A DNA stretch of 64,000 nt from Bryoerythrophyllum caledonicum (Eukaryota; Streptophyta; Bryopsida; Pottiales; Pottiaceae), in the NCBI GenBank assembly GCA_963971425.1, contig OZ020522.1:4810168-4874167 (forward strand), written 5' to 3'. A program made the position numbers and the translations under genes. This document shows, piece by piece, positions 1 through 64,000 of this stretch. Position 1 is the first letter of the stretch. Each line of letters begins with the position of its first letter. Under the pieces are notes generated by a model. It searched no databases, was not told the origin of the DNA, and saw nothing but the letters and a program-made list of their open reading frames with translations.

Positions 1-63
1 TCTATTTTTGCATCTCTCTAATTTTGCATCATAAGCCTTGATCGCTTTCTATGTGGATTCCAG

Positions 64-2586
64 GTGAACTCTGAATGTTGTGTCAAGCCAATTTCGCAAT
101 CTGTTGTTAGTCGATTGAAAAGGAAGTTTTTTTGGAACGTTGAGGTAAAGGCTATTGGTAGCAACTTTTTGAGATATACCAAGTGTGACTATTTGGTTGA
201 GTTTCTTGCCAAATATCCTTGCGGATCTGAGAATGGCAAGCACTTCAAGATGATCGAGCAAGGCATCTCAACTACTAAAGTGCTTGCAGTAATGTGTAGT
301 CTAGATGGACATCTCAGTCCATTAATTACCCGTCTAAGTTCCTCTGCATTATTCACGACAAGATGGACACTTCTAAGACGGCCATTTCAAGAATGCAGCG
401 GATTACAAAGGCAACCGCGGGTCCCGGACAGATTCCTATTTCATGTACTGGCATGCTAACTCACAGCCACCGCGACGGTACGTATGCGCATTACTCAACA
501 TCCATATGGCCTGGGGACTCCAATTTCACAATCTTGTCGATCTGCCGTGTTCTTCGGGCTTCAGAGTGCCGCCCTATGCGAGAGTCTAAACAGATTTTTA
601 CATGTCCACCTCAGAATCCGTTCTTTGAAGCTCTATTGCGTGGTTAATCCAGATGTAGTTTGTCGATTCCAGAATCTAGGGGCGATTCCCTCCTAGTGGC
701 TTCAGTTTGGCTTCCTCGGAAGTTGTATCTCCAACTTGATAACCCCGCAAAGGATAACAAGAACCGATTCGTCATGGCCTTCTGTTCGCTTCTCACAGCC
801 AGACGAATTTTTAAGGAAGTGACTGTGGGATTCTTGATTGTTGGCCTTACTCATGAGGACATTGGCGCTCATTTCAGTTACCTTTCTAAATTCATCAAAC
901 GAAAAAACACCTACTATTTAGCTGACCTCATGAAATCCTTCATGGACTCTCAAAAGACAGTAGCCTTTATTCCTGAACTTGTTCAAGAGGTTGCTGATTT
1001 CAAAAGTTACATTGCTAATTACCATCACGACAGCAAGAATAAACCTGCCGGTCTTGGTGAGATGCACCTTTTTAAATATTACCTTGAAGAGGTAGGTGAA
1101 GATGCGGGATGGCCGGTCATGAGATACAATAGAAGTGCGACGGATTCATCATGGCTCCCTCCGAGTGAGCCTCATTTTATTTTCGGTGATATTTTGTTCG
1201 CCCTCATTACTTTGCCATTTCTCTTGTAACTTATTCGTTGGCTGCCAGTCGACAGACTTGACCTTAGCGCTTCTTTTGTTCTTCTTCCCATCTTTGTCAT
1301 CGCTATTTAGTTTTTCTCTCATTTTTTTGTATTTTTCTATGAGATAAGCCTATGAAGATGTGGACTACGGATAAATTTGGGAATCCAAACTTTTCGATCG
1401 GTGATCCAAAACTAGTACCCTTCAAGCCCCTTTGGGATGACGTTCATGTCAACAAATTAAAGCGTAACGAGGAGAAGGAGGTTGCAAGGGCCACTAGAAT
1501 CATAGAAAAAGAGTCTTTTTATCAAGAACGGTATTGCAAAGTGTATTGAGTTATGGAGGACCGTCATGGCTTGGGACAAAAGATATGTCGAGGATATGGC
1601 TCCTTTCATTGCATATTGGAAGCGTCTTCTATAGCTTATATTTGGTCCTCTTCCTCCTACCCCCGACTGTCTCCGTGAAGGATTTTGGCCAAAATCGGAC
1701 TAGATGCGTGATCATGCTCGCGCAACGGCACTACCCAATGCAGTTAATGCCAGCTCGGATGTTACACCAGAAGATGAACCTGATCCGTACCCTTACTGCG
1801 GCCCAGAGATGAGCCGTCCTAAATTGTCCTTCAATCCGTTTCAAGATATTCTTCTTGGTGATTTTGTTTTTTGCTGACCCAGCACTGGCCATTATCTTCA
1901 TGTGTGGATGGGCCAAGTACTAAAGCGTGTTAACCACACTCCTGGAGATTCCTACGGAAATTTTAAGGTCAAATGGTGGGTTCCACTCACGACTAAGAAA
2001 GATTCTAAGAAGATCATCGGGAAGGAGTGCTAGAATAGGCGGTGGGAATGGGAACAATGGGATCCAGATGTTCAAAACTGCAGTATCGTTCTCTTCTCGC
2101 ATCGCTACCCGTCTCATAATAAGCGTGGGCCGCCGAAGACCCACTGTATCCCGCCTGAAGCAGCAAACGTTGCAATCACTATAAGAAACCCGTGTTTTTT
2201 GTGATGTCACCTAAAATCGTAAAACATTTACATTTTGAAAAGTGACATCTAGAAAAACATCAGAATTAACAGGACGTTGTAAAAAACATGGAGATGTTAG
2301 TTGGGACACGTGGGCATGTTAGCTCCCAAACATGGGGATGTTAGCAAGGACACGCGTATATGTTGGCAAAGACGTTAACGTAAACATTGTCATGTTGACT
2401 GCAATTTTTGCCATGTTTTTGCATGTTTCGGTTGATCCAAATTTTAGGTGATGCTTTCATGGACATCATCCCTGTTTTTTTGACATTTTCTGCGTTTTTT
2501 GGAACATCACAAAAAACACGGGTTTCTTATAGTGAATGGCTTGTTTGGAGGCAGGTGGCATCGCTGTCCATGGCAGTGTCAATTGA
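64..2586 (+). pseudogene. DUF7869-type mobile-element gene, decayed
   Basis: A broken gene whose pieces match the DUF7869 family, long proteins spread in high copy through algae, fungi and animals and probably of mobile-element origin. An N-terminal piece lies at 64-330. The core runs in one frame from 363 to about 1170 and holds the hallmarks: MDTSKTAISRMQR near the start, GDSNFTI, YLQLDN..KDNKNR, and VGLTHEDI where the family usually has VGHTHEDID. A second exon at about 1344-1600 reads KMWTTDKFGNPNFSIGDPK, and a C-terminal part at about 1830-2176 reads GNFKVKWW. In-frame stops (TAA 645-647, another near 1600, and TAG where a Trp is expected near 2031) show it is dead. A small CACTA element sits at 2177; beyond it the frame continues to a stop at 2584-2586. 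The biochemical role of the family is not established. Confidence 0.8.
2177..2534. mobile_element. Non-autonomous CACTA (CMC) mini-element, 358 bp
   Basis: The ends are inverted: CACTATAAGAAACCCGTG at the left and its complement CACGGGTTTCTTATAGTG at the right; the match continues inwards for about 30 bp. It is flanked by a perfect 3-bp duplication AAT (2174-2176 and 2535-2537), the signature of the CACTA superfamily. The interior codes for nothing and repeats the word catgttag/catgggatgttag. It is inserted near the end of the DUF7869 gene. An element with nearly the same terminus begins at 63841. Confidence 0.93.
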
Positions 2587-3103
2587 TTGCTATACTGGTC
2601 AGCTGCGAGCCGACGAATTGAATTTCACTTCAATGGAATTTTTTTTACCATTTATCAGTTTAAATGCTGCGTGGAATAATAGTATCTACCGAAATTTGGC
2701 AATTGATATTTTTTACAAGAAACTCATCTTGGGATCTCAATCTGAATAGTTGTTATTTTTCTTGTCGGCTGCCAGCCAACAACCTCTCTATTTTGTATTT
2801 GCAGTTTGAACTGGTTGTTGTTGTCAAAGTCTTCGTGCGTGTGAAGGAAGGACTGAAATCTGTGGCACGTGTGTTGCTCGATATCATAATGGCGATTAGA
2901 TGGTTGCGTCGTACATGAGTAATTATTGTACAAGCAAAATTTGTGGCAACTGAATGATAAATGCACGGATTCACTGTATGTGCAGTATCTCTTTGTGTTC
3001 ACTTGATTTTGTGTATCTTGAATTTGACTTGCTACAAATCGGAGTGTTTTATCTATACTCGTTTCCTCAGTTTCTTAGTCTGATTCAGCTTCCAGCCGAG
3101 GAC

Positions 3104-3609
3104 ATGGTTGAGACTCGGCGTATGGCTCTAGTTAGGAGAGCAAGAGAGGCAAGGGAGGAGAGGGAAGAAAATGAGGCCAGAGTTGCTAGGGAGGCAGAGT
3201 CACCGAGTAGTGTAGTGTCTGAAAACACTGTGGAGAGCATCATTCCGTTGAGTGAGGTTCATGATGAGAACTCAAACAATGATGGAAGTCACTTGCTGCA
3301 ATCGCCCTGGCACTGCTGTAACCACGTCGGAGATGGTCGAGTTCTAGTCGAAGAAGAGGAGTCCGTCAACGATGAGGAGTTCGATGATGATAGCGATCAC
3401 CACGTCGATGCTCAACTAGGGACTTGGGGTGCTCTGATGAAGAAGACCGTTGCGGCAATGGATCAGACGAGGTGGACTCGTGGGCTACCGGACGTGTTGA
3501 CAACGAATCATCTTCAGGCTTTATGGGTGCTCTGTTTGAAACTGGATGCAATACCGGTTCGGACGTGGACTCTGATATGTACGCTCCGGCATGGCGGAAG
3601 AACTGGTAG
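3104..3609 (+). CDS. Hypothetical acidic ORF, possibly element-derived
   Basis: I do not recognise this ORF. It starts MVETRRMALVRRAREAREE, a charged helical stretch, then becomes Ser/Glu/Asp rich. The acidic character is lost in the first frame after about 3420 but continues in another frame (3424-3609: SDEEDRCGNGSDEVDS..., ending at a stop). A frameshift near 3420 is therefore likely and the gene is probably decayed. It lies just downstream of the DUF7869 pseudogene and between copies of the palindromic motif, so it may belong to the same element. A host gene fragment cannot be excluded. Confidence 0.3.
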
Positions 3610-4611
3610 ATGTTAAGTATAGTTGAGTTTGTTAGTCCCCTGCAGTTGCTTTTCTCTTATCGATTTTCCAGACTGCTGCCATCTATGGAGCTCCTCCAAA
3701 TGTAACCTGCTTTTTTACTAAAATACTGTGCTCTATTCGGATCACATCCTCAATGTACTTCTTCAATGACAAGCCTCGTTTTATTCTTTTTGTTTTGATG
3801 GTGTGCTTGGTAGAATCTTGTGTGTCATATGAGGTCAAGAGTCTTCTGTCCATGTGTTGTCTTCTGCAGTAATTTTTATATCATTGTATTATCTTGAAGG
3901 ACATTTTAGGAAGTTATATATTTATCCGAGCTGCAATCGGCAATCATCTTTGTATGAAACTCACTTCCTCAACTTTGTTATTGAGTTCAGTACTATCACC
4001 TGTATTTTGTAACTTATTTTGCCGGTCTTCTTCGATGGATGTTTTATACACAATACTCTGTTGACAGGATCTCATTCTGATTCATTGAATTTCTTCTTGT
4101 CGGTTGCCATCCGACAACCTCTATTTATTTTGAGTTCGAAGATCATCTGTTTGCCCTAACTGACTTGGGCCTCTACTTTATTGGTCTCGCAATCGTTCAG
4201 AAAATCATTCTGACAACTGCTGCTTTTTAAGCGAGAGCTGTCTACGGGGAGCCTTATCTGTTTGAAATCCACTAAACGACTGTGTTCAAAACTCTCTTTT
4301 GACCGTCGACTACCGGCCGACGTCTGTACTCAAAGGAAAGACCATCTTCTTCGTTTTCCCCTTGACCACCTCTCATGGCTGCATATTTTTTGTTCAATTT
4401 CAAAATAATCACCTTATTTCAAATCCTCTAACTCCCGTATCTTTCCTGTTTGATCATTGGAGATTGTTGCTTAGTATGTTTCGGATGAGATTTCTTCAAT
4501 AAATTATTTCGTGATTCTGATTCTTCCTCATTCTTTGTCGACTAGCCCCCGACCTTTAATTCTGTTTTCGAGAATCCTTCCGGCATATGGAGAATCTTTA
4601 GGGCTCAAGGG

Positions 4612-4684
4612 AAATATTTAGGGTCTGGGAGAATATTTAGGGTCTGGGAGAATATTTAGGGTCTGGGAGAATATTTAGGGTCTA
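4612..4684. repeat. 19-bp tandem repeat, about 4 copies
   Basis: The unit GGGTCTGGGAGAATATTTA is repeated head-to-tail about four times, with degenerate relatives (GGAGAATCTTTAG) on both sides. Confidence 0.9.
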
Positions 4685-4835
4685 CGGAGAATCTGTAGGT
4701 TTTTGGAGAATCTTTAGATTTTGTGGATTAACCGCCAACGGTTTTAAAGGATTCTACAGGTTTTGAAGAGACTTCATAATGATATGCGACAATTATTATA
4801 AATTTGTGAGGCGCAATGTTTGGTGGAACGCAATT

Positions 4836-4915
4836 TCCAATGTATATCCTTAGGATTTAGGCCATAATTGCTTGTTTCAATGTATATCCTTAGGATTTAG
4901 CTCATAATTGCTTGT
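4836..4915. repeat. 40-bp direct tandem duplication
   Basis: CAATGTATATCCTTAGGATT followed by a CATAATTGCTTGTTT tail occurs twice with a 40-bp period (anchor words at 4841 and 4881). Confidence 0.85.
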
Positions 4916-5655
4916 TTTTTTATATGATATAGGAAATGAAATCCGAGTCTAAGGTTTTTTTTTGTCCATAATTGATCGATTTGTCCACATTTAGTTACAT
5001 ATCCGTTTCCACCACTAGGTTACAATCCATGAATTTTGGAGAACCGCATCATTGTCCAAATACTTATGCAAGCCATTGTATGCTTGTAAGCCTTGCCTCT
5101 AAAGACTCTTTTTACTTGTATCATCACTAAAATCCAAACCTTGAGATCACAATTTTCTATCCCTTGCTGCATCTACATTATAAAATGGATCCTTTAACAC
5201 CATTACAACCTTTTGATCATGACATTCATCAAGAATTTGAGGTTCAGAATATGAACCTCAAATGCCTATCTTCCAAATCGCCTCTTGCACCAAACCTTTG
5301 CACTATAACATTGCAAGTGCTACGAGGAATGCCCAAAGGTGTTGCAATCTGGGAACAAGATTTCCATCTTCATGCATGATCTCAAAAATTGCCCTAGTAT
5401 ATTGATTCACGGACCTTCTAAGAGCCAGGAGGACCAATCGTAATCTCTCTAAACCTATTGCAAGCTATTAAAATAATTTTGTTTCTAATTTTCATAATGT
5501 TTCAAATTTCATAGTAAATAAACAATGATGTTACTTTTAAAAATTAAGAGTCGAACATCCATATCTTATATTCCATTTTTTATTAATTTTTCAAATAACA
5601 TTTTTTTATTATGAATTGTAATGGGAGTGCCATGTTAAGTGGATGGCCACCTGTA

Positions 5656-5807
5656 GGCACTCCTCATAAGCAACGACCAAAAGCAAGGGCTCCTGACTGA
5701 TAGCAAACCTCCATTTGGAGCTAAATGGGTGGTAATGGGATGTAAGTGGGTTGAATATACCCCAATTTTACAGGTGTTGGAATTTGGTTGGTTATGGGGG
5801 GCTTACC
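5656..5807. mobile_element. MITE, copy 1 of a family also at 18628-18785
   Basis: The inside (GATAGCAAACCTCCATTTGG, then GGTGGTAATGGGATG and ATACCCCAATTTTACAGG) matches the reverse complement of 18628-18785 almost throughout. The ends carry diverged inverted repeats of the form CCCCCCATAACCAAC. I could not fix a target duplication, so the superfamily is open. Confidence 0.7.
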
Positions 5808-6361
5808 TTAGTACAAGTTGCTGCTAACAGCCAGCGCTGTTTTTTAATTGTTTGCCAGATTCGTAACTGGCCACTGAGAGAACATCACTCCAAATTATTA
5901 GCAAACTCACGTTCCACAACAAGGTTCTTTTGTTAGTTTGAAAAAAAAGAAAAGAAGGCCTGTACTGCAGATAGCGGCTTCTCTCTACCTCACACAATCA
6001 TGTAGTCAGGCGTATTCGGAATACAGAATAGAATTGCATACATGTAATTCGTATCTGATAACCTTGAACGGCAGCCCGGGACTTCAGACTCGCCACTGGA
6101 CGATAGCGCACTCTACGAAGAACGAAGATGATGCAGAACATCATCTAGGCAGGGCGTACATTTGGTGTCTTAAGTGGGGCCAGCTGCGGACTTTCCCAGG
6201 CACCACAACTGTAGCCAAGTGTCAATAGCGATCAGACAGGGCCAAACATGAAAAACAACCCCAAACCTTCAAACTCCTTCACACAATTTCAATTCTACAA
6301 GTGGTGGAAATGGCATGGGATCCACTAGTTGCTAGAGAATTAGTTGCAGGGAGCACCCATC

Positions 6362-11401
<5,040 letters not shown>

Positions 11402-11429
11402 TTTTGTGAGGTCTCGATGGGGATCCCGT

Positions 11430-11760
11430 TAACGACCCCCGTCGATAGTGGGTCGGGAGGCGAGGCTATTAGTGTGGGTTGCCTCGGCGCCCATCCTGCC
11501 CATGGTGTGGAACCGTCCCCGCGAACCGACCCCGTTGGCCACTGTGGCTTGCCTGCCACGTCGCCTCTGCGCCAGTTGAACAAGGTTGCCACGTCCGCAC
11601 CCACCACGTTGGCAACACCTCGCCCATCCACCCACGAACCCGTTCAATCTTGTCGCTTGCCTAGCCTTGTTGTCCAATCGGTCCTGTTGCCCGCCCTCAT
11701 CCCATTCCCACATCTCATCCTCCTATGTTACCATCTAGGTGATGTGGACTGGGAATTGAG
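11430..11760. other. GC-rich non-coding island
   Basis: GC-rich sequence just after the GH31 stop codon, with words such as TGCCACGTCGCC and CTTGCCTAGC. A similar patch lies at 48050-48300. Open frames occur in several frames, as expected from composition alone. It may be a retroelement remnant; I cannot name it. Confidence 0.35.
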
Positions 11761-12009
11761 GTGAACGACTATAATTTGCGTATATTGGAATCAATGCATG
11801 TATTTTGAGAGTGGAGCCATGATATGTGCAGTAAACGATATACAATCAACTCCATTTATAGAAGCATGTGATACAACAACAATCTTGTGATGAAAGGTAG
11901 CTTGAATCAAAACAAATCTACTCTTTCTAAAACAACACTTGGTGTAAGATGCATTACCCACCATTTCTATTATAACAACCGCTCAATATAGCAACTTCTT
12001 TGCAAGATA

Positions 12010-12590
12010 CAGCCAGTTCCCTTTATAACAGCCCTATTGGTTGTGCCTGTTATATATAGAGGCTATAATATTGAATAGATGTTGTAATGGGAAGGATGGG
12101 GAAGGCTGTTAAAGGGTATTGTTACATGAATGATTCTATCAAAGTATGGCATCAAAGGATGATGGTGCAAGTAATCTCTGTATGACGCACACCAGTCAAG
12201 GGGTTGGTCAGACACATGCAGAACTAAAAAAAACTAAGCATTTAGTGCAAGCAATTAGTGCACATGAAGGCAGTTGATGGGCATGTAACCTCAACAGTGA
12301 ATGGCATGTAACTAAACTTCATCATTGATGGCAACTTTTTTGTATTGTAACTGTGGTGTAACTTCAAGTTGTACAAATTTATCTTACCAATGGGGACTAA
12401 TTTTTGATAATGGCCAATTCCGACATGCCTTAGATTGAATGGATGTTATGTGGGGTGACAATTTGGTTTGATGAAAGTTGTTGTAATAGCAAATGGCTGT
12501 TGTAGAGAGCAACTAAATGTTCTTGGCCCACGCCGCCTGTTATAATGAATTTGTTGTTATATCATATGCTTTTATAAAGAGAGCCCACTG
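12010..12590. mobile_element. pogo/Tigger-like MITE, 581 bp
   Basis: The ends are inverted: CAGCCAGTTCCCTTTATAAC at the left and CAGTGGGCTCTCTTTATAAA when the right end is read on the other strand. Each end is flanked by TA (12008-12009 and 12591-12592), as in Tc1/mariner insertions. The CAG-TNNNCTCTxTATAA form is typical of pogo/Tigger. There is no transposase inside. A second, more diverged pair of similar ends just outside (about 11955 and 12635) hints at nesting. Confidence 0.75.
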
Positions 12591-12978
12591 TATAGCAGAC
12601 AGAATCAACAAGGCTGTTGTAATGGGAGCTAACTGTAGCCATCCATGTCCCTAGTACATTTCACTTTGCAGTCGCCTGATTGAAACCCGGATCGTTTCGG
12701 ATTGACACCCGGATCGTTAAGTCTCCTGGAACGTACTTACGACCGTGCCACTCGACCACGGTCAGAGTCCAATTCTTGAACTTCCGTCGGTCCCGAGACC
12801 GACCAGAATTAGGGTTTCACACAATGTTGGAGGAAGAAACAAACGCAGATTCAATTGCATCACAACCTCACCAGCGATGGCGATGGCGATGGCGTACACG
12901 GATTATTGAACGCACACACAGACGCACACAGACACTCACACACAATCCGATCTCTTCCGTCAAGCGATCCGCTTCTCC

Positions 12979-15934
12979 ATGGCCGCCGCCGTAGGCCAAG
13001 TCCGATGCCAACGGATCGGCTGTGACGCCGCCTTCACGCCCGCCAACAACCTCGACGACTCGTGCACTTATCACTCCGGGGTAAGCAATCCACTCCTTCC
13101 TCGAGTGATGTTTAGGTGATGTGTGGAGATGTCGACAGCAATGTACAGTAGTCGAATCCGGGACTTTGATCAAAACCGGTGGAGCTTCTTCTGGTTGTTG
13201 TTTTAGTTTTCATGAGTCGAGTGCCTTCGAAAATCTGATGATTCAGCTCTGGCAAAGCAGTGGTGAGAGAATCGGTGTGTTGATTTACTTTGACATTGCG
13301 TTGATTCGGGATTTCGAGTATCAGGTGGATATTTTTTGGAAATTTATTGTTAATAGATCATAGAAAAACGTGAGAGCTTAGTGCCTCGTACTCGTGATTG
13401 CATTACAAAGCTTGTAATTTAGCTCACATGTATAATTCTCGAGAAAGTCTTTCCGAAGAGACATTCAAATACCGCACAGCTTGAAAATTGTTTTGTTATG
13501 GAGCTGTTGGAAGGATTTTCTCCTAGTTTCGCAAATGACTTGACTTTGGATTGATGTCTTGGTGCATTGGTACTGACGTATCGGCTTTTTGTGTGTTTTC
13601 CCTGGCGATGGATTCTGTTCTGGGACGTGTTCGATCGGACAGGCGGTAAGACTCTTTTCTTTGATTAAGTGTGCGTGTAGTTCTTTATGTTTGATCTCTG
13701 AAGGGATCAGTAAGAAATTGGTTTGTTTAGTTTTTTGTTTCGTTGTTCATTTAATGGTTAAGGGTTGTCACCATGTAGGTTTTTCTGTGTGTGTCGAGTT
13801 GCTGAGATGAGCTTGGTTTGTGCAGCCTTTGTTTCACGATGGCAGAAAGGAGTGGAGTTGCTGCAAGCAGCGCAGCCATGATTTTAGCGACTTTTTGAGC
13901 TTACCAGGGTATGCTCTCTAGGCTGTCATAACACTCTAGAACAAACCAGTGCTAGAACGGCCTTACGTTTAAGTCTTTGAGGGGGAGAATTGCTAAAACT
14001 ACTTGAAACAAACTGGAAGAAGCTAATGTAAATGAACTAAGCGACCATCCAAAAAGAAGAAATAGATGTGTGTCACTAATGGCCCATTCAAAAAGGAAGA
14101 AACGATAAGGACCAAGTGTCAAATATGGGCTTCTTGAAAGTTTGGTCAGGTTTGAATGGTGTCAATTTATTACAGTTCTCTTTGAATTTTTTACAGTGGA
14201 TGGGCATTACTAAAACCTCAGTGAAAACAATTGTTTCCTAAATGTGACATTTGGTGAAAAAAGTTCTTGGGTTTTGAATTTCAAACGGGGAGAGCGGGCA
14301 CATTGGGCACCTCCAAAAACATTTGCTAGGACACTATTGAATGTGAAATTTCAATACTAGCAAGCAACATTATTTCTTTTCATATTGTAAAAAAAAGTTC
14401 TTCCTTTTAGTGGAAAGTAGCATATAAACCCAAGTCAAACATTTTCACACATTGTCGGACAAGGTACCAAAAAAACTTCTTCTTTTCCACTTGAAACTTA
14501 GAGATCTTTATATTTTTTACTTTTTATTTTTTCGACAACAATAGGTGGTGTGAACCTTCTTATTGGCCATTTGGATTATTGATCTAAAACATGTTCAGTT
14601 CACAAAGAATTAAAACGTGAATTGGCAATTTTTGAACCTCCACTCCTTGTACAATTGTTCTAAATATGTTACACCCCTTCTCTACCTCTGAATATTGGTG
14701 CATGAGGAACTAGCATCATGCTTAACATGATGGTAATGGATTTAGACCTTGTGTAGTGCAAAAATTTGACACCAAGTGAAGGCAATCCCCTAATCCATCA
14801 ACGTAGGGGAAAAAATGAACCATTTTCTTGACTTCAAACACCATAATCTTTTAATCTGTACGGTCAAAGTTTATGAAATCTTATGCGTATGTCACTTAAT
14901 TGAGGTCCTATGGTCAAAACTAGAAATATAAGTTCTTGTTTCCTTCCTCATTGCACTAAAATCAACAAGTTTTTAAGTGTTTTTGGTGTGAAACTGTCAC
15001 GGTCCTTTAGGGGTAATCACAGTAACAGTCAACGGTGACTCCAACAACTCAAGAGGCCGCTGTAGAATGTAATGTGAGCGACGAAGCGCAATCTTGTTGT
15101 TTTATTGATCTATCGAAGTAGAGAATTTTAGACACATTGAGTTGGCACTTGATGACCAGTCATTTATGTTTTGATATTTGGAATTAGCTTAGCTACAGCG
15201 CAAGCTGATTAGTCGCATGTGGGCTTTACATAGATGCACAAAGGGCAAACATTCCTCTGAGAAGCCCCTAGCTAAGGCAGCTCCAAGTCCTAATGCCAAC
15301 CAGCCCGTGCAGATGGCTAAGACTGGTAATGCTGCTCTAGACTCAGCAAAAGCCGCATGTGGACGATGTCGCCAAGGATTCTTCTGCTCCGAACATGGTC
15401 AGTTTCTTTTCCCCTGCTTAGATTTGGTTACTCCATAAAGTGATGTAAGTTTTTCACTCTTGAACTGCTTGAAAAGAATCAACACTAGTCAGATTATATT
15501 TTCTCTTTGATCCTACAGGTGCTCCCAAACCGGCAGCAGCAGCTACTGTCAGGCCTAATCCGTCTCCTGCACAAGTTCAAGTTCCCCAAAGTGCAGAACC
15601 AGTAAAGAAGAGTGCACCCGTCAAGGTGATGGATATAAATGCCCAGCAAGTCTGTAAGCGCAAAGGGTGTGGCCACACTTTCACAGAGAAGGACAACCAC
15701 GACAGTGCGTGTAGTTACCACCCTGGCCCTGCTGTATTTCACGACCGCCTCAGAGGGGTATGTTTCTTTCCCAAACCATCTTGTTCGATTTTTAGCTTCA
15801 CCCCTGTTTCCTTAACTGAATCTTGTTTTGGCTTCCTGCAGTGGAAATGCTGCGATGTTCACGTGAAGGAATTCGACGAGTTTCTGGAAATACCTCCCTG
15901 CACCAAAGGCTGGCATGATGCAAATCCAGAGTAG
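12979..15934 (+). CDS. RAR1: RAR1, CHORD-domain co-chaperone of plant immunity
   Basis: Five exons (12979-13080, 13826-13908, 15234-15397, 15519-15757, 15842-15934) give 226 residues, the same length as Arabidopsis RAR1. CHORD-I (about residues 10-68) reads [34 protein letters not shown]. The plant-specific CCCH spacer motif is intact (Cys104, Cys107, Cys113, His116). CHORD-II (about 162-221) begins [15 protein letters not shown] and contains [15 protein letters not shown]. Both zinc-binding CHORDs keep their Cys/His sets. RAR1 acts with SGT1 and HSP90 to stabilise NLR immune receptors in the cytosol and nucleus. Intron 2 (13909-15233) carries a piggyBac-like repeat. The stop codon lies 150 bp from that of the convergent downstream gene. 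Confidence 0.97.
14107..15013. mobile_element. piggyBac-like repeat in RAR1 intron 2
   Basis: The right end reads GGTCCTTTAGGGG, as in the TTAA-flanked copy at 28411-29335, and the inside shares long stretches with that copy and with 19775-20715 (for example CAAACATTTTCACACATTGT and GAACCTCCACTCCTTG). The left end is diverged, so its position is approximate; the TTAA is lost on the right (TAAT). Confidence 0.7.
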
Positions 15935-16084
15935 TAGTCGACCTTAAGGTTCTAATTCTATAGATATGGGGTTTTAGCTTTCTGCATCGGTTGTTTCTTC
16001 CATCAGAATACTCCACCCCCCACAGAGCTTTATGTACTTGGACTATGAAAAATCATTCTCTAAACCTAATCTGTGGTGTGTTTA

Positions 16085-18058
16085 TCACCTGAAGTCGCTC
16101 TTCAATACCCGTCGCTTCAGCTCAAGCGTCACGGGCTTGCAAGCGCCATTCCTTCGTTTCCAGAGCAAGACTTCCTGTCTTGCGGGTGGTGATTCTAAGG
16201 TAGCGACCTCTGACTCGGCCATGAATGCGCTTGCTGGAAATGTCCTGGCTCGGTTGTGCATTTGACCGAATCCAGGAGTAACTGCCTGGTCTTGCGTGCT
16301 GGACCCGAACCTGTTGAGGTCGATGTGAAACTCAGTCTCGTCAGTGCGTGGTTGTTGGCTGGGGTTCACTGTTCCTCCCGCTGGGCCAAGGATTTGTTTC
16401 CACTTGAAAGGCCGCGGAGATGAGGGTGTTGATTCCTTCGCTCTCTTTGCTTTCAAACTCCATATTTCACCTCCCTTTGGCGCTGTTGTCTTAGCAGGCT
16501 TGTCCTTCCTAACCTGCGCCACTCAAACTGTTTCATCAGCTCATGGCCTGCATAAGGGTTGGACATTCGATTATGTGATCCTAAAGGTTGCTGGTCTCCT
16601 GTAGATTAATCCTGGAGCGGCTAAAGCTCGGAAGATCTAATCACATCAAGGCTGAACGATTTTTGAGCCAGGCAATCGCTAATTTGATAAGTCTTCGTAT
16701 TTCTAGTTTCTTTTCTGTAGATTAATCCTGGAGCAGCTAAAGTTCGGGAGCATCTCTATTGTGACGAACAAACGCTAGTTTCCTCTCACTTGTTTCCAGA
16801 TAAAAACGAAGATACAAAAAGACCTATGAATATAATTTAATCTCCTGCCAACGCCTAGTCAAATCCTTTCTCGGAGAGGAAAAAAGTAAGAAATCCTCTA
16901 GTATCTAGTGTTAAGTTACCCTCGTGTGATGATCATAAGCTAATTTACTCTTTCATTTCACTCCACAAAAGAAATATAAATGACCTAACAATTTAATTAC
17001 TCCTCAGCAACACCTACTCAAGTTAGCGATTCGCTTCTCAAGAGAGATACCGGAAAGTAAAATCTAAAACTAACCTGATGATCTCACACTGCTTTCCTCT
17101 TTCATTTCTTTCAAAAAAACAAAAAAAAACCTATCAATTTTACATTCCCTCCGATTCTGTCTCAAGAAATGAAGAAACTCTACCTGTCCTACTACAAGGC
17201 TCTGAAAAAGACCTATCAATGTAATAACTCCCTAGCAACACCTAATCAAAGCAGCGATTCGCTTCTCAAGAGAGAAATCGGAGCGCGAAATCTAACACTA
17301 ACCTGATGATCACACACTGCTTGCCTCTTTCATTTCTTTCCACAAAAAAAAAACCTATCAATTTTACATTCCCTCCGATTCTGTCTCAAGAAATGAAGAA
17401 ACTCTCCCTGTCCTACTCCAAGGCTCTGAAAAAGACCTATCAATGTAATAACTCCCCTAGCAACACCTAATCAAAGTAGCGATTCGCTTCTCAAGAGAGA
17501 AATCGGAGCGCGAAATCTAACACTAACCTGATGATCACACACTGTTTTCCTCCTTCATTCAACCTATCAATCTTACATGTCCTCCGATTCTGTCTCAAGA
17601 AAAACGAAGAAATAAACTCTACCTGTCCTATGCAAGAAACCACAGGACTCGTCGGATCATCGCCACTCTCGTGCCCGTCAAGAAACGCCGTCCGCGGCAA
17701 CGACGTCACGGGCTGCACCTGCTGCCTCTGCCCTCCCATGACCATAGCCGGGTGCACAATCTGCTCGAGCAACAACACCAATCTCTCTCATCAGCACTCC
17801 CGAACCAACAAATTCTCCAACAAGGCGACTGCGAAAACCACTGACCAGATTGATGGCGCCGGCTCGGAAGCACGCCAGCATCTGCGCCCCGCCGCTCGAG
17901 CAGTTCCCTCTCCCCACCTTCCTCTCACGCTGCGCCACGAGGTTGTTGTATGAAGTCCCCGGCTGCTGCTGCTGCTCCCCCTCCTCCTCCTCCTCCTCCT
18001 CCTCGCCATGGCCGGACGCCTCGTGCGGCAACAAGCAGATATAGTTCCGCAGCCCCAT
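16085..18058 (-). CDS. Syringolide-induced protein 14-1-1-like
   Basis: Three minus-strand exons join in phase 0: 18058-17846, 17760-17623 and 16513-16085, giving 259 residues. The N-terminus has a Glu/Gln-rich run (from the CTC/CTG repeat near 17975) and a CFRAGAINL segment. Exon 2 holds LPRTAFLDG and SPVVSCIGQ; exon 3 continues VRKDKPAK and, further on, FKWKQILG, with a basic tail LLWKRRNGACKP. The order PRTxFL - SPxVxCxGQV(R/K) - basic C-terminus is what I know from land-plant 14-1-1-like proteins, which have no defined activity; the name comes from induction by a bacterial elicitor in soybean. Identification rests on these motifs only. Intron 2 (16514-17622) carries a 224-bp tandem array. 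Confidence 0.6.
16820..17622. repeat. 224-bp tandem array, about 3.5 copies, in an intron
   Basis: Copies start near 16987 (older), 17211 and 17435 (ACCTATCAATGTAATAACTC at the last two, exactly 224 bp apart). A degenerate copy starts near 16820. Shared words are AGCGATTCGCTTCTCAAGAG and CACTAACCTGATGATC. The right edge of the unit (CTCTACCTGTCCTA) repeats the exon 2 / intron 2 border of the 14-1-1-like gene, so the duplications copied the 5' splice-site region. Divergence grows away from the exon. Confidence 0.9.
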
Positions 18059-18094
18059 CGCTACCTCCCTTCAAGAAACACCTTCACACACACT

Positions 18095-18240
18095 CCACAA
18101 GCTCCACTCACTAGTACCTCGACGAGTTCAACTTACTAGTTTCTTCACGAATTCTACTTACTAGTTCCTTGGCTGGTTCCGCTTACGAGTATCTCAACTC
18201 ACGACGCACTACTTACTAATTTCTTCACTGACTAGTATGG
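18095..18240. repeat. Imperfect repeats upstream of the 14-1-1-like gene
   Basis: The word ACTTACTAGTTTCTTCACGA and variants recur about every 28-40 bp in the presumed promoter or 5' leader of the minus-strand gene. No known element is recognised. Confidence 0.5.
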
Positions 18241-18537
18241 ACATCTTGTAATTGCTGTGAGGGCTGATGTTATGATATGAGCACCAAGTTGAACGTGTGA
18301 CTTGTTCTTACTTTCGTTCTTTGGACTGGGATAGTCAACAGCGCTTGACGGTGTCTTTGACTGAGGTACAACTACTGTTCTACTAACTGCTCCTTGAATC
18401 TTTCTCTTTACCACATTCTCTCTTGACTATTTGCTAAGCTGGGGGGCGAAGTCGCTAAGCTAAGGGTGAGTTAGTAAAGGAGTTGAATGGAAAAGCTAGA
18501 AACCATGGAAAGTAGCATAAGTCAACGTTCATGTTAA

Positions 18538-19083
18538 CCCCTAAAGGATCAAGGCATTTTAGAGATATCTCTGCTCCGTTGATTAAAAACTACCAAGATG
18601 AACTTTTTGAGAATGTAACTAAGGTAAGGGCCCCCCCCCGTAACCAACAAAAATCCATAGCCAACCCCTGTAAAATTGGGGTATGTCCAACCCTCTTCCA
18701 TCCCATTACCACCAACTCACCTCCAAATGGAGGTTTGCTATCAGTCAAGACCCTTACTTTTGGTTGTTGGTTATGGGGGGTACCCACTAAACATGGCTGC
18801 ACAGTTTGAAAATTCAGTTTTCATAAAAAAAAAATATGAAATCACTTGGGTTAGAATTGCGATTCTATTGGCTATCTCTGAAAAATGATTATCTCCTCTC
18901 TCCATATATGCACATTCCTTAACTTGTCGGTTTTTGAGGGGCTTACCTTACAGGATCTTCCTTTGAAAATGATATGAGATGATGTGATAAGATTTGTGTG
19001 AATTTTGACTGTGCGGAGTGGAAAGGTAATTGCAGTCGAAGTGAAAAGTGCTGTACCCAGCAGGTACACTTGGTCCTTTAGGG
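18538..19083. mobile_element. piggyBac-like repeat, short diverged copy
   Basis: The left end CCCCTAAAGGATCAAGG follows TTAA (18534-18537); the right end is GGTCCTTTAGGG. The right TTAA has changed (CTAC), so this copy is less certain. A MITE (18628-18785) is inserted in it. Confidence 0.5.
18628..18785. mobile_element. MITE, copy 2 (inverted relative to 5656-5807)
   Basis: Inverted ends of the form GGGNCCCCCC(A/G)TAACCAACAA; the inside matches the copy at 5656-5807 on the opposite strand. The target duplication is unclear. Confidence 0.75.
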
Positions 19084-19373
19084 CTACAAAAGCCTCCCTA
19101 TGGACTGCACCTCTATTTTTCTAGGGACTCACGAAACGTGTAGAATGTTTGAGGGTGGTGGTGGTGGTGGGGGAGGCGTCAGCATGTTCTCCAGTGAGCT
19201 GTTGGCGATGCTCTCACAGAATGAAAGGATTCAGAGGATGTGTCGGACACACTGAAAGCTGGAGCCTGGAATGACTGACGCACATGGGATGCCGAGGAGC
19301 AGTCAGGAAGTGAACCCAACGTTGGTGGTGGTACTAACTGCTCCTCATCATTATTCACAGTAACAGTACAGGA

Positions 19374-19730
19374 ATGATATTATGTTTCCGTGACGGTCCT
19401 TGTGCTGTGCATATGTTGCAGGTGTCCTTTGCAGTGCTGCCGTATTTTCAACGATGCCTTCCCTCGGTCAATAATCGAATCTCACCAACATGTGTTGCGT
19501 TGCTGTGTGCCAACAAGTTGTGCCAAGTCTTACCAGTGCTGGAAAGAACCGATTCAGGAGATATGAAAAAAACCCGGAGAAGTAAAAGAAGCCTGAGGGA
19601 CAGGAGCAAGAGCCTAGACACAACAAGAGCCATAGGTAAAGGTGAGAGTAATGACAACTGGTGGGGGAAGAAAAAGCAACAACCAAGCAAAGAGCTAGGA
19701 AGTAAAACAAGCGAGTTTTATCAGTGCTAA
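19374..19730 (+). other. Open frame of 118 codons, unrecognised
   Basis: A basic, Lys/Arg/Ser-rich frame with no domain, in a stretch otherwise made of repeats. It may be chance. No splice context supports it. Confidence 0.15.
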
Positions 19731-19774
19731 ACCCCTTTGTCACACTTTCATTTTTTGTCTTGTTTTTCATTTAA

Positions 19775-20715
19775 CCCCTTAATTTCCAAGAATCCCTTCA
19801 GGGGACTCTAGAAGGTTCGGGTAGGTTCCTGTGGTGTCAAATTTATAACTTTTTCTTTTAAATTTTTAGTGAAGATGCACATTGTTAAGAGCTTTGTGTG
19901 AGTCCAATTTTTTCCTAAATCCGACATTTATTGAGAAAGTTATAGGGTTTTGAAGTTTGAATGGGGAAAGAGGGTATGTTGGGCAACTCCAAAAACTTTT
20001 GCTAGGACACTCTATTGAACGTGAGATCTTCAATGCTAGCGAATAATGATATTTCCTTTCAGATTGTCATTTAAAATTCCTTGTCTTTGGTGAAAAAAAG
20101 TATATAAATCCAAGTCAAACATTTTCACACATTGTCACACGGTGTCAGGCAAGGTTCCAAAAAAACTTCTTCTTTTCCACATAAAACGTAGAGATCTTCA
20201 TATTTTTCTCTTTTTATTTTTCCCACGACGTAATGTGGTGTGAGACTCTGCATTGACCATTTGGATTCTCAATATAAAACATAAGTTCACACAAAAATAT
20301 AATGTGAATTGACAATTTTTGAACCTCTACTCCTTGCACAATTTTTAAAAATACGCTACACCCCTCCTCTACCTCTAAATATTGGTGCACAAGGAACCAA
20401 TACCATCCTTAACATGGTGGAAATGAATTCAGACCTTGTGTAGTGCAAAAATTTGATACCAAGTGAAGTCAAAGTCTACTGATCCACTAAACGCAGGGAA
20501 GAAAATGAACCCTTGTCTACTTCAAACACCATATTCTTACAATCCATGTGGTCAAAGTTTATGAATTTTTTTTGAGTATGTTAATCAACAAGTCTTAATT
20601 TAGATCCTACAATTTGAAATAGAAATAAAAGTGTTTTGTTTCTTCCTTACTCATTACACTGAAACCAACAGTTTTGAAGTGCTTTTGGTGTGAAATTGTC
20701 AAAAAATTGTAGGGG
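19775..20715. mobile_element. piggyBac-like repeat, 941 bp
   Basis: It begins CCCCTTAA right after TTAA (19771-19774) and ends ...GTAGGGG before TTCA, one base from TTAA. The inside aligns with 14107-15013, 26396-27636 and 28411-29335. No transposase frame is present. Confidence 0.75.
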
Positions 20716-22937
20716 TTCAAATTTATTATTTTAGTTGATTCTTTTCTTGTTTGTTTTTGTTTTGTTTTTTTTTTGTTTTTGTTTTTTTGCTTTCAAGACA
20801 AAGTATGAACCTTAGTTTTGACCATTTAGATCTTCATTTTACACAAGAATGTGTTTATTAGAAATCAAAATGTGATTTGGTGGTTTTTGAACCTCTCCTT
20901 ACTTTCTACAAAATGCTACATTTCTCCAATACCTCTAAAAATTGGTGTACAAGGAACCTAGATTATACCATTTCATGGTATAGAATCTAAAACTTTGGAG
21001 ATAAAAAAATCCAACACCAAGTGAAGTCAAAGTCTCCAGATCCTTTAAATGCAGGGAAGAAGAAAAAGAAAAATCCTCACTTCAAACTCTATAGTCTTCC
21101 AAATCGTGTGGTCAAAGATTATAGAAATTTGTGAGCATATGCTATTAGTAGTATAATCTCCATGCAGCATGGTAGGCGCCCGTGTGTTGAAGTCACAGGT
21201 GCTGAAATCCGACCATAGAGAACTTAACAACCGGACAAATTGGCATGCCAACATCAAACCAAAGTCTTCTGCCCAGACTTTTAATTGTCTGATTTGAATT
21301 TTATACAGAATAATCTTGCGAAGCATCACGGAAGTGAGGGGAAAGTCTTTGTGTTTGTTGAAAATGAGATGCTACACATGACAAATCACTGAGACTTAGG
21401 CAACCAAAAAGGTGGAGACTTTCACACGGTTGGGTCAATGATTGTTGTAAAAAAACAATGGCCTGTAATCGCTCATGTTTATCCTGTCAAAGAGGTCGTG
21501 TTGGGAGCTAACTTCTTCACACTTGACAACATCAACAGAGTTGTTTGTAAAGTGAGGCCATGATATCATGAGGTTTGACCTAGACTTTTTTCTCTTTTTT
21601 TTTTCATTGTAAATGATTTAAATATGTCTAAATTTTTTAATCAGGTTAAATAGGGGAGAGGTGGCTAAGACTCATGGTACAACATGATGTCTCCTTCTTC
21701 CTTTCACAGGCGGCTAAAATTTAATAATCAGTTGGACTCCTAAAAGACCGTGCCTTGTACTTCACCAAAACCACCCCAAAATCGTCACTTTGAGATGAGA
21801 TATTGTTTGACTAAATAAAACAACCGTTTTACTGTTTTGAAGTGTAGGATCTTCAAGCTAACTACTACAAGAAGATAAGCAAAACGTTTTGTAAACTTTG
21901 ACCGTGCGGAATGTAATATAAAATGCATTTTAAGAGTGCAAAATTGTTCTTTTCCACATTGACAAGACATGGCTTGATTACTTTGACTCTAGATATTGGC
22001 ATACTTTTCCACTACACATTTCCACTCCACATTGCATAAACTCAATGGATTTGTATTCTACCTTGTGTTAGGTCATTGCATGCCTCAAATCACAAGTATT
22101 CAAGGTGTTTACGATAAGAAAAATGGTCATGCAATGACTAGGGATTTAGAAAGTGGTCCTTTAATTAGGAAAGCAATTTTCTTTTTTAAATAGGGAGATA
22201 ATTGTTGGATCTAAAATCCACACAATGAATAAAATTATTATGACTTATTATAATGATTAAAAAAAAATAAAAAAATAAATCGTTTATTTCTTTGCGTTTT
22301 TAAGTGGAAGACAATGAGGGTTGCCAAGAACTTTCCTTCACTACTACCGGTCTCAAAACTTTGCCAACTCTACAATACTACAATTCATCTCTATAGTACC
22401 CTGCCCAACTGCCAAAAGGAACATGCTTTTTATGTTTGAAGCAACATAACTTTTTCTTGTAAGTCCAAAAAAGAAAGAAATTTTTCCCTGCAAAGATACC
22501 CCAAACTCTTATTTTCACTCAAAATTTCTAAAAGTTATCTTCAAAAATGGATTTTTAAGAACCTGCCCAAAGTTGATATGTACCCCACAGGTACAAATTT
22601 TCCTTAAAGGGTTAAAGAGGAAAGAGGTGGCTAAAACTAATTCATTGTACAACATGATCTCTCTTTCTTTCAAAGGCGGCTAAAACTTCTTGTGACTGGA
22701 GTAGAGGGACCCCAGGCTCTTCCATTGATTGAATGGAAGGAAATTTTGTATTTTGACACCACTATGCTCTTTAGAATTTAAAACTTATTATGAATGAACA
22801 ATAAGTAGAATTATAAATTTAAAGAACAATATCTCTTTGGAACTTTGGGTGGCTTTACAACTACCTCTATTGCATTTCACCACTTCTCCCCTTATTATGA
22901 GATGCAATAATCCTTCTGTATAAATAGGTTTGAATTA
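20716..22937. other. AT-rich repeat-derived stretch, no gene
   Basis: The stretch 20790-21150 is a further diverged copy of the same piggyBac-like family. Two related direct repeats of about 80 bp (GAGGTGGCTAA ... GGCGGCTAAAA) lie at 21650-21730 and 22610-22700; the second starts right after TTAAAGGG|TTAA, so an element end probably lies at about 22606. A T-rich simple repeat is at 20740-20800. No coding region is supported. Confidence 0.55.
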
Positions 22938-24194
22938 CAGTCGGCTCTCTATAAATGTTACTCCTCGGGAGCGGGATTTCAGGTAACACTTATGAAGTTA
23001 TAACATATAACGTTTATAGAACTAGATACCATCGATTAGTAACACTTACAAAAATAATACTTATGAAATACAATACCGATGGTTAGTAACATGTAAAGGA
23101 ATAACACTTATGAAACTTGATAGTGATGATTAATAACATTTAATGAAATAACACTTGTAAGACTTCAAAGAAAAATCCATAACGTATAGAGAATATGAAA
23201 GCTGAAAATACAAAAAATATAAACCATAATGCAACTAATTTCAACTCATCTAAACTCAACTAAACTAAGCTTTATCGAAGAAAGAATCCATAGTGGATTG
23301 ATGGGTATCTTCCATACGGGCAATTGCCACATCTAGCAGAAGAGTTTGAACCAAATTGATGCGTGATGAAACATCATGTGGTCTTTGCTGAAGGAATTTC
23401 TTCACAATATGAAGTGCACCTTCAATAGTGTCAAATCCAACCACCTCGTCTATCGCATCATTTATAACCTCATCTGCAACAATCTCCAAGTCTTCGGAAG
23501 GAAGCATGTCTAGGATATCCTCCTGAGTAGGTTCATAGGGATTATTTAAATCAAAGTCTACCTCATAGTTTATGAACTCATGAGCGTCCATAACATCGCT
23601 ATCTTTTAGGTCTGAAGATAAAAGTGAAAGCCGATGAGGCATGCATCCATTTGGAAGTTAAAAATTAAAAAAATAAATAATTTTAAAATTTTAAAAACAG
23701 TCACAGCCAGCAATCAAACCTCAGCCTGACAGGCCATGCATCCATGATGGGGTCAACGGCATGCCTCTTGCATGCGGCAAACAACCACGCCAATTTTTTT
23801 TTTAAAAAACAAATAAATAAATAAAAATAAAAACTCACTATTTGGCTTGCGATACCCTTCTCGAATATGGCCTGCGATGCTCTTCCAGATACTATTGGAA
23901 GAATCTTGACAGATTCTTTTTTAAAAGGACAAATCTTCTCAAGTTCCACAAAAGATATGGTATATATTCATGTGAAGTAATTGAAAATTTTAAAAACAAG
24001 TTCTACTATGATGTTTTTGCCAAATGTAACACTTATATAATCATTTTAACAAAGGAGGGAGCGGAACATGTAATAACACTTAACATATAACACTTACTAG
24101 TGTTAATTTTGAGGTTTTTTTCGGGAGCGAGATTTTTAGTAACACTTATGCGATTCTAACACTTATAGAGGTAACATTTATAGAAAGTCGATTG
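22938..24194. mobile_element. pogo/Tigger-like element, 1257 bp, internally deleted
   Basis: The inverted ends CAGTCGGCTCTCTATAAATG and (right end, other strand) CAATCGACTTTCTATAAATG are each flanked by TA (22936-22937, 24195-24196). This end form and the TA target are typical of the pogo/Tigger branch of Tc1/mariner. Only a C-terminal transposase fragment remains inside. Confidence 0.88.
23265..23642 (-). pseudogene. C-terminal fragment of a pogo/Tigger-like transposase
   Basis: A 125-codon frame rich in acidic residues at the start (YEPTQEDILDMLPSEDLEIV), followed by an amphipathic helical part, ending QSTMDSFFDKA. It lies inside TA-flanked pogo-like ends. The DNA-binding and DDE parts are missing. 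The tail QSTMDSFF fits the PCNA-interacting (PIP) box Qxx(I/L/M)xxFF (residues 115-122); Drosophila pogo transposase is known to bind PCNA through such a tail. The assignment rests on context plus the PIP-like tail and not on a full domain. Confidence 0.55.
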
Positions 24195-24317
24195 TATTAT
24201 GAAAGGTGATAATTTTAGCCAAGTATGTTCATGGTTGTTCTCCTAATTTTTAATTTCAATATTTTAAAATTTGATTAAATTACTTCATTTGTAGAAAAGA
24301 TTACAGCCTTGAGTTAT

Positions 24318-24727
24318 CCAATAAGGTTGGATGACCTATCACCACCACAAACCCCAGAACCAACTCTTATGTGGGCCAAAACCACCAGCCGCCCACCCCA
24401 TTTCCGAAATTTTAGGAAGCCAGTTATGATTGGATGTCAGTTTATAATTGGTTCAAAGCTCTTGGTTTTTAGTCTCTTGCACAAGTGGTCATTAGCACAA
24501 CTTACTATGGAAGTAGAGAGTTTTGTATGTCGAGAATGGGTCACGACTTACTATCCACTTTGAAAATTTGTAGCAATTTCAATATGAAGAAATAAATGGT
24601 CACGACAATTGCAATATTCATGAAATCCTATTTTGAATTCCCAAAAACATTCTTACCACGTATACAAATGCTATAAATAGGTCAGCAAGCTTAAGTTGGT
24701 GGTTGTAGGTCATCCAACCTTAGTTGG
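24318..24727. mobile_element. MITE with about 32-bp inverted ends
   Basis: The left end CCAATAAGGTTGGATGACCT and the right end (other strand) CCAACTAAGGTTGGATGACC are inverted repeats that continue into a shared CACCACCA-like part. The flanks suggest a 3-bp duplication (TAT), but this is not certain. It is non-coding. Confidence 0.7.
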
Positions 24728-25337
24728 TATGTCTTGGACGAATGGGGATGATAATCATGGTATCAAGTGATATTATTTGTTATAAATAGAGATAACTCAT
24801 GTGACTCTCTTTGCATGTTGCTTAACCCTTAAACATCAATCGGGAACCGTGTATATAGACATGTATTTTATTCTGTAGGATACAAAAAATGTAATGAAGT
24901 TTAGCAAACTTACACCTTTGGATTGAAGATTCACTAACTAACATCTTTCATTTGGGGGTCATATTAATATCCAAACCTTATCATGTTCAAATACAATACA
25001 ATACATGTAGAATATTGTACCCACAAACGGCACCTTTTGATGTATAAGAACCAAGGTAGGATGGCCCATCTCCATGAATAAAATATAGTTCACATCCCTA
25101 TACAAGGGTATCAATTTCAAAAAATTGGAGAGAGAATAAACCAATTGCATGTCAATAATGTTATTTTCAAAAATATGTTTTTCAAAAGAATTTGTCTCAT
25201 TCATGACATGACATGCCTCATGGTTAGTTGGTTCATGAAAGGTTATGAAAGTGTGGTGAAGGAATTATGGGTAGGGCACCCAAGGACCCCTTCAAACCTT
25301 GATACCCCATGGGGATCCATGTTTTGGAATGTGTTAC

Positions 25338-26276
25338 CTTCTAAAAGCCCGTGACAATTTCACACCAAAAACACTTCAAAATTATTGATTCTAGTGCAAT
25401 GAGTATGGAAGGAAATAAAACCTTATATTTATTATTTTGACCGTAGGATCTCCATAAAGACTACCTAAGTAACATACTTGCAAAATTTCATACACTTTGA
25501 CCGCACGGATTGAAAGATTATAGTGTTCGAAGTCAAGAAAATGGTTCATTTTCTTCCTTGCATTTAGTGGATCAGCACACACGGTGGATCAACAAACTTT
25601 GACTTCACTTGGTATTAAATTTTTGCACTACACAAGGTCTAAAACTTTTACCATTTTGTTGAGCATGATGTTAGTTCTGTATACAACAATTTTTAGAGGT
25701 AGAGAAGGAGAGTAGCATATTCAAAACAAGTATGCAAGGAGTGGAGGTTCAAAAATCGTCAATTCATGATTTTTTTTTGGTGAACTTAATATGTTTTAGA
25801 ATGATAACATTAACGGTCAATAAGAAGGTTTACACCACATATTGTTGTTGAAAAAATAAAAAGTGAAAAATATGAAGATATTTAGGTTTTATGTAGAAAA
25901 GATGAATTTTTTTCCCCGCTTGCCCAAAATGTGTTAAAATGTTTGACTTGATTTAAAATGTTTTTTCACACAAAAGACAAGAATTTTTTTTGACATTTTC
26001 AAAGAAGGTAATATTCTCTACACGTATGAAATATCTCAATTAAAGTCAATAGAGACTTCTAGCAAAATTTTGGAGCTGCTCGGAGTCCCCATATCTAACT
26101 TTGAATGATACTAACTTTCAACCATAAATCCAAAAAGAATAATAAAAACATATCAATGGAGCTTTTATCAGGGAAAATCTAGTATAAGAGTTTAAAAAAA
26201 AGATTTTTTTTTCGAATTTTAGAAACTTGCCTAAAATCCAAAACTTACGCCCCATGTACATTTAGGCTCTTAGGGG
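25338..26276. mobile_element. piggyBac-like repeat, inverted orientation
   Basis: The right end reads CTCTTAGGGG before TTAA (26277-26280); the left end is diverged (TTAC, then CTTCTAAAAGC). The body is the reverse complement of the copies at 14107 and 28411. It is followed by a GGGACTTG-rich simple repeat (26283-26380). Confidence 0.7.
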
Positions 26277-26282
26277 TTAAAG

Positions 26283-26380
26283 TGACATGGGGGACTTGAG
26301 GGAAGTAAGGACTTGGGGACTTGAAGGAAGTGGGGACTTGAGGAACTTGAGCAAAGTCGGGACTTAAAGGACTTAACTGC
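26283..26380. repeat. GGGACTTG-type minisatellite, copy 1
   Basis: Imperfect units GGGACTTGAGGAAGTNN. The same motif recurs at 29355-29465, in both cases directly right of a piggyBac-like element. Confidence 0.7.
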
Positions 26381-26395
26381 TAAAGTCCCATTTAA

Positions 26396-27636
26396 CCCTA
26401 GGTGGATGTTTTTCATTTTGGGCAGGTTCTTGAAATTAAAACAAAAATCCTTCTATTTATTTTTCAATAATAGATTGTTCCTCATAAGAGCTTTGTGGAA
26501 TTTTTTAATTTGTTTGGATTCATAATATGAAAGTAATTAGTCTTCAAAGTCAAATTGGACAGCTCCAATTATTTGTTAGAAGTTTCTATTGACATTGAGA
26601 TTTTTCATACACATACAAAATATCACCTTCTTCGAAAATGTAAAAAAAATTCTTGTCTTTTAGTGCGAATTTTTTTAACCCAAATCAAACATTTTCACAC
26701 ATTTTGGGTAAGGGAAGAAAAGACTGCCCAGGCGAATTAACCCCCTCATTGGTACTTATCCGAGGTGGGCCCCGTCTTAATTGCATGGGGTCACTTTTTT
26801 GACCTTCTTATTTTGGGGGGTCCAGAGGCTTTTTTGGATTTTTTGGACAAATTTGAGGCCTACGGTCATTTTTACCCTAGAGGCCCCTTTCTTGCTATAG
26901 AGAGGGCCCCATCCAAAAACAAAATAGGGGCTAGGTTTGGCTCCACTACCTCGTGGCCCCCTAGAGTAAGTATTAATGAGGAGGTCAATTTGCCCTGGGC
27001 AAAAAGACCTTCATCTTTTCTACATAAAACCTAGAGATCTTCATATCTTTTACTTTTCATTTTTTCAACAACAATATGTGGTTAAAACCTCCTTGTCTAC
27101 TGTGTGGACTATCATATTTGAACATATTTAGTTCACCAAAAAATAAAACATGAAATGCCAATATTTGGACCTCCACTCCTTGCACATTTGTTTCAAATTT
27201 GCTACACCCCTTCTCTACCTCTAAAGATTGGTGTATAGGGAACTAACATCATGCTTAACACAATCATTAAGGATTCAAACCTTTTGTAGTGCATAAATCT
27301 GATACCAAGTAAGTCAAGGCTATTGATCCACTCAATGCAGGGAAGAAAAGGAACAATTCTCCTAACTTCAAACATGATAGTCTTTCAATTTGTGGGGTGG
27401 ATTGCAGCTCCAAAACTACGGTGAGTTCATACAAAATTCCATTTTAACCTTTTAATGCCGGAAAGTCCCAAAATGGGCTTTCGCAGCACTGTCTTTGGGA
27501 ATCCCACACAAGAAATGATTAAGATCTTATAGTTAAAGTCCAAAACTTTACTTCAAAATTGGATTTTCTTGCCACTTTTTGGTAGTGGCAGTTTTGGAGT
27601 GTTTCGTGAGAGAAAAATACCTTGGATATTTAAGGG
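26396..27636. mobile_element. piggyBac-like repeat with a nested MITE, 1241 bp
   Basis: It lies between TTAA (26392-26395) and TTAA (27637-27640), begins CCCTAGG and ends TTAAGGG. The left two thirds align with the copy at 28411-29335. The extra length comes from the 277-bp insertion at 26725-27001. Confidence 0.7.
26725..27001. mobile_element. 277-bp MITE nested in the piggyBac-like repeat
   Basis: Inverted ends TGCCCAGG(c)GAATTAACC and, read on the other strand, TGCCCAGGGCAAATTGACC; the match extends to about 35 bp. It is flanked by AAAAGAC on both sides (26718-26724, 27002-27008). The related copy near 28770 lacks the insert and serves as an empty-site comparison. The 7-8 bp duplication fits a hAT-like element. 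Confidence 0.85.
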
Positions 27637-28406
27637 TTAATCTTTGGGGCCAAATTGATTTTCCTCCAAAACCAAGATATGTGCTAATTTTTTTTTCTTT
27701 GAACCAACTTTGATGGAAATACCATGTCTAATTTTAGTATCAAACCTTACAAAATTGAACTCAAACCATGACCTTAACTTTGGGAAAATTTTGCACAACA
27801 TCCAACAATTGATGGAATAGATTATAGCGTTTAAAGCTACCGTATATTGGGAATGAAAATTGTGGACTTTGAAGGATATGCTACTTTAACCATCAATAGA
27901 TTCTGCAAGAATTTTTGTACTTTGAATAAAAAAGGTTGATATATGCACTAGGTTGATAGCTATGCATTGACATATCATATGTGAAGAAAACATTTATTCA
28001 TGATTATTGATGAATTTTTCACTTTTGTCCACTTTATTGTGTATGAAAATGTTCTAAACTTATACAAATATAAACAAAAGTTTTGTATGCAATGAGAGAG
28101 ATCAACAATCACAAACAATGAAGAATCTCTAAAATACAAATTTTAATTAGAATTTAAGACCAAAATCATTTTGCATGTGAACGAAATACAATATACTATG
28201 TGGCATGGTATTCATTGTATTTTAGTGTATTGGATGTATTTTGTATTGAATTTTAGCTTTTCCATGAGTTGTATAACTCCAAATCATGATCTGATTTTTG
28301 CAAAGTGCTTATATAATATGTGCACAAATCTAAACTTCAAATTTTCACAACCTAATTCCTCATGGATTTCATGCATATTGACTTTTAGCACCTCAAGAGT
28401 CCCATT
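27637..28406. other. AT-rich unique-looking spacer
   Basis: No gene, no clear repeat ends. It lies between two TTAA-flanked elements. Confidence 0.5.
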
Positions 28407-28410
28407 TTAA

Positions 28411-29335
28411 CCCCTAAAGGACCAAATCTCCTTCGGGGGGATTTATGTTTTTGGGTAGGTTCCTAAAATTCGAAAAAAAATCCTTTTTCTCTGAAATTTT
28501 CATTCTAGGTTGCCTCTCATAAGAGCTTCGTGGAGATATTTTTATTTTATTTTTTGGATTTGTGGTTTGAAAGTTAGTACCACTTAAAGCCAAAAGTGGG
28601 AACTCCGGGCACCTCCAAATTTTTTGACAAAAGTTTCTATTGACATTGAGATTTTTCACACACATAAAGAATATTTCCTTCTTTGGAAATTTTCAAAAAA
28701 AATTCTTGTCTTTAGTGTAAAAAGGCATTTTATTCCAAATCAAACATTTTCACACATTGTCGGGCAACGGGGGAAAAAAACTTCATCTTTTCTACATAAA
28801 ACCTAGAGATCTTCATATTTTTTACTTTTTATTTTGTCAACAACAATATGTGGTGAAAACCTTCTTGCTGGCCGTTTGGATTATCATTCGAATACATACG
28901 TAGTTCACAAAAAAATAAAACGTGAAATGACAATTTTTGAACCTCCACTCCTTGCACACTTGTTTTGAATATGCTACACCCCTTTTTTACCTCTAAAAAT
29001 TGGTGTGTTGGGATATAACATCATGCTTAAGACAATGGTAAAAGATTTAGACCTTTTACAATGCCAAAATTTGATACAAAGTGAAGTCAAAGTTTGTTGA
29101 TCTACTCAACGCAGGGAAGAAAATGAACCATTGTTTTGACTTTAAACACTAAAATTTATCAATCTGTGCGGTCAGCTGCAACCAAAATTTAGTGGCATGT
29201 TTATGTAGAAGTATATTTTAAGATCTTACGGTTGAAAATCCGAAATTCACTTTAAAATGTGATTTTCGTGTCTCTTTTTCGCAGTAGCAGTTTCAGACTG
29301 GTTTTAGAGCAAACGTGGTCGTGGTCCTTTAGGGG
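28411..29335. mobile_element. piggyBac-like repeat, best-preserved copy, 925 bp
   Basis: Perfect TTAA on both sides (28407-28410 and 29336-29339). Inverted ends: CCCCTAAAGGACCA at the left and CCCCTAAAGGACCACG when the right end is read on the other strand. A TTAA target with CCC-starting ends is the signature of the piggyBac superfamily. The element is non-coding and must be moved, if at all, by a transposase encoded elsewhere. Confidence 0.88.
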
Positions 29336-29354
29336 TTAAGTCTCATGGGCTCCA

Positions 29355-29465
29355 AAGGGTTAAAGGAAAAATAGACTTGCAGAACTTGAAGAAAGTGGGG
29401 ACTTTCGGGATTTGAGGGCAATGGGGACTTGGGGAACTTGAATGAAGTAGGGATTTGGAGGACTT
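29355..29465. repeat. GGGACTTG-type minisatellite, copy 2
   Basis: Same motif family as 26283-26380, again just right of a piggyBac-like element. Confidence 0.7.
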
Positions 29466-29605
29466 GGCCTGTGTATGTACTTGACATTGGATTACAAATG
29501 GGCCACAGGGCGGGCCAACTCCCAATTCCACTAAACCATCAGGACTCCCAACACTTTCGACATTGGAAGTGGACTACACTTGTACCATATAATCAATTTC
29601 AAGTA

Positions 29606-30001
29606 AGGGCCGCTTTACACTATGGTGGAGAAGTTCACCGGTCAAGAATTCAAGGGAAATGGAGCAATATGATTGGAGAAAAAATTGTTCTTCACCGGAT
29701 TGGGTTTACACTACGGCCAAGACTTGACCGGTGGAGAACTTCAAGCATGGATGAAAAAATGACATGGCCGCCTATGTGGTAAAACTTTTTTGAAGAGTTC
29801 TTCTCCGGTGGGCTCGTTTCTTGTCCGACCTCAAACCCTCGGACAAGAAACCAACCCACCGGAGAAGAGCAACTTCTTCATGCATTACTTTATTCTTTTT
29901 TTGTCTTGTCCAACATCCACCGCTCGCCTCAAATAACCATGTCTTGGCCGAGACTTCTTGACCGGCCGGTGGAGTTCTCCACCTTAGTGTAAAACCCCCC
30001 T
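29606..30001. mobile_element. 396-bp MITE with an inner hairpin
   Basis: The outer ends AGGGCCGCTTTACACTATGG and (other strand) AGGGGGGTTTTACACTAAGG continue into the shared words GGTGGAGAA and CCGGTCAAGAA. Inside, a second inverted pair (CTTCTCCGGTGGG 29801 region with CCCACCGGAGAAG 29854 region; TTGTCCGA with TCGGACAA) forms a hairpin. It is non-coding. Confidence 0.8.
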
Positions 30002-30689
30002 AAAGGTTCTCCATCTAAGAATATTTTTAACAGTGAACAGATGGCTCAACCACTTTGAAAGCAATTATTTACCATTCACAAGATTTATTCAGAATTTCAT
30101 TTCTTTTCATAAAACTCCCATGAATGTTAAGCACAATTTCATTTCACATTCACATAGGTGAGCATGTTCAGTCACCTAGAATGACTTTGCGGCCCAAATC
30201 ACAGTAAAAACACATTAATTTAAAAAAAAAACCTCATTTCATTCCTAGTCCAAAACTTGAAGGGAAAGTAGAGTTACAGCGGAGACATCATTGCGGCCAC
30301 ATGTTTACCATAAGCAGCCCAGCTAGTCATCTCCTTAAGTCCAGTACCCATCTCTCTGAAGGGAATAGCAAAAACTTCCATAACATGTTATCAGTTTTCT
30401 ATCTACTAGTACCAGGAGTTGATTACCTGTCCTTAGAATCCCTTTCCATACGACTAGACAGAAGCCCTGGCACTGGATGAGTTCATTACATAATCCGACT
30501 GGACCTTTGGACAGAGTATTAAGGGTAGGGGGTGTTCAGCAGAGGACCTAATAAAACCTGTTTGTCCAGTCCCTAAACATGCAGCTAAAGAAACCCCACT
30601 CTGGACCACAAAAACCACGTATGACAGGCACTAAGGCGGCAATGATGGCATAAAAAATGCAGGAATCCTTTCATCTTTAATTGCCCATT

Positions 30690-35083
<4,394 letters not shown>

Positions 35084-35645
35084 CGACGACTCGTCCGCGT
35101 CCTACGCTCCTACTAAATAATTTTCCTCGATTGATTCCACTAATCTTAAACCCTCAGGACCATCACTCTGCTCGCGTAATCATAAATTTCACGTTGCCAC
35201 ACCGACTCGCGCGTCTCTTCGGGAGCGCATCGCCGTCTCGTCGTGGTCATGGCCATGGAGTTCCCAAGTGGGCACGGTCATTCCCTACTGTTCCCCATGT
35301 GTTACTTTAAAATATCACAAAACAATATTTCACGCCGGGTGGGGCCACCATCTGACGTTGTTCTCCGAATGCGAGCTCTGTGCGTTAGCCTACTACCAGG
35401 CTCTTTGAAAGCAGATAAGGCGGCTACTGCATGGAAGTCGTCGTCACTCGCTGCAACTCATCCGCCACTCCTCAACTCACCTAATTTCGCCAACACACTT
35501 CGCCAATACTCACGCGCACTAGAGACAGCGTCACAGACACTCGAGTCTCACTCACACACTCACTCACCCTCCCAAATCCATATCATTACAGGAGCGAGAT
35601 AGGTCGCAGATGGGACTCGCAAGGTAGCCTGAGATCGCAGGAATA
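35084..35645. promoter_or_regulatory. Shared divergent promoter interval
   Basis: Only 562 bp separate the start codons of GCN5 (minus) and the GNAT gene (plus). The interval must hold both 5' leaders and promoters. No TATA box was assigned; CACTCACACACTCACTCACC near 35550 is a simple repeat. Bidirectional control is inferred from spacing only. Confidence 0.5.
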
Positions 35646-37398
35646 ATGGCGAGTGCTGCGGGGCAGCAGCTGCTCGTGGTGCAATCCTCGTCCCTGTGGC
35701 GGACGCGGACGCCTGACGCTTGCTGCTGCCGTCCGGGATCCTCGTCGCCCTTCGTGCGCCAGCCTCGTCCTCCCCAGCAATCCGCGAACTCGCGGGTAGG
35801 TTACCTCGCCTCGCCTCTCGTAATTTGACCTAGATTTGAACCTTCCATCAGTTGTGTGGTCCGGGTTAGAAACCCTAATTCTCAAGTTTCAGGATGAGGA
35901 CTGTGTAACTCCTGAGTTTCTAGAGAATTCAAAAATTTCATACTGTTTTCTGAAATTACTGCAAATCCTCTAAGCGGAAACTCGTTTTCCCTAGCCCTGA
36001 CCTTAAATTATGTTATCTTGTAGAGAGGAGCGATTGCTGTGGTTGCCTCGACGCCCTTGCCGCAATCGCCGAGGCCCTTGTGGCCAATACGGATTCCACG
36101 ACCTCTGGTGTACAGCACGAACCTTGCAGATGTCGATCCAGTTCAGGTGCACTTTCCACCATTTCATTGTGTGGAAACTATATTAACTATTTGTCATGTG
36201 TTTCACATACTAAGGTAGTGCTCCCAGTTCCTAGTTTAATAGATTGGAAACTTCAAACGAAATCTCATGTATCTTTGTATGAATCGTATGTTCAGCTGAG
36301 CGAGCTTTGGGAGAAGACGCTGAAGGTGACGAGAGAGCCATCCAAAATCATGAAAGCACTGCGCCATAGCTTCATGGTGAGACTCTAGTTAGCAAGTGGT
36401 GAGACTTTAGTGCGGAGTCGGTCTATGCGGGACCTTTTCCTATGATTTTATGTAGTTCTCTACCTAAACCTCTTCTTCAGTGAATGAATGAGTTTGTGTG
36501 CCTCCTGTTTGTCGCTTAGGATGTTTGATCAATTTATTTTGCAGCATGCATGCTGCAGTTTGTGATTGTGCTCGCAGAACAGGAGAACATCGATCATGTG
36601 GGGTCAAGCGCTCGTCTAAAAGTCGTGGGTATGCTCCACATCCAATCTCTTAAGGCAGTTCTGCTAACATAGATTTTCAGGTTTATGGATTTCTGTAGTA
36701 ATTGTGCTGTGGTGCGATGATCAGGAATTGGGCGCGCAGTATCTGACGGTGCATTCATTGTATGTGACCATTCCATTTATGACCCTGTTTGTTGTTTCGT
36801 TTTATGTAAAATTCATGAGATAATTGGCTTTTTGTTATCCTTTTTACAGGCCACAATTTGCGATGTAGCTGTGGATCCAGAATACCAGAAGCAAGGTATT
36901 GGGCGGCGGATTGTCAAACGACTTGTGCAGGTTGGTTTCCTCCCCTTCGAGTTCCTCAAGTATGCCTTTCGCGGTTCTTATATATTCCTAGAAGATAAAC
37001 GTTACTTCCCCTGACACACAGGAGAGTGTCCATTGATTGTCCAGGAAATCAAGAAGGAGGGTGGTCCATCAGGGTTTGCAGTGTTCCCACCTCCTCTTGC
37101 CAGGCGATTTTTCTGGCTCATTGGCTTCAGGTGAAAATCTTTCTCTCAGTGGGGTGGTCTAGGGTTCAGGGTTTTAGGGTTTAAGCTACTGAATTTGGAG
37201 TCATAGAATGGACCTTAAGTTGGCTGTCTTTCAAGTTGCTGATGAGGTGCCTGTTGGTTTGTTTGGAGCAGATCAGACAGGAAGTATCGCCTCATGGGAT
37301 ACCGAGGCGAAGAGGAGAAGAGTCTTCACGAGCCTCTCCCGGAGCAATCATGTCTCATTGAAGCCCTAACCCTGGACACCGATTTGGACTCGTCATGA
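35646..37398 (+). CDS. GNAT acetyltransferase, probably plastid-targeted
   Basis: Eight exons (35646-35795, 36024-36146, 36296-36376, 36559-36628, 36725-36759, 36850-36930, 37045-37130, 37272-37398) give 250 residues with consistent phases. The first ~60 residues are rich in Ser, Arg, Gln and Pro with almost no acidic residues, as in a chloroplast transit peptide. The GNAT fold is shown by GRAVSDGAFIATICDVAVDP (its strand 4 region) and the acetyl-CoA loop QKQGIG (Gln166-Gly171) in YQKQGIGRRIVKRLVQ. The C-terminus LIGFRSDRKYRLMGY fits the last strands. Plastid GNATs of plants acetylate protein N-termini or lysines; the substrate here is unknown. Exon 4 has two possible acceptors 14 bp apart; only the downstream one keeps the frame. 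Confidence 0.85.
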
Positions 37399-37971
37399 CA
37401 GTCGATGTTACAGTCTCCAGAGCTTCAGGATTGGCACTTTCAGCTTCATTACGAAGAGTCCTTGTTGGTATCCACACTGTAATCTACTCCGACTCCACTT
37501 TCGCATTCTACCTGCTCACATTTTTCGCAATGTTGGAGGTTTTAGGACAGATTCTTTGTCAAATGTTTGGTTTGAGCTTCTCACAGGAGCTGTATTTTAT
37601 GAGGAAAAGTCTTCATTGTTCCATTTTCATTATATCAACCTGGTGTTTAAACCTTATACCTGTCTCATTGATTGAATCCAAGCCGGAAGTGACAACAAAA
37701 ATCTCACACGCTTCTCAAAATCTGGAATTGTCGTGTGCAAGTACCTGTGTAGCTTGCATGCTACTTCAAGTAGAGCTTGACAGAAGTTTCCTTCGCTCCT
37801 CGTCATAAAATTTCAATGTCTGGCAAACGCAAAGTTCCTTGGCAGAGATGGCGCTCGTCAAAGATGTGCAGTATCATGTGCAAAACGTCGTGAGCGCTTC
37901 CTTTGAGAGGATACTAACATGGACGTGTGTGCTGTCCGAAGCGAACGCGTATCCACGCCTGGTTAGTCACG

Positions 37972-38367
37972 ATGGCTGCACCAATCATGAACTGTTGCAA
38001 GTCTAATTTGATGCTCCAAAAAGTATTATCGGTAGTCAGGAAATTGCAGGATGCTAACGTTCATGTGAGCTTGAGGGGCTTCTTGCAGACCCTGCCGTCG
38101 TGGTTCGTGCGGCAGCACGGCTATCAAATGCGACTGTCTGCCACGATTCGAACCGCCGCGGCGCGGTCGAGAGAGGAGCAATGGACTGTGCAGATCGTCG
38201 TGCGAAACCCAGAGAAGAATCCGCAGCTCATGTTCTACGGCGGCGGATGGAAAAACTTCGCGGCGCGCCTCGGCCTTGCGGGAGGCGACCGGCTCCAGTT
38301 CACGCTCACGGCCAATAAAGAATTTCTACTAGTTCCTTACCTGTTCATCTTCTTCACACCAGTCTAA
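37972..38367 (+). pseudogene. B3-domain fragment
   Basis: An open frame carries a near-complete B3 DNA-binding domain: LPSWFVRQHGYQMRLSA, then WTVQIVV, GGGWKNFAARLGLAGGDR and LQFTLTANKEF. No second B3 domain or linker follows. The frame leaves the domain at about 38325, exactly where the tandem-duplicated block begins, so the gene was probably cut by that event. A likely acceptor (TTCTTGCAG) precedes the domain at about 38087, so the true first exon may lie upstream. It could still be expressed as a short single-B3 protein. Confidence 0.6.
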
Positions 38368-38544
38368 GCGAAGAAAATTAATTTCGCCGAGGTGAGAGGT
38401 ACAGGCTGCAAGTAATGCTGATCTACTCCCAGTTTCTCCGTCAAAACCTTGGTTTAACTCGCGTTTTCTACGCAATGATGATCATGTGTGAAACTTGAAG
38501 CGTCCGTCCCTGAGAAAGTTGTTTCTTTGTTTCTTTGCATGGCT

Positions 38545-39579
38545 CTTTGGTAGAGAGCAACGCATGCATCACCCCAGGTCAAGTTCTGCAGTGGATGGCA
38601 TGAATTTGCAGTGGTCCACGGCTTGGCCGAGGGCGACAATCTGCTGTTCTCGCTTCGTGCAATGTCGAATTCGGTGTGTACGTCTTCCGCAAACCAGCTC
38701 CACCACGAAAACGGTCTCGGGGTTTCGACGCCGGTACCAAAGACCGGTGAATGCAGTTCGGGACACTCCGACGAAGGATTGTCAGAAGTGTCTACGACGA
38801 CGAAGAAGCCGAACATTGGAGTAGACAATGGTCAGATCTTTGCATTCCTAGGCCGCTTCAGGCTCGGCACATGCGCTTCCACCTACGACTTGCGCTATCT
38901 CGACTCGGTAAGCATAGCACTACTTCTCTGGACTCCACAGTGTGCTCACCGAATGAAAAGAAATTTTGCAATGAATATAGAACCAAGAGATTTTGCGATG
39001 TATGAATTGTACTGACGGAAAGAAGCTCCCGAATGATCTGCTTGTGGAAGCGCGATCTCCAAGAGCCTGAATGCCACCGCTCTAACGTCTCACAGCACCG
39101 CCAAGAGTCCCCTATCCGCGAGCTGGAGAACGTTGGCGGAGCTCGAAACGCCAAGGCCGTGAAGGAGAAGGCGGAGACGAAGACGACGTCGCCTCCAAGC
39201 TTTCGCAAGCGACTGACGGCACGCAACGTCTGCACAGGCGCAAGTAGCTTGGTAAGCCACTTCATCTTCCTCATCAGGACACAAATTAGGCAACTCGTAA
39301 TTGTGATTTCTCCAATTGCAGGAGATTCCCAGCTGTTTTTGGAAGAGCGCGTACACCGAGGGCCTTCACCCCCCCATAGTGAAGCTGCAGGGGATCCATG
39401 AGCGTAGTCCGGAGCGCATCGTGGTGTGCAAGTGGCAGAAGCAAGGGGAGCACTCCAGGCTCTTCCTCTCGAACGGATGGCGCGAGTTCGGAGAGGAGAA
39501 CGAACGTAAGGTCGGACAAGAGCTCGTCTTTACTCTCACCGCCAACTCCTTTCGTGTCCGGATAGCACAAGTCTCGTAA
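38545..39579 (+). pseudogene. Two-B3 protein gene, decayed tandem copy
   Basis: A paralogue of 40330-41708. Exon 1 and the first half of B3 domain 1 are missing. The remaining part of exon 2 (to about 38909) has a 1-bp and an 8-bp deletion against the intact copy, which shift about 30 residues and then restore the frame (PKTGECSSGHSDEGLSE...). Exon 3 (about 39016-39253) gains 10 bp (GAATGATCTG) near its start, which breaks the frame. Exon 4 (39322-39579) keeps a good B3 domain 2: EIPSCFWKSAYTEGLHPP ... NGWREFGEEN ... VGQELVFTL. Truncation plus frameshifts argue for a pseudogene. Confidence 0.8.
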
Positions 39580-40019
39580 ACGCAAGCGGAGATCATTCTG
39601 GCAAATTCTCTACAGGACCTTCCGTCAGGTGAAGTTTTCAGATCTCTCCGAAGTACACAACAAGCTCTCTCTGATTGTGCGACAATGCCACAACATCAAC
39701 CTCAGATATCGCCATAGCATCAGGACAAGAATCGGTGTAATTATGAGCTTGTAATCGAGTGCTTTCGTAATCAAACTCGACCAATGATAACACTCGATTG
39801 ATTGTGACTCGTCTTTGAAGTAACTCCTACCATTAAATTATAAGTTCAACCTGCAATGAAGAACATGTACAAGTTCCTTACCTATTCATCTTCTTCACAC
39901 CAGTGTAATCAAAGAAAATGAATTTCGCCGAGGTGAGAGGTACAGGCTGCAAGTAATGCTGATCTAGTTCCAGCTTCTCCATCAAAACCTTGGTTAAACT
40001 CGCGTTTTCTACGCAATGA

Positions 40020-40143
40020 GGGTGATCGCACACTACGGTCGCCCCCCCTGGCCGTTGTACAAATATTGTACAAGTTGTAGTTGCACCCTGCCCTGAATTG
40101 TGCCTGGTACAGAAATTTGTACAAGCGTAGTGTGCTTTCACCC
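40020..40143. mobile_element. 124-bp MITE in one duplicate only
   Basis: Inverted ends GGGTGATCGCACACTACG and, on the other strand, GGGTGAAAGCACACTACG. ATGA lies on both sides (40016-40019, 40144-40147). The tandem block at 38470 has the empty site with a single copy of ATGA, so this insertion is younger than the duplication. Confidence 0.92.
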
Positions 40144-40329
40144 ATGATGATATGTGTGAAACTTGAAGCGTCCGTCCCTGAGAAAGCTGTTTCTTTGTAC
40201 CTACTGAGCCGTTGTTTCGGCTCCACAACTGGCCATTGTTTCTTTGCCTGTTGAGTCTGTTGCTTGCAGAAGAGCTGAAAAATCAGAACTTACAGCGAAA
40301 GAGTAGTCAGAACTTACAGCAATAGAGAA

Positions 40330-41708
40330 ATGCCTGTAAAGTCAGAGCCAGTAGTTGACGATGGACCAAGGGCTGGAAACAACGACAACAAGAAGACACC
40401 GCCATGGCACGACAACAAAGACGCATTGCTTCACAGGTTGCAGAAGAGCGTTCATTTCGTGAAGACGATGACCCCATCCAACGTCGACGGGAGTTACACA
40501 GTGGTACGTTGCACGCTTATGCAGATTATGGCATTCGTTTAGCTACAGTTCCATCTCCTTGACTCTCGAGCACTGTGCAGGCGATTCCGACCTGGTTCGT
40601 GTGGAAGCACGGCGACAAGTTCGAGCAGAAGATTTTCCTGCAATCAGGAATATCGCCGGTCACAAAGCCATGGCGTGTGCGGCTCTCTCTTTGCAAGCCG
40701 GCGCATGCACCATCACCCGAGGTCAAACTCGGCAGCGGATGGCGTGATTTTGCGGTGGTCCACGGCTTGGCCGAGGGCGACAATCTGCTGTTCTCGCTTC
40801 GTGCAATGTCGGAATTCGATGTGTACGTCTTCCGCAAACCAGCTCCACCACGAAAACGGTCTCGGGGTTTCGACGAGCAAGTACCGGTACGAAAGACCGG
40901 TGAATGCAGTTCGGGACACTCCGACGAAGGATTGTCAGAAGTGTCTACGACGACAAAGAAGCCGAACATTAGAGAAGACAATGGTCCGATCTTTGCTTTC
41001 CGCGGCCGCTCCATGCCCGGCACACGCACTTCCTCCTTCGGCTTGCACTATCTCGACTCGGTAAGCATAGCACTAGTTCTCTGGACTCCACAATGTGTTC
41101 ACCATATGAAAAGCAATTTTGCAATGTATTAAGGACCAAGAGATTTCGCGATGTAAGAATCGTACTGACGAATAGAAGCTTCCCTTGTGGCAGCGCGATC
41201 TGCAAGAGCCTCCACGTCTCTGCTCCGACGTCTCGCAGCACCGCCAAGAGTCTCCAATCCGCGAGCGGAAGAGCGATGAAAACCCAAAGGCCGTGAAGGA
41301 GAAGGCGGAGACGAAGACGACGTCGCCTCCTAGCTTTCGCAAGCGACTGACAGCACGCAACGTCTGCACAGGCGCAAGTAGCTTGGTAAGCCACTTCCTC
41401 TTCCTCATCAGGACACAAATTAGGCAAACTCGTAATTGTGATTTCTCCAATTGCAGGAGATTCCCAGCTGTTTTTGGAAGAGCGCGTACGCCGAGGGCCT
41501 TCACCCCCCCATAGTGAAACTGCAGGGGATCCATGAGCGCAGTCTGGAGCGCATCGTGGTGTGCAAGCGGTGTAAGACGGGGGAGCAATCCAGGCTCTAC
41601 CTCACGGACGGATGGCGCGAGTTCGCAGACGAGAACGTGTTCAAGGTCGGAGAAGAGCTCGTCTTTACTCTCACCGCCGACTCCTTCCTTGTCGTCCGAG
41701 CTGCTTGA
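40330..41708 (+). CDS. REM-like protein with two B3 domains
   Basis: Four exons (40330-40503, 40581-41060, 41176-41385, 41457-41708) all in phase 0 give 371 residues. B3 domain 1 (about residues 59-145): IPTWFVWKHGDKFEQKIFL ... WRVRLSL ... GSGWRDFAVVHGLAEGDNLL ... DVYVF. The linker is basic and Ser-rich. B3 domain 2 (about 289-371): EIPSCFWKSAYAEGLHPP ... RIVVCK ... LTDGWREFADENVFKVGEEL ... LVFTL. Two B3 domains around a charged linker recall plant REM-type transcription factors, which bind DNA in the nucleus; targets are unknown. This is the intact member of a small local cluster. The start ATG is the first in frame and follows a leader with stops. Confidence 0.85.
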
Positions 41709-41710
41709 AT

Positions 41711-43478
41711 CTATTGGGGAATGTTGATGTTAACCTCCGAGTGCATCCTTGTTGTTTTCTTAGTTACAGTTGACGAAGCATTCCTTCGCAGACGAATACA
41801 ACGTCGTAATCGTCCTGCACAGTGTTCGATGCCTGTGTATGGACCGGGTATTACGAAGTTATCGACCGGTTAAATTACCTGAGTATGACTGTGGTATCAA
41901 CCGAGCAGGACACAGGCTCCTTGGGTGAGCTTTCTTTTGAACTTCCAATTTTCAGGTAGATGGAGGTTTGTAAGTTGCTGCAACCGAATCAGAACGTAAA
42001 CTAGCCAGGATTCATTTTTGGTTGCTTTGATGACTTCTTCATGTTGAATCAGATCATATCACGAACAGCCCCGTTTGTACTCGTGTAACTCCTTTACTTA
42101 CTGAGATTTGCCAATACAACCAATATGGTGAACATCCAAATGAAGACTTATAAACTGTTGCTGTTGGTGTTTATCAATCTTCATCTCTATGATTCATAGA
42201 TCTAGGAATGCACTAGATGAGCAGGGCGTGTTCAAGCTCTGATCACGAGAGGGACGTCATGAGATTGTCTGACTTTGAACCTGATGAAACAAAATCTTCT
42301 TTGGTTTCATGAAATAAAACATAAAACAGTATTGATTCTAGCGGAATGTGAGGATCTAACCTCTTTACATGAAGAAGTCATTAGAGCAACCATGAAGTCA
42401 TTAACCTCTTTACATGAAGAAGTCACCTTCTGTTATACTAACAAACCATTCATTCAAAGTATCCTCTCACTGTTGATATACTAAAAGAGGGTCATGTTTC
42501 TTTCAAAGTGCTTTCAATTTTGTTATATTTAACATCTTTATTATAGAAACATGCCATAGTAGAATCCTTGGGTATGAGCCAATAGGTAGACTCCTAGGGT
42601 ATAAATCCTTGGATATAGAAATTTTGATGTAATAATACTCTTGGGTGATGACGTCCATGGATTCAGAGCTGTGCCACTTTTCAGACCAACTTTTCAGACC
42701 AAGTTACTTTACGTACCGGTACCCTACGTTTTGGTCGGTTTTGGTCGGCTTCCGTCGGTTTCGAACAGAATTAATTCACAATGGAGACTCTCCAATTTTT
42801 TTTGAAAATTCAAGATATTTGTCAAAGGTAATACCCATGCAATGCCTATGTGATGTCCATGTAATATCTAGACGATACTCATGTAATAACTAGGTGATAT
42901 CCATTGTGTCCAAACTACTCTGAATTGGAAAAAAATAAAAATTCCGTTGGGGAATGTCTAGAACCGACCAATGCGTAGAGTATTTCCATAAGTTGAGTAG
43001 AAACTGCACAACTATAGTACTAAGAAAACTCACAACAATTTAGAAATTAGAACAAGTGTGAGGCGTGCTATTTAGAATCATTTGTAGCAATATTAACTCC
43101 TACAACAATGATTGTAGTACGTTTCCTTGAAACCACAAGAATCTTTGAATTTCAGGCCACTGCCCCACAGTATGGATAAGTTTGTGACAAACACACTTTT
43201 CGATAAACATCCAAATGATATCCCAATCACAGACTAGATAAATCCAGACTCAAAACTCGACAATGTCAGCACAACTACTGGAGCACCAAAAGAGGGTCAC
43301 CTAAATTGATTCGAATCAAATAAAATAATGAAATTTAAAAATTAGAGTTTCTTGTAAAGTCACCCAAAATTTCACTATCAAAGATACTCCTCTTTTGATA
43401 TTACTATCATTTTTTGTTTACTCTTCATAGGTATTAGACATGGAAGACTTTGGTGGCGTCTAATCTTAGTTAGAAGTA
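41711..43478. other. Intergenic stretch without a gene
   Basis: Only small local repeats: a duplicated AACCTCTTTACATGAAGAAG (42357 and 42405), TTTTGGTCGG repeats near 42730, and an 11-12 bp array of the form GTAATACCCAT at 42828-42900. No coding region is supported. Confidence 0.55.
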
Positions 43479-43937
43479 CAATCCACCCTCTTTAAATGTT
43501 ACCTCCATAAGTGTTATTCCTCGATAAATGTTATGAAAAATCTTGCTCCCGAAAAATTAACACTACTAAGTGTTATATGTTAAATGTTATGACATTATCC
43601 GCTCCCTCCTTTGTTAATTTCACCTCTATAAATGTTAAAGTTAGTAAAATCAGAGAAAGTATGGGGCAATAAATAGGAGCAAGGCTAGTAAAATATAATG
43701 CAGGGTAGTAAAATTGGCCAAGTAAGATGCAAATTAGGGTTTATGGTGATTCTTTAGGATGAAAATGTCTTAATGGATGAAAAAAATGAATGTAAAATAT
43801 ATTGGTGGATGAAAAATTGATGAAAAATGAATGGAAAATGGCTTAAAAATTAGGTCAGAACTCGATATGTGTTATACCTCGATAAGTGTTATGCTTTTGA
43901 CCGCTCCCGAGGAGTATCATTTAAAGAGGGTAGACTG
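43479..43937. mobile_element. pogo/Tigger-like MITE, 459 bp
   Basis: Inverted ends CAATCCACCCTCTTTAAATG and (other strand) CAGTCTACCCTCTTTAAATG, each flanked by TA (43477-43478, 43938-43939). Inside, the words GTGTTATTCCTCG and GCTCCCGA match the element at 22938-24194, so both belong to one family. No transposase remains. Confidence 0.88.
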
Positions 43938-43939
43938 TA

Positions 43940-44590
43940 GTTGCTGGCACCTCTGAGAATAAAGGAGGAGAGGTACCACAAATCTTAACCGCCTTTCACA
44001 CTTTAAATTGATAGTAAAAAATCAAAGTTATACATGGTTGCTTTTTATAATTTAAAATGAGAAAAAAAAAAAGGGTCAAAACTCCCATTGTCTTTGCCTT
44101 ATTTCACAAATAATCCTATTATATGAACCAAAACAATAAACAGATAAATTCTGTTATAATTTTACTTTTTTCATCCTGTATGGGACTACATAAATCAACT
44201 TGATGGCACCTCAAGGGAAGTCCAAAGCACAAGCTAATTCCAACCTCATGATTGGCTACTGGATGGTCATCCAACAACCCTCTAAGGTCCACAACATGTA
44301 CTTTAAAAAGCCCTATTGCATGCAGTCAAATGTAAGAGACACGACAGAACAAGCAAAGCAGAAGCAGAAGCAGAAAAAGCAAAAGCAGAAGCAGAAAAAG
44401 CAAAAGCAGATGAAGAAGAAGACACAAGATATAAGAAGTTCGTGACACTTCTCTATGTGATAACTTGGTGATATCCTGCTCACGCACGGTTGATACCCGG
44501 AGAGACCCGGGATAACAAGGAGTGGGAGGAGGCACGGAATGAGGTGCTGTAACGCGGACATAGGGCCGGTGCGGATGTGGATGCAAGAGC
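43940..44590. other. Intergenic stretch with an AAGCAGA microsatellite
   Basis: A simple repeat of AAGCAGAAGCAGAAAAAGC type lies at 44350-44425. The open frames across it in both directions are low-complexity. No gene is supported. Confidence 0.6.
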
Positions 44591-44689
44591 GTGCGCATGG
44601 AAGACAGGGACCACATGACCTTGAAGAACTTGCGCACAAGTGTTGCAGAGGCACATGCACTTCTCAGCCTCCATAGCCCCTCCAGCGCG

Positions 44690-44899
44690 CACCTCCACCG
44701 CCATAGCCACGCCTCTCTCGAGTCTGCCTCTCCTCTCCTCGCGCGAGCGCGCGCGCTCTCTCTCTTCCTCTCATTTTCTCGCTCTTTCTTGCGATCTGTC
44801 TTGCTGCCTCTCCCTACATCTTACTCTAGGCGGTTATTGCATCTGGTTTTCTTGGAAAGCGGCTTGTATTTCTCGGTTTCAGGGACGGAGCTGCTACGG
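44690..44899 (+). promoter_or_regulatory. CT-rich leader of the 45-47 kb gene (tentative)
   Basis: A pyrimidine-rich tract with CGCGCGCTCTCTCTCTTCCT is followed by a good donor (CTACG|GTAATTACG, 44899/44900). This looks like a first, largely untranslated exon of the downstream plus-strand gene. Plant core promoters often have such CT patches. Confidence 0.35.
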
Positions 44900-45136
44900 T
44901 AATTACGTTCTTGAGAGCTTGAATTGTTTATAATGTGGACAGTTGTGGTGTGAGCGTGAGGTTTCGAGGTTTTAGGAGTGTGATAAGAGTTGTTGAGGAA
45001 GGAAACGTGTGCATTAGGTCGAGATTTTGTTTGTTTGTTCAATGTGCTCTGGGATGGAGATTTGAGTGTCGCACAACTGAAGTGAGAGGGCTGCGTGTAT
45101 GTGGATGCGACAATCTTTATTGTGATTTGCGAGCAG

Positions 45137-47169
45137 GAGTGGATTGAGCAGGAGTGGATTGAGTGGATTGAGGGAAGGCACGGATGCGGGGACCGTCGTT
45201 CTGGTGCTCTCTCTGTTGCTTATGCCTTTGCTTCCTGTGCTGTCGACCGCGCCGGCGCAAGCGGATGGTGTCTTCTTCTGGTCTCTATTGAGTACGTTCG
45301 ATCGCAGACTTCTATCAAGTGCGAGGTATGAGGAATTTTCTCACCTATCGCTGGCCGGCAGATGAAGTTCTTATTAACAATTTGGATTGACAATTTTTAA
45401 GGAGTGGAACTGTACTTCTGATTTGAATGTCAGCACGCCTTTCATCATTAATTGAGGCTTTGACTTTGGTGGAATTAATCGCAGGACAGTATCTGAAACA
45501 TGTTAGGGTGGGAGCTTGAGTACGAGGAATTCGGTGTTTCAAGCTGAAAGTGTGCAGGAAAGAGGGATGATGTTTTTTTTCGTATCCCTCTGTGTGAACC
45601 TGCTCTCCGCAGTTACTCGTCCCTGGCGCCAGCTGTTCTGGCTGGTGCTGCACTTGTACGTTTCTGTATGCACCGTTGTGGTGAACCGATTCGCAAGAGC
45701 ATATTTAAGGTGCATTGAGGTGGCGACTGCATATCGCCGTGAGAGAGAGGTACAGTGCATTGCATACTTATTAAGTATTTCTGCTTGTTCAGTGTTCTTG
45801 TTCTACAAAAATTGGATTTTCTTAGCAAGTGTGGCACTTTTACACTACGATGTCTTGTGAATTTTCTTACACCCTAATGCATTTGGCAGCTGGTGGTACG
45901 ACTAGTTTCTGTGAGACGTGACGTCGAAGAATTGAAATTGCGGAATAATGAGCTCTCAAAAAAATTGGACGCGTTTACAAGGGATCGCCGACGACTTTTG
46001 GAGTCTTTGGATCTTGTGAATGATGAGAAATTGAAGGCGATGGAAACTGTCAGGTTCCTTAAGAACAAGGTCGTTGCCTAAACCCGCATGGATTATATAC
46101 TAGAGAAATTTGCCTTATGTGCTGATCAGGCATATTGTTAAATGCCTTGGGATTTTTTTTCGTTTCTTTCCTCGCTGTTGGCTTAGGGGAATGCGCATGT
46201 CTTTCGCGTTTATTTGAACATCTGCTACATATGTGATGGTGCGTGATATTTTAAATCATTGGCTTCTGACTTCTATTGGTTTAGGTCCACGATTTGGAAA
46301 TCGTAAATCAGCAATTAGCGGAGAGCGAGGAGGTGCAGCGGAGGGGTCTGGTGAATACCGTTGCAGCACTGACAGCTGCCAACAAGCTTTATGCAGAAAA
46401 GAAGCAGGACAGTCTCAGCAATGTGTTTTCGGAACACGATAAAGTCGTGGAAGCCAAAGATATTGCAAGCAAAACTCTTCATGATGTTCTCATCAAAGAC
46501 TCTTATCTTGAGTCTGATGAAATGCTTTCTCAACTGAATGGGCTACCTAACTCTATCCCGCTTGATTTGAAAGATTTGGAGGTTCCTTTAATTGGTGAGC
46601 AAGACCAGGGTGTCGCCTTCATCTCAAGTGTGTTTAGTGCTTTGCTTTCAACTCTGGTGGCGATGATTGCGTGGGAAGCAAAGGTTAGCATTCAACCGAG
46701 TAATACTACGTTTCCTGGTATTATAACTCATTTTTTGTACTTACCTGACGGCTCGACCGGCATCGCAATCTTGCTGTTTTAAAACATATATTCGATTTCA
46801 TATTAGCTGAAGCGACCATGTTGAGATTTTACCTCTCTTTAAAATCATCGAAAGTGTTGTGAAATTGTGTTAATTCCACTGCTATGCATTGTGCAGGATC
46901 CATGCACACCTCTTGTGGTTGCTTTGTTCATTGTGGTGGGCATGTCGCTTGCCAACGTAGTTCGTGTTTTCAACAAAATACAGAGCCATCAAGGTTTCTT
47001 AGCTATAGCGCTCCTGAGTCTAAACTGGTTTATGCTAGGAACCTTAGCACACCCTGTCTTGCCATATTTAGGTCAAATGTGGACCAGCATGTTCTGGTTT
47101 TTGGGTCGTCGGTTTGTTAGGTTGCTAGGGTTTGCAAGAGTCGCAGGCACCGTTCACAATGAGTTGTAG
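45137..47169 (+). CDS. Coiled-coil membrane protein, function unknown
   Basis: Five exons are supported by phase-0 joins: about 45137-45325, 45558-45749, 45890-46069, 46285-46683 and 46897-47169, giving at least 407 residues. The 5' end is uncertain because no ATG lies in frame in the first of these; a further upstream exon is likely, or translation starts at 45567 (344 residues). The N-terminal part is hydrophobic (MFFFVSLCVNLLSAV, LFWLVLHLYVSVCTVVV), followed by a long heptad-rich coiled coil (DVEELKLRNNELSKKLDAF to NQQLAESEEVQRR), and two or more C-terminal membrane spans (VVALFIVVGMSLANVV, FLAIALLSLNWFMLGTLA). This arrangement suggests an endomembrane or tether-like protein. I do not recognise the family. 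Confidence 0.7.
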
Positions 47170-47460
47170 TTCCAACAAAACACGATAGCTCAAACTCAAG
47201 CTTAGCCCCTAGCAAGTTCGAGGACCGTAGATGGAAGACTTTAGTCAGGCTTTTCTGTAAATAATGATCTGGTAGAGAGCGTATGATACATGAGTGTACA
47301 GAATAGGATGGCTCTGAAAGATTTGAAATACTAGAAGAGTGCCAGTTGGAATATGAAGTGGAGCAGACGCAATTTGCTTCATTTTGCTGCAAATGTAAGA
47401 TGTTTTCAAGGATTTTGCTCCAATGTGCCGCTGCACCTCTTTGTTTGATTTTTGCAGATC

Positions 47461-47592
47461 AATGTCTTGTATATTGATGATACTGACTTATCTGTTGGCC
47501 AGGACCCCGATTGTGTAGCTTCACATGATCTGGATAATTTGTCCCGGCCAATTCGTGACATCATCAGCGGAGTCTTGTACCTGGCAAGGTGA
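47461..47592 (+). other. Possible orphan exon
   Basis: After a good acceptor (TTTTTGCAG) a 43-codon frame reads VLYIDDTDLSVGQDP ... LYLAR and ends in TGA. It could be an alternative last exon of the coiled-coil gene or part of the neighbouring B3 relic. No domain is recognised. Confidence 0.25.
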
Positions 47593-47655
47593 TAAGTCCT
47601 AATTTTGCTGATGTGCACACGGACAGGCTGCTTTAGATTCTGATTTTCCACTGCT

Positions 47656-47893
47656 TCAGGGGATGCTTGAAAGATGCCCGATGCGAATTTTCGTTTCTGA
47701 CAAGGTAGAGAGAAGCTGCGTAAGTTCTCGACTCTACCTTACAGATGGTTGGTGAGAATTCGAAGATGAAAACGGTCTCGACGTAGGGCAAGAGCTAACA
47801 TTCGCTCTCACTGCCGACTCTCTTTGTAGTACTGCCACCGTTCAAAGAGAGGCTGAGAAGACTCCTGGTCGGCTTCGAACGGAGAGCTCGTGA
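47656..47893 (+). pseudogene. B3 domain relic
   Basis: The frame reads QGMLERCPMRIFVSDK ... SSRLYLTDGW, a TGA, then EFEDENGLDVGQELTFAL. This aligns with B3 domain 2 of the gene at 40330-41708 (QGIHERSLERIVVCK ... SRLYLTDGWREFADEN ... VGEELVFTL). The stop replaces the Arg of GWREF. The first half of the domain is missing. Confidence 0.8.
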
Positions 47894-48049
47894 TCACCTC
47901 AATGTTTGATCAGGTTTCCTACTTGTCGAGGGGGTGTCCTGGTGCTTACTTTACTGCAATTTTTTTCCACGAGGTTCTATTCCGGAAAGCGAGCATTCTC
48001 AACTGTACTACTTCCACGCTTGTTGCAAGCACATATGCGGCAGCTACGT

Positions 48050-48300
48050 CTATGTACGTTGGCCTGGATCTCCCTATCGACCCCGGTCGGGCGTGACGTG
48101 CGGTGGAGTGGATGCCTTGCCCTGGAGTGGCTGCCTCGACCCCCGAGCCTTGTTCTGCTGATGGCTATCCGTGCCACGGTGGTGCCCTGCCACGCTATTG
48201 CACTCCATGTCCCTACGCGCTACGGTGGTGTATCCCGCCACGTCGTCGCCCCGCCGGGCTGACGCCTGCCTAGCTCTTCCACCTGTTTGCCCGACCTCAT
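48050..48300. other. GC-rich non-coding island, relative of 11430-11760
   Basis: GC-rich, with GCCACG, GCCTTGCCC and CTGCCTAGC words as in the patch after the GH31 gene. The function is unknown. Confidence 0.3.
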
Positions 48301-48719
48301 CTAGTCCCCATTCACATTTGCCAGGCTAATTGTCTCTCTCATCAACCCCACTTCAATCTTCTTGGACATCACTTCCACCTATGTTCTTAGGTGTCTAGGT
48401 CACTTGAATGTGCCCCTATCATAGCGTATCAAGTGCGCTATCAATGCAACCGTTGAAGATGGCAACCTCTCCAGCTTGGAGGGTTTGTTCTCATTGACGG
48501 CTGCAGGCAAGGTTCTTTGTCAACGTGTTTTTGTGAGCAATCATGTTGTGAGTTGTAAGGGTTTGGAGGGTGATTCATTGGTGTTTGAATGCATGGAAGG
48601 GAGTGGTTGTTTTGGGGTGGATTTAGTGAAGCATCTTTGAAAAACGGGCAAATGCATAGAGAGTAAGGTTGTGGTTGGGAAGATTGCGTGGCTGTTGGAG
48701 TGGGCTTTGAATTTTGTGA

Positions 48720-49094
48720 TTGGGCAGTGCCGTGGAATCATGTCCGGAGCACATTGTCCTGCGGCTGGAAGGGAGAGGTGGGTCGAAATCGTGGATAGGG
48801 TTGGCGGTTTTAGGATTCTGTGACGTCGGACTGGGGAGCGATAGTGTGGCATTTCGGTATACCACCTTCATATTTTTAGACAACAGCGTTTGCGAGGGGA
48901 ATTGGAGGTTTTCGGCCACGTTTCTACCGCATGGAGAGCCTGCTGAGGAGACATCTAGCCTGCCAACCCAGGTTGTGGAGGAGAAGAAGAACAAGCCACC
49001 CTTCAAGTGGGGTGGGAAGTACCCTGGTGTGACTGGTGACCTCGCTGGAACATCAGAAAAACTTTTCTTCATAGTATCCACTATCGCGACGTGA
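48720..49094 (+). other. Unrecognised open frame of 124 codons
   Basis: The second half (GNWRFSATFLPHGEPAEETS ... KNKPPFKWGGKYPGVTGDL) does not look like random sequence, but no domain is recognised and the opposite strand is also open. It may be an exon of an unknown gene or a repeat. Confidence 0.25.
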
Positions 49095-49215
49095 GCGGGG
49101 GTTGTCGGGACATAGGCGGATGCTGTCAAGAATTGGGTAGGGACTATGGTAGGGGCTATTGCGACGTGGGTAGGGACTGTTGCGATGTTGGCAAGGGCTG
49201 TCACGATGTGCGGGA
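49085..49215. repeat. Short GC-rich minisatellite
   Basis: Repeats of the form GGGCTATTGCGACGTGGGTA / GGGACTGTTGCGATGTTGGC about every 27-30 bp. Confidence 0.6.
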
Positions 49216-49414
49216 AGTCTTGCAACATCAACGTTCATTGTACTTCAACATTTTTCACGACAGGCATGGCCGATACTCTATTGCATCTGGTGAGAGACTT
49301 TGTGGTCTCTGGTTTTGCCACTTCTTGATTTATGAAAAAAGGGAAGTTATGTTTTTCCTTCCACCATTATGAAAATCCGGTGTTTGATTATTTCTGTCCG
49401 ACCTCATCTTCCAG

Positions 49415-50887
49415 GTGGAGTCCCAAGTTCCGTCGGACCCAAGAAAATTATCGTATGTGGAAGCAATATCCGTGCTGAGCAACAAGGCCACTATACTTGA
49501 TGTCCGCTCTCTCTCCGACAAGGATCAGCTTCGTATACAAACGAGTGCCGTAGGGTTTATCAATGGGGTTCGTGTTCTTTCTTTATCTTCGTTATGCAAA
49601 TCAATATTGAATTTTTTATATGTTTGTTCTTCCATTCACCATACAACTCAGTTTGCATGGCAAGTTTGGATTGGAAGATGTCGTCGTGTGCCAGAGCCGC
49701 TCCATGGAGCGCGGACAGCACCTACGCGTTGCGTACATGATTAGCGAATATGAGTGGATGTTCGTGGATGTGGATTGCTTGTGGCAGCATGAGGCGAGGA
49801 GGGGTGGGCCACCCGCCAAGCTAGCAAAGGTCCCATTCTTCTGCTTGCACTGCAAAGTGGACTTCCACGACAAGGCGGAACTTGGTTATCATCGGCAATT
49901 ACAGAAGTGTCTGGCATACGATTATGTGGCACTAGGAGACTTGAGAATTTCCCCGTCGTGCCGCACGGAGGGAAACAATGAGGTGAGAGTTGTGTTTACA
50001 AAGTATAAGATGAACCTTTCAGATGCACTATGTGGGACACCGGGGCGGAAGGGCGGTACAACTAAGAGCTCGAAGCAAAAATCCATCTGTGTTTGCAACC
50101 CCATCATCCAGATCACTGTGAGGAGGAAGACGTCCCACAACTTGTTTGGTGCAAGAAGTTTGTGGTGAGACCTCCGAATCCTGGCATGACAGTCGCGTCA
50201 GCCTCAACTGCGCCGGCTACTATTGTAGGTTTGGAGATCTTTAGGGATGGGCGGGAGACATTTGTCGAGAGTCGAAGCGGCCGGAGCTTGTGCAAGCGTC
50301 GAGGATCCTTTGATGTGGCGGAGACGGACAACATATTGGGATCTGTGTGGAAGCGGCCATGCATTCCCACCACCACTCTTACAGCAGGTGGATGTGCTCG
50401 TCCGCAATCTCCTGGTGTAGCAACTACGGCCCCTCTAGGAATTTCCACGATAATGTTGATGGCTTCAAGGCTGACTGCTATGGCTATTGCAACCTCTACA
50501 CGTGTTCCACAATCCAAGCAGACTGCACTTGAGTCTTCTCTATCCCTTGTGACGCAACTAGCACCTCCTTCCCAGTGTGAAGAAGCACCTCCTCTGCAGC
50601 AAATCATGGCCCCTCCCGCAGCTAGAAGCGTGTGTGGAAAGTTTCCACGACTGGGTCCCCATCTTCCCGCATCGGAGTCACACCGTATGTCTGCCCTCCT
50701 AGTGCTGGTATTTTCCAGCTCTATATCCAAGAAGGTCAAAGTGACTTCATTGGCAGCCGCGGCTGCAGGTTTCTTAGATCCATGGAAGTTGGTGCGCACC
50801 AAGGCCATGGCGGAGGCTACTGAGATGTTTCCTGACATTGATATCGCGTTGTTGCGACCGCTTCCCTCTGTTGCCCCTAGCCTCTAG
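49415..50887 (+). other. Unrecognised coding-like region with one zinc-finger-like motif
   Basis: Several open frames follow each other: 49415-49573 (VPSDPRKLSYVEAISVLSN; acceptor CCAG before, possible donor after), 49660-50168 with FFCLHCKVDFHDKAELGYH (a C2H2-like Cys-x2-Cys-x12-His pattern), and 50093-50887, Pro/Ala/Ser-rich with VWCKKFVVRPPNPG and EMFPDIDIALL. They are in different frames, so either introns or frameshifts separate them. The last frame ends 75 bp before a hAT-like element. I cannot name a product; it may be a decayed gene or another transposon. Confidence 0.35.
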
Positions 50888-51185
50888 ACTCTACCTATTG
50901 ATAACGTCATACAAGATTGTAACAATGAATTTTCTTTTGCACCGCAACAAGGCAGTTCTAACAGGGTTGTCTACATAGACAGACAAGGGCCCAAAGACAG
51001 CGGACGGACGGACAGTAGGACGGACGGACAGGACGGACAACACTTTTTGGCGGACAATTGCGTGTAAAAAAAATTACAAACCCTAAATCAAATTTTCAAC
51101 TCACCCCCTAGTAAAACACGTGTGCACAACACGTCAGACAGCTTTTCACGTCACATCAAGAGGCGAGCGCGTGCCTTCGAACCGC

Positions 51186-51640
51186 GCGCAGAACATTTGG
51201 GGTCGGGCGCATACCAATCTAGACCGGGCGCGTTCATGCAGGGCCGCGCGCGTACCGCTCAGGGCCGGGTGCGTGCATATCAGGGTCGGGCGTATACCAC
51301 TCTGGGCCGGGCACGTACCCCTCAAGGCCGGGCGCGTACCCCTTAAGGCCGAGCACGTGCAAATCAAGGTCGAGCGCGTACGCGTCAGGGCCGGGCGCGT
51401 ACCACTCAGGGTTGGGCGCGTACGCGTCAAGGCCGGGCACGTACCACTCAGGGTCGGGCGCGTGCATATCAGGGTCGGGCGCGTACCCCTCAAAACCGGG
51501 CGCGTGCATATCAGGGCCGGGCGCGTACCGTCAAGGTCGGGCGCATACTGTTACGGGCCGGGGGCGCAACGTTACGGGCCTGGCGCGTACCGTTGTGGGT
51601 CGCGCGCGCACCTGCCTATCGGGCGCGCGTAGTTAGGGGT
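51186..51640. repeat. 21-bp GC-rich minisatellite, about 20 copies
   Basis: The unit GGGCCGGGCGCGTACCACTC plus A is 21 bp. Because 21 is divisible by three, the array is open in several frames on both strands (for example GRARTTQ repeats). It lies inside the hAT-like element. The open frames need not be translated. Confidence 0.9.
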
Positions 51641-51904
51641 TGGTCGCGCGCGCTTGTGGGGAGCGTTTGTGCCTTTTAAGGGCTGAGGTAGAAAGAATTT
51701 GAAAGAATACAATTGTACAAGGGTGGTCCAACCTTAAAATTATTTATTTCAATGTGGTGCCTTCATGAATGGGCACTCTCAACTCCAAATACATATTTTA
51801 AGCCACGGTACTATTGTACCATGCAATCACCACACCACTAAATGTAGTTTTAACTTGTAGTACCTTCGTGTCCGCATATGGTTCTTTTATAGTGCTGGAG
51901 CCGG

Positions 51905-52220
51905 AGCATCTGGGGCCGGGCGCGCACAAGGGGGACTGCGCGCGTACTCTATGTGGTCGGGCGCGCACGCGGTGAGGCCGAGCGCGCACAATGTGGGGCC
52001 GTGCACGTACTCTATGTGGCTGGGCGTGCACGTAGTGGGCCAAATGCGCACGGGCCTGAGCGCGTACGCGAGAGGGCTACGCGCCTACATGAGAGGGTTG
52101 CGCGCGTACGCGAGAGGGCTGTGCGCGTATGCAGGGGGACTGCGCGCGGTTGCGATGAGGCTGCACGCATACAAGATGGGGCTGCGCGCGTACGCGACGG
52201 GGCTGGTTCTGGCGCGTTCG
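51905..52220. repeat. Second 21-bp minisatellite block
   Basis: Related 21-bp units of the form GAGAGGGTTGCGCGCGTACGC; same element, 265 bp after the first block. Confidence 0.85.
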
Positions 52221-52229
52221 AGCAGGGTC

Positions 52230-53385
52230 CGGCGTACACATTTCTGGATCAAGCACCTACCTAGTGGAGAGAACTTGACATACGCTAATTTCCAAAATTC
52301 CATTTCCGACATGTAGAAATGCCAATGTCAACTTCAATCAAGTTTACATGATGGGTCATCTACATAAAATTACTAATTTGCAATTTCCATGAATTCTATA
52401 AAAGTAAAAATTGCATAAAGTGGGTAGATTGGGTTTGTATATGGCAATTTTTTTCTGTGTTACAATATATTACTACAATTTTGGCACTATTACAATTTAG
52501 TGAATTTATTTGGTTGGCTCAAATGATTTGACTTCTATCTTCCAGAAATCTATGAGCATGTACTAAAAATTTGATTTACGTACAAAAAAATCATAAACAA
52601 TCCAATATTTTGAAATGTTCAAGGAAAGTAGTCAAACACTATAATGTTTTAAAAACATCTTCTAAAAATGTTATTAACACAATACTTATACCTACTTAAT
52701 CATTTTTTGGGGAGAGTTAGTACCTTCAATTAGCATGGGAAATGATTTGTATGGCAAACTTATACTCATATTAAGATAAAATATGGATAATTTGTATGGT
52801 AGAATGCCATCTCTTATCATTATGGAAGGCCGTTGCAATTGGTTACATATAATTCAACCAAGAATAATAATGTTGCATTAATATCGGGGATTTTGTTACA
52901 TCCCACATCATTTATTATGCAAGTAAGTAACATGATTTTTATTGTTTAGTCTTATGATTCACATGTTTGAGACAAAAGTTTAAGTTTTATTCTTCAACAC
53001 ATGATATAAATTCCACTACAAAAAAATTCTCGATGATACTATAGACTATTGTAGTCGGTTTTCAAATATTAGACAAAAGTGATTTTAATTTATTGACTAG
53101 AGTGCATGAAGTTGTACAATCATGGAAGATCATATTACATTCATCAAATATTTAATTTAAACGTATACAAGACTGTACATAACATTCACTTTATTACATT
53201 GTACAAATTCAAAAACATGCTGAACCATACAAACTTGATTAACGTCAGAGATAAACAACATTGTTTTGAACTAAAGCCATTTACAAATGAAGTGCAATTT
53301 ACAAAATTCACAAGGTCTATGATTTCAAAATGTTACAAAATTGCCCGTTTATCATTCATGGCACTACTTCCATTGCTATCAAATT
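52230..53385. other. AT-rich interior of the hAT-like element
   Basis: No gene or repeat with a recognisable end is seen. Confidence 0.5.
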
Positions 53386-53913
53386 CTACAACTTTAAAGT
53401 AAACACCAACTTTCCGTATTCCTGGATTTGATCGTCCTTTTCTTGGAGTAGTGCGCGTAATTTTTGAAGTTCTTCTTTGTTGCGGCTGGCTTCTTCTACT
53501 AGATTCTTGTTTTCCTGTAAACTCTGCTCATATTTAGCAAGAAGTTGAAGATGAGCCTTTCGGCCAATTGGAACATCATTAGAAGCCTCTAGGTTTTCAT
53601 TGATGTTCTTGTATGCAACCGCGTCCATCTCAATCGGATCTTCTTCCTTGCCGNNNNNNNNNNNNNNNNNNNNNNNNNNNNNNNNNNNNNNNNNNNNNNN
53701 NNNNNNNNNNNNNNNNNNNNNNNNNNNNNNNNNNNNNNNNNNNNNNNNNNNNNNNNNNNNNNNNNNNNNNNNNNNNNNNNNNNNNNNNNNNNNNNNNNNN
53801 NNNNNNNNNNNNNNNNNNNNNNNNNNNNNNNNNNNNNNNNNNNNNNNNNNNNNCTTCACGAGCCCGCCCCTCTGTCTGCACGCGCGCGACCCTGTTGACG
53901 ACGTGTCAGCCAC
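53386..53913 (-). other. Coiled-coil ORF interrupted by an assembly gap
   Basis: The C-terminal part reads as a coiled coil (HLQLLAKYEQSLQENKNLVE, LQKLRALLQEKDDQIQEYG). 200 unknown bases (53654-53853) split it, so the reading frame across the gap is not known; upstream codons (ADTSSTGSRACRQRGG) may not belong to it, and no ATG lies in frame upstream. It lies inside the hAT-like element and may be captured or element-encoded. Confidence 0.4.
53654..53853. other. Assembly gap (200 N)
   Basis: Exactly 200 N; such a round number usually marks a scaffold gap of unknown true size. Confidence 0.98.
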
Positions 53914-54100
53914 GTAGTCGCCTTCGTGGAAGTGGGTAAATTGATTTACCTCGACTCATGGTCAAACCGGGGTTGACCCTTATCGGACGGACAACAGCCT
54001 CTACCGGACGGACAGCCGGACGGACGGACACTACCGGACGGACAGCCGGACGGACGGACACTACCGGACGGACGGACGGCCGAACAACCCTGAGTTCTAG

Positions 54101-55145
54101 AGCTGAGAGCCTTGCAGATGGACTAACAGTTGGGGAATGCTACTTTGTGAGCCGTGAGCAATGAGCTGAAAAAATGGGTTAAGACAAAAAATTGTGTAGG
54201 TTTAAAATAATTTAGCAACTTCTTACTTATAGAGGGGCCTATGGCCGTGGATTTTTTTACACTATGGAGACATAAGACTTAAAATGATGGGATGCTTTTG
54301 ACTTTAAAAAAAATAGATCAATTGTTAAACTTTCATAAAATATCCTAGTACTGTGGATAAATGACCTTGTACAATATTCAATTAATATGGTGTACAGTGT
54401 ATTTAGAAGATGTTTCAAGGAAAACTACATATTTTCAGTAGTGCTCTTTTGGGAGGAAAATATCAGTTAAAGAAAGGTCTTCGTAGTTGGGCTCATTGTT
54501 CTTACCTCAAAGTGGATTAAATGTAAGAAGTAAACTAGGTGTCCAAGGTTAAGGGTCTTTGTTCATGATTTCTATTACTATTTTGAGTTTGGAACAACAA
54601 CCTTAATCTAGTTGCAGCTCCACAAATTAGTGTTCAGAAACTTCGAGTTTCCTTGCAAAGTCCTTCAACCACCAATTAAGACCGTGTCAAGCCTCATGAA
54701 GCAACTTGGATACACAACAATCAAAATTGGTTGGGCTTCTGTGTTGATGAGGTTCACCTATGACTCGCTGATTACAATTCAACCATTTGAAGAACTCAAT
54801 AGTGGATACCCTCCCTTGGAGAACATCCACCACAACTTGTTGTAGCAAAATGCACTTCAACCAGGAACATGAAAGACAATGTGACCCTGGGATAAGAGGT
54901 TAGCCTTAGGCAATGCACGACACCCTGGTTATTGCACATGGATAATGCAGCTACAAAAGTCAGCATAGTCGTCGTAACACAACAAACCTCGCCCAAAAAT
55001 CATGAGACCAACAATTAGCACAGACTCACAAGAGAGACTTGCATGCCACTTGATTACAATGACGATGCGATCTAACAAACTTCTAAATCTTCAATAGCAC
55101 TTCCGTCCACCCGAAATCAAATCGAAATTGAAATGAAAATAAACA
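54101..55145. other. AT-rich stretch without a gene
   Basis: No supported coding region or repeat structure is seen. Confidence 0.5.
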
Positions 55146-56030
55146 CAGAGCAAAAAACTACTACATGCCATCTGAATTGCCCTCGCTTCCAATACCTACA
55201 TCTGCCTCTACATCTAGAAATCGTAAATCGCCTTTGTCATATTTATGCCGCTGACGTTTTGGAAGTGGAAATTTTATGGTTGATTGAATTTCCACAACTT
55301 CCTTAGCCCAGACAGATAGAGAAAAGGTAGAAGTTGGAGATAACGCCAGTATGCATATTGGTAGAACTCTATAGAGGAATATAAACACAGTGAAATCTCA
55401 TTAAACAATGATGATGTACATATCATTGATAACAACTTCGAAATCAATAAATAGAGTTAAACTTACTCACATGAAGGTATGCGGTAGCTCTTCTGCTTCT
55501 TCTGAGGTGGTTCTCCTTGCGTACGTCACACGTTCTTCCTCTTCTCTTGTACCAATTCCGCACTTGGTTTCTATGATTGAATTCTTCCTCTTCTCCAATA
55601 CCGATTCCGCAGTTGGTTTCTATGATTGAATTCTTCCTCTTCTCCAATACCAATTCCGCAGTTGGTTTCTACCGCTAATTGAAACCAGTATATATTCAAT
55701 CATATATTAAAATTAGCGATGCCAATAGTGATCGAGAAATCTCTGAATCTTCTTCAAAGGCCAATATGTGTTGTCCAATTGACTGGCACACCCAAATAGT
55801 TGAACCTAAAATAGTACAAATTTGCCATGGAAATGATTCATTATAATTTATGAGAGTGGAAAATGAAAAATAGAAGTATAGAATGAAATAAAAGAAATTA
55901 TTACCCGTAGATGCATTCCAATCCAAAACAATATCCCCAACTTCTGTAAGGAATTCAAGAACAATCTTCATAAGATCGATTGCTTTCCCTGGAGCCCCTT
56001 CCTAAAGTGCACTGCCATGCATAAGTTGTG
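55146..56030 (-). pseudogene. Fragment resembling an amino (N6/N4) DNA methyltransferase
   Basis: On the minus strand from about 56005, EGAPGKAIDLMKIVLEFLTE followed by VGDIVLDWNASTG, then (after a putative intron with GTAATA...TTTTAG borders, about 55907-55812) STIWVCQSIGQHILAFEED. The order resembles the HPTxKPxxLxxxLI - pGDxVLDxFxGSGTT - lgRxxxgxExd arrangement at the C-terminus of beta-class amino DNA methyltransferases. The catalytic DPPY part is not seen, and in-frame stops lie upstream. A last open stretch (55388-55161, KEVVEIQSTIKFPLPKRQRH) may be its C-terminus. It lies directly downstream of the minus-strand gag. Function is probably lost; the assignment is by motif only. Confidence 0.45.
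55515..55672. repeat. 49-bp tandem repeat, about 3 copies
   Basis: TTGGTTTCTATGATTGAATT ... TTCCGCAG recurs with a 49-bp period (anchors 55564, 55613, 55662). The period is not a multiple of three, so it does not encode a peptide repeat. Confidence 0.9.
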
Positions 56031-56302
56031 ATGCAACGTCCACCGGATTTTACAAGATGTCAAGAATGAACAAGAACACATGTTTTTGTGATCTTTTAAA
56101 AAAAACGTTAGTGCTAAACTTTGGGAGTAGATTACGAAAGAATTTTGACTTCGATGTGAGTTAAAATTTGCGCATGTAATTGGAAAATTTGCCATTTTAG
56201 TCCAATTTTAATGTTGGATTAGCTTGTTGACGCGTTAAATCACCCATTGTGGCAATTGCATTGGGGGGATTTGTGTTTCTAAACACCGCGGTCAACGTCC
56301 CT

Positions 56303-57413
56303 CTATTTCTTTAGTTTTAGACATTGGAGGGAACACTTGCAAGTGTTTTCTCTTTGTATTGCAGGTTTGCGACTCGGGCCACCCACTACAGGCGCGTGCC
56401 AATAGCTCTGATTGCTTTTCCATTCTACTTTTATGGACTTGGGAGCGTCGATCAATATCGTGACCTTGAAGTCAGTGGCCTCGGACACGCCCAACGCTCT
56501 ATCAAGCGCTTCCACCTCGGCAAACGCCTGAGCCAAACTGGCGTTGCCGTGATAATCAAAATGAAGATGGGAGGTGATCAAGTCCACCATCCTCTTGTCC
56601 AACTTGCACATAAAAATCTTCACAAGTTGGCGGTTCGTGAAGACATCACATGCGTCCGCCGCCAACCGCGCCAATCGGGTATACATAGTGTGCGGCGTGT
56701 CCTCCTGTTCACGACAGAAATCCTAGATGCGCTGCATCTAATCACGCCGGAATCCCTTATACTCCATCTCCAAATGCGCCATGAACAACGTAAGAGGGTC
56801 AAAGACTGGTGGCGGACCGACGGCCACCAATGCCGCCCGCGTGGCCTGGGCCAAACGCGACATGGCCCCCATGCCAGACGCCTCATCTACAAGGGCAATG
56901 CCCTTTTGCCTGGAATCCTCCTTGGTTTGATCGATAAAGGCCGGGACACAAGCAACAACACTCTCCTTAAGCGCAGTCACCAGCTCCATCCGGTCGCGCC
57001 AGTAATCCTCAACCGGACGCAACTCTTCCGCATGCTGTACCGACTACCTTTCATAGGTCTGGAGCACCTCCAGCTCCAATTGTTGGAGCAAAAGCTCAAA
57101 AGTGCACCAGTTGTTGAAAGACGGTGAACGCTGGTGCTTCTCCTTCATCTATGTCTAGAAACGGAGCCGCCAATCGGGTAGGGAGATGCCCTCAACCTGA
57201 CCTGAGAAACGATCACGCACAACCTGGCGGTGATCGTCCTCCATGTCGTCAAATGCGTCGACATTCCAAGCTCAAATTCCTACGGTCGGTATCCAACACC
57301 GAAATAGGCTCAAAAGCCTTGACGGTATCCGACCCTGGCCCAAAGTCTGAAGCCGGTGCACTCTTCGGAGAATCTGGTGAGGGAAAATAATATCGACTTC
57401 TCGTACTCACCAT
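56303..57413 (-). pseudogene. Ty3/gypsy gag-like region, minus strand
   Basis: Starts with an ATG at 57413-57411 (MVSTRSRYYFPSPDSPKSAP), a typical gag opening, and continues in several frames through EDYWRDRMELVTALKE and DPLTLFMAHLEMEYKGFRRD to the capsid-like part MYTRLARLAADACDVFTNRQ ... LVKIFMCKLDKRMVDLI ... ASLAQAFAEVEALDRAL. In-frame stops and shifts (for example near 57245 and 56741) show it is dead. It ends before any zinc knuckle. The pol half of a gypsy element starts 323 bp away but on the opposite strand, so gag and pol are head-to-head. Confidence 0.75.
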
Positions 57414-57735
57414 AAACAAAATCCCCCGGGTAACTATCTACGGATGTTATCTAAAGGGTAAGGGTAAGGACGGGCAACCTACACCTGCAAAATCACTAAG
57501 CTATGTGTTTTACCGGTCATCACCTCCGGCTAACACAGGTCCAACCACATCCCCCCACATAAAAAGCTCTTGCTGGTTTTGAACCCGACTTCACCCCTAC
57601 GGTACCCTATTTCAATCTAGTACAACAGGAAATGGGGCCACCGGAAAACACCGCCAACAAGCCCACAATACGGGGGACGTACCGCACAAGAATTCAAAAA
57701 TCAAAACCGGATCCTCTTCTCTAACAACAAAAAGC

Positions 57736-58700
57736 TTGCTATTGTGGCGAGTAGCTTGGCGGAAGCACAACCTGAAAAAGGTTGTGCATTGCTGGGCTTG
57801 TGGAAAACCCGGCCACACCAAAGGGGACCCAAACTATTCCAAGAAAAAGGGGGCAGAGAAGGGGAAGGTGAAGCCCAAGATTGGGGCGGCCAAGTCTGGT
57901 GAGAAGATTGCGGGCAAGGGAAAGAAGCCGGTTACTTGTTCTCACTATGGCAAGTCCGACCATAGAGATGAGAACTGCTTTGTTCTCCACCCGGTGAAGC
58001 GGCCGGGTTCATCACGGGAGAAGGACTTGGAGGCCAAAGTGGCGGAGTTGGAGAAGTGCGAATGCTTCTTTGGAACAAGTGGTGGACGCACGGGCTCCAG
58101 TGAAGAGTCGTGGTTCGCCCTCAGCCATGGATGCCTATTTGTATGGCGCTTTCGGAGAGGTTGTGGCTGCAGTTGCCACTCGTGCTCGGACCACTGTTTA
58201 GGCAGTGCCACCATCATCCAGTGTGCCGGGAACTAGTGGTCGTCCACGCCACGTGGGATTACCGGACCACATCGGCCAGTCGCGGCTACCGCTGTCTTTT
58301 GATAATGCAGATGCGGCTGCTCTTGGTGCCGCTCCTCCTGGTGCCGCTCCTCCTTTGACTATCTTACCACCAATTTTTTCCACTCATGTGGATGTCGTAG
58401 ATTCCTTGGCGTACAAGGTGTTGCGGTTGCTAGTGTTTGCCGGTATGGACTTTCTAACACCGGATTTTCAACTATCCGGTGTATTCCATTTGGCAGGTAG
58501 TATGTTGGAAGGCAAGGTGCCGATGCCATCGTAGGAGGTGTCGCAGGTAGTGACACCTCCATCCACTGAGGAGGATTTGGTGGCAATGCGGGCCAAGTTG
58601 GCAGCGGAGGCTATTTCCGTGTTTGAGGCCAATGCGACTTCCACACTTACAAAGCAGTCCTCCGGGAATCAGTTTTTGATCTCTGGAGTGGCTATTTGTC
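57736..58700 (+). pseudogene. Zinc-knuckle and linker region of the gypsy element
   Basis: Two CCHC-like knuckles: CWACGKPGHTKGD (last Cys replaced by Asp) and CSHYGKSDHRDENC (second Cys replaced by Tyr). The region between and after is Lys-rich, then Pro/Ala-rich with GAAPPGAAPP. Frames shift near 58080 and 58205; a TAG interrupts at 58532-58534. In Ty3/gypsy elements the knuckles belong to the nucleocapsid end of gag and bind the RNA. Confidence 0.75.
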
Positions 58701-59165
58701 TGACATTGCGGCCCGGTCTGCACGGGAGCGGCGCGGTGTGCGTCCAGGGGTGGTACGTTTGGTAAATGATGACGGTGTCATGGTGGTTGGTCGTACGGAC
58801 GACAACTCCACCCGAGCTACCCACCTTCGTGTTATGTTGGACTGTGGAGCTCAGCCAATGATGATTGGCAAACAGCTAGCCTAAGATTTGGATCTAGGTA
58901 CTTCGGACCTCGAGCCTTGCCCATTCAGATTGTTACATCAATGGGGGGCACAGAGAAGGCGATGGGCTACACTCGACATCCGTTGCAGTTGATGTTGGAC
59001 GTGGAATCTGGTCCTTCATTCTCTCAAGTATCTCTCCAGTGTGCATTGACTGGCGCCACCAACTACGACATTTTGGTGGGTCAGTAGACACTTTATCCCC
59101 TCGATTTTGGGGTGGATAACTGGACGGAGGAGGCTTGGATTAGGCCTGGGTGGTCTATCGGTGAT
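58696..59165 (+). pseudogene. Aspartic protease region
   Basis: LRVMLDCGAQPMMIGKQLA carries the active-site block with Asp-Cys-Gly in place of the usual Asp-Ser/Thr-Gly. After a TAA (58882-58884) and a shift near 58922 the domain continues VTSMGGTEKAMGYTRHPL and ALTGATNYDILVGQ, then TAG (59085-59087) and LDFGVDNWTEEAWIRPGW. The enzyme would cleave the gag-pol polyprotein. Confidence 0.75.
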
Positions 59166-59506
59166 GGCAGAAAGGAACTCATTCTGGTTGTCTTCGCAGC
59201 TAGCGTAGTGACTTCCACGGCGGATGCAATGTTTGGTGGAGTACTTTGCCATACGGTTTGCCATGTAGTTCTACTCTTTTGGAGGAGACATATGCTTTTA
59301 TGTCAAGGGTAACGAAATCACATGAGCATAGATCAATAATGATCCCTGCACGTCATTGCAAGGATCCCCTTCCTCCATGGGAAACTCAGTTGGAGCTCAC
59401 ACGTCGCAGTCGGGAGATTGTGGAGGCTATAGATGCTTTCCACCTTTCAATGGACTCTTCCACTCCGTTGTTGGCTCGCACTATTCAATGGCGACCACCG
59501 GATTAG

Positions 59507-60480
59507 GGTATTAACCTTGTGGAGCTATTTGCCGGTATCAGTACGAGGCTTGCGGCTGTGTTAGAGGCCGAGCTCAAGGTACGACGGTATATCCACGCGG
59601 ATAGTGGCTTTGCAGCCAACTGTGCCACTCACCATCACATTCAACGTCTTCTGGCGTTGTATCCGGAGTAATTACTACCTTCTGCAATTTGAGGGTGTTT
59701 TGGCAAGTTGCCACGTGATGTGACGTTGATCAGTGAGGATGATCTTGGCCGGTTAGGTCACGTGGACTTGGTGATTTCCGGATGGCCTTGCCAAGGCCAT
59801 TCACGAGCGGGCATGGACGTGGCTTGGATGATCCACGGTCCGATCTCTTTGCAGATTTGCTCAGGCTCATCCAATGGTGGATTATCCACCAATCCACACC
59901 ACCAGGGTACATTTTTGAGAATGTACCCCCATTGGGAGATACACGGACAAAGGTGCGTGAGGATGGGACGTACATCCATCACCTTCTTGGTCCCGCCCGT
60001 TTGTTGATGCCAGAGCGTTGGGATCTTACGCCCATCGGCCACATTGAATTTGGACCAACATGGCATCATCGGCAACGCTCACCTCTGCACTTGTTCAAGT
60101 GCAACGGCCTGTGCGTCGTGAGATCAATGACATCTTCGACGACCACCGTGTTTCCGCGGAGGTTACGAAGGATGATGAGCAACCATTGGCGGTGGTCAAC
60201 CACGTTGGTTTCACTCGGGGAGCATTTCCCACCTTGATGTGCTATCCGGGCTCTTTTGCCTTTAGGACACGTGGTCCGGGCATGGTTTGGGATTCTACTT
60301 CCCAAACTTACAAGGAGCCTTCTGCCCATGAGAGAGAGCGGGCGATGGGCTTTTTGACAGGCACCACCGCCGCACCGGATCTCTTTGAGGGCCAACGTCG
60401 ATATTTGTTGAGTCAAGCCATTGACCTCAACACCCTTGTTTGGGTTTGTGGCCTTTGTTTTGCCGTTCAGCGCCGTTTGA
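59507..60480 (+). pseudogene. C5 cytosine DNA methyltransferase domain inside pol
   Basis: Motif I: NLVELFAGIST (SAM binding), starting directly after an in-frame TAG (59504-59506). Motif IV: VISGWPCQGHSRAG, with the catalytic Cys codon at 59789-59791 in the same frame. After a frameshift near 59825, DDPRSDLFADLLRLIQWW and motif VI GYIFENVPP. The C-terminal part (60060-60470) holds FPTLMCYPGSFAFR, HERERAMGFLTGTT and RRYLLSQAIDLNTLVWV, matching motifs IX-X. Further stops: TAA 59669-59671, TGA 59690-59692. The enzyme would transfer a methyl group from SAM to C5 of cytosine, plausibly on the element's own cDNA. This copy is inactive as sequenced. Confidence 0.9.
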
Positions 60481-60769
60481 GTGACAATCCATGTGTGTTG
60501 GGGGCAAACTCTGATGGTCAAGGGACAACGGTGCCACATCTTACAGAGATCGAGGAAGTGGAGATGCTTTTTCATTTAAAGAGTCATGGAGCTGAGGAGC
60601 TTCGTGCTCAGTGTGTCTTTGTAGCCTTGGCCGAGGACTTTGGTGTAGAGGATGCTCGGGATATCTTTTCCCAGCTTTATCATCACGACGCGGGATTTTA
60701 TGTGGACCCCGTGAGTGAGGAGTCTGGAGGCATTAATGTCCCTCTGCTACCAAGTAGCAATCACCGGTT

Positions 60770-61895
60770 GTGCCGGTATGCGGTGAGTCTTCTACGGTGG
60801 AGAAGGAGACTACAGAGTTTGATGATTTGCCTTTGGATTTGAGGCCACATCTTACCAGTGCCGAGGCATGGAAGGTACGAGCGTTTATACATTCGTATCG
60901 TAGTAGTTTTGCCTTTAGTCTCCATGATTTGGAAGGCTACAGAGGCAAACCGATTCACATTCAGTTGGAGGATGACCACCCGATCTTCCGACGACCGTAT
61001 AGGCTTAGTCTTTCTGAGAAAGTTGGTGTTCAGACTCGTTGTCAGGAGTTGTTGGACGCCACCTTGATTGAGCTCTCCAACGGCGAGTTTGCTTGTGCCA
61101 CGGTGATGCCAATGAAGAAGGACATCTTTGGCAACAGGACGGAGAAGCGGATGTATGGGGATTATAGGCCGGTCAATCGTAAGACCAAGTCGGATCGGTA
61201 TCCCATGCCCACGCTAGAGGAGTTGTTTAATGCGGTGGGACACGCCAGAGTATTAAGTACTCTAGATTTACGGTCCGGTTACCACCAGTTACCATTGATG
61301 GTGGACGACCGGGTGAAGACCGCGTTTTGGGAAGTTGCTCTGGATGGGAGAGATCAGCTCTACCATTGGAAGTTTCTTCCATTTGGCCTCAGGAACGCAC
61401 CCGCCAAGTTTCAGGGTGATGGACCGGGTGTTGACCGGTTTACCGTTTGTCCAATGCTACATTGATGATGTTATCATTTTTAGTAGCAGCCCATAGGAGC
61501 ATGTGAGGCATCTTCAGGCGGTGTTCAAGAGGCTATGGCAGTGGAGATTGCGCTTGCACCATGGCAAATGTAAAATCTTCCATGACCGGTTGCCATACTT
61601 GGGACATATGATTGTTCTAGGAGGTCTTGGCGTGCAGTAGGCAAAGGTTGACGCGCTGCAGAAGATCCCGGCCCCAATCGACTTGTTAGAGCTCAGAGCT
61701 TTCCTTGGCCTGACGAATTACTATCGCCGGTTTATCAAGAACTTTAGCTTGATTGCCAAGTCATTGACTATCTTCACGAGGAAGGATCAACCATGGACTT
61801 GGGGACGGGAGCAGCAGCAGGCGTTTGCTAGTTTGAAGCTGAAGCTCGGTGTAGCGCCTGTACTACGGCGTCCACATGCTACACGGCCTTCCACT
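60770..61895 (+). pseudogene. Reverse transcriptase region
   Basis: Ty3/gypsy RT blocks: FRRPYRLSLSEKVGVQTRCQ, RMYGDYRPVNRKTKSDRYPM, STLDLRSGYHQLPL, WKFLPFGLRNAPAKFQ, then after a 1-bp shift near 61420 the catalytic YIDD (61458-61469). RFLGLTNYYRRF-type connection follows at 61683 on. In-frame stops TAG 61494-61496 and TAG 61638-61640 lie in one otherwise continuous frame. The enzyme would copy the element RNA into DNA. Confidence 0.92.
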
Positions 61896-62275
61896 TGCAC
61901 ACAGATTGGAGTGCGGTAGGATTCGGAGCCGTGTTGACTCAAAAGGATAATGAAAGACGGGAGTACGTTGTGGCGTTTGCTTCTAGGAGCAACAACAATG
62001 CGGAGTCCAACTATTCGTCCTATGAGAGAGAAGCTTTGGCCGCAGTTTGGGCCATAGCTCAATTTAGGCCCTATTTGTATGGGCAGCATTTTACCTTGGT
62101 GACCGACCACCAACTTTTGAAGTGACTCATGGAGTCAGACAAGCTCACTAGCAAGCTTGCCAGGTGGGCTCTGTTGCTTCAGGAGTATGACTTTGAGGTT
62201 GTACATCGGGTGGGCATCACGAACTTGGATGTGGATGGACTATCGCGTAATTCAAGTCCGTTAGAAGAGGATTTG
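61895..62275 (+). pseudogene. RNase H region
   Basis: HTDWSAVGFGAVLTQKD holds the first catalytic Asp, YSSYEREALAAVWA the Glu, LVTDHQLLK the second Asp and NLDVDGLSRN the last. A TGA (62123-62125) lies right after HQLLK. It would degrade the RNA strand during reverse transcription. Confidence 0.9.
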
Positions 62276-62559
62276 ACTAGTGCTAGATGGCATGGGGATT
62301 GTGATAAAATGGTGGTTCCGGGGTGGCATGCAGCGGCCTACCTCACTTTGATGTCTGGCTCAACGTCGACATTGCCTGATATGGCAGCAGATGAGGAACC
62401 AGACAAGGCCCAGGTTGTTAGCGACGTGTGTAAAGACATTTTAATCTTGCACAAGCTGCAACATGGCATACTTTCGCCCGCTCTTTCAGCCATGGAGCGC
62501 GACCGAGTTGGACACCAGATAGTGAGGTTTCGTTGGGAGAACGGCCTTCTATTTTGGTT

Positions 62560-63350
62560 GTTGCCGGATGGGACTAGGCGCATAGTTCCAAGACTGGATC
62601 AAAGGGCTTCGTTGGTACGGCAAGTACACGAAGACCTTGGACATTTTGAAGCGCGGCAGACTCATTCGATGTTGTACAACCAATATTGGTGGAATGGCAT
62701 GTATCAGCAGGTCGCCACGTACGTTTCATGGTGTGAAGTCTGTGATCGGGTCAAATCCAACTTCAACACCTTGTCACCACAGTTGCAGCCTTTGCCCATC
62801 ATGGGTTTGGGCTACTGTTGGTCTCCGGATTTTAACGAGCCGTTTGTTGTCACCCCACGTAGAGCCAAGTACGTGTTGGTGATGATGGAATACTTCAGCA
62901 AAGTGGATTGAGCTTGTGGCACTGCCACAAAACTCCTCGGAGTTGGCAGCCATGGCATTCCTTGACCGGGTGCTGGCTCGTTTTGGAGCCCCAGCTGAGG
63001 TGTTGACTGACCAACGGCGTGAGTTCCTTGGTGTTTTCGAGGCTTTGTGCACCAAAGCTTTGATTGACCACCTTACCACTTCTCGAGATCATCCGGAAGC
63101 AGACGTTTTGGCGGAACGTGTGGTTCAGATCGTCAAGCGTAGACTATGGAAGTATGGATTACTTCAGGGTGGCCACCGTGATTGGAATCTGATGATACCA
63201 TGGATTGCCATGGAATACCGGTTTAGCTGGCACGCTTCTTTGGCCGCTTTCAGTCCGTATCAGTTGTTGTACGGACGGGAGCCAATTCTACCTTGTTCTT
63301 TATGGGAGGAATTGGCCCCAGTTGTGGATTTGGATGATCCAGAGGTCTAG
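62560..63350 (+). pseudogene. Integrase region
   Basis: N-terminal zinc-binding HHCC: HEDLGHFEARQTHSMLYNQY ... CEVC. Catalytic core: first Asp in WSPDFNEPF, a frameshift near 62905, second Asp in VLTDQRREF and the Glu in EADVLAERVVQ; SRDHP precedes it, as in related elements. The C-terminal part YRFSWHASLAAFSPYQLLYG is typical. It ends at TAG 63348-63350. It would insert the cDNA into chromosomes. Confidence 0.9.
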
Positions 63351-63840
63351 ATCATGTGTCTGCATGATCAGGCGGAGTTCTTCAAGCGGGCAATGCCAAT
63401 GGCCATGGAGAATTTATCCACCGCTCATCATCTTGACACATTATGGTACGCTCCCATTCGCAGCAGCACTTAGCGACCTTAGTTGTGGCGTTTCTCCTCT
63501 AGAGAATATGTTTATTTGCAACGTGAGGCGCCTACGACGTTGGACGTCAAGGCCGGGCGCACCATTCTTCGTATGAAAGATGTGTTGCCCAGTGGCATCT
63601 TGTTGTTGGAAGGCAAAGATGGCCGGGAGTGTCAGGAGCACTCCAAAAATTGCACGCCCTACCATTTGCCCATTGATGGCTCCGTCCATCTTGAGTTGGC
63701 CGTTGTACCACAGGGTCTTCCATGTTTTGTGTGTGGTGAGAAGAAGGGTGCGGCTACCATGTTATTATGCGACCGTTGTCAGCGTGGATGGCATATGGCT
63801 TGCTTGACGCCGCCCCTCTCCACTCCACCACTTGGGGATT
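63351..63840 (+). pseudogene. Integrase tail with a PHD finger, truncated
   Basis: After the integrase core a tail (SGILLLEGKDGRECQEHSKN, then CTPYHLP) leads into LPCFVCGEKKGAATMLLCDRC followed by WHMACLTPPL: the first half of a PHD zinc finger (Cys-x2-Cys, Cys-x2-Cys, His-x2-Cys). The second zinc half is missing because a CACTA transposon begins at 63841. PHD fingers read histone H3 tails; at the integrase end such a reader could steer insertion, in the way chromodomains do in other gypsy elements. Confidence 0.8.
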
Positions 63841-64000
63841 CACTATAAGAAAACCCCGTTTTTGGTGATGTCTTCTACAGACGCAGAATCACTTCGGTGA
63901 TGTCTTCAAGACAAAGCAGGATGTCTAGCTAGACAGGAGTATGTCTTCTCCGTCTTTTGGGTACTGTAGCAACTTCGGTGGCATGAAGAGAGCCGTGTCT
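63841..64000. mobile_element. CACTA element, left end, runs out of the window
   Basis: Begins CACTATAAGAAAACCCCGTT, close to the mini-element end at 2177 (CACTATAAGAAACCCGTG). Subterminal repeats (GATGTCTTC, ACTTCGGTG) follow, as is usual in CACTA elements. The 3 bp before it are ATT; the matching copy lies outside the window. It is inserted in the PHD region of the retrotransposon. Confidence 0.85.

Follow-up and report, generated by a model that had tools for sequence, protein, structure and literature searches.

A DNMT3-like cytosine methyltransferase at the end of the Gag-protease reading frame of a decayed Ty3/gypsy retrotransposon

It is puzzling that mobile DNA should carry an enzyme of the very kind with which hosts silence it, and the question is raised by a locus in a 64-kb stretch of Bryoerythrophyllum caledonicum DNA (64,000 nucleotides, hereafter the window). 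Retrotransposons with a methyltransferase, including a gypsy element of Klebsormidium, were published in 2018 (de Mendoza et al., PMC5890265). The first-pass annotation of the window had placed a cytosine methyltransferase in a Ty3/gypsy pol at 59507..60480. The presence of such an enzyme within a Ty3/gypsy element is confirmed here, and the enzyme indeed lies between protease and reverse transcriptase (RT), in the same order as in relatives. The assignment to pol is refined: the domain sits at the end of a Gag-protease open reading frame (ORF), before a stop codon and outside the RT reading frame. Its extent, projected from an intact relative, becomes 59504-60449.

All four motifs quoted for the enzyme are present in the order originally given: motif I at 59519-59545, WPCQGHS at 59783-59803 (with the Pro-Cys at 59786-59791), FENVPP at 59914-59931 (with ENV at 59917-59925) and the motif IX/X sequence RERAMGFLTGTT at 60333-60368. 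They are spread over three frames because the window copy is broken. When the four pieces were scanned singly, PF00145 was matched weakly by two of them (E 0.0077 and 0.026, both short of the curated cut-off) and not at all by the others; PDB searches with single broken pieces returned nothing useful. The pieces joined with X matched this DNA_methylase family profile at E 4e-10, above the cut-off. A search of ~5.8 billion proteins with the X-joined query yielded 2883 candidates, of which 44 reached E<=0.001; the best five of these (P0001-P0005) are intact and 60-74% identical over 94-99% of the query. Matches of this strength are far beyond chance.

Profiles were built from 20 (A1) and 23 (A2) of these 44 proteins, and from six domains of the relocated type described below (A3). 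In one genome each of 84,980 prokaryote species, profile A1 found five loci, four in Streptomyces and one on a 9,285-base contig, L008, that is filed under a cyanobacterial (Synechococcales) metagenome bin. In its two long ORFs Pfam recognizes only domains of retroelements, methylases and PHD fingers, and both ends carry the same 127 bases, which lie within Gag, as expected of a multi-copy LTR element assembled as a circle. We infer that L008 is a eukaryotic contaminant in a bacterial bin. Another retroelement sequence filed as bacterial is P0002, named Candidatus Obscuribacterales.

ORF1 of L008 encodes Gag, a zinc knuckle, a protease (PF13650, E 7.8e-4, below the curated cut-off) and the methyltransferase in one ORF that ends with TAG; Gag itself begins at the opposite contig end. 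ORF2 follows directly after the TAG in the same frame and encodes RT, RNase H, integrase and a PHD finger. It follows from this anatomy that the methyltransferase ends ORF1 and is parted from RT by an in-frame TAG, which is kept in the window. The corresponding features of the window are as follows.

56434..57717, minus strand: leader and capsid part of Gag, in opposite orientation to the remainder of the element (blastn with L008)
57751..63824, plus strand: element body, colinear with L008 472-6560 (84.2% identity, 6107 columns)
57784..58002, plus strand: zinc-knuckle (CCHC-like) part of Gag (projected from L008 504-722)
58714..59072, plus strand: retroviral-type aspartic protease region (projected from L008 1443-1802)
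59504..60449, plus strand: DNMT3-like C5-cytosine methyltransferase, stops and frameshifts inside (motifs, Pfam and L008 projection)
60755..60757, plus strand: in-frame TAG closing ORF1, common to L008 (sequence; TAG-to-TAG alignment)
60758..60763, plus strand: CAATCA fitting the CAR-YYA readthrough consensus and start of ORF2 in the same frame (sequence)
61082..61652, plus strand: reverse transcriptase (PF00078, E 7.8e-10 for the piece 60758-61462; extent projected from L008)
61794..62194, plus strand: RNase H (projected from L008, where PF17917 has E 1.8e-38)
62564..63152, plus strand: integrase, H2C2 zinc finger and core (PF17921, E 2.9e-15; extent projected)
63711..63840, plus strand: C-terminal PHD finger, cut by the next insertion (PF00628, E 6.5e-9, profile positions 1-34 of 47)
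63841..64000, plus strand: CACTA-like DNA transposon end interrupting the PHD finger and running beyond the window (CACTATAAGAAAACC at 63841-63855)

As can be seen, one decayed Ty3/gypsy element occupies window positions 56434-63840; the 5′ part is inverted, and a CACTA-like transposon truncates the 3′ end. The body is colinear with L008 (84.6% identity over 6078 aligned bases in a second alignment) and the leader and early Gag match the opposite strand, which makes the window sequence one element with an inverted 5′ part. In blastn, L008 8415-9285 aligned to window 57619-56760 on the minus strand (74% identity), L008 13-450 aligned to 56874-56434, also on the minus strand (81%), and a further 45-base piece aligned at 57717-57673; the non-coding L008 region 6636-8360 had no blastn match in the window, and neither LTR ends nor a primer binding site were identified. 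The zinc knuckle was named from its cysteine-histidine pattern, as Pfam gave no match, and the integrase core of the window matches PF00665 (rve) at E 8e-5, below the curated cut-off. The order protease, RT, RNase H, integrase is that of Ty3/gypsy elements, the protease match being below the Pfam cut-off. The PHD finger is complete in L008 by Pfam. The interrupting sequence at 63841..64000 we take to be a CACTA element from its terminal motif. A 358-bp element at 2177-2534, with CACTATAAGAAACCC inverted ends and AAT on either side, has ends similar to the transposon end at 63841.

The window copy differs from L008 by 15 indels, 13 of which have a length that is not a multiple of three; a 54-base gap at the cut end is one of the other two. 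Besides the stop common to L008, there are 14 premature stops. The copy is dead and cannot make the methyltransferase. At codon positions 1, 2 and 3, the window copy differs from L008 by 7.6, 3.8 and 20.3% in the methyltransferase and by 6.3, 5.8 and 18.4% in RT; the corresponding values are 14.7, 9.7 and 19.4% for the linker before the methyltransferase and 18.6, 14.9 and 19.6% for the linker after it. The methyltransferase pattern is nearer to that of RT, RNase H and integrase than to that of the linkers. This pattern indicates that the methyltransferase was under protein-level selection before decay and for part of the time that separates the window copy from L008.

To which class does the enzyme belong? 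A profile of 20 relatives searched against PDB found DNMT3A first (4.8e-15), followed by DNMT3C and DNMT3B. DRM (8.5e-7), HaeIII/HhaI (~2e-6, the best bacterial match being 1.8e-6) and DNMT2 (3e-4) ranked lower, and neither DNMT1 nor CMT is named among the 49 PDB sequences matched at 1e-3. The best AlphaFold model of the L008 domain had a pLDDT of 73.7 and a pTM of 0.78 (the other four models had pLDDT 49-62). In a fold search with this model, the best 50 of 139 matches at E<=0.001 were all DNMT3 entries, and the DNMT3 matches listed had TM 0.57-0.64 by query length, rmsd 4.4-8.9 and 20-22% identity. In L008 and relatives, motifs I, IV (PC), VI (ENV), VIII and IX/X are in unrearranged order; since the circularly permuted order of DRM was not seen and the order runs from I to X, the enzyme is not a DRM. 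On profile and fold ranking, plant MET1 and CMT are rejected together with DRM. Judged by profiles, motif order and the modeled fold, the putative enzyme is DNMT3-like, closer to DNMT3 than to DRM, DNMT1, CMT, DNMT2 or bacterial enzymes.

The L008 methyltransferase region used as a query (7996 candidates sharing most words were scored) retrieved 29 proteins, five of them named Marchantia polymorpha. Zinc knuckle, protease and methyltransferase also lie in one ORF in P0045-P0053, P0055-P0057, P0059 and P0060, and such elements were found in Marchantia and in metagenome proteins. The idea that an ordinary host methyltransferase gene happens to stand beside an unrelated gypsy insertion could be entertained if the broken window copy is read alone. 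Yet ORF1 is continuous from zinc knuckle through protease to methyltransferase in L008 and in database proteins, and the methyltransferase tree groups the window with them. The intact Gag-protease-methyltransferase ORFs therefore rule out the host-gene reading, and chance neighborhood has a vanishingly small probability. The tree puts the window methyltransferase with retrotransposon enzymes, so that the grouping with a host gene that the first-pass annotation had named as a danger was looked for and not seen among DNMT3A pieces and bacterial or phage-contig outgroups, a set with no host DNMT3 of plants or algae.

A second query, the integrase-PHD end of L008, gave 214 proteins; the 120 listed include Haematococcus, Volvox, Tetrabaena, Pleodorina and Marchantia. 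Where the methyltransferase shares one fetched protein with RT or RNase H, it lies before RT in 4 and after RT/RNase H in 26, all 26 before integrase; the latter is the relocated type. In entries named Volvox reticuliferus, Tetrabaena and Pleodorina the domain precedes integrase, with no RT in the same protein. Among the gypsy polyproteins that end in a PHD finger and carry the methyltransferase between RNase H and integrase are P0071, P0073, P0101, P0112 and P0136. In the relocated group, Glu replaces the Pro of Pro-Cys in 18 of 34 near-complete domains, and P0114 and P0119 have lost the Cys. Profiles of both methyltransferase positions find DNMT3 first in PDB.

Quick trees with SH-aLRT support only were made for the methyltransferase and for RT-integrase. 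The RT-integrase tree, built from 45 proteins, separates 24 rows (relocated type in 22, domain lacking in two) from L008 and its relatives at support 100. The two without a methyltransferase in the relocated-type RT clade, P0183 and P0191, suggest methyltransferase loss. Database rows whose domain match fell short of 255 residues were not entered in the methyltransferase trees, nor were 42 of the 44 X-joined-query proteins, and the second of these trees also left out P0180, P0114, P0119, P0145 and P0086. The relocated type forms one group (support 91-92), and the window groups with L008 and six other ORF1 proteins (support 100). The union of the two methyltransferase positions in a single clade is unsupported (57 and 81), as are the deeper joins; the longest outgroup branches are those of DNMT3A (2.2-2.8) and L004 (2.4-2.5). 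The tree fits one capture with later relocation as well as two separate captures.

Viral and plasmid sequences were also searched. Among viral contigs there was no match with P0001 and none with L008 ORF2. Seven loci found there by profile A1 were all bacterial-type methyltransferases once translated, and 48 viral contigs with the 16-base junction pattern had no similarity to L008 proteins at E 1e-3 and are therefore chance occurrences. The plasmid search gave 15 records, and in the 10 listed the similarity to RT or transposase is distant. NZ_CP087956.1, filed as a 5.3-kb plasmid of a Wolbachia from Corcyra cephalonica, matches the gypsy ORF2 over 80% of length with 33% identity and may be insect DNA rather than a plasmid.

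How ORF2 is expressed is central to the role of the enzyme. The junction reads TAG CAA TCA in both L008 and the window. In these two related DNA sequences UAG-CAA-UCA fits CAR-YYA, and in L008 the downstream ORF is in frame and has no AUG of its own before RT. TMV and other plant viruses are described as following a six-base readthrough rule, CAR-YYA directly after UAG (PMC2194720, PMC2754532), and by the account in PMC2754532 a fraction of ribosomes passes such a stop in plants. L008 ORF2 has its first Met at residue 117, inside RT, which makes simple initiation unlikely there. We infer that readthrough of UAG-CAA-UCA would join ORF1 to ORF2.

The ends of related proteins were then compared; stops in relatives are read from protein ends, the junction DNA having been read in L008 and the window alone, which are themselves related. 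Protease and methyltransferase occur together in 27 proteins, L008 among them. In 22 of these the chain ends 80-190 residues past the methyltransferase without RT, four (P0042, P0043, P0064 and P0065) stop within the domain or shortly past it, and one, the Marchantia gene model P0066, continues into RT. Short endings of the kinds SATK, PSTD, SFSD, SSSN, PSTN and PSHN are present in 15 of the 22, again including L008; two Marchantia proteins have a common ending of their own and five differ (P0051, P0054, P0061, P0062 and P0069). Nine of the 15, when aligned with L008, have a common block (EELRAQRVFAALA or alike) and end <=~70 residues beyond it. In three other relatives (P0067, P0086 and P0145), methyltransferase and RT are in one chain without a stop.

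RNA folding was analyzed at the same junction. The 120 bases past the L008 stop fold strongly (z -4.4, a level reached by none of 200 shuffles; 300 shuffles gave z -5.5), and one of 163 L008 tiles is as low. The 120 bases past the window stop fold less strongly (z -1.4). RNA structure past the stop revealed no extra constraint in the window copy in this comparison of two sequences, with 37 of 40 pairs kept versus 36.9 expected if its substitutions fell at random.

Instead of UAG readthrough, ORF2 expression might depend on re-initiation or on a spliced or separate RNA. Three related ORF2 entries (P0074-P0076) are listed with a Met start near the junction, although bacterial-type gene callers accept GTG starts. 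An ORF2 relative has a transcriptome-derived entry (P0080), and P0066 joins ORF1 to RT within a gene model. The lack of a Met codon before RT in L008 speaks against such routes, and we regard them, taken together, as rather improbable though worth keeping in mind.

The element resembles KnitGypsy-Dnmt3 of Klebsormidium nitens, likewise a streptophyte gypsy element with an unrearranged Dnmt3-type enzyme under purifying selection (PMC5890265). The arrangements differ, when compared by description: the KnitGypsy-Dnmt3 enzyme is reported in the Pol polyprotein ORF (PMC5890265), and the enzyme studied here ends the Gag-protease ORF before a stop. A Pol ORF common to methyltransferase and RT was not found, as the in-frame TAG parts them in L008 and the window. 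In addition, the repeats of KnitGypsy-Dnmt3 are described as arranged as in DIRS, and the main text on that element has no mention of a PHD finger (PMC5890265); one ends the integrase here. SymbioDIRS-Dnmt3 and SymbioLINE-Dnmt of dinoflagellates are also retrotransposon-borne cytosine methyltransferases, but they belong to a tyrosine-recombinase DIRS and a LINE element, respectively, and not to Ty3/gypsy (PMC5890265). A 2025 paper places some DNMT3 members inside Copia- and DIRS-type retrotransposons (PMC12344493).

The precedent cited by the first-pass annotation, elements of charophytes and dinoflagellates able to methylate CG, was right as to the existence of methyltransferase retrotransposons and too broad as to activity. 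According to the 2018 report, CG methylation in yeast was found with the Symbiodinium DIRS enzymes only; no activity was detected with the Klebsormidium gypsy and Symbiodinium LINE enzymes, which the authors judged inconclusive (PMC5890265). The same report describes retrotransposition of elements without a methyltransferase in the same genomes (PMC5890265). According to a 2019 review, green algae and charophytes contain methylase-encoding Ty3/gypsy and DIRS elements, which land plants such as tracheophytes lack (PMC6338049). Gypsy elements of this kind do occur in Marchantia, which belongs to the land plants though not to the tracheophytes, and its entries extend the range given in that review to a liverwort.

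An in-frame stop between an early ORF and a later ORF in the same frame is likewise known from MuLV, Tca2 and SIRE1 (PMC2194720). Here a methyltransferase precedes the stop, and unlike the spacer and pseudoknot of MuLV, the six bases past the present stop fit the plant-virus CAR-YYA rule (PMC2194720). In the literature listings and main-text passages searched (mostly open-access) we found no report of Gag-side placement, of a PHD tail on such an element or of a Marchantia methyltransferase-gypsy. Chromoviruses are gypsy elements with a chromodomain at the integrase end; a chromatin-reading module is at the integrase C-terminus in both, a PHD finger here replacing the chromodomain. The methyltransferase-carrying gypsy element is already known, and Gag-side placement with a PHD tail is a variant of it.

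What could the element gain from the enzyme? The best explanation as a whole, to which we give an even chance of being right, is a self-methylating element with a Gag-protease-DNMT3-like methyltransferase ORF1, a leaky UAG and an RT-RNase H-integrase-PHD ORF2. The methyltransferase would be made with every full Gag-protease chain, and RT and integrase would come solely from ribosomes reading through UAG-CAA-UCA; with RT and integrase so limited, the particle would take up the methyltransferase in excess over RT. In such elements the protease cleaves Gag and Pol into their parts, and here it would free the methyltransferase, which could then modify CG sites of the double-stranded cDNA of its own element, either ahead of integration or shortly after it. 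The best-scoring solved PHDs for the PHD finger of the element include Cph2, CHD4, PHF12, UHRF1 and KDM5. PHD fingers of the CHD4, UHRF1 and KDM5 kind read the H3 tail, and the PHD tail of the integrase may steer insertion by reading the histone H3 tail. A new insertion would then start out resembling methylated, silent host DNA. A bolder version, which we hold with more doubt than belief, is a split DNMT3 system in one old green-lineage family: a writer overproduced on the Gag side of the leaky stop and an H3-reading PHD on integrase would provide methylation of own cDNA and insertion at a matching histone state, the writer having been relocated, in either direction, between the before-RT and RNase H/integrase sites.

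The enzyme might also act in trans, on host chromatin or other copies, surplus Gag-protease-methyltransferase silencing the family and limiting host damage so that the element persists cheaply. ORF1 alone can encode the enzyme without RT, and slowed retrotransposition is among the options discussed in the 2018 report (PMC5890265). The window has kept 196 of 348 CpG sites of L008 compared with 303 of 426 GpC sites, a hint, no more, that the dead copy may have been methylated. Fewer CpG than GpC sites are expected if dead copies are methylated, but host methylation alone would give the same CpG decay, and selection for self-restraint is hard to maintain; we consider trans silencing unlikely. Still less probable, in our judgment, is that the domain persists because it binds nucleic acids or nucleosomes within the particle, or acts on RNA, with DNA methylation secondary. 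The inconclusive yeast results with the Klebsormidium gypsy and Symbiodinium LINE enzymes leave room for this (PMC5890265), and P0119 (named Tetrabaena socialis) and P0114 retain the domain without the catalytic Cys and Glu. Both residues are, however, kept in 72 of 76 near-complete relatives; among those of the ORF1 or methyltransferase-only group the count is 37 of 38.

Self-methylation of the element's own cDNA is retained as a hypothesis and as the preferred reading. The intact two-ORF relative, the Marchantia gene models and a placement that would yield the enzyme in excess over RT make it testable in a tractable land plant, and the two enzyme positions in otherwise similar PHD-tailed elements would be a natural experiment on the life-cycle step that needs the enzyme.

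The rest of the 64-kb window contained no tRNA and no Rfam match at the gathering threshold. Seven of ten window ORFs scanned for host-type genes had a Pfam match; host-type gene pieces lie at 648-1226 (DUF7869), 7072-11398 (GH31 glycosidase), 15473-15931 (CHORD), and 37918-38364 and 40563-41129 (two B3 domains). Of these, the B3, CHORD and GH31 pieces are of plant type. Tandem repeats are present as arrays of a diverged 21-base G+C-rich unit at 51201-52257 and as three 49-base copies at 55533-55679, the second 90% and the third 80% like the first.
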